In this document: positions 1 to 44,534 of the stretch, one piece after another | Layout: every line of letters starts with the position of its first letter | Numbering within the stretch: the first letter of the stretch is position 1 | IMG/VR virus record: IMGVR_UViG_3300024520_000140 | Location: 1 to 44,534 of that record | Reading direction: 5' to 3' (one strand) | DNA length: 44,534 nt | Source: a virus | The notes under the pieces: generated by a model | What the model was told of the DNA's origin: nothing | Seen by the model: only the letters and a program-made list of their open reading frames with translations | Databases searched by the model: none | Made by a program: the position numbers and the translations under genes

Positions 1-222
1 GTACCCGTGCCCGTCCCCGCCCCCGTACCCGCTAAGTGCAAATAAGGACAATCGAGCATCCACCGGGAAATTTGAAAGAACTAATTTTTTAGCTAACTTC
101 GGGAGAACATCCTCTAACCATTGTAAATCAACGTATGAAAATTCATCGAATGGCTTCCCTATACTTTGTGAACATGCCCCTACTGCCATTATTTCATTGT
201 ATAGATTAGGTGTTAATTCCAT
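1..222 (-). CDS. Gly-rich-tailed small protein, split by the contig ends (N-terminal 74 codons)
   Basis: An ATG at 222 opens a frame that runs without a stop to base 1, giving 74 codons. It begins MELTPNLYNEIMAVG and turns into a Gly-X repeat (GYGGGDGHGY) encoded by the C-rich plus-strand end. The first 8 bases of the window equal its last 8. If the ends are joined through these, the frame continues for 13 codons (GDGGGLNFKWSNQ) and stops at a TGA overlapping the helicase ATG at 44488, giving about 87 aa. Its start overlaps the end of the 213-494 gene by 10 bases. I do not recognise the family. The repeat length may be collapsed by assembly. Confidence 0.7.
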   Translation of the reverse strand, partial: MELTPNLYNEIMAVGACSQSIGKPFDEFSYVDLQWLEDVLPKLAKKLVLSNFPVDARLSLFALSGYGGGDGHGY

Positions 223-494
223 GGCTCTGATTCCCATGCTTTTACAGCTTCATCAGAGGCATCAAGTATAGCTGTGACATTAAATAATTTGACTGAAGAC
301 ACCGCCCCCCCTATCTTACACTGTTCATTTGGTCCTTGAGAAGCCAACCCCATAAATCCATGAAGGGAATTATGCCAATAAATACAATTTCTACACTGGG
401 TTAATGTTATTTCATCTTTTGTTTGTGGTTTATCGCTATCGATATACCCAAAAAATACTCCATGGTTACCCGTTGTTACTACTACAGCTTTCAT
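213..494 (-). CDS. DUF6948-like small phage protein
   Basis: A 93-aa protein beginning MKAVVVTTGNHGVFFGY, followed by a CRNCIYWHNSLHGFMGLAS segment and a C-terminal VTAILDASDEAVKAWE. This pattern (VFFGY, NC-YW, G-GLA-GP, AV-AW) is one I associate with the DUF6948 family of small phage proteins; its function is unknown. I chose the ATG at 494 because AAGGAG ends 7 bases upstream; a TTG three bases earlier sits too close to that site. Its start overlaps the end of the zinc-finger mini-gene and its end overlaps the next gene, so it belongs to the leftward operon. Confidence 0.75.
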   Translation of the reverse strand: MKAVVVTTGNHGVFFGYIDSDKPQTKDEITLTQCRNCIYWHNSLHGFMGLASQGPNEQCKIGGAVSSVKLFNVTAILDASDEAVKAWESEPWN

Positions 495-645
495 CAAGTT
501 TCTCCTTCAGTTTGTCCTTGCACTTGTCACACAACCAAAACGCTAGTGATTTAAAATGGAAACCATTCAGCCAGGGGTGGTACTTTTGGCATTCAGAGCA
601 TCGCCCCTCATTAGGTTTGAATGTCTGTCGTTTAGCTATTCTCAC
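466..645 (-). CDS. 59-aa zinc-finger-like miniprotein
   Basis: A GTG at 645 overlaps the TGA of the methyltransferase gene (GTGA, translational coupling) and opens a 59-codon frame. The product is basic and has two Cys-x-x-Cys pairs, CSEC at about residues 16-19 and CDKC at about 40-43, separated by an aromatic stretch (FHFKSLAFWL). This spacing fits a single zinc ribbon. The Shine-Dalgarno site and start of the next gene (494) lie inside its last codons. It is inferred to be a small DNA-, RNA- or protein-binding accessory factor; no specific family is recognised. Confidence 0.6.
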   Translation of the reverse strand: MRIAKRQTFKPNEGRCSECQKYHPWLNGFHFKSLAFWLCDKCKDKLKEKLDESCSSNNG

Positions 646-1382
646 TTGCCTTCCTTAAAAATATCCCAGCCTGCATTCTCTAGTCGTTCTCTTGCGGCCT
701 TTGTATACTCGGGGCAGACCTCAAGTCCGTAATAGTTTCTATTATTTAATTGGCACGCCTTTGCCATAGTACCGGTACCCATAAACGGGTCGTATACTAT
801 ATCTTCCTTTTGTGTGTGAGCTAAAAGGAGTCTGGTTGCGAGCTCCAACGGTTGACAAGATACCCCACGCCCCTGGATGTAGCGACGAGACTTATCATTT
901 CCAGGGACGCGGGGGAGCGACCAGACCGAGCCCGGGCAACGACCCCGCTGGTCTGCTCTGGAGTCACCCGCCGTAAGCCGCTGTGACCTAGTAGCAACGG
1001 CTTGCCAGTGGAACTCAGGTGACCCCTGTTTATAGATTAAGATGTTGTCGTGGGAGGGTACGAATCTTTTACGGGTGTAAGTACCAAAGTCATAGTGCCA
1101 TATAATTTCTTGAACGAAGTCGAGGCTCGTGTAACGCTGCATGAGACGCTCATATATGGGGCGGATAAGAGGGGAGAGGCATATGACAAAGTATGAGTCG
1201 TAGGCGAGTTTGGTTTCTGCATTTTTTACCCAATCGAGTGAAAATTGAAAATATTGTATGTCAGTTATCTTATCGTCTGCGTACCCCTCATTCTTACCCA
1301 GGTTTCTGGGGGGATCAGCGTAGATGAGCTTGGCCTGTATTTTATAAGGGCAACGGCGAGCGTCGCCTACTGTTATGAACAT
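642..1382 (-). CDS. DNA (N4-cytosine/N6-adenine) methyltransferase, beta-type motif order
   Basis: A 246-aa protein with the motifs of the N4/N6 DNA methylase family in beta-class order. The catalytic motif IV comes first (ADPPRNLGK, residues about 22-30). The AdoMet-binding motif I comes near the C-terminus (DPFMGTGT, about 198-205), preceded by a QPLEL helix like the KPLEL of many members. It would methylate an exocyclic amino group in DNA, perhaps to protect phage DNA from host restriction. No restriction endonuclease partner is seen beside it. Oddly, the aromatic residue that normally follows DPP (Y, F or W) is Arg here, so activity is uncertain. AGGA lies upstream of the ATG at 1382. Confidence 0.85.
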   Translation of the reverse strand: MFITVGDARRCPYKIQAKLIYADPPRNLGKNEGYADDKITDIQYFQFSLDWVKNAETKLAYDSYFVICLSPLIRPIYERLMQRYTSLDFVQEIIWHYDFGTYTRKRFVPSHDNILIYKQGSPEFHWQAVATRSQRLTAGDSRADQRGRCPGSVWSLPRVPGNDKSRRYIQGRGVSCQPLELATRLLLAHTQKEDIVYDPFMGTGTMAKACQLNNRNYYGLEVCPEYTKAARERLENAGWDIFKEGK

Positions 1383-1598
1383 GGTACTTCCTTTACTCCT
1401 AGAATTTGATCCGTATTAGCGGGGGACCGACTTCGGGCTTTTACCGCTAGGCGTGTATATACCGGCCGGTCAGCGGTACCTAGCTTTTTATAAATATTAT
1501 GCGTTCTTCGGAATTTCACCGCTGACTGAATTCAACCCGCGAACTATTCACAACGGGAAGCCACCATAGGTACCAGACCTATATGTATTGTTGACTGG
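1383..1598. other. Intergenic gap before the methyltransferase gene
   Basis: 216 bases with no convincing gene. It holds a copy of the 12-mer ACCGCTGACCGG (minus strand, 1466-1477) that recurs at 3979-3990 and 36726-36737, and an ACCGGTCA word at about 1600. An AT-rich stretch on the minus strand (TAATATTTATAAA, near 1490) could be part of a leftward promoter, but I see no matching -35 at good spacing. Confidence 0.4.
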
Positions 1599-2273
1599 TT
1601 ACCGGTCAGTTTCTGTATCAGAGCTCTGCTCTGATACATTATCCTTCACAGCTACATCGAGGAACTTCTTTACTTCCTTTGCTATATCCTCTTCTTTAGG
1701 AGCCATCTTAGGGTTGATGTCACCTTCAAATGGAGTGTATTTTGTAACATTCGTGTCGTGTTTACCGAGTGTCTGGTGACCGAATGTAAAGACTGTAGTA
1801 AACGGGAGGTTAGATGGTGCCTCTCGTTGGTCAATGGGTGTGTTCATTATTATAAATGGAATGGACGCCATCCGTGGTATGGCGGTATTCGGGTGCCAAA
1901 CACACCACTTACCATAATCAGGGAGATAACATAGGTAACTGACACCGTATCTGGAGTCGTTCTCGGGCCATGACCGATGAATTGATTTGATTTTGGCGGA
2001 GATCGGTGACTCTCGGTCATAGGTTTCCTGAACTTTTACCCTATTCTGGAACAACATAGCGTGCCACCGCATAGCGGCGACTATAACAGTGATGGATTTT
2101 TCCAACTGTTCATCACAGTAATAATATTTTAGTTGGCAGAGATCTTTCTTGGCCTCGTCTTGCATCTCTGAACCAATATACTTTAGTGGTGTGTGCCAAG
2201 GTTTGTCTCGCATCTCATTCAGAACTGAGCTTGGATTAAATGGTGCTATTTCAGATTCATTGTTCGTTGTCAT
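1599..2273 (-). CDS. Hypothetical protein, early region
   Basis: A 224-aa protein with no family I recognise. The middle is a mixed region rich in Trp and aromatics (KWCVWHPNTAIPRMASIPF). The C-terminal 40 residues are charged and Ser/Thr-rich (EEDIAKEVKKF then EQSSDTETDR), probably a flexible tail. A single-stranded DNA-binding role would fit the acidic tail and the early operon, but no OB-fold signature is visible, so this is only a suggestion. Its ATG (2273) overlaps the end of the 71-aa gene by 17 bases, implying co-translation. Confidence 0.7.
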   Translation of the reverse strand: MTTNNESEIAPFNPSSVLNEMRDKPWHTPLKYIGSEMQDEAKKDLCQLKYYYCDEQLEKSITVIVAAMRWHAMLFQNRVKVQETYDRESPISAKIKSIHRSWPENDSRYGVSYLCYLPDYGKWCVWHPNTAIPRMASIPFIIMNTPIDQREAPSNLPFTTVFTFGHQTLGKHDTNVTKYTPFEGDINPKMAPKEEDIAKEVKKFLDVAVKDNVSEQSSDTETDR

Positions 2274-2472
2274 AGAAATTCTTTCTTGTATTTACAGCTA
2301 GGTTAAAGGCAAGTAAACATTGATCTAAATAACCGGCGAGTATAAAATCTGGAGTGTTACTAATATTTTCCATAGAGCGTCTATTGATTAAATCTTTTAA
2401 TTCCTCCTCAAAAGTAGGATTATAGGTACCGGCTTCTATTGCCGCTCGCCGGTGTTGTCCTAATTGTGTCAT
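2257..2472 (-). CDS. Small phage protein of the SNTPDFILA type
   Basis: A 71-aa helical protein containing SMENISNTPDFILAGYLDQC followed by LLAF and a basic end. From memory, the motif N-SNTPDFILA-YL--CL-AF is widespread in phage genomes as a small protein of unknown function, often near replication or metabolism genes. GGAG lies 7 bases before the ATG at 2472. It is followed by the 224-aa gene with a 17-base overlap. It probably acts as a small helical partner of another phage or host protein, which is inference only. Confidence 0.75.
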   Translation of the reverse strand: MTQLGQHRRAAIEAGTYNPTFEEELKDLINRRSMENISNTPDFILAGYLDQCLLAFNLAVNTRKNFYDNEQ

Positions 2473-2553
2473 TGTGTTTCTCCAATAGTGGGCACTTTTT
2501 AGTCATACCCAGGACTATGGGTGCTTTTATAAAGTCATCACTAGGACTTAATG

Positions 2554-3582
2554 CTACAGAGTCGGGATGTCGATGCCCTTCTGTGCGGCCAGTTCCTTAT
2601 ATTTGGCCAATTCAGCGAGTGCATCGTCGCGTTCCTTGTTTGCCTTAGTGGTCTTCTCAGCGGCAGTGGTCTTTGTTTTCTTCTTCTTCTCACGCTGGAG
2701 TCTGGACTCCGGGTCCATTCTTAGAATGTAATCGAAGGAATCCCGAAGCTCCAGGAGTGCTTCGTATGCGGGGACGGTTTGGGTTGAGTCCTCGCCGAGT
2801 GCTTCGAGTTTGTCGTTGACTTCCTCCCACTTGGCGATGGTTTCTTTGAGAGGACGATAGGTGGGCATCAGGTCTTTACTGACTGTGGTATGACCCTTAA
2901 GGAATGCTTTCTTTGACTCTTGAGCCTTTTCCGCGAACTGGTCAACGGGGAGATCCCTAGCATACTCTAGGAGCTGTGCTTGTAGACCGGGATACTTCTT
3001 TTCTGTGCATCTTGCCAGCTCATAGGCAGCGGACATCTTAATGTCACCAGCCTCTACCATCTTCTCAGCCTCGGGGATTAAATTCTTTAATCCACCGATG
3101 GAGCTCAGTTCCTGGACTGTGATGCCAAAAGTTCTGGCGAGTGCTTCCCGGTCGATGTTGGGGTCGTCGGCCATGAGAAGCCGGATACAGTTAACTTCAT
3201 CAGATTTCTTAGGTTTGATCCGATGCTTATTGAGGCTCATTTGGAGTGCCCAGCATTCGGTGTCCGTCATAGGCCAATCGGCGACCATCACCGTTAGATG
3301 AGTGAAGCCTGCTAATTCGGCTGCTTTAAGTCTGTTAGCACCATCTATAATAGATAGAAATCCTGGAATAAGGTTCCCTTCTTCATCCTTAGGTTTACGA
3401 CAATGCGGGGGTACGTGTACTCCCTGGGTTTTGATTGCGTATGCAAAATCTTTAAATTCTTGGGAATCTAAATCCACCGCCCTGTAGTTTACGGCATCTA
3501 CCATTAATTTATCAATGGGCATTCTTTTAGATTTAAATTCACCGCGAACCAGTCCACCTACATCTGCTTCTACAACTGTCAT
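2554..3582 (-). CDS. ParB-like (ParB/Srx N-terminal domain) DNA-binding protein
   Basis: A 342-aa protein. Residues about 20-130 look like the ParB/sulfiredoxin-type domain, with the box IIDGANRLKAAELAG at about 78-92 and an LNKHR segment at 117-121. Residues about 145-166 (DREALARTFGITVQELSSIG) resemble a helix-turn-helix of the KorB/ParB kind. The last 60 residues are Lys-rich and probably coiled coil. In chromosomes and plasmids such proteins bind parS and act as CTPases; in phages the lone ParB is often of unknown role. No ParA is seen here. It is the first gene behind a leftward promoter at 3661-3689, and two palindromes lie in its 5' leader, suggesting autoregulation. Confidence 0.85.
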   Translation of the reverse strand: MTVVEADVGGLVRGEFKSKRMPIDKLMVDAVNYRAVDLDSQEFKDFAYAIKTQGVHVPPHCRKPKDEEGNLIPGFLSIIDGANRLKAAELAGFTHLTVMVADWPMTDTECWALQMSLNKHRIKPKKSDEVNCIRLLMADDPNIDREALARTFGITVQELSSIGGLKNLIPEAEKMVEAGDIKMSAAYELARCTEKKYPGLQAQLLEYARDLPVDQFAEKAQESKKAFLKGHTTVSKDLMPTYRPLKETIAKWEEVNDKLEALGEDSTQTVPAYEALLELRDSFDYILRMDPESRLQREKKKKTKTTAAEKTTKANKERDDALAELAKYKELAAQKGIDIPTL

Positions 3583-3597
3583 GATAAAATCCTTATC

Positions 3598-3613
3598 CCC
3601 CGTAATTACGGGG
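3598..3613. promoter_or_regulatory. Perfect 16-bp palindrome in the ParB leader (candidate operator)
   Basis: CCCCGTAATTACGGGG is a perfect palindrome 15 bases before the ParB-like start codon and downstream of the predicted promoter. As DNA it could bind a dimeric protein; as RNA it could form a short hairpin near the ribosome site. Its place suggests control of the ParB operon. Confidence 0.55.
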
Positions 3614-3625
3614 TCACTTTAAAAT

Positions 3626-3645
3626 ATCCGTAAACGTATACGGAT
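3626..3645. promoter_or_regulatory. Inverted repeat ATCCGTA-N6-TACGGAT (candidate operator)
   Basis: Two exact 7-bp arms (3626-3632 and 3639-3645) are separated by 6 bases. The element lies between the predicted transcription start (about 3654, minus strand) and the ParB-like gene. The 20-bp length and near two-turn geometry fit a dimeric helix-turn-helix regulator. The half-site CCGTA is shared with the neighbouring palindrome at 3598-3613 (CCCCGTAA), so one protein may bind both. Confidence 0.55.
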
Positions 3646-3660
3646 TTCTTCTCTACTATA

Positions 3661-3689
3661 AGTGTACCATATTGGTTGAAGGTATGCAA
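3661..3689 (-). promoter_or_regulatory. Predicted leftward sigma70-type promoter for the ParB operon
   Basis: On the minus strand TTGCAT (3689-3684) is followed after exactly 17 bases by TACACT (3666-3661). An alternative -10, TATAGT, lies immediately downstream (3660-3655). Transcription would start near 3654 and give a leader of about 70 bases containing both palindromes. Confidence 0.5.
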
Positions 3690-4116
3690 GAGAAAAATAA
3701 AAAAACTTTTGTACAGAGTGGCTTTAAATGTCGTTTTCAAAGTGGCGGTTTGTTCCGTCTGATAATGGAACATTCAGGGCGATTGTGGTACAGAAATACA
3801 GTGATAGGTTGCCGGATTCCAGTGTTGCGGGATTATGCTAAATTTAGACTGTATATTTATATTAAAAGAAGATAAGAATGAATGAACTATAGTTATATTG
3901 ATAAGAGTAATTGAGAAAGAAATAGTAGAATACAGTATGCTAGTTGAGAATGAGTTCATTCGGTCCTTCATTCTTTTGACCGCTGACCGGTTAGAGGTGT
4001 CCCCTCAGTGGCTCTGAGGATTGCAGCGGTGCTCTGTGTTGGCCGTTCACCGGTCGGGTGGGTGGATATAGGTATCAGAGGCTTAGAATGGATTTGTAGT
4101 TATCTACAGATAACTT
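3690..4116. other. Gene-free stretch between ParB promoter and the Cys-rich mini-gene cluster
   Basis: No gene is convincing here. It contains GAATGAATGAAC near 3877 partly mirrored by GTTCATTC near 3954, a hairpin at 4003-4019 (CCTCAG-5-CTGAGG), and a hairpin at 4099-4114. It also has a copy of ACCGCTGACCGG (3979-3990) and a CACCGGTC site (4048-4055). Base composition changes sharply from AT-rich (3840-3960) to GC-rich (3975-4070). Confidence 0.45.
4099..4114. other. Small hairpin at the end of the Cys-rich mini-gene cluster
   Basis: GTTATCT-AC-AGATAAC is a perfect 7-bp stem lying 2 bases past the stop codon of the 69-aa gene. On the minus strand it is not followed by a U run, so it is a weak terminator candidate at best. 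On the plus strand TTTT follows. It may simply protect the 3' end of the leftward message. Confidence 0.3.
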
Positions 4117-4326
4117 TTAAAGTATAAATTCTATTAACTTATCAGTGAATTTTAAAATCCTAGTAAGGGCATCTATGGCTATTTCTTTTGAAATTAAAGA
4201 TTCTTTACCACAACAAAAACATTGACAATAATATGTGTCAACGGTTCTCTTGTACCGGATGCCATGACCGGTCGGTTTGTCTGTGCAACAAAGACGAGTG
4301 AATTGTATTTGTTCAAGAGGGTCCAT
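4117..4326 (-). CDS. Cys-rich 69-aa protein
   Basis: A small protein beginning MDPLEQIQFTRLCC and carrying a dense Cys cluster (YYCQCFCCGKE, about residues 33-43), followed by a helical hydrophobic tail. The two Cys groups (CC at 13-14 and C-C-CC near 35-40) suggest metal binding. I chose the ATG at 4326 because it overlaps the stop of the upstream gene (TAATG); an in-frame ATG at 4353 would add 9 residues but has no ribosome site. It is the last gene of its cluster. The family is not recognised. Confidence 0.6.
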   Translation of the reverse strand: MDPLEQIQFTRLCCTDKPTGHGIRYKRTVDTYYCQCFCCGKESLISKEIAIDALTRILKFTDKLIEFIL

Positions 4327-4661
4327 TAGATCAGCCCCAATTCTAAAAACCATGACTTACAACCATGCGGACACGTGCCGTCATGTTCAACGATGCAGCC
4401 ATCAGTGGCTTCGCAGACCGAGTCCATTGCCCATTCTTCTAGTTGTTCCTCGCTTGGTTCCTCCTGTGGACTTGGTTCTTTGGGCAATATAAATTTTTGC
4501 CCGTGACCGGTGCCTAGTGTGCAGTTATGAGCATTGAACATTTTTTGGCACATATTCGCCCAACCCAGCCTTGGGATACGTGCGTCATACTGTGCTTCAT
4601 GCTCGTCTTGGCATAGGTCACAAGTCGGCCACGGTTTCGGTTTCTGTACTTCGGTGCTCAT
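4326..4661 (-). CDS. Zinc-ribbon protein with CDLC and CPHGC-SWFLELGLI modules
   Basis: A 111-aa protein. Its N-terminal half has CDLC (about 14-17), then GWANMC, NC and LGTGHGQKF, an arrangement common to small phage proteins of unknown function that have a zinc ribbon ending in GLGTG-GQ-Y. A Glu/Pro-rich linker (about 60-75) leads to a second module ending GTCPHGCKSWFLELGLI. That C-H-G-SW-L-LGLI ending also recurs on phage proteins as a separate tail. It looks like a two-module fusion. It is coupled to both neighbours (ATGA upstream, TAATG downstream). Confidence 0.7.
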   Translation of the reverse strand: MSTEVQKPKPWPTCDLCQDEHEAQYDARIPRLGWANMCQKMFNAHNCTLGTGHGQKFILPKEPSPQEEPSEEQLEEWAMDSVCEATDGCIVEHDGTCPHGCKSWFLELGLI

Positions 4662-4879
4662 CGTCCGTACTCCTTAAAGATTCTTTCACAATACTCCGCT
4701 GCTGCATTTTTAGATATAAGATCCTCACAGATTCTGGTTGGATTTTCACATGCTACGTATACATTAGGTTCTGCTTTGAATTTACCGTTGTGTTTTGTGA
4801 TTGTGCCGTATAACTTCGGCCGTGGTCTATCATCGGACCACACCTGCCATTCACCCTTGGTTATCTTGTCTATTGTCAT
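4658..4879 (-). CDS. Hypothetical 73-aa protein
   Basis: The protein begins MTIDKITKGEWQVW and ends AAEYCERIFKEYGR. The shape (short beta-rich N-terminus, then a helix with NAAAEYCERI) resembles many tiny phage early proteins in which a final helix follows a GEW/VW strand. No function can be assigned. It overlaps the downstream zinc-ribbon gene by ATGA at 4658-4661 and the upstream 60-aa gene by 4 bases, so it is part of one co-translated block. Confidence 0.65.
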   Translation of the reverse strand: MTIDKITKGEWQVWSDDRPRPKLYGTITKHNGKFKAEPNVYVACENPTRICEDLISKNAAAEYCERIFKEYGR

Positions 4880-5058
4880 TCCATGTACTCCGGTCCTAGG
4901 TATTCATCCCAACACTCATCGGAACAAAGACCCGTTACAAGTTGTTCCCGTTGAATTGGTGTTGCGTTTGGGAACTCATGCTGGACGAGTTTGTCTGGAT
5001 GTTTGGGGTTGAGAACTGTATTGTAAGTTTTGCTACAATTAGGACACTTTCGTTCCAT
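4876..5058 (-). CDS. 60-aa zinc-ribbon protein (CPNC ... CSDECW)
   Basis: MERKCPNCSKTYNTV opens the protein and TGLCSDECWDEYLGPEY closes it. The pairs CPNC (5-8) and CSDEC (45-49) should bind one zinc. The segment QHEFPNATPIQREQ between them matches, from memory, a small zinc-ribbon type seen in several phages. The ATG at 5058 is preceded by AAGGAG at 6 bases, much better than upstream GTG or ATG choices, which would have to read through an inverted-repeat arm (5072-5096). It heads the cluster 4117-5058. Confidence 0.75.
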   Translation of the reverse strand: MERKCPNCSKTYNTVLNPKHPDKLVQHEFPNATPIQREQLVTGLCSDECWDEYLGPEYME

Positions 5059-5071
5059 ATTTTTCTCCTTG

Positions 5072-5219
5072 TAATATCCATAATCACAGGCTTGGTCGCC
5101 ATGCCACAGATCATGGTGCGTGGCAACATTCCACACTTAGATAGTCGATGTCATTATCGGGGTATGTTGACCCCCCTAGGACGAACCTAAATCAACCAAG
5201 CCTGTGATTACAGATATTA
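5072..5219. repeat. Long-range inverted repeat A (25-nt arms, 98-nt loop)
   Basis: Arms 5072-5096 and 5195-5219 pair at 23 of 25 positions. Both mismatches become G-U pairs in the leftward transcript and are C-A clashes in the rightward one. The loop contains further pairing (for example GGGG-8-CCCC at 5159-5174). In the leftward message the 3' arm ends 2 bases before the ribosome site of the 60-aa zinc-ribbon gene. It therefore looks like a structured 5' leader. Confidence 0.7.
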
Positions 5220-5224
5220 AATAA

Positions 5225-5318
5225 GGTCTATAGGGTATAGCCTTTCCGTGTCTTGCGAGGTGGGTCTCGTCTGATTGCTAGTTTCTATACCCCTGCATAG
5301 CTAGCTTGCATATAGACC
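5225..5318. other. Nested-stem element (candidate structured RNA or DNA junction)
   Basis: GGTCTATA (5225-5232) pairs exactly with TATAGACC (5311-5318). Directly inside it GGGTATAG (5233-5240) pairs exactly with CTATACCC (5285-5292). A separate hairpin (5294-5310, TGCA arms around an AGCTAGCT palindrome) lies between the two 3' strands, and the inner loop has CGAG-6-CTCG. This gives a three-way junction in gene-free DNA. I see no tRNA features; the function is unknown. Confidence 0.5.
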
Positions 5319-5397
5319 AATGTTGTTGGGCGGTGTACGCCACCCCTGCACTATAGCGTAGCACTCTTACTTGCGGGGTTAGCCCTAGTGGTTGGCT

Positions 5398-5623
5398 AGT
5401 AGACTCGCTTACTTGCTCGCCTAGGGGGTTAACTTAGGGGTGTTAGTTTTATAATTGTCCACAGCTGTATGCCTGCATTCAAACAGGCCCATTGTTGAGC
5501 GTGTTCGCTATCTTCAAAAGGCCCGTGTATCGTTTGTATACCTGTAAAAAAGTCGCCTATGAGCACTACACATTTTTCCATAACTTACTCCAATCTGCGA
5601 GCAAGCAAGTAAGCGAGCCTACT
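5398..5623. repeat. Long-range inverted repeat B enclosing the 50-aa gene
   Basis: Arm 5398-5417 (AGTAGACTCGCTTACTTGCT) pairs with 5604-5623 at 19 of 20 positions, and TGGTT lies next to both arms. The one mismatch is a G-U pair in the leftward transcript. The arms bracket the whole 5429-5581 gene including its ribosome site (5588-5591). Confidence 0.65.
5429..5581 (-). CDS. 50-aa miniprotein enclosed by inverted repeat B
   Basis: An ATG at 5581 with GGAG 6 bases upstream opens a 50-codon frame. It begins MEKCVVLIGDFFTGIQTIHG and contains GPFEDSEHAQQWACLNAG and a C-terminal LWTIIKLTP. The pattern G--GPF----A--WA------W-I--L recalls small phage proteins with a beta-beta-alpha-beta layout and unknown function. 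It is isolated from its neighbours by about 90 bases on one side and 370 on the other, and is bracketed by the 20-nt inverted repeat arms, which is unusual in this otherwise packed arm. Confidence 0.6.
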   Translation of the reverse strand: MEKCVVLIGDFFTGIQTIHGPFEDSEHAQQWACLNAGIQLWTIIKLTPLS

Positions 5624-5635
5624 AACCAAATATAA

Positions 5636-6175
5636 GCGGTGTGTGTCTCGTAACGGGGACGGCCCTGATTGTGGTTAGTCGGCCAGATTCTTGTAAAAAT
5701 CCAGAACACGTGCTCTGGACATATCCCTTGTGGTTTCCTTGAAACTCTTGAGCATTGGGCCAGCCCCTTGTCTTTCATGGTCACGGAGAATCTCTGAGAT
5801 TGCCTTGACCATTGTAGGGGAGTGCCCTGGTTTGGGGTTTAGGTGCGTGAGAATCCACTTCTGCTTCAAGTGGACATCCGCTGGGGTATCACACAGCGTC
5901 TTGAAATTGGTTTCCATGCTATCGCCAATTCCCTTTAGCCAATCACCAAAACTGGCATACTTTCCTTGGAGTTTCTCTTTCCAGAGTCGGTGACAAGCAT
6001 ATACAGCGGATTCTTCGGGATTCTTAAGTAACAAGAACATTTCGCATAATGCCAATTGAGCGGCTTCAGCGATTTGCTTGCTTGTTACTTCCGGTTTCGT
6101 CTCGGTCGTGGTCGTGGTCATAGTTTTCTCCATTGTAAGAAACTAGGACCGTCCCAATTACGAGACACACACCGC
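5636..6175. repeat. Long-range inverted repeat C enclosing the 148-aa gene
   Basis: The arms 5636-5666 and 6145-6175 (31 nt each, shared start GCGGTGTGTGTCTCGTAA) match at 28 of 31 positions. Two of three mismatches are G-U pairs in the leftward transcript, none in the other. The arms lie 8 bases past the stop codon and 23 bases before the start codon of the gene they enclose. No target-site duplication or transposase is associated. Confidence 0.7.
5675..6121 (-). CDS. Hypothetical helical protein enclosed by inverted repeat C
   Basis: A 148-aa protein starting MTTTTTETKPEV, a Thr-rich flexible N-terminus followed by almost entirely helical sequence (QIAEAAQLALCEMFLLL, then HRLWKEKLQGKYASFGDWLK, then SRARVLDFYKNLAD at the end). 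No catalytic motif is visible and the family is not recognised. I chose the ATG at 6121 because GGAG (6128-6131) is correctly placed for it; an in-frame ATG at 6133 overlaps that site. Its messenger is expected to be bracketed by the 31-nt arms, implying special processing or stability. Confidence 0.7.
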   Translation of the reverse strand: MTTTTTETKPEVTSKQIAEAAQLALCEMFLLLKNPEESAVYACHRLWKEKLQGKYASFGDWLKGIGDSMETNFKTLCDTPADVHLKQKWILTHLNPKPGHSPTMVKAISEILRDHERQGAGPMLKSFKETTRDMSRARVLDFYKNLAD

Positions 6176-6971
6176 GTTGTATCGTCGTAGGACCGGGTTG
6201 TACCGGTATCGTACGGATACAGCTTGCTCTTAGATCGGCTACTCGACAGACGGAGAGCTTGCACCGTCAACGCTCAGACATGGACCGGCCAACTACCCGG
6301 AATGCCTTGCACGCGAGCCTTGCACGTATCGACACTTACGTACCGTTTACCTAGCTTAATTGTAGGCCGTCAGTTATCTAGGCGATGGCGAGCCATCGCA
6401 TTATGCAATCGTACCTTTACACGTCCTTTACCGTAGGTCGGCATACACCGTATCTGCTTGTGCAGATAACTTCGGACGCATTCCTGTACCAGCTCGCCAT
6501 TGACGCGGTATTTCCGCACCACTAAAATAGCTTGGTACTGACCGCTTTTCTTCAATTCCGTAAAGTGCTTATCAGCCGCACTTGCGGACGTGAATACTCT
6601 GCGATTCAATGGCCGTCGTGAGTATGCCGACACGCATAGCGTGTCGCTCATCGCATATATTCTCCGGTAACTATCTTAAACCGCCACAATGGCGGATTGT
6701 CCACAATAGCGGGCATTATTGGTCTGGTAGCGTATCAGCCTTAGCCTTAGCCGTATCGCCACTTGCAACCCGCCCGCCTTTGGGTGGCTAATGGTAACAT
6801 CATACGTGGCACCGATTCGGATTCACACCACGCATGGCCATGCCATGCCCCTTTAATTTTTTTGACTGCCGAGCGAAGCCGGTTTCAACCGGTTGTTCGC
6901 TCCGTCGAGATACACCTTGCACTTGGCGTGCCAACCGATGTAATCGAGCCTAAAAGACCTTTAAACCGCGA
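6176..6971. other. Hairpin-rich tract left of the iteron region
   Basis: This stretch holds one doubtful gene (6370-6651) and a striking number of perfect short hairpins: 6382-6399 (8 bp), 6451-6468 (7 bp), 6628-6646 (8 bp), 6681-6695 (6 bp) and 6696-6707 (5 bp). There is also a compound stem at 6871-6902 with GAGCGAA/TTCGCTC outside and CCGGTT/AACCGG inside. A 12-bp palindrome GCATGGCCATGC lies near 6833. None is followed by a T run that would make a classic terminator. Confidence 0.5.
6370..6651 (-). CDS. Possible basic 93-aa protein
   Basis: An ATG at 6651 with GGAG 10 bases upstream opens a frame starting MSDTLCVSAYSRRPLNR, with a plausible core (ASAADKHFTELKKSGQYQAI then VVRKYRVNGELVQEC). 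The core reads like a small alpha/beta phage protein. Against it, several perfect hairpins fall inside the frame (6382-6399, 6451-6468, 6628-6646) and the ending is very basic. It would be the first gene of the leftward unit. I regard it as possible but unproven. Confidence 0.35.
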   Translation of the reverse strand: MSDTLCVSAYSRRPLNRRVFTSASAADKHFTELKKSGQYQAILVVRKYRVNGELVQECVRSYLHKQIRCMPTYGKGRVKVRLHNAMARHRLDN

Positions 6972-7065
6972 TATTATCGGACGTTGAGAGTGTACGATTA
7001 TCAAACAGGGTCACGTCCGATAATATCGACGATTCAAAGGCTATATCCATTTATTATCGGACCTG

Positions 7066-7216
7066 TGGGTCATATCACGCTATCAACTGGGTCATATCAC
7101 ACAACGTCCATATAAGTTTGTTAGTTATCGGACGCATCCTCGATTCAAGCCAATCAAGTACGTTATTATCGGACCATGATCATAGTCCGATAATATCTGT
7201 AGCGTGATATGACCCA
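7066..7216. repeat. Second repeat family TGGGTCATATCAC, three copies
   Basis: Exact copies are at 7066-7078(+), 7088-7100(+) and 7204-7216(-). The first and third share 16 bases (TGGGTCATATCACGCT, 7066-7081 and 7201-7216 inverted). They are interleaved with the TTATCGGAC sites, so two different proteins may bind this region. Confidence 0.7.
7164..7195. promoter_or_regulatory. 32-bp near-perfect palindrome built from two iterons
   Basis: TATTATCGGAC (7164-7174) and its exact reverse complement (7185-7195) flank CATGATCATA, itself palindromic at its core. The whole is symmetrical except for one pair. It is a strong candidate for the highest-affinity binding site or the duplex-opening core of the region. 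Confidence 0.65.
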
Positions 7217-7256
7217 ATTCAATTTAGCTTTAATTGCTGGGCGAAAGATTATATAC

Positions 7257-7285
7257 TTGACAAATTAGTGTTTATGGTGTATACT
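7257..7285 (+). promoter_or_regulatory. Strong sigma70-type promoter for the rightward (virion) unit
   Basis: TTGACA (7257-7262), a 17-base spacer and TATACT (7280-7285) make a near-consensus promoter followed by an AT-rich start region. It is the best promoter match I find in the window and points toward the packaging and virion genes, whose first start codon is at 7753. Confidence 0.75.
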
Positions 7286-7678
7286 ATATATATACAGTGA
7301 TTGCCTGGAGGTCTTGGCAATTAACAATTGTAAATTATCCATAAAGGCTAAAAGTCTGTCTATACAGATAAAAAGCGCTTTTTTTACTATTAACACGATA
7401 ATATAGTATTGATATGATAATGTTCGGATGCGATACGCTATGGTTATCGGACGTTGCCGACCGGCGACCGGTCAGTAGGTCCGATAACCTATGGTCCGAT
7501 AACCATTGACCGGTCGGCGTGGTCCGTTAACCATGCGGCGACCCATGCCTTGGGACTCCGAACGTGCTCATGGGTATATATACCAGGGGATCGGAATCGA
7601 CGCTATTTCTACCGACCGGTCACCATTGACCATTTAGGAGTCCCATTAGGGATTTTTAAGGATTTTAAAATAGACGCC
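7286..7678 (+). other. Long untranslated leader of the rightward unit
   Basis: About 470 bases separate the promoter from the first gene. The leader has ATTGCC-10-GGCAAT overlapping a CAATT/AATTG hairpin (7300-7330), CTGT-4-ACAG near 7360, and the loopless palindrome AAAAAGCGCTTTTT (7370-7383) followed by two more T. It also has three TTATCGGAC sites and three GACCGGTC sites. Overlapping hairpins near the start could be an attenuator. No open frame here looks coding. Confidence 0.45.
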
Positions 7679-7723
7679 GCCGACCGGTGACCATCCTCCG
7701 TTACCCCCTCCTGGTCACCGGTC
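7466..7723. repeat. GACCGGTC palindrome cluster
   Basis: Exact GACCGGTC occurs at 7466-7473, 7508-7515 and 7614-7621, and variants GACCGGTG (7682-7689) and CACCGGTC (7716-7723) form the hairpin before the first late gene. Exact copies also occur at 4266, 36724, 40830, 41296 and 41841 inside genes. The density in this leader is far above expectation. Confidence 0.6.
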
Positions 7724-7726
7724 GGC
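7679..7726. promoter_or_regulatory. Perfect 15-bp hairpin before the first late gene
   Basis: GCCGACCGGTGACCA (7679-7693) and its exact reverse complement (7712-7726) flank an 18-base pyrimidine-rich loop. It ends 26 bases before the start codon at 7753. No T run follows, so it is not a classic terminator. It could block ribosome access, bind an antiterminator or stabilise the message. Confidence 0.65.
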
Positions 7727-7752
7727 AAACTTAGTAACTGTGTGAAACCTCG

Positions 7753-8274
7753 ATGATTATAACAGGTTGTTGTCGATCAGGGACTACTTCAGTTGCAAAC
7801 GCCCTCAGACTGCTGCATGAAGTACAATTTACGCCATACAGAGATTGGCATAATCTCAGTGAGCTCCATCAGAAGCTCCGTGGAGAAGTCAGCCATATAG
7901 CAGCACCATTCGCTGAGACACTTTTGAATGATTGGAATGTAAGTGTAGTACACTTAATTAGACACCCGATAAAAGTTATAAATTCTCTCATTGGGATTGA
8001 TTTCTGGAACACTAATCACCACAGATTACACAGAGCATTTATAGAGAAATTCACCGATATCCCTACTAATCTTGATCCCATAGAAAAGTCTATGGAATAC
8101 TGGTACCAGTGGAATAAAAAACTTTCTGATTTAAAACTCACACGTATACGTGTGGAGGATATTGTTAACCTCCCCCGATTGAATGGTTCACGGCGAGCTA
8201 CCATCCCTACATGGGATGAGTTGCCTAACAACCATAATATTCGTATCCTTGCGGAACAATACGGCTATGAGTAA
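7753..8274 (+). CDS. Sulfotransferase-like (PAPS-type P-loop) protein
   Basis: A 173-aa protein starting MIITGCCRSGTTSVANAL. This matches the 5'-phosphosulfate loop of the sulfotransferase superfamily (G-x-x-RSGTT). A second motif VHLIRHPIKVINSL (about 66-79) supplies the Arg and Ser (R70, S78) of the 3'-phosphate-binding segment. It is shorter than typical sulfotransferases (250-300 aa), so it is a minimal or degenerate form. It could transfer sulfate from PAPS to a glycan or small molecule, or be a repurposed P-loop protein. It is the first gene of the virion unit, with an in-frame stop at 7735 and no clear ribosome site. Its stop codon overlaps the next gene. Confidence 0.65.
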   Translation: MIITGCCRSGTTSVANALRLLHEVQFTPYRDWHNLSELHQKLRGEVSHIAAPFAETLLNDWNVSVVHLIRHPIKVINSLIGIDFWNTNHHRLHRAFIEKFTDIPTNLDPIEKSMEYWYQWNKKLSDLKLTRIRVEDIVNLPRLNGSRRATIPTWDELPNNHNIRILAEQYGYE

Positions 8275-8683
8275 TATACTACCCCGTGATTCTAAGGTAA
8301 CCTCTGACCAACAGTCTTACAGGACTGTGGCCGATTTTAATCTTGTACGAAAATTAATGCAGGAGAATGCTCTATATGAGATTCCCCAACACCTGAGAGA
8401 AACTTTAATTGAACAGTCTGGTACTGTACTCCAGTCAACCAAGAGCACTGACGCCGAAAAGTTATCGGCAGCCAAACTCCTATTAGAAGCCGACAAGCGT
8501 AATATTGATCTGATTAAAACTATAATCCCTAAAAAGGTGGAGCACTTCAATGCCAGAGACGCCACCGATGCCGAACTCGTTGAAATCATCCAAGACGCCC
8601 AAGGACGACTTAGCATACCTGACAACGGAGGAACTTTGGCAGGAACTGGCCAAACGGTTTCAAACTGCGGTTCTGATCTATGA
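8267..8683 (+). CDS. Putative terminase small subunit
   Basis: A 138-aa protein from the ATG at 8267 (MSNILPRDSKVTSDQQSY), overlapping the end of the sulfotransferase-like gene by 8 bases. The central region (LRETLIEQSGTVLQSTKS then AEKLSAAKLLLEADKRNIDL) is helical and ends with a DATDAELVEIIQDAQ segment. Position shortly before the large terminase, size and helical make-up fit a small terminase subunit, which recognises phage DNA. I cannot see a clear helix-turn-helix, so the call rests mostly on context. Its last 134 bases are also used by the next gene in another frame. Confidence 0.5.
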   Translation: MSNILPRDSKVTSDQQSYRTVADFNLVRKLMQENALYEIPQHLRETLIEQSGTVLQSTKSTDAEKLSAAKLLLEADKRNIDLIKTIIPKKVEHFNARDATDAELVEIIQDAQGRLSIPDNGGTLAGTGQTVSNCGSDL

Positions 8684-8819
8684 GTCACCGGCTAAGATTC
8701 CTGGTCAGATATGTTCAGATGTTAAATGGAATTGTGGACAAGCTGCATTTATAGGACTCCTAGCCTGGGCACAGAAACACGCTGATTTAGTTTTTAAAGA
8801 TATCTATGACGCAGACTAG
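8550..8819 (+). CDS. Small phage protein with YLTTEELWQEL motif
   Basis: An 89-aa frame from the ATG at 8550. The likely conserved part is AYLTTEELWQELAKRFQTA (from about residue 22) plus the segment after it (VLIYESPAKI, then GQAAFIGLLAWAQKHADL). From memory, many phages encode small proteins opening with LSTEEL--E-, then a strand and a GL--WA helix; the function is unknown. The first 45 residues lie over the end of the preceding gene, so a later start is possible. The rest does not overlap and looks genuinely coding. Confidence 0.6.
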   Translation: MPETPPMPNSLKSSKTPKDDLAYLTTEELWQELAKRFQTAVLIYESPAKIPGQICSDVKWNCGQAAFIGLLAWAQKHADLVFKDIYDAD

Positions 8820-8830
8820 AAGGAGTGACA

Positions 8831-9109
8831 ATGGCTAAGAAAAAAGTTGACCATGTAAAGGCTAATGCTAAAAGACAGATAGCCTCTGATAAAAAAGTGG
8901 TTGCACATGCGAATAGGTTTATAAAAGAATTGGGAAAAGTAAAAACTGATACTACTAAGGGACGACAAATAAATATTAAATTTTGGGGGCCGGTTATACA
9001 TGCAACAGCCGCAGGTAAGGATGCAGCTTTGAAGCGTATAGCCAAACACGAAAAAACTCTTAACCCTAAACCTAAGAAGAAACCCGGTAAGCCTAGAAAA
9101 TCTGTATGA
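8831..9109 (+). CDS. Lys-rich basic 92-aa protein
   Basis: Starting MAKKKVDHVKANAKRQIAS and ending KPKKKPGKPRKSV, this is a strongly basic protein with a helical middle. AAGGAG is placed 5 bases before the ATG at 8831; an in-frame GTG at 8825 lies within that site and is rejected. Its stop overlaps the terminase start (ATGA). The basic Pro/Lys tail suggests nucleic acid binding, perhaps during packaging or in the capsid, but nothing more specific can be read from it. Confidence 0.65.
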   Translation: MAKKKVDHVKANAKRQIASDKKVVAHANRFIKELGKVKTDTTKGRQINIKFWGPVIHATAAGKDAALKRIAKHEKTLNPKPKKKPGKPRKSV

Positions 9110-10605
9110 CGCAGACTAACAGCCAAGTACTAGAGTGTATCGACGAACTCACCAGACGTTCGCAGGCCCCTATACGCACATATGAACCGGGAGATACAAA
9201 TGCTTGGAATCAGAAAGCTTTCCATACCAGTCGAGCCAGATATAGATTGTTATTCGGAGGGAACCGATCCGGAAAATCCTTCGCAAATGCTGCTGAGGTT
9301 TCCTATTGGGCCACCGGAGAACATCCCTACCGACCCGTTAATAGTGTCCCAAATGAAATCTGGATTATATCCGTTGAGTACACCACCTTGGTTAAAGGAG
9401 TTTATAAACACCTGCTCAACCTGATACCTGACTGGCAAATGAAAACTCTTGGTCCCAATGTACCGGGGCATAGGTTACCATCTTTTATTGAACTTAAAAA
9501 TGGGAGTCTTATAGTATTTAAATCCGCGAAAGGTGGTGACGCAAGGCAGAAATTTCAAGCAGCGGCAGTCGATCTAATAGTCATCGATGAAGAAATCGAC
9601 GAGACGGCAATTGAAGAATTGGAGATGAGAACTCTCGATACTGGTGGATCATTCACCGTGTCGGCTACGTTGGTGGAATCATACGATTGGATATTAGAAT
9701 GGCAAGACAGAGCGGAGAGCGACGATCCAGATTACTTTATAACTCGCTTAGAAACAGAGATTAACCCCCATTTGCACCACGCAACTGTCCAGAAAGTAAA
9801 GGCTAAACTTTCTCTGGAGGAACAGGAGGTGCGTTTAAAGGGCCTCGCTCGCCGCTCTGTCGGACTTATATATGATTTTAAGGACAAACACATTGTCGAA
9901 GACTTTCCAATACCATATGATTGGCCGAGATGGGTGGGCCTCGACCCCGGCATCAGGACTTTCGGAATTCTCTGGATCACAGTTGGACCCGAAGGCGAAG
10001 CGTACATTTACCGGGAAGCTTATCTACAGAATATGCCGCTTTATGAAGTGGCTATGCTTGTTAAAGAATTAGAGGGATACAAACTTGACAAAGCTCTCAC
10101 GGAACAATTTGACCATTTTGTATGGGAAGAAACTGAACGTGCTGAACACATTGTCACTCGTATCATTGATGATAAGCGTGGTAGTCGTCTCATTACTGGC
10201 GATGAGGGTGTCCTGGACCAACTCTATAACCGCTACGGTATTGCTTGTATACCTGCTGATAAAACTAAGAGACCCGGTATTGAAGATGTACGATATTGGC
10301 TTGAACACGGACTGCGAGTGTTCCGTAGCTGCGAAAAGTTTATCTGGGAAATCAAACGATATCGAGTAAGAACCAACAGGGTAAAGAAGGATAGTAATGA
10401 ACCTATAGATGAGCCGATGAAGAAGGACGACCATTTAATGGACTGTATTCGATATCTTGCAAGGGAGCAACCTAAATGGAATGATAGACTATCACTTCCC
10501 GTGACCATCCACCCTACGTTGGGTGGTAAAGATTCTATTGCAAGACAAATTAAAAAGCGAAAGGAGAGAGCTAGGGAACATGAGTTCCTAGGTTCACAAT
10601 TCTAA
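9106..10605 (+). CDS. terL: Terminase large subunit (packaging ATPase-nuclease)
   Basis: A 499-aa protein with the complete terminase pattern. Walker A is GGNRSGKS (51-58) and Walker B with catalytic Glu is LIVIDEE (157-163). The C-terminal RNase H-like nuclease has its first Asp in GLDPG (D280) and its last acidic pair in KKDDHLMDCIRYL (about 439-451). It docks on the portal, cuts concatemeric DNA and pumps it into the prohead using ATP. Its start overlaps the previous stop (ATGA) and its TAA overlaps the glycosyltransferase ATG (TAATG). Confidence 0.95.
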   Translation: MTQTNSQVLECIDELTRRSQAPIRTYEPGDTNAWNQKAFHTSRARYRLLFGGNRSGKSFANAAEVSYWATGEHPYRPVNSVPNEIWIISVEYTTLVKGVYKHLLNLIPDWQMKTLGPNVPGHRLPSFIELKNGSLIVFKSAKGGDARQKFQAAAVDLIVIDEEIDETAIEELEMRTLDTGGSFTVSATLVESYDWILEWQDRAESDDPDYFITRLETEINPHLHHATVQKVKAKLSLEEQEVRLKGLARRSVGLIYDFKDKHIVEDFPIPYDWPRWVGLDPGIRTFGILWITVGPEGEAYIYREAYLQNMPLYEVAMLVKELEGYKLDKALTEQFDHFVWEETERAEHIVTRIIDDKRGSRLITGDEGVLDQLYNRYGIACIPADKTKRPGIEDVRYWLEHGLRVFRSCEKFIWEIKRYRVRTNRVKKDSNEPIDEPMKKDDHLMDCIRYLAREQPKWNDRLSLPVTIHPTLGGKDSIARQIKKRKERAREHEFLGSQF

Positions 10606-11426
10606 TGGAACCGAAAATTGTTATAGGGGTAACTACACTCCAGTACTCAAAATGGATGGTAGATAGTTTATTAGATTTAACTAATACAGGACAATGGGCG
10701 GGTTGGGTTATACCAGAGTGTAGCCTACTACCACAATCTAGGAATGCTTGTATCAGAGAAGCTTATATAAAAGTACCTGATTTCACACACTTACTTTTCA
10801 TTGATGATGACATGTGTGATTTCAACGTAAACCATGTGGCGAAAATGTTACATGACGACCTTGATATAGTCTCTGCATTATGTACTAACCGTGGTAAACC
10901 TTTTAAGATAGTTTCATTTTTAAAAGATGACATAAGTGACAAGCAAGTTTTAGAAGCGATACAAACGGGCGAAGTAAAGGAATGCAATGCTTGTGGTATG
11001 GCATTTACACTTATTAAACGAGAAGTATTTGATAAGCTCAAAGAGGGGCCAGATGATAAACCGATTTGGTTTACTTTGGACCGAGATCCTAGAGAAACTT
11101 GGCCAGAAGAATGGAAAGAATTTGAAACAAGGAGTTTAAATGGAGACGTCTTTGACCGGGCGACTGTTAAAAGACTAATCTATAATGCCCAAGAGATGGG
11201 GCGTACTGCTCATATAGGGTCTGAGGCTTTAGGAGAAGACGTAGTTTTTTGTCGCAAGGCTCGTAGATTAGGTTTTAAATGTTGGACTGATTGCGGAGTT
11301 TCTGTTGGTCACATAGGATCAAATGTTTATGATTTTAGGTATGCTTTTATGGCAGCCGCTGCTGCTGTACCCGAAGAAACGAAACCCCTTAAACTTGTAG
11401 GAGTAGAAGATGATGACACTGTGTGA
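10605..11426 (+). CDS. Glycosyltransferase-like protein (GT-A fold, GT2-type)
   Basis: A 273-aa protein with a Rossmann-like start (PKIVIGVTTLQYSKWMVDSL). A DxD-type motif LFIDDDM (64-70) would bind metal and nucleotide-sugar. ACGMAFTLIKREVF (129-142) and a GEDVVFCRKARRLGF segment (210-224) with H236 behind it resemble the acceptor-side helix of GT2-type enzymes. Proteins of this look sit among packaging genes in other phages; substrates may be phage DNA, capsid or host surface. It ends in an acidic DDD tail. Its last 17 bases overlap a putative microprotein start. Confidence 0.8.
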   Translation: MEPKIVIGVTTLQYSKWMVDSLLDLTNTGQWAGWVIPECSLLPQSRNACIREAYIKVPDFTHLLFIDDDMCDFNVNHVAKMLHDDLDIVSALCTNRGKPFKIVSFLKDDISDKQVLEAIQTGEVKECNACGMAFTLIKREVFDKLKEGPDDKPIWFTLDRDPRETWPEEWKEFETRSLNGDVFDRATVKRLIYNAQEMGRTAHIGSEALGEDVVFCRKARRLGFKCWTDCGVSVGHIGSNVYDFRYAFMAAAAAVPEETKPLKLVGVEDDDTV

Positions 11427-11496
11427 ATTTATCCAAAATTTAATTGCCCCTTTTGAAGATTTGATTAAGCAAATTTTAGCAATCTTTGGTTTATAA
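11410..11496 (+). CDS. 28-aa amphipathic microprotein
   Basis: ATG ATG at 11410-11415 with AGGAG placed 6 bases upstream opens a 28-codon frame ending TAA at 11496. It starts MMTLCEFIQNLIAPFEDL and is strongly amphipathic and hydrophobic (LAPFEDL, QILAIFGL). It fills the gap between the glycosyltransferase and the next small gene, whose ATG (11498) follows with one base between. A membrane-active or complex-stabilising peptide is plausible. It is too short for composition to prove coding. Confidence 0.45.
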   Translation: MMTLCEFIQNLIAPFEDLIKQILAIFGL

Positions 11497-11497
11497 G

Positions 11498-11716
11498 ATG
11501 ACAGACCCGAATGAAATAATCGCGATGCTGGTTAAGCAGAACGAAGATCGGTACCAGGATTTAATGAAGATAACCGAGAAACTGTTCGGTCTGGTAGATG
11601 GTCATGCAAATATGTCTGCTCAATTGATGAGTCTGATGATGCCCGGTCCACCGACGCAGTCGGTGGACCCGCAGGACTACGAAGACCCGGCTATGTCCGG
11701 CGGAGTTAACGATTGA
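11498..11716 (+). CDS. 72-aa protein before the portal
   Basis: MTDPNEIIAMLVKQNEDRY begins a helical, probably coiled-coil segment to about residue 50, followed by a Pro/Asp-rich flexible tail (MMPGPPTQSVDPQDYEDPAM). It ends with a stop overlapping the portal start (TTGA). Small helical proteins upstream of the portal are common in podovirus-like phages; the function is unknown. I prefer the ATG at 11498 over an upstream TTG at 11486. Confidence 0.6.
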   Translation: MTDPNEIIAMLVKQNEDRYQDLMKITEKLFGLVDGHANMSAQLMSLMMPGPPTQSVDPQDYEDPAMSGGVND

Positions 11717-13731
11717 ATAATCCACATCTATATGACGTGAAGAAGGGTAAGAAGGGGTCCGTTACAACTTTTGTAACGGGAGCTTTCTCCGATCACGTCA
11801 ATTATATGCGTTCTAAACACCGGTCTTGGGCTCTAAACTTAGCTTGGACTAAGGGTCACCAGAATTGTGATTATAATCCTAAGACAAATGCGTATAATAA
11901 ATTGCCAACTCAAACATGGCAATCTAGATTAATTTCTAATCTGATGCTCCCGATTGTTAGGAACAATGTTTCTAGATTTTTATCAATTAATCCAGTTTGG
12001 GACATGGTTCCTGCAACTCCGGATGAAGAAGATCTACAAATAGCGGACATTAGTAAATCTATATTAACACACGAATGGCATAGAATGAACATGCTTCAGA
12101 AATTGATGCGTGTTTTATTCTGGCAGTCTACTTGTTCCTCTTCGTTTCTTAAAATAGGGTGGGATGCGGACTCTGGAGACAGTATAAAAGTCCCCAGCAG
12201 GGATATAGATGAAGGCTTACTCAACCAGTACCTGGAAATGTCAGGTATAGCCATTGTGCCTGATGAGCTTGATCTACAAACTGGAAATGTTTTCGCAGAG
12301 CCCATCCCACCTTTTAATATATGTGTTGATCCCTTAGCATCTGTACTGGAAGATACTGATTATATAATTGAAACCCAGATAAGATCTAAAGATTCCATTG
12401 TAAATGATCACGGTAATAAATGGAAAGATAAATTAGGTGAAACTAACGAACAACAGATTCTCCTTCATCCATATGTATTCAATGAAGATGAACCGGTGCC
12501 TAAGACTGGTGTAGTAACTCATGAACTTTTCGTACGAAGTACAAAAAGATTCCCCAAGGGTTTATATTGTTTAATCGCTGGTGAGGAAATACTGGTTGCC
12601 CCTAAGGATTTACCATATGATCATGGTATGTTACCCTATGCACACTTCCTTGAGATATACGAACCAGGATCATTCTGGGGTACTTGTTCTGCTGAACAGG
12701 TGAGACCCAACCAAGCTAGATACAATAAGATACAGTCTGTAATTACGGATTGTATAAATAAGATGGGTAAGATCCAGTGGTTGAATCCTACACAGAGTGG
12801 TATACAAGATTTTACAAATGCTCCTGGTGAAGTATACAATTATCGTCATCCGTTTAAACCAGAACAGACTAAACCTGCTAATATCCCCATGTATATGTTA
12901 AATGCATTGGAAGGTGTACGCAGGGATATGCAAGATACAGCGAGTTTCCATAATGTCAGTCAAGCTCAGGGTGAGCCAGGAGTACGATCAGGTCGTGCTA
13001 TCATGGCGTTGCAGGATGCCGACGATTCCATTCATGGTGCTGGGATGCTTTGGCTCGATCACTCCCTTAAAAGAACTGGAGAACTCACCCTTCGGACGCT
13101 TAATCAGTACGCCACCGAAGAACGTATTATCCAGATTACAGGAGAGTTCAATCAATTAGAAACTCTCACATACACAGGAGCTATGCTTGAGGGGCAAAAT
13201 CCTGGAGATTATTTTAACGTAAGAGTTCAGACTCATACACGTAATAGTATGTCACGTGTGGGGCGTGAGTCGTTGATAATGAATCTAATGCAAGCTGGTA
13301 TCATGGACCCTGAAAAGGACCGTAAGGTCGTTTTACAGATGCTTGGTATGGCTGATACAATGTCGATGTTTGATGAACTTGACGTTGATAGAACTAGACA
13401 ATGGAAAGAAATTCAACAGATGGAGGCCGGCCAGGAGGTCGGCGTGATGCCTAATGAGAATCATGAGATTCATAAAGAAGTCATTACTAAATATTTAGCA
13501 GGAAGCAGAAGGGAGAAACTAAGTCCGGAAGCATTGAAGTTGATTCAGAAGCATATGACTCAGCATATGGAAATGGAAGTAATGGAAGCTCTGCAACAGC
13601 AGATGATGGTTCAAAAATTTATAGGAGATTCAAGTGGCGGAACAGCCCAAAACAGAGGAAACGGAAGTCAAAACAGAAGCCCCAGCAGAGGATCAGGAGC
13701 AAGTAACACAGGAGTCAACACAACCCAGTGA
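11713..13731 (+). CDS. Portal protein
   Basis: A 672-aa protein placed between terminase and scaffold, as expected for a portal. It has an early MRSKHRSWALNLAWTKGHQN segment, a helix with VRNNVSRFLSINPVW, a central domain with CVDPLAS, and a long helical C-terminal half (SGRAIMALQDADDSIHGAG) typical of podoviral portals. A dodecameric ring at one vertex, through which DNA enters and to which the tail attaches, is expected. It starts with TTG at 11713, overlapping the preceding TGA, with GGAG 7 bases upstream. The last 33 codons, low-complexity Ser/Gly/Asn/Arg, are also read in another frame as the scaffold N-terminus. Confidence 0.85.
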   Translation: MNNPHLYDVKKGKKGSVTTFVTGAFSDHVNYMRSKHRSWALNLAWTKGHQNCDYNPKTNAYNKLPTQTWQSRLISNLMLPIVRNNVSRFLSINPVWDMVPATPDEEDLQIADISKSILTHEWHRMNMLQKLMRVLFWQSTCSSSFLKIGWDADSGDSIKVPSRDIDEGLLNQYLEMSGIAIVPDELDLQTGNVFAEPIPPFNICVDPLASVLEDTDYIIETQIRSKDSIVNDHGNKWKDKLGETNEQQILLHPYVFNEDEPVPKTGVVTHELFVRSTKRFPKGLYCLIAGEEILVAPKDLPYDHGMLPYAHFLEIYEPGSFWGTCSAEQVRPNQARYNKIQSVITDCINKMGKIQWLNPTQSGIQDFTNAPGEVYNYRHPFKPEQTKPANIPMYMLNALEGVRRDMQDTASFHNVSQAQGEPGVRSGRAIMALQDADDSIHGAGMLWLDHSLKRTGELTLRTLNQYATEERIIQITGEFNQLETLTYTGAMLEGQNPGDYFNVRVQTHTRNSMSRVGRESLIMNLMQAGIMDPEKDRKVVLQMLGMADTMSMFDELDVDRTRQWKEIQQMEAGQEVGVMPNENHEIHKEVITKYLAGSRREKLSPEALKLIQKHMTQHMEMEVMEALQQQMMVQKFIGDSSGGTAQNRGNGSQNRSPSRGSGASNTGVNTTQ

Positions 13732-14347
13732 ACCGCAGTATATCCCTATTCCTAATTTAGGCGAGGGTGGTGGACATACTCAAATGACCCCTGAAGAAGT
13801 TATGCGGTACGCGACGTATGGTAAGTATAAGCACGATCAAGAGCAGACTGAGGAAACCGTGGCAACTGAGAAGAAAGAGGAAGAAGTGAAAGCCGAGGAA
13901 ACCACGGATGAGAAGTACGAGAGATTACAAAAGGAATTCACAACTCATAAGGCAGAGGTTAAGCGTAAGGATGATCTCGCAAGTTTTAAAAATGAGATGA
14001 CTGACGTGTCAAATAGTTTTGAATTCTTGAAAGAATTCCCTGATTTGGCTAAGGGTGTGCAGTCACAAGCAGCTTCATTGATGGCGATTAATAATCGGCT
14101 AACAATTAAAGATGCTATGACTCAAGTAGTTGAAGAACGTACAAATTTTATGAAAGCAATTGAAGAAAAACATCAAAATAAAAGACATGCAAATACAAAG
14201 ACGTTTGCTAGTGTAAATAAGGTACAAACCGGAGTGGCCGGTAGTCCTAATATAAATTCAGAGAAACCTTATACCGGACAAGATGTGAAATCCGGTAAGT
14301 CACGTGCTGATGTGGCAGAGTTTCTACGAGAAATGCAAGGAGATTAA
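13634..14347 (+). CDS. Capsid scaffolding protein
   Basis: A 237-aa acidic protein between portal and capsid. It starts at GTG 13634 with AGGAG upstream. The N-terminal 100 residues are disordered and Glu/Lys/Thr-rich (TEETEVKTEAPAEDQEQ). A coiled-coil stretch follows (EKYERLQKEFTTHKAEV), then LKEFPDLAKGV and VEERTNFMKAIEE helices, and a polar end with ADVAEFLREMQGD. These are the usual traits of scaffolds that shape the prohead and then leave. Its first 98 bases overlap the end of the portal gene. Confidence 0.8.
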   Translation: MAEQPKTEETEVKTEAPAEDQEQVTQESTQPSEPQYIPIPNLGEGGGHTQMTPEEVMRYATYGKYKHDQEQTEETVATEKKEEEVKAEETTDEKYERLQKEFTTHKAEVKRKDDLASFKNEMTDVSNSFEFLKEFPDLAKGVQSQAASLMAINNRLTIKDAMTQVVEERTNFMKAIEEKHQNKRHANTKTFASVNKVQTGVAGSPNINSEKPYTGQDVKSGKSRADVAEFLREMQGD

Positions 14348-14349
14348 CA

Positions 14350-15717
14350 TTGGCTGTACTAGGTCTACAAACTGGTAGTTTTGGGGACATCCTCAAGACA
14401 CGATATCTTGACCCAATTAATGATGAAGTGGTCAGAGCACATGTTCTGTTGGACAGGTTGGAAAAGAATAGTGAAGATGTGAGTGGTGAATTTGCTCATA
14501 TCCCATTGATTGCTGGACGTAACCCGGCTGTGGGTTCTCGTACAGATACCGCTGGTGGTGGACCGAAATTGCCAGCACATGGTGCTCAGACATATGATCG
14601 TGCAACCTTTACTATGGGATTGCATTACGGTCGTGGTTCTGTGTCAGGTGCCATTCGGCGTAAGTCCAGGGATAAGGCTGGTGCATTTGCAGAAGCTCTT
14701 GATCTGGAAATGAAGGGTCTTATGCAAAGTCTGCCGGATGATCTGAACCGTCAGGTTTGTTCATTGGGTAATGGTCGTGCGGCAACATTCATTACTACAC
14801 AAGCGGATAGTTCTGTGCTATTGTGTGATAATCGTGATCAGTTTACCCTTAAGGTTGGTGATCGAGTTCATCATGTTGATATCACTGATGCTAATGATTG
14901 GCTACCGCTCGCTGGTGGGGCTACTGTAAGTGATATTGCATTCGACACTGCTGCTAATACTAATACTGTAACTTTGTCTGCGACTATCGGTGATAGTATG
15001 ACTCCAGCTGCTGGAGCTTTGTACTTTGGTGGGGGTGGTACTGCTAATCTTACCGCCGAAGATAGCTCTCATGGTCAGGAAATTTATGGTATCCCTGCTT
15101 TGGTTGACGATGGTGATGTTGGTGCTGATGAAACTATTGTAACCGAAGCCACTGAGATGTTGACGGCTAGTGTTGCATCTGTAGGTGGTATTACTAGGAG
15201 TTCTAGCCCGTTTTGGCAGGCTAAGGTTTATCATAATCCTGTTAGTGCTGGTACTCGTAGACCGCTCACCCAAAAAATACTCTTTGAGGCTCATCTCTAT
15301 GCGACCGCCCAAGGTGGAGCAAATCCTAAGGGTATGGAACTTTATATGAGCCCGAGTATTTGGGGAACCCTTGGTATGATTCAGGTGGGTTCTCGAATTT
15401 ATAATGATTACAAGAAAACGGTTGAGATGGGTTGGGAGTATATTGAAGTTAATGGCTCCAAAGCTTTCTATGATCGTGACCTTCCGCGATTCTGCATGTT
15501 CTATCTGAATATGGAATCTATTTTCTTGCTCACTCAGGGTGGGTATGAGATGATTGATGATGATGGGAATGTACTTCGAGTGATCGCGGGTGGTGGTCGT
15601 GATGCCTGGGAATTTAGTATCCAACGAGACTGTCAGGTGGGTATTAAATCTGGGCGTCGTCATGTCAGAGTCAATGACATTGAAGAGACCATGACAGTCC
15701 TTGGAGCTACTCACTAA
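14350..15717 (+). CDS. Major capsid protein
   Basis: A 455-aa protein directly after the scaffold. An N-arm is followed by AFAEALDLEMKGLMQSLPDD (long helix), a beta-rich variable insertion (about 170-245, Thr/Ala/Gly-rich), and a C-terminal domain with MELYMSPSIWGTLG and GYEMIDDDGNVLRVI. This fits the HK97 capsid fold of podovirus-like phages, although no single motif proves it. It uses a TTG start at 14350 with a strong AAGGAG 7 bases upstream; there is no in-frame ATG until about residue 90. Its TAA overlaps the next ATG. Confidence 0.8.
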   Translation: MAVLGLQTGSFGDILKTRYLDPINDEVVRAHVLLDRLEKNSEDVSGEFAHIPLIAGRNPAVGSRTDTAGGGPKLPAHGAQTYDRATFTMGLHYGRGSVSGAIRRKSRDKAGAFAEALDLEMKGLMQSLPDDLNRQVCSLGNGRAATFITTQADSSVLLCDNRDQFTLKVGDRVHHVDITDANDWLPLAGGATVSDIAFDTAANTNTVTLSATIGDSMTPAAGALYFGGGGTANLTAEDSSHGQEIYGIPALVDDGDVGADETIVTEATEMLTASVASVGGITRSSSPFWQAKVYHNPVSAGTRRPLTQKILFEAHLYATAQGGANPKGMELYMSPSIWGTLGMIQVGSRIYNDYKKTVEMGWEYIEVNGSKAFYDRDLPRFCMFYLNMESIFLLTQGGYEMIDDDGNVLRVIAGGGRDAWEFSIQRDCQVGIKSGRRHVRVNDIEETMTVLGATH

Positions 15718-16352
15718 TGGGAATTAGAGACTCTCATATTGATTGGATGCGTAAACGGTTATGGTTAAATCCGTATACCATGATGGGTGTACAAGGTAAC
15801 GAAGCTACTACTGGTGCAGCTCATGTGGCTTCATGTGATGATCTTACAGAACTTGTTGATGAGATCAGCGATTTTGGTTTTCCGGGTGTAATTCTAACCG
15901 CTGATGGCAAATACATCGGTGGTTATGTTCCGTGTCCACATGATCTTGATCCTAAATTTGAAGTGGGTTTCCAAGTTCATTGGACGGGTGATGTCACAGG
16001 GTCCACGGCTGAAGTTACTTGGATTCTTTTACAAAATGCTGTAAAACGTGGAGTTGTATTGGCTACGCCGACCGCAGCTCTTGATACGGTTCTTGTTTCT
16101 GACCCTAATAGTGATGCTGATGGTGACGCTGCTGCTACTGATTATCTTTATCAAGTGTCAGATAGAGGTATTAGAAATAGTATTGGGTTGTCAAGACCCA
16201 ATATTGAAGAGGGTGCCTTAATTACTCTTCAACTTGAACAACAGTCTGCAACTGCTGAAACCGCGATCATTCTTTTAGGTATCATGATGGACTATATGCC
16301 GATGCAAACACAAGGAATCGGTAACAATACAATTGGACCGTTGTCAGCATGA
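15717..16352 (+). CDS. Virion structural protein after the capsid gene
   Basis: A 211-aa protein starting MGIRDSHIDWMRKRLWLNP. The middle is beta-rich with FEVGFQVHWTGDVTGSTAEV and a C-terminal DYMPMQTQGIGNN. The length and the position directly behind the capsid suggest a capsid-associated or head-neck protein, but no family is recognised. It is coupled to the capsid (TAATG) and overlaps the next gene by 4 bases. I would not call it a decoration protein without virion proteomics. Confidence 0.65.
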   Translation: MGIRDSHIDWMRKRLWLNPYTMMGVQGNEATTGAAHVASCDDLTELVDEISDFGFPGVILTADGKYIGGYVPCPHDLDPKFEVGFQVHWTGDVTGSTAEVTWILLQNAVKRGVVLATPTAALDTVLVSDPNSDADGDAAATDYLYQVSDRGIRNSIGLSRPNIEEGALITLQLEQQSATAETAIILLGIMMDYMPMQTQGIGNNTIGPLSA

Positions 16353-16882
16353 TAGTTGATAGCCTTAAAAGATATGACTCTAGTCTGTATGGTCTTGGTG
16401 GCAAAGAGCCACCTAAGAATGTAACCGATGCTTTGCATCGGATAGACAAAAGATTAGAGGCTATCTGGAACAGTGATGACAAAAGGTGGGAGTTATATAT
16501 AGTTAGTCAACCGGGGGTCTCTCCCGGAGATGACCAGTTAGAGTGGCAGAATTCTGCACCGACACTGGGAACTAATATAACTCCCGCCATCGCTGTTTGG
16601 CTTAAAAAGTTTGATAAATCTAATGGTGGGTTTATGGATAAGGATGACATGACCCGAGAATTTAAATTAGGTTTATTTGAAGGTTTTGATAACCAAAAGA
16701 AAATTAAACAAAAGCGAGCCGACGAGTGGTCTTATCGGATGCGGGATGTTGTTAATTTTGCACAACGTGCAGCATTTGGTACAAAGCAAGTGGTGATGCC
16801 TGGGCCTGTTGTTGGGGAAATAGGTGGTAAGAAGATCAGGATGTATCCTAAAAACCCGTATAGGAGTATTATAAGTGGCTAA
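16349..16882 (+). CDS. Hypothetical head/neck protein
   Basis: A 177-aa protein with the charged N-terminal part DALHRIDKRLEAIWNSDDKR followed by WELYIVSQPGVSPGDDQ, and a Lys-rich helical second half (FDNQKKIKQKRADEWSYRM). The strand-helix pattern with an early bipartite helix recalls proteins that describe themselves only as phage structural or adaptor proteins. It overlaps both neighbours (ATGA at 16349, GTG at 16875). No enzymatic motif is seen. Confidence 0.6.
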   Translation: MIVDSLKRYDSSLYGLGGKEPPKNVTDALHRIDKRLEAIWNSDDKRWELYIVSQPGVSPGDDQLEWQNSAPTLGTNITPAIAVWLKKFDKSNGGFMDKDDMTREFKLGLFEGFDNQKKIKQKRADEWSYRMRDVVNFAQRAAFGTKQVVMPGPVVGEIGGKKIRMYPKNPYRSIISG

Positions 16883-17351
16883 TATTTTAGACTGTCCTGC
16901 CGATCCTCGGGTACCTGGGTGTCATCAGGACTACAAGCAAATAAGGACTGGGTCAGGTACAGTAGTTGCTAATGCCTCTACACTTGCTGGTTGGGTAAAT
17001 ATAGCTAGTGTACCTTTAATTGGTATTTGGGTAAGACACACAAAGGGATCATTAACATCGGCATCCGTCCAAGCTAGTTTTGCCCAAAGTCTCGAAGGTA
17101 CGGAATACTATTATGGTGCTGGATCATTTGCGGATAACGATTTAAGTATTGAATTAGTTACTCCAGGAATTTATGAATGGATTATGACTGGAAGTGCTAA
17201 TAGAATTATCCCAATCATGAATCCTGGTGCTCCTTGGATGGCTATATATACAACATCTGTAGGGACAACAACAAGTTCTTGGATGGAACTTTATGTTTCT
17301 AGAAATTATGGAATTGCTAATCCTATAATTATCCCGGATACGAATCCATAA
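16875..17351 (+). CDS. Small beta-rich virion protein, paralogue 1 (MANILDCP type)
   Basis: A 158-aa protein starting at a GTG with TAGGAG 8 bases upstream. It opens MANILDCPADPRVPGC and closes with RNYGIANPIIIPDTN. It is clearly related to the 166-aa product of 19188-19688. Both share MANILDCP, a WVNIA strand, SF-DNDLSIE, RIIPI-NPG--WM, a Ser-Trp strand and the NPIIIPD ending. Such a beta-sandwich shape could be a capsid decoration, fibre adaptor or baseplate-like part. It is immediately followed by the beta-helix spike gene. Confidence 0.7.
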   Translation: MANILDCPADPRVPGCHQDYKQIRTGSGTVVANASTLAGWVNIASVPLIGIWVRHTKGSLTSASVQASFAQSLEGTEYYYGAGSFADNDLSIELVTPGIYEWIMTGSANRIIPIMNPGAPWMAIYTTSVGTTTSSWMELYVSRNYGIANPIIIPDTNP

Positions 17352-19183
17352 TGGCCTTAACCGCAACAATCGTAGCTAGTCGTGTCTCTGGCATGACACC
17401 CTTGGCCGTTTTCTTCGAGGCAACAGCCAGCATAGATGCCGTTGGCAATAAGATCGGCGATTCTGGCGGCGGCAACGGTCTGCTCAATTTTGATATTGTC
17501 GAATATCATTGGGACTTCGGCGACGGAACAACTGCAACTGGGTTCGTTGCAGCCCACGTCTTCGAGCCGTCCGGTGATGCTGGTGCAAACGGTGAGCCTA
17601 GCGGTGCAGGTGGTAGTTACACAGTAACGCTCACTGTTACAGATTCGAGTGACAATACCGATACTGATACAGTTGGCATCACCGTCGATGCGTTCGCGGG
17701 CACTACATATTATGTTCGCTCTGACGGCAATGATGCCAATGGCGGGGATGGCCCCGGTGTTGGAGATGCGTGGCAGACATATGATAAAGCTCGCACCGCT
17801 GTCGCGGGCAATAGCATCGTAGCCCCTGGTGATCGTGTACTGTTCAATCGGGGAGACACATTCGCCTATACAGCCGCAAGCTCGTTAGGAGTTATGGCTA
17901 ATGTACTGTTAGCGGCGTATGGAACAGGGAATCGTCCACTTGTGCAATATGCGGGCACGGGTAGTTCTGAAGCTGGAGCGGCGATAACAACAGCAAGTAC
18001 GGCTTCGGCTCTTTCATATATGGATATAGAGTTTAATTGTGAATCTACAGCAGACAGCTCGTTGGCTTACGGCTGTAATACTTGGATGGACAATATCTTA
18101 TTGTTGCGAGTCGACCTGGGGAATACCTACAGCAACGTGTTCTACACAGACGGTTTGTTCGTCGTGGAGAGTGCGATCAGCGGTAGCCGCAATATGTACT
18201 ACAACGGCGAGCGGTTGGCAGTGTTGGATAGCGACTTAGGTCCGTGTACTGAGACGCATAACATTTATGGTTCTCGCATCGAACGTGGTGTAATAAGTGG
18301 GAACAGCTTCCACAATACTGCACTCGTTGCGATACGGGTGTCGGCACAATCTGCGACTGGAGATACATACAACGTAATTGTGTCGGGGAACGATGTTGAT
18401 AGCATTTATACGGGGGTGCTAGTCGGTTCAAGTTCTGGTACTCCGGTTTATAACTTGTATAATGTTCAGGTTGAACGCAACCATATTTCTAATGCCACAG
18501 AGGGATTCAAAACGCACAAGACAACCCCCACTGACGTGATTGTCCGCAATAACATTATCGAGAGTACAACGATCCCGGTGTTTGTGTCGAATTATGTAAG
18601 TCCAGGCGGGGGGCCGAACGAAGGCATTAAGGGGTTGAGGTTCTATAATAATACTATCGACGCAACCGTAAATCTACCAGTACGCATCCAAACAAATGAC
18701 CATGTGGGTGTAGAATTTATCAATAACATAATTCGCACAACGAGTAGTGCAGCCGCTACGCGATGGGTAACTGTAGAACTTACCGCTGGAATGGGGGAGT
18801 TAACATTCGATTATAACTTGTACCATGCCCCTAATCGTGCGGGCGACCCCGACTTATTTGATGTAGAGGGCACAGACTACACATTCACTGAATGGCAAGC
18901 AGTAATCCAAGATGTTAATAGTCCTTCTCCTGCCGATCCCGATTTCAATGCTGGTGGTGCCACTGGCTACGAACTAGAGGACACAAGCCCGGCTATAGGG
19001 GCTGGTGATACATTGGTTTTGGTTCGTGAGGATTATGCGAACCCGACGACGGTGGCAGGTTCGGTTCGGCGGCCGCAGGGGGTGGGGTATGATATTGGGG
19101 CGTTTGAGCGTACCATAGCCGCATCTTATCCTGCCGCTTCTGGTTATGGTTTTAGTGGTAGGTCACTGATTATTCCTAGTTAA
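17351..19183 (+). CDS. Tailspike-like protein: PKD domain plus right-handed beta-helix
   Basis: A 610-aa protein. Residues 1-114 form a PKD-type domain (WDFGDGTTATGF near 54-65, then GSYTVTLTVTDSSDNTDT). From about 119 the opening TTYYVRSDGNDANGG and the many N-x-I/V turns (VSGNDVDSIYTGV, VRNNIIES, FYNNTIDA, FINNIIR) mark a right-handed parallel beta-helix, as in tailspikes and polysaccharide lyases. A C-terminal DTSPAIGAGD and GYDIGAFER close it, a pattern frequent at the end of bacterial beta-helix proteins. It probably binds or degrades host polysaccharide. Codon usage is richer in GC-ending codons than its neighbours, hinting at acquisition. Confidence 0.8.
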   Translation: MALTATIVASRVSGMTPLAVFFEATASIDAVGNKIGDSGGGNGLLNFDIVEYHWDFGDGTTATGFVAAHVFEPSGDAGANGEPSGAGGSYTVTLTVTDSSDNTDTDTVGITVDAFAGTTYYVRSDGNDANGGDGPGVGDAWQTYDKARTAVAGNSIVAPGDRVLFNRGDTFAYTAASSLGVMANVLLAAYGTGNRPLVQYAGTGSSEAGAAITTASTASALSYMDIEFNCESTADSSLAYGCNTWMDNILLLRVDLGNTYSNVFYTDGLFVVESAISGSRNMYYNGERLAVLDSDLGPCTETHNIYGSRIERGVISGNSFHNTALVAIRVSAQSATGDTYNVIVSGNDVDSIYTGVLVGSSSGTPVYNLYNVQVERNHISNATEGFKTHKTTPTDVIVRNNIIESTTIPVFVSNYVSPGGGPNEGIKGLRFYNNTIDATVNLPVRIQTNDHVGVEFINNIIRTTSSAAATRWVTVELTAGMGELTFDYNLYHAPNRAGDPDLFDVEGTDYTFTEWQAVIQDVNSPSPADPDFNAGGATGYELEDTSPAIGAGDTLVLVREDYANPTTVAGSVRRPQGVGYDIGAFERTIAASYPAASGYGFSGRSLIIPS

Positions 19184-19187
19184 ATTA

Positions 19188-19688
19188 ATGGCGAATATAT
19201 TAGATTGTCCAACTAGTGATTTAGTACCTTCTTGTGTCCAAGATATTACTGTCTTGAGGGTACAAGCTGATGGTGTAATTCCGACTAGTCCGGCTACACT
19301 TAGCTGGGTCAATATTGCTAATATCACACAACTGGGGTTATGGCTTAATTTAAATCTTGGATCGGTTCCTTTATCAGAAGTTAAGGTTTGGGTTTCATTT
19401 ACTGACTATGCAGGTGATATTAATTTTAGATATTCTATCGGTGGATCATTTGTTGACAATGATTTAAGTATCGAAATTGCTAACCTTACAAATAATGATT
19501 TTTTAGTCTGGACCTTTGCCACTGATGGTGCAAGGATTATTCCTATACGGAATCCTGGATGGGCTTGGATGTATCTATTTTGGGATGGCACTGGAACAAA
19601 TACTGCATCGTGGGCTGATGTTGCTGTTAGTCGTGGATTTGGTAATGCTAATCCTATTATTATTCCTGACTCTAATGTTACCCCGTAG
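19188..19688 (+). CDS. Small beta-rich virion protein, paralogue 2 (MANILDCP type)
   Basis: A 166-aa protein starting MANILDCPTSDLVPSC and ending NANPIIIPDSNVTP. It matches paralogue 1 (16875-17351) along its full length in the same order of blocks, with a divergent middle. Together the two copies sandwich the spike gene, so a tandem duplication followed by insertion of the spike, or insertion between an existing pair, is likely. The role is unknown, but two variants of one virion part next to a spike could both serve to attach it. Its start lies 4 bases after the spike stop. Confidence 0.7.
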   Translation: MANILDCPTSDLVPSCVQDITVLRVQADGVIPTSPATLSWVNIANITQLGLWLNLNLGSVPLSEVKVWVSFTDYAGDINFRYSIGGSFVDNDLSIEIANLTNNDFLVWTFATDGARIIPIRNPGWAWMYLFWDGTGTNTASWADVAVSRGFGNANPIIIPDSNVTP

Positions 19689-19697
19689 GACCATAGC

Positions 19698-20330
19698 ATG
19701 ACATACGAAGAAATGGCGACCATGACCCGGCTGCATATAGATGACGTGCATAAGACCCGGTTTGATGATCCTCAACTGTTACTATTTTTAAACGCTGCCC
19801 TGCGTAAGGTATGGAATGAACTATTGGGGGCCGGTGAACAGCCTGTGGTTAGCCAGGCAACGGTGACTATGGATGCACAGGTTACTGATTTAGCTTTTAC
19901 ATTCCATAAACTCCTCTCGGTACAGGATGTCTATAAAGAACCTATACCGATAGTGAGTGAGGAAAAAGCTAGGCGATCAGTTAGACGTTGTTGTTTCATT
20001 CGTAAGGGTACTGGTACATATGATAATTTAGGTTGGTACGTAGATGTAACTGGATCGTTTGATTTAACAGTTCAGTACATCCCGAACATACCTATACTTA
20101 CTAGTGCATGGACAGATACTGATAATAAAACCACTTGCCTTTCAATTGATGAACAGTACCATGACATAGTTACAATTTATGCTGCGATCCTTGCCCTCGG
20201 TCCATATGGTGTGAATGTGCAAACGTACCAGGGATTGTATGCAGATTTTAAGGAAACTTTAATCGCATCCGTTAATCCTAATAACCAGCATAACAGGATG
20301 GTAGTCGATGCCGACGATTGGTACGAATAA
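19698..20330 (+). CDS. Head-tail adaptor (T7 gp11-like / tail tubular A type)
   Basis: A 210-aa protein starting MTYEEMATMTRLHIDDVHK with a helical N-terminal part (DPQLLLFLNAALRKVWNELL), a beta middle and the C-terminal helix DEQYHDIVTIYAAILALG. The order of a short four-helix N-terminus, beta domain and final helices, and its place right before the nozzle gene, match podoviral adaptors that connect portal and nozzle. AGGA precedes the ATG at 19698 by 8 bases. Its end overlaps the nozzle gene by 23 bases. Confidence 0.7.
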   Translation: MTYEEMATMTRLHIDDVHKTRFDDPQLLLFLNAALRKVWNELLGAGEQPVVSQATVTMDAQVTDLAFTFHKLLSVQDVYKEPIPIVSEEKARRSVRRCCFIRKGTGTYDNLGWYVDVTGSFDLTVQYIPNIPILTSAWTDTDNKTTCLSIDEQYHDIVTIYAAILALGPYGVNVQTYQGLYADFKETLIASVNPNNQHNRMVVDADDWYE

Positions 20331-22524
20331 ATTCCTAGGTTACAGTTCCAAGCATGATGCTATCATGAATGAAGCTGTAGCTCAAGGTATGAATGGTATG
20401 ATTATCAATAAGGGTGACTTGTGTAATCATCCTTATGAAGTTGTACGATCAATAGCACCGGCTACTGATGCAATTATGGGGTTTGTAACTTTAAAGAATT
20501 ATGAATTGTGGCTCAGTTTCAATGGAATTGGTACATTAACTTGGGCGTTATATTCACCATTTGTAGCAGAATCAGCAGATGAGCGTGTTGATCTTTTCTT
20601 GAGCACCCCTGGTACTGGTACAGCAGGGATATATCCCCCTGGATTTGGTCCTGTGTATGGGCTAAGGGCTGATCTTAAATCTACTGCTGTGACATCTGGC
20701 AATTGGTTTGAATTTGGGGACTGGGCATACCTGCTAGCAAATTCTAGGCCGCCCGCTTGGGATAGTTTAGAAATTGAAAGACCCTTTACTCGAATGTTAA
20801 GAGTGTCACCAGAGTTAGATGGTGGTCAAAATTTAACTGGTCTCCGCAAGTGTGTTATAGGAACCAGGTCGTTACAAAAAATAAACAAAGTAGAAATCTT
20901 AACCATAGCTAGTTACACTGGTACATATCAGTTCAGTACAGCTACTAATGCCGCTAATACAAATACATATCATTATGCTATAACGATGATTACTCCTGGA
21001 GAGAGACATCAGAGTATTTATGACTCAGGAGATACTTTAGAACCTGATGCTTTGGAGTCTAATGCTGTTACATTTACTGATGGTGCCGCTCTTCAAGTTG
21101 ACAAATTACCTAGAATAGAAATTTCACCTTACAAAGCTAGTGTTGAGTTTGAGCCCCCTGCAATTCATCTTAGTTATCCTTATACATGGCCAACTGATGC
21201 AGTTGTTGGAGTTTATGCAAAAGAAAGTACTGAAACTACTTATAAGTTTATTGGGTACCATCCGATAGTGGAAAGACATGAGGATGCTAATGGGGATATT
21301 GCATTCTATATTTATATCAGAAATTTCACGACAGTTGACCATTTCTATCCGACAGATCATTATATACCTAGCCCATGTACTTGGATGGTAGAATACAGAG
21401 ATAGGATATATTCCAATATTATAGCTGATGCTAGGTTGCCTTGGGACGAAGATACATCTAGGCCAGCGTCAACTGAACCTCCATTAAATACATTGCAAGT
21501 AAGTCCTTCGGGTCAAGAAGAAATATTGCGACATGGTACTTTGGCCGTTAATGATCCAGTAACATCTGGACGGCTTGCTACTTTGATACCGAATTATGTT
21601 AATGGATTGTTGACTACTACATTAGGGGAAAAACAAACAACGATCACTGGTGGTATAGTTTATTTTGGTCAGCTTATACTGTTTAAACGTAACCGTACTT
21701 ATGTACTAGATGATGATATAGCACTCGCTGGGGAAATACGAGTTTTATTCTCTGACAAAGGGTGTGTTAATGCTCATGGTGGAAAGGGTTATTTAGTACA
21801 CAATGATATTTTATATTTTGTATCAACAGACGGGGTATACGCTTGGAGTGGACAAGATGAACCTGTAAGAATTAGTGAGCCTATTCAAGAAGACCTTGAG
21901 GCTATTGAGACTAACAGGTATACTTATTGTAGACTTAATGCAGACCCTCGTTATAATCTTGTATACTTGACTTTCCCAGTTGGACCTGAGGGTGAAGGAG
22001 TCGCAGATAATAATGATGTAATTTCAACCTTCATATATCATCCAAATGAAGGGGGTGTTTGGACAACACTAAGTTATAGTGAACAAATATCAGAAGTTGT
22101 GCATAGGAAAATATTGAAAGAATCCCCTGCTATTGTTACAGTAGAACGGTCAGCGATAAAGGTTTTTATGGGCCGGCATGGGTGGATTAGCCAGTTAGGG
22201 TTATTGGAATCCGAGGGGCCATTGTTTACCTCACATTGGACTTCGGCATATTTGTCGGGTGGTGGGGACCAGATAAGATTGAAACATTGGAAAGAATTGC
22301 TGGTTAATAGTGAAGAAGTTTTTGAGGGTGTAAAATATATTTTCTTTGCAAAAAATAATAAGATATTGGCAACAGTAGGTGATGAGTATGATTCAGATTT
22401 TAAAAATTTAATCCATCTAGGATTCCATAGTTCTCTTATGGGATTTACTATTAGTGTTTTGACAACTAAACCATTTAGAATAAATGGTTATGAGATAACT
22501 TACCAATCGAAAGGAATCAGATAA
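20308..22524 (+). CDS. Tail nozzle protein (podoviral tail tubular B type)
   Basis: A 738-aa protein starting MPTIGTNKFLGYSSKHDAI. It has repeated blade-like strands typical of podoviral nozzle or stopper proteins: ILFKRNRTYVLDDD, LFSDKGCVNAHGGKGYLVH and ILYFVSTDGVYAWSG (about 465-525), then FIYHPNEGGVWTT. The words no-start G--A, D-LYF-S-DGVY--SG are common in this family. It should form the distal tube of the short tail and a platform for fibres. It follows the adaptor with a 23-base overlap and its stop overlaps the next start. Confidence 0.8.
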   Translation: MPTIGTNKFLGYSSKHDAIMNEAVAQGMNGMIINKGDLCNHPYEVVRSIAPATDAIMGFVTLKNYELWLSFNGIGTLTWALYSPFVAESADERVDLFLSTPGTGTAGIYPPGFGPVYGLRADLKSTAVTSGNWFEFGDWAYLLANSRPPAWDSLEIERPFTRMLRVSPELDGGQNLTGLRKCVIGTRSLQKINKVEILTIASYTGTYQFSTATNAANTNTYHYAITMITPGERHQSIYDSGDTLEPDALESNAVTFTDGAALQVDKLPRIEISPYKASVEFEPPAIHLSYPYTWPTDAVVGVYAKESTETTYKFIGYHPIVERHEDANGDIAFYIYIRNFTTVDHFYPTDHYIPSPCTWMVEYRDRIYSNIIADARLPWDEDTSRPASTEPPLNTLQVSPSGQEEILRHGTLAVNDPVTSGRLATLIPNYVNGLLTTTLGEKQTTITGGIVYFGQLILFKRNRTYVLDDDIALAGEIRVLFSDKGCVNAHGGKGYLVHNDILYFVSTDGVYAWSGQDEPVRISEPIQEDLEAIETNRYTYCRLNADPRYNLVYLTFPVGPEGEGVADNNDVISTFIYHPNEGGVWTTLSYSEQISEVVHRKILKESPAIVTVERSAIKVFMGRHGWISQLGLLESEGPLFTSHWTSAYLSGGGDQIRLKHWKELLVNSEEVFEGVKYIFFAKNNKILATVGDEYDSDFKNLIHLGFHSSLMGFTISVLTTKPFRINGYEITYQSKGIR

Positions 22525-22916
22525 TGGGTACTACCGGAGCGGTAACAGGTACTATCAAAATTGGTAGTGCCGCACTTACGGAAATTAGTCTTGCGATTTC
22601 TCCTGAAACTGAGGATGTAAGTAACCATGTAAGACAAAAATTAACAATTGCATCTTCTGCGGCATCTGCCGCTATTGAACAGGGTGGTATTACTACTATA
22701 GCTTTTATCTGGATAAAGAGTGTTAAGGCATCTGATGGTACTACACCGCTGCCATTAGCTGTTAAAATTAATGCCGGGTCTTTGCTTGCGATGGGTTCGC
22801 ATTCAGAAATTCTCTTAGTCTGTAACCCTAAAGCTAATGCTCTTACTACAGCAATTGAACTTGCTGGTCATGCATCTGAAAATGCAATTGTAGAATATAT
22901 TCTTGCAGGTGATTAA
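22524..22916 (+). CDS. Small Ala-rich virion protein
   Basis: A 130-aa protein beginning MGTTGAVTGTIKIGSAALTE and ending with HASENAIVEYILAGD. The composition (Ala, Thr, Ile; few charges) and the strand pattern suggest a compact beta structural protein with a role on the virion surface or tail. No family is recognised. It is coupled to the nozzle (ATG overlapping the previous stop) and to the fibre gene that follows (TAATG). Confidence 0.6.
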   Translation: MGTTGAVTGTIKIGSAALTEISLAISPETEDVSNHVRQKLTIASSAASAAIEQGGITTIAFIWIKSVKASDGTTPLPLAVKINAGSLLAMGSHSEILLVCNPKANALTTAIELAGHASENAIVEYILAGD

Positions 22917-23947
22917 TGCCTCTTAGGTTTCCCAAAGTTTGGACTAGGCAGCAACGAGAGACTCTGGAAGCTCTTGAGAAGAAGATCACCAGCGATGGTG
23001 AATTCAGTCTCTATAATCTTTCAGATAACTCTAAAAGATTATTAGTTGCCGCTGGGAGTATTTCTTCGGGCCAGACCCGTACGCTTACAATGGCAGATGT
23101 GGATGTAGACCTTGCTGATTTAGCTACGGCTACAGCAGGGTTAGCTGCACATATATCTGATGTAGCAAATCCCCATGCAACAGATATTGAGAATCTTGGT
23201 GCAGGCACACTTGCTGAATTGAATGCTGCAATCTCTGATGCTACATTAATAGATACAGGTGATGCTAGGTTATCGGATAGTCGTGCTCCTACGAATCATG
23301 CAGCAGAGCATACTGACGGTACTGATGATATCCAAGATGCAACTGCTGTTCAAAAGGGATTAATGACAGCAGCTTATGGTACGAAACTAGATGGTATTGA
23401 AGCTGCTGCTGATGTAACGGATGCAACAAATGTTGCTGCTGCTGGAGCTATAATGGCTGCATTTTATGCAGCCAAGGGGGATTTGATAACAGCCTCCGCA
23501 GATGATACTCCAATTATATTGAGTGTAGGTGCTGACGGAGAAGTGCTTACCGCTCAAGCTGATGGGACTGTGGGTTGGGAAGCGGCTGCTGGTGGTGGTG
23601 GTACAATAACTAAATTAGTTTATATTGAAAATCCAACGGCATCAGATGTACTACCAGTATTTTATACACCAGCAGCCTCTACAATTAGTAAGGTAGTGTT
23701 CGGAGTAGTCGGCGGTGGTGGTACTGATATAGATTTTAATTTAGAATACCGGAGTCAACTTACTCCTGACACTACGTCCGGGACACAATTATGGACAACA
23801 GATGAAGTAGCTGGTGAAACTTTTGAAGCAAACACAACTTTTAATGATGCAACTATACCTGCTGATAAATGGGTAACTTATGTGGCAAGTGCTAAAACTG
23901 GTAGCCCGACAAAAATTTATGTAGCTATTGTATACACGGAAGACTAA
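22916..23947 (+). CDS. Tail fibre protein with collagen/fibre-type repeats
   Basis: A 343-aa protein. After an N-terminal attachment region (RFPKVWTRQQRETLEALE) come sequences common in phage tail fibres: AAHISDVANPHATDIENLGA, RLSDSRAPTNHAAEHTDGTD, QKGLMTAAYGTKLDGIEAAA, and the GEVLTAQADGTVGWEAA motif. A Gly-rich hinge leads into a C-terminal beta domain (residues about 235-343) that may be the receptor-binding tip. The fibre repeats (D-R-SDSR-P--H) are widely shared among phages. It overlaps the next gene start. Confidence 0.8.
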   Translation: MPLRFPKVWTRQQRETLEALEKKITSDGEFSLYNLSDNSKRLLVAAGSISSGQTRTLTMADVDVDLADLATATAGLAAHISDVANPHATDIENLGAGTLAELNAAISDATLIDTGDARLSDSRAPTNHAAEHTDGTDDIQDATAVQKGLMTAAYGTKLDGIEAAADVTDATNVAAAGAIMAAFYAAKGDLITASADDTPIILSVGADGEVLTAQADGTVGWEAAAGGGGTITKLVYIENPTASDVLPVFYTPAASTISKVVFGVVGGGGTDIDFNLEYRSQLTPDTTSGTQLWTTDEVAGETFEANTTFNDATIPADKWVTYVASAKTGSPTKIYVAIVYTED

Positions 23948-25272
23948 TGGCATTTACTGTCGTCGACATTATATCATTCGCAGTACCCCAAGCGGCAAGA
24001 CAACTAGAGTTCCAGTCAACGGGTGGTAGTAGCAAATATTTAATCAGTACGGACGTACCACCCCCGAATTCATTGGCAAGCAGTGCAGAATTTTCCCAGG
24101 ACAAAACCAACAGTTTCGCCAGAACAAACACGCATACCTTTAGTACAGGGACGGGTGCGGACTCCTACAACTGTTTTTCCTGGATGGTTTATATAGAAGA
24201 TATTTCAGGTTCGGCGTGGCCACCAAGTACATCTAACGAAGTGCCGTTGTTGAGAGTTACTGATACATCAGGCACTGCAATAAAACTTAATATTACTGAT
24301 AACGGAGACGGCACTGATCTACTGGAACTAATAGACGCGGCGGGCAGCACGGTTGGGTCATCGGCAGATGTATTCACGATGGAAACATGGTATCGAATAG
24401 ACTTGATATTCCAAAAGGATAACTCTGGCTCTGCAATGGTGTGGGTTACAGAGTGGGGTGAGGATACAGGTGCTGCACTTATTGATGTATCAGCTCAAGA
24501 TTTTGAAGCTGGCGGCACGACACCGGAAAGTTTCTTTGGCGGGCAAGGTGGAGAAACCCCTGTATCTGGTGTCAGTGTGTTTATGAGCACCGGCATAATT
24601 GCCAATAGTCTCGATGGTGAAGATGATCTGCCTAAGCATTTCTTTGACATTATTCTCGACGGGACACAAACAACGGGTACTACACCAGATGCAGATGAAA
24701 CAGGTGACACAACAGGGACAAAGGATACAATCACTGGGACATGGCAGGCTACTCTTGATGGAAGTCTTGCGACAGGTGCATATTACAATGATTCAGGATC
24801 AGCAACGCCACACGGTGGCATGGTGGACTGTGCTCATCCAGCAGGCTCATTGAGTAATGCTGACTTTGTATATGGAGCAAGTTGGAAGTTTAGAACATTA
24901 TCTGTACCGGGTGGTGGCGGAAATATGTACTGTCTATGGGGTTGGTGGGATGGGTCGTCGACCACATATCATACCGGTACACGTGTAAATGCTGGTACTG
25001 GCGTTGATTGGTTAAATGTAACCGTTGACCAGTCATCCGCTGATTGTCCGGGTGTTGCAGATCAATTCGTATTAGGACATGAATGGACGGCAAGTTCGGC
25101 GGGCACCCGTTATTGTAGATTGATAGAAGCATGGGCTATGGTTGCAGTACGGTATCCGCTTCGTAGCGAGATCGGTACATCACACAGTCTCGGACAAACA
25201 ATAGGACGAATTGATACATCAGATGCTGCGGGTGGAGCACGAGGACGTGTCAATGTAAAAATATCTGGGTAG
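23947..25272 (+). CDS. Putative receptor-binding or spike-associated protein (lectin-like)
   Basis: A 441-aa protein made mostly of beta strands. The first half (FSWMVYIEDISGSAWPP, then METWYRIDLIFQKDNSGSAM) looks like a LamG or ConA-like jelly roll. The second half repeats the theme with GNMYCLWGWWDGSSTTY and WLNVTVDQSS. Such folds often bind carbohydrates in phage tails. It has richer GC-ending codon use than neighbours, similar to the beta-helix gene. No enzymatic residues can be singled out. AGGAG for the following gene lies just after its stop. Confidence 0.6.
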   Translation: MAFTVVDIISFAVPQAARQLEFQSTGGSSKYLISTDVPPPNSLASSAEFSQDKTNSFARTNTHTFSTGTGADSYNCFSWMVYIEDISGSAWPPSTSNEVPLLRVTDTSGTAIKLNITDNGDGTDLLELIDAAGSTVGSSADVFTMETWYRIDLIFQKDNSGSAMVWVTEWGEDTGAALIDVSAQDFEAGGTTPESFFGGQGGETPVSGVSVFMSTGIIANSLDGEDDLPKHFFDIILDGTQTTGTTPDADETGDTTGTKDTITGTWQATLDGSLATGAYYNDSGSATPHGGMVDCAHPAGSLSNADFVYGASWKFRTLSVPGGGGNMYCLWGWWDGSSTTYHTGTRVNAGTGVDWLNVTVDQSSADCPGVADQFVLGHEWTASSAGTRYCRLIEAWAMVAVRYPLRSEIGTSHSLGQTIGRIDTSDAAGGARGRVNVKISG

Positions 25273-25281
25273 GAGTAACCA

Positions 25282-26205
25282 ATGGCAAGTTTTTTCGATA
25301 ATTTATTTGCTGGACAAAATCAACCAAATGTACAAAATGTACCTTTTGATGACCGGTTTAATGTATTTGGTCCTAATGGTACAGGGTATGAAGCTTATGC
25401 AAACCCCCCTGAACCGCCTTCACCATTCCCCAATATCACTCATATAGATTCTAATTTTGGGGGTAGGGGTCTTAATTTATCACTTGAAGATGAAGCACGA
25501 GCACTTATTGACCGGACCAACCGTGGACGGGAAAAGGCTACCCTGTCAGCATTAGGTGAACTTGGTAGTTTTGAAGAGATGATACGTGCTCTCTTTGGGG
25601 ATGCTCGTAGTGATATAGAAGCTAATGTTCCTTTTAATCCTCGGTCAGATGAAGATGTGCAAATAGATAAAACTAGAATCTTTAATATGATTGACCAGAA
25701 CCTGCAATCTGCTATCGGGAATAAGGCTGCCGAGTTACAATCCCGTGGCATACGTGGTGGTGGTCAGACCAGTGCAGCAGCAGGGCAGGTAGCATCAGCG
25801 GCTAGTAATGCTAGGACGGGTTCTTATGGTAAACTTTTAAGTGAGCAGACTAGGATTAATGATGCTTCTAATCTTGCTAGAGGTCAATTGCTTTCTAATT
25901 TAAATACCGGTATGGCCCCATTTTTGACTAATATAGGGAATCTTAGGACTCGGCTAAAAGCTGGTAACGTCGATGATCCATCAGCAGAACTTGATCTTCT
26001 GTCTGGATTGATGGGACGTGAGGAAGCTAGAACGGCAAGAACTGAGGCAATGGATCTTTTTGAAGAACATATGGGTAACATTGACCCGACTCAATTTGAG
26101 ACAGTCATGGGATTCCTTGGTCCTCTTGTTAGTCTTGGTGGTATGGAAGACTTCGGGAATCTACTCGCTGGTTTGCCTATGTTGGAAGGATTATTTGATG
26201 GCTAA
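25282..26205 (+). CDS. Internal virion / ejection protein 1
   Basis: A 307-aa protein beginning MASFFDNLFAGQNQPNVQN with a Pro-rich start and then long helices (LEDEARALIDRTNRGREKAT, RGIRGGGQTSAAAGQVASAA). A Gly/Ala-rich middle and hydrophobic end are typical of podoviral internal virion proteins that leave the head before DNA and form a channel. AGGAG lies 7 bases before the ATG. The assignment is by context and composition; no specific family is recognised. Confidence 0.6.
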   Translation: MASFFDNLFAGQNQPNVQNVPFDDRFNVFGPNGTGYEAYANPPEPPSPFPNITHIDSNFGGRGLNLSLEDEARALIDRTNRGREKATLSALGELGSFEEMIRALFGDARSDIEANVPFNPRSDEDVQIDKTRIFNMIDQNLQSAIGNKAAELQSRGIRGGGQTSAAAGQVASAASNARTGSYGKLLSEQTRINDASNLARGQLLSNLNTGMAPFLTNIGNLRTRLKAGNVDDPSAELDLLSGLMGREEARTARTEAMDLFEEHMGNIDPTQFETVMGFLGPLVSLGGMEDFGNLLAGLPMLEGLFDG

Positions 26206-26998
26206 TTTCGGACAATTAGGCCCGTTAGTAATGCAAGGGCAGCAGAGTTTGATTAATCAAATGATGCAAGCCGCTATGCTTAAACGTAATCTCTTTGAAG
26301 TAAAGTTGGAAGAATTGCGTAACCGTACCAGACAACGGCAAGCAGAGAAGGCTGGCAGTAAAGCGGCAGACAAAGCCGGTAAGCAGCAAACGGCTGCGAC
26401 TGCTGCAACCGTTGCTTCTATGATTGCATCAATCTTTTTCCCACCGGCTGCGGCTATCGGTGGGATAGCAGGAGCGGCAGGGGCCGCTGCCCCTTCATCA
26501 ACTCCAGGTGGAAGTTATAGTGATCCGGGTGGTGGCTTTGCTAGTGGTCTTGGTAAAGATTCCGGATTAACTGCTAAGACACCCACTCCTACTACCTCTA
26601 CTGCCCCTACTATGGGCGGCGGAATAGGAACTGCTGGAACTGCTGCGAATGCTCTTGCTGCAATTCTTCCAGGGCTTATGAGTAGTGGTCAGGGGCGGCT
26701 AGGCCCAGCTCCTGCTGCTAGAACTACGTCATTTATGCAGGCTTTGGGCGGCAATAGTGGTAGTGGTGATATACTCCAGGATATGATGGGTATCATAGCA
26801 GCCGCTAACCAACCTAAATCTTTTCCCACATCCATGCGTGCTCAGGCCGCTCCTGATAGTATGCTTAGTATGAGCAAGCAAGATCATAAAGATGCTTTAG
26901 CCTATGCTGACATAGGTGGTGGTGCCTTTGGTGGTTATCTGGGTGGCCAGGAAATATTCGGTGATGATGCATTCAAGAAACTTTTAGGGATATTTTAA
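26198..26998 (+). CDS. Internal virion / ejection protein 2 with hydrophobic Ala/Gly segment
   Basis: A 266-aa protein from the ATG at 26198, with AAGGA 8 bases upstream and an 8-base overlap with the preceding gene. It opens MANFGQLGPLVMQGQQSLIN, continues with a Gln/Lys/Arg-rich helix (RNRTRQRQAEKAGSKAADKA), then a hydrophobic 30-residue stretch (about 67-98, IASIFFPPAAAIGGIAG) that could span a membrane, then a disordered Gly/Ser/Thr/Pro region. A membrane-inserting ejection protein is plausible. Earlier in-frame starts reach into the previous gene and are rejected. Confidence 0.6.
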   Translation: MANFGQLGPLVMQGQQSLINQMMQAAMLKRNLFEVKLEELRNRTRQRQAEKAGSKAADKAGKQQTAATAATVASMIASIFFPPAAAIGGIAGAAGAAAPSSTPGGSYSDPGGGFASGLGKDSGLTAKTPTPTTSTAPTMGGGIGTAGTAANALAAILPGLMSSGQGRLGPAPAARTTSFMQALGGNSGSGDILQDMMGIIAAANQPKSFPTSMRAQAAPDSMLSMSKQDHKDALAYADIGGGAFGGYLGGQEIFGDDAFKKLLGIF

Positions 26999-28116
26999 TG
27001 TCAGAAATAGACCAACTACGACAACAAATATCACAGTCTAGGCAAGCTCGTCAACCCGGTTTCGGTGACATTCTCCCACTTGCCCTTGCTGCTTATGCTG
27101 ATCTGGCCGGTGGCCGTACAGGTGGACAGACCACTGCTGGTATGCTAGACCAGCGTGGATTGGTTGGTGACCCGCGAGGGCAAGCCGATGCTAACTTAGA
27201 AACTTTTATCAAGGCTAAAGAGCTAGAGAACCAGGGTCTGCGAACTCAGAGTGCTGTGGATAGGAATGAGGCACAGACAGGATTAGTAAATAGGCAGATT
27301 AAAGAATTTGACTTGGATGCAGAAATCCGTGAATTAACTAGAAAAGCTACTATTGATGGTCATCAGAAGGCTGCCGAAGAATATGATCGGAAGGGGGAAG
27401 TTTTAGATGTTTTAGAATTCCAGTGGAAGGAAGCTCTTAGTACTGGTGATCCATCAGCACCTGCATTAAGGCGTGAATATTTTAGTGCTCTCAATAATAG
27501 GACTCAAGAATTGCAACGGGGTAAAGAATCAACCTTTAAAGATTTTATGAACAACGACCATGTATGGGGACGAGTTATGGCTATGGGTGATCCTGACCCT
27601 ATGGATAGAAAGTTATTGCAAGAGCGTGCTAAGGTTAAATTAGACCCAACTTTATCAGATACTGCAAAAGCAGCAATACTAGGTATGAATGATATTCTTC
27701 AACTAGGCGGAGCTGTGGATAAAGATGGAAAGTTTGCGGCTGTAGATGAAGAAAGTTTTTACCAAAATGCTATACAAGAGATCGGAGCAAGATGGTCTAG
27801 TTTAAAGAAAACTAATCAGTTAGATAGGGTTGTTGAATATGCTTGGGAGACAATGCCATTTAAATCCAATGATCATTCCGTATCAGAATTTATAGAAGAT
27901 ATTTTAGAACTAAGAAATTCTGGTATGGGTCCAAGTGATATTATACCCAATCTTACACCATATATAACAGCGGAAACTACCCCTGGTGGTGAGATTGCTG
28001 TTGAAAAATTAACAAAGGAATTGGAAGAAGGACGTGGGGTCGCAGGTGCAAAAAAACTTGAGCGAAATAAATTCTTGAAAATGATGCGTGAAGCTCGGCA
28101 AAAGGGTAGGCGTTAA
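26998..28116 (+). CDS. Internal virion / ejection protein 3
   Basis: A 372-aa, almost entirely helical protein starting MSEIDQLRQQISQSRQARQP. It has a short Ala/Leu-rich region (ILPLALAAYADLAGG), a long coiled stretch (VDRNEAQTGLVNRQIKEFDL), and the charged end EKLTKELEEGRGVAGAKKLE. The run of three or four helical genes behind the fibres and before a 1001-aa gene is the usual layout of podoviral internal core proteins. It is translationally coupled at both ends. Confidence 0.6.
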   Translation: MSEIDQLRQQISQSRQARQPGFGDILPLALAAYADLAGGRTGGQTTAGMLDQRGLVGDPRGQADANLETFIKAKELENQGLRTQSAVDRNEAQTGLVNRQIKEFDLDAEIRELTRKATIDGHQKAAEEYDRKGEVLDVLEFQWKEALSTGDPSAPALRREYFSALNNRTQELQRGKESTFKDFMNNDHVWGRVMAMGDPDPMDRKLLQERAKVKLDPTLSDTAKAAILGMNDILQLGGAVDKDGKFAAVDEESFYQNAIQEIGARWSSLKKTNQLDRVVEYAWETMPFKSNDHSVSEFIEDILELRNSGMGPSDIIPNLTPYITAETTPGGEIAVEKLTKELEEGRGVAGAKKLERNKFLKMMREARQKGRR

Positions 28117-31100
28117 TGCCAAGAATACCGGGATCAACTGAAGGTCTACCGAAGGCAAAGAAGACGGTCATTCAGACTCTGACTGATCCGATCTTTAATG
28201 TTCTTGATGCACCGGCAAACGCTACCCGGTCACTGGCTGCGTTTGCACGTACCGGTAATACAGAATTTTTAACCAATGCACCATTGTCTATGATCCCGTT
28301 CGGTGGGTCCACATACACATCAGGTAGGGATGTAACTGGTTCTGACAACTTTTTAGCAAATGCTGCTGTACTGTTGGCTATGGACCCATTACTGGTCTTA
28401 GGTGGTGTGGGAACCGCTAGCAAATCCGGTAAACTATTAAATAGCATTAGAAAACAACACGCTCTGGTTAAGGGAATGCGTGCTCACCCTAGTCTGGTTA
28501 GTGAGTTAAAAGTTGAGGGTAAGGTCTTACAAGACATGATGTCCGAGTTCCGTAAACTACCAATGGTGGAGAAGACGGGAACTCGTCGGCATCTGTTCAC
28601 CCTTACTGGTGGTAAACCGGTTGGGGATGCTGCTCATTTAAAAGCTATGTTTCCTTGGGGCATGATGCCTGATATGAAACGGGCAGCGGCAGCGGAGCGT
28701 GTTCCTAAACTTACACATCAGTTAGACTTGGCTGGATTAAAACTTAAAGAAGCTAAGAAAGTCAGGGGCGTCACTGGGCAGAAATACGCAAGGGATGTAG
28801 AGAAATATACGAAGGCTCTTGCAGTGGCTAAGGATGTATCCAAGGGATACCGTGGTTCTCTCATTAGTCCTAATATGGCAAACAAACTCCGGGCTATTAG
28901 TAGCCGTTTTGGTCACCGGTCTGATGCAGGGAAGGCATCTATTGCAATTGAAAGATATTTAACAGCTAGGGATAAGGCCGTATGGGAAGAAGGTGGTGCG
29001 GTCTTAATGAAACAGTTCGATGAACTGAGAAAAGCTGAGAATATAGAAGCTGGTGAATTCTCTAGGCGTATCCTTAAAGCTGCTGAAACTAGACAACTTG
29101 GTAAGAAATTGCAGTCCGGTGAGCGGGATATGGTTGGTTTGATAACCGATCTGAAGTCTCAGCAAGTACAGGATATGCAAGATGCTACTAATACCTATCG
29201 TAAGATGGTGAAAAAGTTACCTAAGGAAGAAGAGAAATTCCGTACGCAACTCATTGATCGGCTTGATAGGATTAAGATTGCAGCTTACGAAGACAGTAGG
29301 GATCTTGTAGAAATAAATAAAATATGGATGGGTGGTGAAGGTCTTTCGTCAGATATGATAGCTCTTATTGATAAGGTGTATGAGCATAGTGATGACTTCG
29401 TTAAGCTAGAACGTGGTCAACGGATTAATATTGATCCACTTAAAAATGATTTAATGTCATATGTCCGTCGTATGCTTACACCAGAAGCTAAAGACCTTTT
29501 AAAACATAATAAGAATAAATTTAATTTAATTTTTAATGCAGCTAAGCAGAGACTTGGTCCTCAACATAAGCGTAAGCTCTTGCCTGAAAAGGGTATACTA
29601 GATGTAAATGAATGGGCTAGAAAGGAACATGGTTTAAAATTTGATTTGTTTGAGCCCAACATTGTTAAGAGTGCAATGGACCGGCGACTGGAACATATTC
29701 AGAATATCCATAAAGCGGCAACCGCTAACCAAGCCCTTAGAATACATGGAATTCCCAAAGCTCTGGCTAAATCCAAGGGTATAAAATCTGTACCCGCTCG
29801 CACATTCATGGATAGGGTAGGACTCGACTGGCACAAAATAGATGACCTACCAGAGATCGCTGAGGATCTGGTAATACCCAGGAGTACCTACGATGAGCTG
29901 ACTCGGGTGGATTACCTGATGCAAAAGAGTCTATTCAATGATCCTAGAATTGTTCAGTCAATGAAATGGATGGATGATAATGTAAACTCTTGGTTCCGTT
30001 TCGGCCTGACAACCCCGTTCCCCTCATTCCATCATCGTAACTTTGTTGGTAATCTTTTCCTAAATCTTGTAGGTGGGGTAGGGCCACAATGGTTAAACAA
30101 AGCTCGGATAATGATGAAGAAGGCCAGGAATGGAGAACTGGTTGGTAAAGAATTAGCTGAATGGACTAAGATGGGCTCCTTGCAAATAGAGCATGGCGGT
30201 CACTATGCATCTATGTTAGAGATCAGTCCGCGGGCAGCAGGTAAGTTGACCAAAGTTTTAGATAAACCGGGCATCAGTCACATGCGTCGGTACGGTATGT
30301 ATATTGAGGATCAGGCTAGAGTTGCACATTACCTGGCAAAACGATCCGCTGGCCATTCACCGTTCCAGGCACAGGCTAGTGTCAACCGGTACCTGTTTAA
30401 CTATCGTGATCTTACTAGCTTTGAACGTAAGATCATGCGTCCCAATATTTTATTCTACACTTGGATTAAAAATAACTTACCATTAATGGTAGCGACTAGT
30501 GTAAAAAATCCTAAACTTGTCAATGCTTGGAACAAGATGATGGGGATAGGTGGTGATGAAGTTCCTGATTATCTTAGGTCAGCTTCTGTTGTTCCTGTTG
30601 GTGATAGCACTTTCTTTTCTGATCCTGGTGTGCCTCTCACTGATTTAAATCTACTTAACGTGGACGACGCTGATCCTACTGCATCTGACCAGTTAATGAG
30701 AATTGTTAGCCGGTTGGCTAGTCGTGCATCCCCTATACCCAAGCTGGCATTTGAGCTAGCATCGGGTAAGTCTAGTTTCAGTCTTAGGGAACATAGAACT
30801 ATGGGGGAAATTCTATTAGAAAATCTCCCAACTAGCCGGGTGTTCAGAACTATCAGTAAGGCTATAGACCCTGATGATTCTGTGGCTGCTAGGCTATTAC
30901 AAGCATTGACTGGGATCAAGAAATATAAAATGTCTCCATTGAAGGGTCAGGAAGATTTGCTTGAAAGGATAATGATTCAAGAAGGGCTGGGTAGGAAGTT
31001 TGAAGTGGTGGGCAGGAAGTTCAGTACTGATCCTGAGTCCAAGGCGTTTAAGCAGATCAACGATGAACTCAAGAAGATACGCTCTAAGAAGCGTAAGGAA

Positions 31101-31121
31101 AGGAATATTAGGAATAGATGA
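28116..31121 (+). CDS. Large internal virion protein (1001 aa)
   Basis: The longest gene of the window. The N-terminal part is basic (PRIPGSTEGLPKAKKTVIQ), followed by a Leu/Ala-rich hydrophobic region (about 80-110), long helical Lys-rich regions, and a characteristic box NSWFRFGLTTPFPSFHHRNF near residue 630-650. That box (W---L-TPFP-FH-RNF-GN) recurs, from memory, in large ejection or core proteins of several phage groups. It ends in a very basic tail (KKIRSKKRKERNIRNR). I see no peptidoglycan hydrolase or RNA polymerase motif, so its role in DNA ejection is inferred from size and place. Confidence 0.7.
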   Translation: MPRIPGSTEGLPKAKKTVIQTLTDPIFNVLDAPANATRSLAAFARTGNTEFLTNAPLSMIPFGGSTYTSGRDVTGSDNFLANAAVLLAMDPLLVLGGVGTASKSGKLLNSIRKQHALVKGMRAHPSLVSELKVEGKVLQDMMSEFRKLPMVEKTGTRRHLFTLTGGKPVGDAAHLKAMFPWGMMPDMKRAAAAERVPKLTHQLDLAGLKLKEAKKVRGVTGQKYARDVEKYTKALAVAKDVSKGYRGSLISPNMANKLRAISSRFGHRSDAGKASIAIERYLTARDKAVWEEGGAVLMKQFDELRKAENIEAGEFSRRILKAAETRQLGKKLQSGERDMVGLITDLKSQQVQDMQDATNTYRKMVKKLPKEEEKFRTQLIDRLDRIKIAAYEDSRDLVEINKIWMGGEGLSSDMIALIDKVYEHSDDFVKLERGQRINIDPLKNDLMSYVRRMLTPEAKDLLKHNKNKFNLIFNAAKQRLGPQHKRKLLPEKGILDVNEWARKEHGLKFDLFEPNIVKSAMDRRLEHIQNIHKAATANQALRIHGIPKALAKSKGIKSVPARTFMDRVGLDWHKIDDLPEIAEDLVIPRSTYDELTRVDYLMQKSLFNDPRIVQSMKWMDDNVNSWFRFGLTTPFPSFHHRNFVGNLFLNLVGGVGPQWLNKARIMMKKARNGELVGKELAEWTKMGSLQIEHGGHYASMLEISPRAAGKLTKVLDKPGISHMRRYGMYIEDQARVAHYLAKRSAGHSPFQAQASVNRYLFNYRDLTSFERKIMRPNILFYTWIKNNLPLMVATSVKNPKLVNAWNKMMGIGGDEVPDYLRSASVVPVGDSTFFSDPGVPLTDLNLLNVDDADPTASDQLMRIVSRLASRASPIPKLAFELASGKSSFSLREHRTMGEILLENLPTSRVFRTISKAIDPDDSVAARLLQALTGIKKYKMSPLKGQEDLLERIMIQEGLGRKFEVVGRKFSTDPESKAFKQINDELKKIRSKKRKERNIRNR

Positions 31122-31369
31122 CTGACACAGTAATTGCAGCAGCCATAGGCGGTGGTGTAGTAGCAGGGTTTAAGATCGCGGAGAATATATATGGACGGGT
31201 TAGGAATGGTAAAGCAACAGTATGCCCGGTGCAGAATTGCCCTGAGCACACTAAGATGGTTAGTGATGTGAATGTACTAGAGACTAACATGAAGAATCTA
31301 GGGAGGAACATGGATGCTGGATTTAAGCGTATTGAGGATCAACTCAAGGTATTAGCTAAGAGTGCATAG
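31118..31369 (+). CDS. Small membrane protein with coiled coil, holin candidate
   Basis: An 83-aa protein starting MTDTVIAAAIGGGVVAGFKI, where residues 4-20 form one hydrophobic segment. A CPVQNC pair (about 36-41) follows, then a helical tail (NVLETNMKNLGRNMDAGFKR). Its stop codon lies inside the convergent DUF6378-like gene. It is the last gene of the virion unit, the usual place for lysis genes, so a single-span holin or spanin-like role is possible, but a virion or membrane-anchoring role is equally open. It overlaps the previous stop by ATGA. Confidence 0.5.
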   Translation: MTDTVIAAAIGGGVVAGFKIAENIYGRVRNGKATVCPVQNCPEHTKMVSDVNVLETNMKNLGRNMDAGFKRIEDQLKVLAKSA

Positions 31370-31593
31370 CCGATTATGTCAACTATGTTGTCGTCACTAT
31401 GACTATTTGCTTCACGGCAAACTTTGAATGCAATCATCATCAAGGCTACTTGTTTGCTGGTAATTTCTATATCAGCAATCGCTGACCATGCTTGTGCTAT
31501 CCGGGTAAAGCTCTCCTCCACAGGTCCATAGGCTTCACGGCGTGGTCCTTCAATCAATTCTATAGCTTTGTCTATAATTTCTTGATTAGTCAT
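31339..31593 (-). CDS. DUF6378-like small protein
   Basis: An 84-aa protein, last gene of the leftward unit. The order AYGPVEESFTRIAQAWSAI, then ITSKQVALMMIAFKVCREAN, then DDNIVDIIGYALL matches the family I know as DUF6378, widespread in phages and sometimes close to nucleotide-metabolism genes; its function is not established. Here it follows ThyX, which fits such a link. Its 3' end overlaps the convergent rightward gene by 31 bases. Confidence 0.8.
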   Translation of the reverse strand: MTNQEIIDKAIELIEGPRREAYGPVEESFTRIAQAWSAIADIEITSKQVALMMIAFKVCREANSHSDDNIVDIIGYALLANTLS

Positions 31594-32191
31594 TTAATAA
31601 ATCCTTAAAGAACACTGGTGCTCTGCTATACAAGTCATCACGAATCCCTCCTGCTATTTCTTGTATCTGAGGGTGGGCTTTTTTGTCTGTCCGAAGTTTG
31701 ATAAAGTGTCGCCACTCCCTGAAATTACAAGTCATTACTAATTCAGTTTTAAGACAAGTAGGTAAGACAGAACGTGCTATTTGCGGTGGACAATCAGCGT
31801 CTAATAGATCAAAATAAGATGTCTCTGCTTCTATACAAGCATTATGCCAATGAATTCTAGCTGCACCTAACCCCGGTGGTTCAATGACAGTTATCTCATT
31901 ACTAAACTTATCTTTGCTGTAGTTACAATACCTAGTACTTTCCTGTGTATAACTAACTAGTCTATGTCGTACAATTTCATGGCTAATACCCCTGTCACAT
32001 ATAATATTGTATGTGGCACTAGCATGTTCAATAACAGATTCATGTCCTAAAGTATGGACAATTTTTTCTATAAACCTTTCCGGGTTACCCTGTGATTCTG
32101 ATTTATGTGCAGTACGGCCAGCAATTTCGCATAGAAATTCAGGATTAGTAGTCATCCGTAAAAATTCTATGGACTGTGGTACTATTCGCAT
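31586..32191 (-). CDS. thyX: Flavin-dependent thymidylate synthase ThyX
   Basis: A 201-aa protein with the ThyX signature RHR-x7-S as RHRLVSYTQES (R75-S85) followed by TRYC, and with the upstream H-HESVIEHAS segment (about 47-58). It converts dUMP to dTMP using methylene-tetrahydrofolate and FAD, supplying thymidine for phage DNA synthesis. Many phages carry ThyX. GGGAG precedes its ATG at 32191, and its first bases overlap the primase-helicase end by 10. A small DUF6378-like gene follows. Confidence 0.95.
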   Translation of the reverse strand: MRIVPQSIEFLRMTTNPEFLCEIAGRTAHKSESQGNPERFIEKIVHTLGHESVIEHASATYNIICDRGISHEIVRHRLVSYTQESTRYCNYSKDKFSNEITVIEPPGLGAARIHWHNACIEAETSYFDLLDADCPPQIARSVLPTCLKTELVMTCNFREWRHFIKLRTDKKAHPQIQEIAGGIRDDLYSRAPVFFKDLLND

Positions 32192-34752
32192 AGTCTCCCT
32201 CTCGCCATTTTCAACCGAGCCGTAGGATCAATTCTCTCTAGGCTCACATTACCTACATAGATATTGCCATCGGCTCCTGCTCTACCTTTACTGAAACCCA
32301 GGCTTAATAATTCTTTACTGATCCTACGTTTGGTCCAGTCACCTTTCTCTATTGGATCTAACCAGTCTATAAATAGTTTACTGAACGTACTGAACAGTAT
32401 CTTGGCCCCGTCTATCTGCAATATATTCCCGTCTATGAATGCTGCAAGGTCACTGGTCTTCAGCTCTTGCTGCTGGAATTTTATTTCTCCATCTAAGACC
32501 GGGACTCTAAGCCTGGAGTTTGATGGGGGAATCTCGATCTGCATGATTGTATTCAGGAATCCTGGAGCTTCTCGCTCACACCGCTCGATAAGTTCAGGCT
32601 TGGGGATTTCATCATCAAGAGACTTAACTTTTGCAAGAACAATTCGTGTATCTCCCGGAAGAATGGGGCAGTAACTAATATCATTGGTACATTGGACCCA
32701 GTGAGTACAATTTCGTATGTTGAATGGTGTTCTTCCCTTACTGTGTACACTAATTTGTCGTCCTGTAACCCAATCTTTAATTCTATCTCCTGCATAACCT
32801 TTCCTCGCTAAATCAGTTTCCTCTACCACACACAAGACCGCGTTCTCTAGTTCTCCATTGAAACCTGATGGATTAGTCAGGGCATGGTCGGCTCGTATAT
32901 AACCCCCAGTGAATAACAAAGATAAGGATTCATGAAATATACTTTTACCTGTGTTTTGTTCTCCATAAAAGACAAGGTAGGGTGTAGGTTCAGTGGGATA
33001 TTGGAAGAACGCAGCCACCCAATATTGGAGATATATGAATCCATCGTGTATTCCATTATCATAACACCACTTATTCTCCTTCGGTTCTAAGTCCGCACCG
33101 CAATGTTTAAAAATTAAATCCCATGTAGGATGTTTACCTTGCTTACAATTGAATCTGAACTGCGGTGCCTTTCTGTTCCACTTCCTATTTCCAGGATACT
33201 CTGGTTCAAAGGGTCTAACTTCCAGTAACCAATTATTTACTATACACTTGCCTAGAATAAAGTCGATATACCCTCGTTTATGTCCCAGAGTAAGTAGCGA
33301 AGAAACTGCGTTGGATTTATTTTCAGCCACCCAGCTATTATTCGTAAATATAAACCACCCGAGATCAGTTGAATCAGCAACCACATGACGAACCAGCTCG
33401 TCGGGTAATTGTATTTCATCAGTTCCACCCTGGTACGAGTATATCTTTTGCCACCGTTTAGATTTTTTATTCCAGCCTTCAATTTGGTCCCCTTCCTCCG
33501 CGTTAAAAGATACTAAAAATTTGTTACCGTCCTTGCGTACCGTCGCCGGTCTGTGGGCACAGGTCTCCGGTATGTCTATGTCACATCCGGCGAGGACGAG
33601 AGCGGACGCTGCAAGTCCAAGTGACCTATAATTATACTCTTTTTCTCCTTCAATTCCTCCAACCTGCTCACTAGCTGCTCTAAAAGAGGGACGCTTATTA
33701 TAATAACAGGTTGTCCATCCTGACTGGTCAGTAAACCACAATGCGTGTTCTCGGACACCTCGTGTGTGCCTACGACATACCCATGTACCTCTGGACTCTG
33801 GGAAACAGAAACAGTTTTGATCATTATCAGTTCCTCCAGTAGATATAGTTTCAAAAATACCGGCGAGCTCTAGCTCGGTATGTGCTCGCTTTAAATCGAA
33901 GGTATGGCATACCAGCATCTCACGATCATCATCCCACCATGAGAGGCAGTTGCTTCGTTCAAACCAGGCCAATAGTTTTCTATGAGTATCATCGAGGGAA
34001 ATTGTGTTTTTAGCTGCAAGAAGTTGACCTTTCGAAGACGTAGTCTTCGGAATCAGTCGCCCAGGGGACACTCGGTCAATGTAATTTTTCCATTGAAGTA
34101 CATCATCGTAAATCTCACCTTCTTTAATTAATTTAAACCCTTGCCCAACCATCCTAGTGTGGTACACCCACATATTACCACCGAGTGTGTCAACCTTAGC
34201 CTCAAGATTTAACCCGGACTGAATGCAGATTTTACCTAGAATAGCCCTTGCAACAGCCGCATGCTCTGTGTGAGTGGTGACACCGGGTATGTTACAACGT
34301 ACATAAGGGTGTAGACCAACCCCACCAGTAGAATAACAGAGAGTGATATAAGGAATTTTCGCGAGCGTTCTTTTGATTTCTTCAAGTTCGTCATTAGTTA
34401 ATCCTTGTTTATGACCCACGAGTGAGTCAAAGTCAAACCCTACCCATAAACTACGTTTATTCTTCCAGTCCCACCCTGTCATACCAATTGCCTCGACATA
34501 TCTGCCAAGGTCAAAGGTTATATCTTTATCTTCATAATACGGATTAGTAGCAGCGTTCCAAGGAATCCTAAAAGACTTCCAAGTATTAAGCCCGTCAGAA
34601 AATCCTTGCCACCGTTTCCCAGCGTAAGTACCAGTAATAGGCTCGCCGTCGAGCTTAGCGACATTAACTTGTACCTCCATATCAGGTGTATATAACTGGG
34701 CCATGAATCCTTTATTGTGGAGGAATTTTTTAATGGCCTCAGTTCGTGTCAC
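32182..34752 (-). CDS. Primase-helicase: AEP-type primase fused to SF3 (D5-like) helicase
   Basis: An 856-aa protein. The N-terminal half has an archaeo-eukaryotic primase (prim-pol) look: the acidic pair WVGFDFDS (D107, D109) and the box STGGVGLHPYVR (141-152). The C-terminal half is an SF3/D5-like helicase: Walker A GEQNTGKS (597-604), Walker B with Glu VVEE (about 642-645), and a sensor N in WVQCTND (685-691). Together they would unwind DNA and lay primers at the replication fork. A Cys/His-rich middle (NCFCFPESRGTWVCRRH) may be a zinc site. The start overlaps the stop of the nuclease gene. Confidence 0.9.
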   Translation of the reverse strand: MTRTEAIKKFLHNKGFMAQLYTPDMEVQVNVAKLDGEPITGTYAGKRWQGFSDGLNTWKSFRIPWNAATNPYYEDKDITFDLGRYVEAIGMTGWDWKNKRSLWVGFDFDSLVGHKQGLTNDELEEIKRTLAKIPYITLCYSTGGVGLHPYVRCNIPGVTTHTEHAAVARAILGKICIQSGLNLEAKVDTLGGNMWVYHTRMVGQGFKLIKEGEIYDDVLQWKNYIDRVSPGRLIPKTTSSKGQLLAAKNTISLDDTHRKLLAWFERSNCLSWWDDDREMLVCHTFDLKRAHTELELAGIFETISTGGTDNDQNCFCFPESRGTWVCRRHTRGVREHALWFTDQSGWTTCYYNKRPSFRAASEQVGGIEGEKEYNYRSLGLAASALVLAGCDIDIPETCAHRPATVRKDGNKFLVSFNAEEGDQIEGWNKKSKRWQKIYSYQGGTDEIQLPDELVRHVVADSTDLGWFIFTNNSWVAENKSNAVSSLLTLGHKRGYIDFILGKCIVNNWLLEVRPFEPEYPGNRKWNRKAPQFRFNCKQGKHPTWDLIFKHCGADLEPKENKWCYDNGIHDGFIYLQYWVAAFFQYPTEPTPYLVFYGEQNTGKSIFHESLSLLFTGGYIRADHALTNPSGFNGELENAVLCVVEETDLARKGYAGDRIKDWVTGRQISVHSKGRTPFNIRNCTHWVQCTNDISYCPILPGDTRIVLAKVKSLDDEIPKPELIERCEREAPGFLNTIMQIEIPPSNSRLRVPVLDGEIKFQQQELKTSDLAAFIDGNILQIDGAKILFSTFSKLFIDWLDPIEKGDWTKRRISKELLSLGFSKGRAGADGNIYVGNVSLERIDPTARLKMARGRLCE

Positions 34753-35630
34753 AGCATCTCCCTCACTTGTTTATTCCCCAGCCCCTCCATGTACTTCTTA
34801 CAATTAATAGCTTGCCTACATACTGTGCCATACTGCTCACATTTATATTTAGTCGGAGTAGGGTCTGCAATTTCTGCATCCAATCCGTTTACATTAGTCC
34901 ACATAGCATCAACACGTTTAAAGATTTCCGTGCTATGATCCTTGTTTATCTCTCCCTTGAGCTCAACCATTACTATACCCGCTTTAGTATTAGCAATTTC
35001 ATGAATGATATACTCAGCGGGGCTGCACCATTTAAGCCAATTATAGAATATTACTTGTATTGCCCATTTACGATTACTCATCCACAAACTCTTTCTATCA
35101 CCATGTGGTGGCTGAATACCATGCTCAAAATGTGTCCGCTTATGGTACCCTGGTGTTAGACTAGCGGTTCCCGTGTCTCTGGCGAATCCCTTTAGTTTCC
35201 AGTCAAAAACTATCCCGTCTATACAAGCGTCAAGTTTACCCAGTATAGGTACACCACCTATATTCGTATAGATAGTTTGTTGAAGAGTGAGTTCCGTGGC
35301 GTTCAGTAATCGTGCATGAAGATTTAATTTAATATAACGTTTCGCTACCTCAGTTGCTACTTCCACACATTTAGGCAGATCATCTGTTTTAATTTCATTT
35401 ACAATTCTACGGACATCAAGTTGTGCCCCTTCGATTCCTAGTTCGTCAGCTATTCGCCGTTTAACAAGTGCATCAAATATAATCCCTACAGCCGCTGCCC
35501 GTGAAGTGTACTGCGGTAACCGTTCAAGGTCAGCGAGTTTATTAAGATAAGTAAAATATTCACAATTTTCCCATGCCATAAAACTCGATGGAGAAATATA
35601 GGTCATGGGTTCAATGACTTGTAATTTCAC
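34749..35630 (-). CDS. PD-(D/E)XK nuclease with predicted 4Fe-4S cluster (Cas4/AddB-like)
   Basis: A 293-aa protein with the nuclease core GKLDACIDGIVFDWKLKGF (D134, D143, K145). Four cysteines have Cas4/Dna2/AddB-like positions: C23 in WENCEYF at the start and C264, C271, C277 near the end (CEQYGTVCRQAINC). That arrangement normally holds a 4Fe-4S cluster that staples the ends of the nuclease fold. A role in recombination or in processing 5' or 3' ends during replication is expected. It is coupled by ATGA to the primase-helicase, which suggests they act together. No cas genes or CRISPR arrays are present. Confidence 0.8.
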   Translation of the reverse strand: MKLQVIEPMTYISPSSFMAWENCEYFTYLNKLADLERLPQYTSRAAAVGIIFDALVKRRIADELGIEGAQLDVRRIVNEIKTDDLPKCVEVATEVAKRYIKLNLHARLLNATELTLQQTIYTNIGGVPILGKLDACIDGIVFDWKLKGFARDTGTASLTPGYHKRTHFEHGIQPPHGDRKSLWMSNRKWAIQVIFYNWLKWCSPAEYIIHEIANTKAGIVMVELKGEINKDHSTEIFKRVDAMWTNVNGLDAEIADPTPTKYKCEQYGTVCRQAINCKKYMEGLGNKQVREML

Positions 35631-35997
35631 GTTTTACCTCCATGTAGTATTCAATATAATCAGCGGCTGCTGGGCCACGTCTAAGATTTTCTGGTTTAAA
35701 TTCTCGGACTTGTTCCAACCTGTGATACTCACCTATAGCGTACATCCTATCACCTATCACTAGGGTGATGACCTGTGACAATACCTGGTCTGCTACTTTC
35801 TTGTAGTTGCGTCTAAAGTCTTCTAATGTTAGAAAACTATATCTCTGTTCTTCGAGGTTAAGAATACTGACATGTATACCTGGACCCCCTCGGTACCCCT
35901 CGGTATACTTTAGTTCCATTATGTAACCTTGCTTTACCCCGTTGTCTAGGTAGTAGGCTTCTGTGGGGTGTTTCTTCCAGAGTTCACCCAGTTTCAT
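35611..35997 (-). CDS. Hypothetical protein between nuclease genes
   Basis: A 128-aa protein from the ATG at 35997 (MKLGELWKKHPTEAYYLDNG), chosen because GAGGAG lies upstream and the overlap with the previous gene is short (14 bases). An upstream start would extend into that gene. The middle is beta-rich (GPGIHVSILNLEEQRYSFL) and followed by an YKKVADQVLSQVITLVIGDR segment. The function is not recognised. It could be a small accessory factor for replication given its neighbours. Confidence 0.65.
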   Translation of the reverse strand: MKLGELWKKHPTEAYYLDNGVKQGYIMELKYTEGYRGGPGIHVSILNLEEQRYSFLTLEDFRRNYKKVADQVLSQVITLVIGDRMYAIGEYHRLEQVREFKPENLRRGPAAADYIEYYMEVKREITSH

Positions 35998-36313
35998 CAG
36001 GCTTGAACTCCTCATCGTCTTCACGTGTCTTGTGTGCTAGTAATCGCTGCATGGTATTCATTTCTCTCATTAGTTCCTCTTCAAGTTTGGCTTCGCGGTT
36101 CGTCCACATTGCTCTGGGCCATTTTTTATTTGCTTTCTTGTTGATATAACGCTCAAGAATTTGAATAGTTTCTGGGCTATGCAATGTAATATAACCACCA
36201 AACAAATCTTTTATTAGTTTTTCGAGTTCGAGTACAAACTGACGGATGGCTGCTTGCACTTCACTGTTAGCCTTGTCTTTTATCCGGGTTTGCAGGTCAT
36301 CTAATTTGCTCAC
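35984..36313 (-). CDS. Hypothetical helical protein
   Basis: A 109-aa protein, helical and charged, starting MSKLDDLQTRIKDKANSEVQ and ending in an acidic segment (KTREDDEEFKPDETG). Predicted coiled-coil at both ends with a short FGGYITLHSPETIQ region between. It overlaps both neighbours (ATGA with VRR-NUC upstream; 14 bases with the following gene). The function is not recognised. Such small helical proteins often serve as partners of the surrounding replication proteins, but this is inference. Confidence 0.65.
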   Translation of the reverse strand: MSKLDDLQTRIKDKANSEVQAAIRQFVLELEKLIKDLFGGYITLHSPETIQILERYINKKANKKWPRAMWTNREAKLEEELMREMNTMQRLLAHKTREDDEEFKPDETG

Positions 36314-36627
36314 ATGTACATCCTCCAGTTAGGTTTCTTAAATAGTTTCATATAATCACGCTCGTCTTCTAGTACCCATATCTCGACGCCATACTTACTC
36401 ATGGCACTGAATCTTTTAATTTGGCTAGGCCGTAGCTTACCACCAGGAGCCTTTGTCTCTATCCACTTAGTACCCCAGCTAGGGTGAGCTGCATAATAAT
36501 CAGGCCAACCGGAGACAAATTTACCGGCACCATGCTTCCAAATCATCCACCCCTTACGTCGCATCAGACGTGAAAGACGGTTAGCTCCCGCTGCTTCCGG
36601 GTTCGTCCGTGGTTTTTTGTAGTCCAT
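36310..36627 (-). CDS. VRR-NUC domain nuclease
   Basis: A 105-aa protein that consists of the nuclease domain alone. The core has GKFVSGWPDYYAA (P42, D43) and WIETKAPGGKLRPSQIKRF (E57, K59, Q69), as expected of the VRR-NUC branch of PD-(D/E)XK enzymes. Stand-alone VRR-NUC proteins in phages cleave branched DNA or resolve junctions, here presumably during replication, recombination or before packaging. The start of this gene overlaps the end of the Tat-signal gene by 47 bases. Confidence 0.9.
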   Translation of the reverse strand: MDYKKPRTNPEAAGANRLSRLMRRKGWMIWKHGAGKFVSGWPDYYAAHPSWGTKWIETKAPGGKLRPSQIKRFSAMSKYGVEIWVLEDERDYMKLFKKPNWRMYM

Positions 36628-36835
36628 TTATAAAAGATCCGTAAGCTTCTCCCATCTTCATGGGAAGGAATGTAAATTGTCTGGTCAAGGGGTTGGGGTC
36701 GTTTAACCGTAACAGCACATCCTGACCGGTCAGCGGTGTCGGCCCGGTCTCCCACACCTTGCTCGGTACATAGTAACCGGCGACCGTAACCGCAACCGCT
36801 CGGCCTATATTTTTAATGAAACCTCGTCGGTTCAC
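36581..36835 (-). CDS. Small protein with twin-arginine (Tat)-like signal
   Basis: An 84-aa protein starting MNRRGFIKNIGRAVAVTVAG. The R-R-G-F-I-K run followed by a hydrophobic AVAVTVAGYYV stretch resembles a Tat signal peptide (consensus S/T-R-R-x-F-L-K). The rest (about 32-84) is short and polar. If genuine it would be exported folded or anchored in the membrane. That is unusual between two replication genes and worth testing. The 3' end shares 47 bases with the VRR-NUC start in another frame. The GC-rich first half contains a GACCGGTCAGCGGT word. Confidence 0.6.
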   Translation of the reverse strand: MNRRGFIKNIGRAVAVTVAGYYVPSKVWETGPTPLTGQDVLLRLNDPNPLTRQFTFLPMKMGEAYGSFINGLQKTTDEPGSSGS

Positions 36836-37254
36836 GACACATACTCTGCGAATCTTTTAGCTGCAATCTTAGCTTGGTATAATGTTTTGATAGGCGTTTT
36901 ACCATGCTTTGTAAATGGAGTATGATCATCTCCGAATCGTTGAATGAATATTTTATCACCTATACCAAACCCACAAATAGCTCGATGACTCCACCCGTAC
37001 CACTTCTTCTGTTTGGGATTGAAGCCTATCGAACACACACAATGCCCGCCCGATGTTTTCTCAAATTGCGTGATGCCTCGCTTGACGCAAAGAAAGCGTG
37101 CCATTCGAGGGTCGCCGATGTAGTCGCCCGAGGGTGTGTAACAGGCTTTCATTTCTGTATCATGGCCACCGTATCCCTTGCCATCCCATATCTCACGACG
37201 ATAGATGTAGCCTGCCTTGTAATTTCGCTCGAATAATATCTTTTTAACTTTCAT
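36832..37254 (-). CDS. Conserved phage protein with IGFNPKQKKWYGWSHRAICGF motif
   Basis: A 140-aa protein. Its central block has CVCSIGFNPKQKKWYGWSH followed by RAICGFGIGD, words that recur in phage proteins near replication genes in many groups. A CYTPSGDYIGDPRMARFL segment lies before it and a basic KIAAKRFAEYV end follows. The function is not known. It is coupled to both neighbours by 4-base overlaps. Given the wide family, a role in host takeover or replication is possible but not shown. Confidence 0.7.
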   Translation of the reverse strand: MKVKKILFERNYKAGYIYRREIWDGKGYGGHDTEMKACYTPSGDYIGDPRMARFLCVKRGITQFEKTSGGHCVCSIGFNPKQKKWYGWSHRAICGFGIGDKIFIQRFGDDHTPFTKHGKTPIKTLYQAKIAAKRFAEYVS

Positions 37255-37415
37255 TTGAACGTTCCCATATCCTCTAGTACCCTAGATATTGGTATTACAA
37301 ATTGGTGAGTGTAACAACTGTCACACCCATCACAAATAGCATGGCCTTCCATAACTAGCACTGGTACTCCATGCTGCCTGCCGTAACCTACCCGTAGATT
37401 ATTCACAGGTGTCAT
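37251..37415 (-). CDS. Small Cys-rich protein (CDGCDSC)
   Basis: From the ATG at 37415 the protein is 54 aa, MTPVNNLRVGYGRQHGVPVL, with a Cys-rich core CDGCDSCYTHQ (about 31-41) that could bind zinc or iron. A GTG at 37499 would add 28 residues, with a better-looking AAGGA site but an overlap of about 100 bases with the preceding gene. I prefer the shorter form. The function is not recognised. It overlaps the next gene by 4 bases. Confidence 0.55.
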   Translation of the reverse strand: MTPVNNLRVGYGRQHGVPVLVMEGHAICDGCDSCYTHQFVIPISRVLEDMGTFK

Positions 37416-37797
37416 CCACTGTATATTGACGACCTCGTCGCTTACGGGGTTCGTGTCCCTTGATGGGTTTACTGGGTTTTTCTCGTCTGTTCCATACACT
37501 TTTAAAGTCCTTTATTGCTAGGTTCAATTGAACAACCTGACGTTGTTTCTTTGCAGTTGCCCTAAGATTCTTCCAAGTATCCGGTGGTAATTTACTGTAC
37601 ACCATCGACAATACCAGCAATGTATTCTTTAGCTTGGTGAATATAAATCTGTTTAATCTGTGTAGATCCTTGTAAGATTCAAAAGAGTTTAAATACTTGA
37701 ACAGAGCATCCTGGTCAAATCCGATCAGATTAAACACACCTTCGTATGAGATAAACACACCTTGAATATCTGTCCTTAATTCATTTTTCGTTGCCAT
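37399..37797 (-). CDS. Hypothetical helical protein
   Basis: A 132-aa protein from the ATG at 37797 (MATKNELRTDIQGVFISYEG), with AAGGTGA 6 bases upstream. It is helical with a long amphipathic middle (LHRLNRFIFTKLKNTLLVLS) and an Arg/Lys-rich end (KGHEPRKRRGRQY). The basic tail suggests nucleic acid contact. No family is recognised. It overlaps the 63-aa gene by 17 bases and the Cys-rich gene by 17 bases, and is thus part of the same polycistronic message. Confidence 0.65.
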   Translation of the reverse strand: MATKNELRTDIQGVFISYEGVFNLIGFDQDALFKYLNSFESYKDLHRLNRFIFTKLKNTLLVLSMVYSKLPPDTWKNLRATAKKQRQVVQLNLAIKDFKSVWNRREKPSKPIKGHEPRKRRGRQYTVDDTCE

Positions 37798-37972
37798 AAC
37801 CAATCACCTTGTCATAAATAGTTTTTAATCTTAACTCCTCAGTCTGCATCAGTTCTGGGGATATCCCCCCGGTTAAGAGGATGTTTTCTACAAATCTCTG
37901 TTCAAGTATCGTTAGACTGTTCTCGTGTTTCAGTATCGCTTCCGACATTTTCAGTATCGTCTCGCCATCCAT
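37781..37972 (-). CDS. Small helical protein, 63 aa
   Basis: MDGETILKMSEAILKHENSL begins a helix, then ILEQRFVENILLTGGISPEL and a closing KTIYDKVIGYGNEK. The pattern L-E--FV---L--G---SP-----L--IY-KV recurs in small phage early proteins; the function is unknown. It overlaps the 77-aa gene by 71 bases in another frame and the next gene by 17. The motif match raises confidence that this small frame is real in spite of the overlap. Confidence 0.6.
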   Translation of the reverse strand: MDGETILKMSEAILKHENSLTILEQRFVENILLTGGISPELMQTEELRLKTIYDKVIGYGNEK

Positions 37973-38135
37973 GCTTTTTATCCTCTATAGTAAACGTAGT
38001 ATCTGGTCCATGAAACGCATGTATACTTATTACTTTACAGGGGAAACATAACTCGTGTATCTTCATCAGTTCAACGGCTGTTAGTTCTTGGCATCTGTCG
38101 GATATAAGTTGTATAAGTTCTCGTGTGTGGATCAC
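37902..38135 (-). CDS. Hypothetical 77-aa protein
   Basis: A GTG at 38135 with AAGGAG 6 bases upstream, overlapping the stop of the VWA gene (GTGA). The product starts MIHTRELIQLISDRCQELT and has a Cys pair (CFPCK, about 30-34). Its end is polar and low-complexity (ENVGSDTETREQSNDT), encoded where it overlaps the 63-aa gene. The N-terminal 50 residues are probably the functional part. No family is recognised. Confidence 0.55.
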   Translation of the reverse strand: MIHTRELIQLISDRCQELTAVELMKIHELCFPCKVISIHAFHGPDTTFTIEDKKHGWRDDTENVGSDTETREQSNDT

Positions 38136-38704
38136 TTATTACTCCTTAAATTACCCACTATAGAAGATGTACCATCATACGCTTGACGAGTACCCAATGG
38201 TGTGGCATTATAATTCATTGCATGGTGACTTGGTATTCCTATAGATTTTGCAGTCAACACTGCATCTTGATTTGCCCCTATGAATACAAATTCCCAATCG
38301 GAGTCCTCCACCTCTCTCTTGATCTGCTCCAACGTAAATTCTTTACTAGCATTTTCAATACCATCAGTTACTATAACACAAATAACTTGATCCGGTTTAG
38401 ACTTAATGAACCTAGCTTTAGCGTTTTCTATTGTTCTGCCAACAGCATCCCATAATGCGGTCATCCCTCGCGGTACATAATGAGTATCATCCATATAACC
38501 GATACCTTGTAAGTCTGCACTTGTATGTTGTGGTAGATATTCATGGTCAAAGAGAACAGTTGTTAGGTTACATCGCCCCGGTATATTTCGTTGTTTAGCT
38601 ATAAGCTCGTTCATACCTTCTATAACTGCCGACTTACAAGATGACATTGAACCTGATCGATCAATTACCATTACCAATTCACAAACCTTTTTACTGAACA
38701 TCAC
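38132..38704 (-). CDS. von Willebrand factor A (VWA) domain protein with intact MIDAS
   Basis: A 190-aa protein that is essentially one VWA domain. The metal-ion-dependent adhesion site is complete: DRSGS (D15, S17, S19), the Thr in GMTALWDA (T82) and the Asp in IVTDGIE (D114). VWA proteins bind partners through a divalent metal; in bacteria they often act with AAA+ chaperones, none of which is seen here. It lies directly behind the DNA polymerase gene and is coupled to it (GTGATG at the start, either codon possible). Its role may be in assembly of the replisome or inhibition of a host complex; both are inference. Confidence 0.85.
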   Translation of the reverse strand: MMFSKKVCELVMVIDRSGSMSSCKSAVIEGMNELIAKQRNIPGRCNLTTVLFDHEYLPQHTSADLQGIGYMDDTHYVPRGMTALWDAVGRTIENAKARFIKSKPDQVICVIVTDGIENASKEFTLEQIKREVEDSDWEFVFIGANQDAVLTAKSIGIPSHHAMNYNATPLGTRQAYDGTSSIVGNLRSNK

Positions 38705-40869
38705 TTACCGCTCCAATCTTTTAAATCTGTTTTCCAACCAATACTCAATAATGGAACCACCTTACGATATTTTTCTATTACCTCAACCACAACCCTCTGA
38801 ATTGCAGCTTCTTGGTAAGGATGATGCACCACCATTACTTCATCGTGTATGTTCATGGGTTGTACTTGCCACCGGTGGACTCCCACCGGTTGCAAGTCCC
38901 ATATTCGTCTTTGCAGGTGTTTGGTAATGGTTGCCCCTGTTGATTGTATTACATGGTTCGCGGCTGCCCGCATGTTCTGTGCTTGTATTTGGAATGCAGT
39001 TGCATAAAGAGCGGACTGTATAGCACCACGTTTAGTCTGTACTCGGCCCGCTCTGCGGGACACCATGCCATCTGCTTGCACATGGTCTGGCAGGTTCCGT
39101 GCTAATTCAAAGATGGCTCGGGTGATCTTATTTTCCAATGTAAAATAACGACGAAATCCGAGGAGAGATTCAATAAAAGCAGCTGGCTCTCGCCATACAA
39201 TTTCAGTACCGATTCCTCCAGGTTGTCGCATAGAGCAGAAGGCATCAAAAACAGCTTCTCTACTCTTGCGTACATTGGGGTATTCATTAAAGAAATTATC
39301 AAGTGCAGATTGAGATCGTTCTTCAGGGATGCCAGCCGTTTCAGCAAGCTTCTTTGCCGCTGCTCCGTAGAAAAGTCCGTAAGTTGTATTTTTAGCGGGA
39401 GTGTAGTGGTCACTGTCCGTGCCCTTACTGGACATAACTTCGTCATACGATTCATCATATAATAATGTTCCCAAGACGGCAGGAAATTTTTTACCTGTCT
39501 TAAGCTGAGCGTGAAGATTCTCGTCATCATATGTTGCATCAGCAATTGTTACCTCGAATTGTTCAAAGTCTCCACCAGATAATTTATCAGGCGAGCTAGC
39601 GAGCGAAAATAACTCTCGAAATCGAGGGTCACGTTGCATCCCTTGTGGATTAAGGCTGCCTCCTGCGATCCCGAGATCACTACCTCCCGACATGCGACCA
39701 GATTTAGTTCCAATAACTTTAAAATCAGGACAGAATCTGTCAGTTTCTTTGAGCTTGAGTAATACATTCCTTTTTTTATCTCGCTTTCTAACCGCAATAA
39801 GTTTTCTAACTCTTTCTCCAACATCACCTTCCCAATCTTTTAAAGTTTCCAGGGTTTTTTTACTGGTGTCTGGTATCACTAACTTCTGTACGTCCGACGC
39901 AACGACATGAAGCCATCGTTTAGATGCGGGGGGAGAATTATAATTACAATGAGTGAATAAAAATTCACCCGTTTGTACTCTTGTCTTTAATACTTCTCTT
40001 TCGATAGCATCACTATCTATACTATACCCCTTCCACCGAACGGCACCCACACACGCAGCTAGGTTACTGTCATCGTCGTCTAGTTCAGGCCTCCACTTTT
40101 TATATAATCGCCGCAGATAGTGGACATCATTCTCTGCATACGTCCTAGCTCTCTTATTGTCTCGCCAATGCTTGATGTGGTGGTGGATAACTGTTTCCCA
40201 CCCAGTGTCATATGGATTGTAGCTTGACTCTTCGGGGTCAAAGGTGTCGGGACATTTACCGTCAAACGTATCTTCACCAAATATCTCCTTAATAAGCGGT
40301 TTAAGTCCGCTAGATGGTGCGAACTTTAAACATAGATCATAAAATCCAGCCCCGGTTTCATCGGGGCTATCCTCTATCTCCCACCCATATGCCTTGTTGG
40401 GTCTACGTGCAAAGTATATATCAGGGAACGTGATCCGGGTATCAAGAATCTGTTTCAGGTCGTGGGCTAAGTCTTTAGGAACTTTTTTTATACGTATGTT
40501 CCTACGTGCCATTAAGGTTTGGTACTCACCTTTTCTGGCGGTGAGGAAGAGGTCCAAAGATCTTTTAGGCTTGAGACAGAACGTATTTGGCTTTGTTGCA
40601 GAGATATCAGCGAGTTCAGCAATGTCAGGTGGACTCGCAGGGTCTTTACATAACACCAACAGATTGTACAACTTATTAATATGGAACCAATCAAAACTGA
40701 GATTGAAAGCACATACGTCATGATCACATATCTCCTCTAGCAGTGCAAGTGTAGCTTGCACTGGATTGTGCCATACGTCCCATAGGTTGATAGCTTCGTT
40801 ATCAACCGCTGTTTGGATAAGTACAATGGGACCGGTCAATCCACAGGTTTCAGTGTCTAAGTAGAGCAT
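38701..40869 (-). CDS. Family A DNA polymerase with 3'-5' exonuclease
   Basis: A 722-aa replicative polymerase. Exonuclease motifs: DTE (5-7), FNLSFDWFH (about 55-63) and YAENDVHYL (YxxxD). Polymerase motif A is GGDFEQFEV (catalytic D434), motif B is KNTTYGLFYG (K493 to G502, K-x7-YG) and motif C is IHDEVMV (D676, E677). No 5'-3' exonuclease domain is attached. Motif A reads DFEQFE where most family members have DYSQIE, a variation known from several phage polymerases. It copies the genome together with the primase-helicase. It overlaps the preceding 64-aa gene by 20 bases. Confidence 0.93.
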   Translation of the reverse strand: MLYLDTETCGLTGPIVLIQTAVDNEAINLWDVWHNPVQATLALLEEICDHDVCAFNLSFDWFHINKLYNLLVLCKDPASPPDIAELADISATKPNTFCLKPKRSLDLFLTARKGEYQTLMARRNIRIKKVPKDLAHDLKQILDTRITFPDIYFARRPNKAYGWEIEDSPDETGAGFYDLCLKFAPSSGLKPLIKEIFGEDTFDGKCPDTFDPEESSYNPYDTGWETVIHHHIKHWRDNKRARTYAENDVHYLRRLYKKWRPELDDDDSNLAACVGAVRWKGYSIDSDAIEREVLKTRVQTGEFLFTHCNYNSPPASKRWLHVVASDVQKLVIPDTSKKTLETLKDWEGDVGERVRKLIAVRKRDKKRNVLLKLKETDRFCPDFKVIGTKSGRMSGGSDLGIAGGSLNPQGMQRDPRFRELFSLASSPDKLSGGDFEQFEVTIADATYDDENLHAQLKTGKKFPAVLGTLLYDESYDEVMSSKGTDSDHYTPAKNTTYGLFYGAAAKKLAETAGIPEERSQSALDNFFNEYPNVRKSREAVFDAFCSMRQPGGIGTEIVWREPAAFIESLLGFRRYFTLENKITRAIFELARNLPDHVQADGMVSRRAGRVQTKRGAIQSALYATAFQIQAQNMRAAANHVIQSTGATITKHLQRRIWDLQPVGVHRWQVQPMNIHDEVMVVHHPYQEAAIQRVVVEVIEKYRKVVPLLSIGWKTDLKDWSGK

Positions 40870-41044
40870 CAGCTAACCGTTTCTTGAATCGTTGAAGATT
40901 TCTTTTACAAGATCTTTTTTGTTCATAGTATTCTTCACCTTCAAATTCTATATCTAAACGTAGAGCCTTATCTTCTACCTTTAACGACCACATCCACTCA
41001 GTTTCTCCGAGACCAACGTCGTCTACTATTTCCTTTATCTTCAT
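40850..41044 (-). CDS. Small protein, 64 aa
   Basis: MKIKEIVDDVGLGETEWMW begins an N-terminal beta segment (WSLKVEDKALRLDIEFEGEE). A basic helix follows (KRSCKRNLQRFKKRLADALL). The fold may be a small beta-alpha accessory domain. It is coupled to the zinc-finger gene upstream (ATGA at 41041-41044) and overlaps the polymerase start by 20 bases. It could be a polymerase partner, given its place. The family is not recognised. Confidence 0.6.
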   Translation of the reverse strand: MKIKEIVDDVGLGETEWMWSLKVEDKALRLDIEFEGEEYYEQKRSCKRNLQRFKKRLADALLRH

Positions 41045-41391
41045 AACTTATTTAACAGTTTTGCCTCGTTTAACTTCAACCAATGTTTAAAATTTATAAT
41101 TGCTCGTTCGTATGTTTCATATGCCTTAGATTTGGCCCTCCATTCTACACTACGATGAACCCAGATTAGCGACCAGTGCCAGTAACCATCCACGCAGAGG
41201 ATACTCCCTACACCCTGGACTTTGTTACCGTAGTTCCATTTAGTAGTTTTTTTCTTTAGCCGACCGAGTAATATACCCTTGCACTTCTGACCGCAGACCG
41301 GTCGACACGATCGGCTGCCATAAGCCTGAAACATATTCTCATTACAGATTGTACATTTTCTATGTATTTTTCTTGGGGTACCCGGCGGCAT
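41041..41391 (-). CDS. Zinc-finger protein with aromatic C-terminal domain
   Basis: A 116-aa protein from the ATG at 41391 (MPPGTPRKIHRKCTICNEN), chosen because GGAGGG lies 7 bases upstream. The Cys pattern CTIC ... C..VCGQKC (about 13-41) fits a treble-clef or HNH-like zinc site, but the His/Asn of an HNH nuclease is not seen. The second half (WHWSLIWVHRSVEWRAKSKA) is rich in Trp and basic, and may be an AP2-like or DNA-binding fold. It overlaps the DHH phosphoesterase gene by 32 bases. Confidence 0.65.
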   Translation of the reverse strand: MPPGTPRKIHRKCTICNENMFQAYGSRSCRPVCGQKCKGILLGRLKKKTTKWNYGNKVQGVGSILCVDGYWHWSLIWVHRSVEWRAKSKAYETYERAIINFKHWLKLNEAKLLNKL

Positions 41392-42124
41392 GTTTATGCC
41401 CTCCACCACCATGATTAACAGCTATGCTGCTGACGTCAGGTCCACGGCCTCGTGATCTAAGATTAATTGTCTTCGGCATATCTATCACAACTATATCATG
41501 GTGAGGGTGCAGCTCCAATAGTACATGACCAAGTTGGCTAGGAAATATCGGCGACTGGATATAAATTACTTCATGCTCGTACATAAATTTTATGGTAGCA
41601 GATTTAACTATCTGGTTAATCAAAGTGGCTTGGTAACGTTGAAGATGGTAACCGATACCATACAGTGTGTCATATTCAAACTCATCCCAGACTGCAAAGT
41701 CTTTAGGGTAAGAGTTCATTGCCAATGTCACGGCCTTGGTCATCGGGTTATTAAATTTCCATAAGTCGTAGTCCTCGACTGCTGCTAGGATTTCAGGTGG
41801 CGGTGATGCGTGGAAATATTGCCATGACAGTGCACACCCTGACCGGTCCATGTTGAATATACAATAAGGAAGCTCTGAAAGAGCTTCCTTAGCAGTCTTA
41901 TGATGGTCAATGACTACTAGCTTCTTTACAACAGCTTTGATTTCAGTTAGTATTTCTTTTGTGTAACTGAAATCTAAGATATAAATCTCGTCGCCATCAA
42001 AGTAAGCCGGGTGATCTTGCCCGTACTGCACAGCCGTGTACTCTGCTGCGTCACCGTACATTTTCCATGCAGCATAAGCAGAAGCGAAGCCATCAAGGTC
42101 GTCGTGGTACCATATTCTAATCAT
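41360..42124 (-). CDS. DHH/DHHA1-family phosphoesterase
   Basis: A 254-aa protein with all the family motifs: YHDDLDGFASAYAAW (H7, D9, D11), ILDFS (D51), VIDHHKTA (D73, H74, H75), VEDYDLWKF, and a C-terminal GGGGHKHAAGY (239-249) of the DHHA1 domain. Related bacterial proteins (NrnA/NrnB type) degrade short RNA or DNA to nucleotides; a role in recycling host nucleic acid or cyclic dinucleotides would fit. It is a neighbour of polymerase and helicase genes. The start overlaps the preceding gene by 8 bases. Confidence 0.9.
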   Translation of the reverse strand: MIRIWYHDDLDGFASAYAAWKMYGDAAEYTAVQYGQDHPAYFDGDEIYILDFSYTKEILTEIKAVVKKLVVIDHHKTAKEALSELPYCIFNMDRSGCALSWQYFHASPPPEILAAVEDYDLWKFNNPMTKAVTLAMNSYPKDFAVWDEFEYDTLYGIGYHLQRYQATLINQIVKSATIKFMYEHEVIYIQSPIFPSQLGHVLLELHPHHDIVVIDMPKTINLRSRGRGPDVSSIAVNHGGGGHKHAAGYPKKNT

Positions 42125-42914
42125 TGAGCATCTCCAGAATTTTTACTGGGTTAGTAGAGTAGAGCATCTCACCCATGTACTCAGGGTGACCGGTGATGGT
42201 GCAAGTTTTATATTCGTCTAGTGTTAGAACTTTCTTTTCCCCGTACATGCCATCGGGTTCCACCCACCTAGAAGCAATGTTAAGATTGTGGTGTTGGTGG
42301 AAATTTGCTGGCCATGTATTGATCGGTGTACCGGTTATGCGTGATCCCTTCCGGTCAATGGTTAGTCGGCCCAGGAAATTCATACCCCAGCCGTAGTGAT
42401 CGTAACCGTTACCGGTTGATGGTTCGATGAAATCTACCGGGGTTCCGGCTCTCTGGATTGCTTGTTTTGTTATTGGCCACCAGCCAGGGTTCTTTGGCCA
42501 TTCATGCCGAAGCATATTCTTGTGTACAGATTGTCCCATAGGTTCAGCATCTAGACCGGAGCGGGTTGAATAGTGCGTGGCTAATCCATTGACTGTTTCC
42601 ATATTCTTTTTATAGTAGTACGGATTAAATAGATCACTCTGTGTTGGTGGTTCTTTTACATGCTTAGGCCACCACACCCACAACTTCATCATCAAAATTA
42701 CTACTTGCCCATTCTGGTGTATTTGTGCTATAGCTCCATTTAAAAATCTGTTAACAGTTACATCACCGGTCTCCTGCCAGTTGGGTATCACTACACACAC
42801 ATGGGTGAAATGATCCTTCGCCAACGCTAAAGCGTTGACGATGGCCTGGTCATCGGCTTCCGTGGAATACTTACCGGTCCGTAGTCTTAGGTTGACTCTA
42901 AAGATTTTAAACAT
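42117..42914 (-). CDS. Hypothetical protein, possible TIM-barrel hydrolase fold
   Basis: A 265-aa protein with alternating strands and helices: THVCVVIPNWQETGD, then IAQIHQNGQVVILMMKLWVW, then HYSTRSGLDAEPMGQSVH, and a WPANFHQHHNLNIASRW segment. The order strand-Asp/Glu and the DAEP motif recall phage-encoded glycoside-hydrolase-like barrels, but no catalytic pair can be confirmed. It could be a lytic enzyme in a genome with no recognisable endolysin, or a nucleic acid-modifying protein. It overlaps the SNF2-like helicase end by 28 bases. Confidence 0.45.
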   Translation of the reverse strand: MFKIFRVNLRLRTGKYSTEADDQAIVNALALAKDHFTHVCVVIPNWQETGDVTVNRFLNGAIAQIHQNGQVVILMMKLWVWWPKHVKEPPTQSDLFNPYYYKKNMETVNGLATHYSTRSGLDAEPMGQSVHKNMLRHEWPKNPGWWPITKQAIQRAGTPVDFIEPSTGNGYDHYGWGMNFLGRLTIDRKGSRITGTPINTWPANFHQHHNLNIASRWVEPDGMYGEKKVLTLDEYKTCTITGHPEYMGEMLYSTNPVKILEMLND

Positions 42915-44488
42915 TTCTGTATTTCCTGTAAAGTAATCTCTTGCATGGCTATACCATGCTCCAATTTCTCCAATATAAGTCTGTCAGTTTCTAGGTTGAT
43001 GATGTCTACAATCCTAGTGCCTTTAGTAAGATCCATGCCCGGCCGATCCCGTCTATCAAGAGACTGAATGCGATGATCAGGGCTGAAAGAATTTGAATAG
43101 TAGACCAACGCATTTGTTCTTTGTAAGTTGAGTCCATGCACACAGCCAGGATTAGCGACAATGCAATAATTGCCAATATTATTATCAAAGAAGTCCAGGG
43201 TTCGTTCATCAGACCAACCTCTCCCATCAATTCTAAAAGGTTCCCAATCTTTATTGTGACTGAGGTAAGTGAATATGTGATCTATTGTGGCCTGGAAACA
43301 TGCATAAATAACAAGGCGACCAGGACCACCGTTGCTACGCTGATAGAAATCCAAGAGCTCGGTAAGAATATCGAGTTTAGGAGAGCCCACCCAATTGTAA
43401 CTTCGCTTGCCATCGTCCCCAGTTTCGTACTGGAAGCCATCCGATAGTTCCCTCAATTTTTCTAGTGCCATGAGTGGTGACTCGGCTTGTGCTACCAGAG
43501 CCCTAGCCACGGCTAGGAGCTGCTCGTTTGCTTGGCAAACGATTCGATCGAATACTTTATCAGGTAGGTCAAGGCAGTCTTTCTTCTTCTTAACTAGGAC
43601 CAGGGGCTTCAATCGCTTCCCTAGGGAAGCGATCTCGTCATCCTTCCAGGATTCCACTTCCTTATATGGTCCATAGTCACCTTGTTTCTTTACAATAACA
43701 GCGAGGCGTTCACGAAACTTATGTGGATTCCCCTCTCTAATATGTCCGGGTTGGATACACTCAATTTGGTGCCACCAATCGGTGGGGATTTTGGGTGCTG
43801 GTGCCCCAGAGAGTAAGATAATGTAGCCGCTGGACTGACGAATGAGTCGGCAAAGTTCTCCGGCAACCTGACTCCTTTGGGCAGCATGATTTTTAATCTT
43901 AATAGACTCATCAAAGATCACTCCTTGTGGTGGGTCCGGGAATGTATCCATCTTTTTCTGTAGTGATTCATAAGTGGTGACCACTACAGGTTGAATGGGT
44001 GCGTCCCATTTCTCTGCTTGCCGCTTCCATTCTTTCTGAGCACCGAGCGGTGCAACTAGCCACCAATTAAAAATTCCTTGCTCGAACAATAGTTCCATTG
44101 CCCTGAGTGTGGCTAGCGTTTTACCCAAACCCATCTCTGCTGCAATTAAACATCTTTTACGAGCAAGGATGAAGGATACTATGTCTACTTGATGGTCAAA
44201 GAGTTCCGGGAATTTCTTAGGGTTGACTTTGTAGTAATCACCGTAGACCGTTCGGCTTCCGGACAGATAGGCTAGATTGTATTTAGCCCGTTCGTTGTTT
44301 TTTACAGACCAGTATGGGCCACCTTCATCGGGTGGTGTGTACCTTGGAGCGGTGAAAGATTCTTTTACTTCCTGTATTAAAGTCTTGTTGTACGGGAATC
44401 TTAAAATAAGAGTGTCGGGTGTCGGATTTAAAACTTGAATAGACACATCGTGTATGAAGCCGAAGTTATCCTTAACTTTCGCGATCAT
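42887..44488 (-). CDS. SNF2-like superfamily 2 helicase
   Basis: A 533-aa protein. Motifs are a Q-like ELFDHQ before the core (95-100), Walker A AAEMGLGKT (116-124), motif II FDESIK (D193, E194), ILLSGAPAP (motif III), a C-terminal NPGCVHGLNLQ and QSLDRRDRPG (motif VI Arg pair). The DESI form and the MGLGKT loop place it in the SNF2 group used by phages to remodel DNA-protein complexes or restart forks. It overlaps the end of the Gly-rich-tailed gene (ATGA) after circular closure and is followed by a hypothetical protein with a 28-base overlap. Confidence 0.9.
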   Translation of the reverse strand: MIAKVKDNFGFIHDVSIQVLNPTPDTLILRFPYNKTLIQEVKESFTAPRYTPPDEGGPYWSVKNNERAKYNLAYLSGSRTVYGDYYKVNPKKFPELFDHQVDIVSFILARKRCLIAAEMGLGKTLATLRAMELLFEQGIFNWWLVAPLGAQKEWKRQAEKWDAPIQPVVVTTYESLQKKMDTFPDPPQGVIFDESIKIKNHAAQRSQVAGELCRLIRQSSGYIILLSGAPAPKIPTDWWHQIECIQPGHIREGNPHKFRERLAVIVKKQGDYGPYKEVESWKDDEIASLGKRLKPLVLVKKKKDCLDLPDKVFDRIVCQANEQLLAVARALVAQAESPLMALEKLRELSDGFQYETGDDGKRSYNWVGSPKLDILTELLDFYQRSNGGPGRLVIYACFQATIDHIFTYLSHNKDWEPFRIDGRGWSDERTLDFFDNNIGNYCIVANPGCVHGLNLQRTNALVYYSNSFSPDHRIQSLDRRDRPGMDLTKGTRIVDIINLETDRLILEKLEHGIAMQEITLQEIQKCLKSLEST

Positions 44489-44534
44489 TGGTTACTCCAT
44501 TTAAAATTTAACCCGCCCCCGTCCCCGTACCCGT
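44485..44534 (-). CDS. C-terminal end of the Gly-rich-tailed protein, split by the contig ends
   Basis: After closing the molecule through the 8-base overlap, codons from 44526 downward read GDGGGLNFKWSNQ and stop at TGA 44485-44487, which overlaps the helicase start ATG (44486-44488). The frame is intact only if the repeat is kept in multiples of three bases. Without joining, the last 8 bases just duplicate bases 1-8. Confidence 0.65.
   Translation of the reverse strand, partial: GYGDGGGLNFKWSNQ
44512..44534. repeat. G-rich hexamer-like repeat at both contig ends
   Basis: On the minus strand bases 44534-44512 and 31-1 consist of GGG plus three variable bases repeated (TAC, GGC, GAC, CAC). 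The last 8 bases of the window equal the first 8. This direct repeat is where the assembly broke. It encodes a Gly-X tail and has at least seven closely spaced G runs, enough for G-quadruplexes on the coding strand. Confidence 0.75.

Follow-up and report, generated by a model that had tools for sequence, protein, structure and literature searches.

In pre-rRNA, the 16S and 23S rRNAs are surrounded by RNase III processing stems, and in phage T7 RNase III sites lie between the early genes. Group I and group II introns carry ORFs in their peripheral loops. In the PeSL (Promoter-early-stem-loop) cassettes of T4-like phages, stem-loops and small early genes are shuffled as modules. GOLLD and ROOL are giant phage-encoded RNAs found near tRNA genes, and GOLLD can carry tRNAs in its linker (PMC12286853).

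The locus described here belongs to an uncultured tailed phage, and lies in a stretch of 44,534 nt that was analysed as a whole (hereafter, the window). As in pre-rRNA, a long stem with arms of more than 22 bp arises where the flanks of a single RNA unit pair within a polycistronic precursor; unlike in pre-rRNA, the enclosed units are protein-coding phage mini-mRNAs with the ribosome-binding site in the loop, the arms are unrelated between modules, and cleavage is something that we only infer. The early RNA of T7 is likewise a polycistronic phage RNA with processing hairpins between genes, but these are local intergenic stem-loops that do not close round a gene, and PeSLs too are short intergenic units of promoter and stem-loop rather than gene-enclosing structures. 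With the introns, the locus has in common that a helix of a structured RNA carries a gene in its loop; unlike in introns, there was no Rfam match to a catalytic core, no exons were seen, and the stems of the window have no surrounding structured RNA. Compared with GOLLD and ROOL, there was no Rfam match, the unit carried is a protein gene, and the window does not contain such an RNA.

Stems A, B and C in the window

The original prediction had placed three inverted repeats (A, B and C) back to back, with B enclosing a 50-aa ORF and its Shine-Dalgarno site, and C enclosing a 148-aa ORF. All three repeats were recovered at those positions, with arms slightly longer than proposed (full-length repeats: A 5072-5096/5195-5219, arm identity 92%; B 5392-5420/5601-5629, 90%; C 5636-5666/6145-6175, 90%), and both enclosures were borne out. 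The features are the following, in the order of the leftward transcript.

6141..6175, minus strand: 5' arm of stem C, in the leftward transcript
5675..6121, minus strand: gene C, 148 aa from ATG 6121, with its Shine-Dalgarno GGAG inside the loop
5636..5670, minus strand: 3' arm of stem C, starting at most 8 nt past the stop codon
5600..5629, minus strand: 5' arm of stem B, 6 nt past the end of stem C
5429..5581, minus strand: gene B, 50 aa, with its own Shine-Dalgarno site in the loop
5392..5421, minus strand: 3' arm of stem B, about 8 nt past the stop codon
5220..5391, minus strand: non-coding spacer between stem B and stem A, with a folding z of about -1.6, not clearly above chance
5193..5219, minus strand: 5' arm of stem A
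5072..5098, minus strand: 3' arm of stem A, a few nt ahead of the Shine-Dalgarno site of the gene at 4876-5058
4876..5058, minus strand: 60-aa gene downstream of stem A, an ORF

Each of stems B and C closes round one translation unit, including its Shine-Dalgarno site, while the loop of stem A (about 94-98 nt) contains no gene. Gene C may alternatively start at ATG 6133, which would give a protein of 152 aa (ORF 5675-6133, minus strand). In stem C, 6141-6175 pairs with 5636-5670 over 35 nt, with three G-U pairs, one A.C and one U.C.

When RNA stems were scored with G-U pairs allowed, A, B and C were the top three stems of the whole 44.5-kb window on the minus (gene-sense) strand, with scores of 73, 69 and 60, compared with 47 for the next-best stem of that strand and with maxima of 37-48 in 30 dinucleotide shuffles of the window. 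On the plus strand, the same three stems scored 63, 54 and 46. The RNA fold z values of the three stem units were -6.3, -5.9 and -8.4. The stems do not qualify as pairs of intrinsic terminators in a terminator scan, because their 3' arms have no U run and their loops measure about 94-478 nt.

A good -10/-35 match for leftward transcription was found far upstream, at 7362-7334, and no good promoter match was present between the stem units of the window. Judging from this distribution of promoter matches, the modules appear to be read as one leftward transcript.

No protein family was found for gene B or for gene C, no homologues of gene C were found beyond another contig of the same virus, and an AlphaFold model of gene C from its single sequence was uninformative (pLDDT 46). 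At the DNA level, no similar record was found among known phages, and the stem region gave no match in phage or plasmid records. The sole other copy, IMG/VR contig L009, is the same virus and differs by 2 SNPs, both far from the stems.

The same layout in other phages

A blind scan for strong stems, run on fetched distant terminase relatives of the window, yielded two viruses, G029 (IMGVR 3300031949_000008) and G028 (3300047198_000026). In each of them the stem encloses a single small gene with its ribosome-binding site, and the two enclosed proteins have a conserved motif in common. Two further viruses, G031 (3300036760_000327) and G034 (3300035099_000053), were found by homology of the enclosed protein, and the bracketing of the gene by a stem was then confirmed. 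A long stem round one small homologous gene is therefore present in four phages, all known from uncultured contigs, as would be expected if selection acted on RNA stems that close round single genes, which had been the central claim of the original prediction. The proteins enclosed in the window are not homologous to those in the brackets of the other phages. G029 has a second bracket, whose stem surrounds two small overlapping ORFs.

In the pieces that covered all of G028, G029 and G031, these brackets were the only stems scoring at least 52; the observed bracket stems scored 55-84, compared with maxima of 38-48 in shuffled pieces. The distance from the 5' arm to the start codon is 16-27 nt in six of the seven brackets, and 62 nt in G028, counted to the frame start adopted for that phage. 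The 3' arm follows the stop codon by 8-10 nt in five of the seven, the exceptions being G031 (40 nt) and G029-1 (47 nt). In G028, a tRNA-Ile gene begins 15 nt after the stem.

Homologues of the enclosed gene in contigs L080, L144 and L146 have no bracket, and no such stem was found at about 56 cellular homologues, mostly from Nitrospirota (in L143 the sequence stops too soon past the gene for such a comparison). The bracket is thus a property of these phage loci and not of the protein. The protein enclosed in the four phages is probably a winged-helix protein: in an AlphaFold model of the family (pLDDT 60), the C-terminal half forms three helices and two strands, which agrees with a winged helix (confidence low to medium). 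No match was found among solved structures, NCBIfam families or PADLOC families. As a separate observation, a family of small proteins (L148-L226) with the motif [IL]HTV[FY]SG[LMF]N and a predicted winged helix is widespread in Nitrospirota and other environmental bacteria; the phage members tested matched no Pfam or NCBIfam family.

The enclosed proteins of G029 and G031 are 55% identical, and their brackets were aligned by plain MAFFT on sequence only, without structure; the outer arms align. In this comparison, which covers two sequences, both from uncultured contigs, 16 of the 17 outer-helix pairs of G029 also pair in G031, seven of them with both partners changed. Were the altered 3' letters random replacements, 16 pairs would be kept with a probability of about 0.0003, and when the register was slid by 1 to 3 at most nine pairs were retained, with no or one compensatory change. 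The inner half of the stem is out of register in the alignment, although G031 pairs there too. So many double changes are difficult to account for unless pairing itself was under selection. The letters diverged but the pairing persisted, which points to selection at the RNA level, and RNA-level selection for stems that close round genes is well supported by these comparisons. The original prediction had proposed to look for covarying pairs in related phages. They were found between the G029 and G031 brackets; among the relatives of the window, which share terminase, polymerase or a DHH protein with it at about 25-45%, none has its stems.

The other main argument of the original prediction was that the mismatches between arms favour one strand. 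With the shorter B arms used there, its count holds exactly (six mismatches, five of them G-U in the leftward RNA and none in that of the other strand); with the full arms there are eight mismatches, seven of which are G-U pairs in the leftward RNA and the eighth U.C, while the rightward RNA has no G-U pair among them. When stems were detected by a procedure treating both strands alike, gene-sense G-U pairs outnumbered A.C by 9:1 in the window and by 11:2 in the other phages, i.e. by 20:3 overall (two-sided p = 0.0005), so that the bias is replicated outside the window, although the G031 stem, with two G-U and two A.C, has no strand bias on its own.

Possible use of the stems and alternative readings

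The reading that we prefer, with a probability of roughly 45%, is that a leftward early transcript carries stem-closed modules, with stems that separate the RNA units and allow RNase III-type excision with both ends protected. The RNA just 5' of the ribosome-binding site would form 25-35 bp with the stretch directly following the stop codon, each translation unit of stems B and C would sit in the loop of its own stem, and stem A would make up a module without a gene, placed in the leader of the gene that follows. The selected trait would be the pairing and not the sequence of the arms. The stems would mark off and separate RNA units within the leader transcript, and RNase III would cut them to excise a small mRNA with both ends protected, as with the 16S and 23S stems in pre-rRNA. 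Stems of more than 22 bp are RNase III substrates, which makes excision in the manner of pre-rRNA the simplest use; it would also fit the tRNA and structured-RNA neighbours seen in the other phages. That the stems are used for excision by an RNase III-like enzyme, for insulation or for end protection is what we infer, together with cleavage, the enzyme and any effect on stability or timing; the pairing probably serves to isolate or cut out the message of the enclosed gene. If this is true, single phage genes are packaged as modules of RNA within long transcripts, which would offer a testable route to the release, protection or timing of individual messages that needs no separate promoters.

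Three of these uncultured relatives have a large, conserved and strongly folded non-coding region, inside or beside which the bracket lies (L102:13600-15270 for G034, L093:717-1490 for G029 and L094:860-1560 for G031). Strong folding is seen on either side of the bracket in G034 (13600-13990, and 14500-15260 with z = -18.7, 20 shuffles), and the folded 700-nt regions of G029 and G031 have z of about -7. Conserved sequence islands of the folded region are common to the three phages, and a 75-nt core shows compensatory flips between G029 and G031 (for example UGGG/CCCA to CCCC/GGGG, and GACAGG/CCUGUC to GACGGG/CCCGUC). Searches of the window and the relatives against Rfam, at both gathering and lax thresholds, returned only tRNAs and chance microRNA matches. 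The folded region may possibly represent a new ornate phage RNA, which would mean that these three relatives also carry an apparently unreported giant structured RNA, of the class of GOLLD and ROOL.

The main rival to our preferred reading starts from this region. On this view a giant ornate phage RNA has the stem as a peripheral helix, with the gene inserted into or carried by its tip, and the stem would insulate the RNA fold from the mRNA; precedents are the maturase and endonuclease genes in group II and group I introns and the tRNAs in the GOLLD linker. The folded flanks on both sides of the bracketed gene in G034 agree with it, as do the core that G029 and G031 have in common, with its compensatory flips, and the islands of that core in G034. 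However, the window gave no match to this RNA, including the covariance model of the G029/G031 core, and its spacers show no more folding than shuffled sequences do (z 0.2 and -1.6); G028 is only weakly structured locally, and no intron or ornate RNA was matched in Rfam. This explanation fits the three relatives but not the window, and we consider it rather unlikely. Since the window shows no sign of this RNA, the common factor is the closing stem. The loci may tentatively be regarded as a new class of RNA architecture in phages: small genes lie complete inside closed stems, several of them within or beside a giant RNA of about 1-1.5 kb, and the transcript would be both an ornate RNA and an mRNA; we hold this with less confidence than the excision reading.

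Protection by end pairing, with or without cleavage, is possible. In the form without cleavage, the paired ends would shield the mRNA from 5'-end-dependent and 3' exonucleases, or would be joined for ligation or ribosome recycling. The arms begin immediately past the stop codon and reach to just ahead of the Shine-Dalgarno site, which is the minimal closing position, as this would require; but the units of the window are internal to a longer transcript, so that free ends would first have to be made, and we regard this form as rather improbable.

The inverted repeats flank whole genes, and repeats of this kind are common in transposons; the brackets could belong to DNA-level elements such as invertible segments, integron-like cassettes or small mobile elements with terminal inverted repeats. 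This is very improbable. Shared terminal repeats, as in transposons or MITEs, were not found, the arms of A, B and C being mutually unrelated; each module has arm sequences of its own, and even homologous genes mostly have unrelated arms, with most cross-phage arm comparisons at chance level. There are no conserved tips, and no direct repeats were seen by eye at the flanks. Moreover, a G-U bias would be meaningless for DNA, and the changes between G029 and G031 preserve pairing position by position.

Equally improbable is a neutral origin from recent inverted duplications followed by C-to-T mutation biased to the coding strand. Such a bias would imitate the seven G-U pairs, as C-to-T on the sense strand makes G-C into G-U in the sense RNA only (so that the original argument that random decay would not favour one strand was too strong), but the local base composition (GC skew about 0, sense strand A-rich and not T-rich) gives no sign of such mutation, and recurrence at homologous genes with seven compensatory pairs would be unexpected.

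Other repeats and the ends of the window

Long inverted repeats were also seen in L032, L037, L039 and L041, and were set apart from the layout described above. They enclose no clear gene and lie between divergent primase and ParB/helicase genes, and are therefore probably DNA control regions. In these four polymerase relatives the repeats are upstream of the primase gene (L039:2060-2285; L037:1251-1540; L041:1050-1321; L032:1728-2049), with arms of about 28-44 nt that are about 170-235 nt apart, and are likely to be an origin or divergent control element that the four have in common. In L014, a repeat with a high score was set aside because it lies within long ORFs.

In the window, the region 6950-7730 is a divergent control region dense with the repeated palindromic motifs TATTATCGGAC, TGGGTCATATCACGCTA and GACCGGTCACC, which are probably operators or an origin; the best promoter-like match is located in the same region (7257-7285, plus strand).

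Both ends of the window (1-30 and 44500-44534) lie within the same CCCCGN low-complexity tandem, and L009 also starts in a CCCCGN tandem. The genome is probably circular or permuted and broken by the assembly at this repeat.
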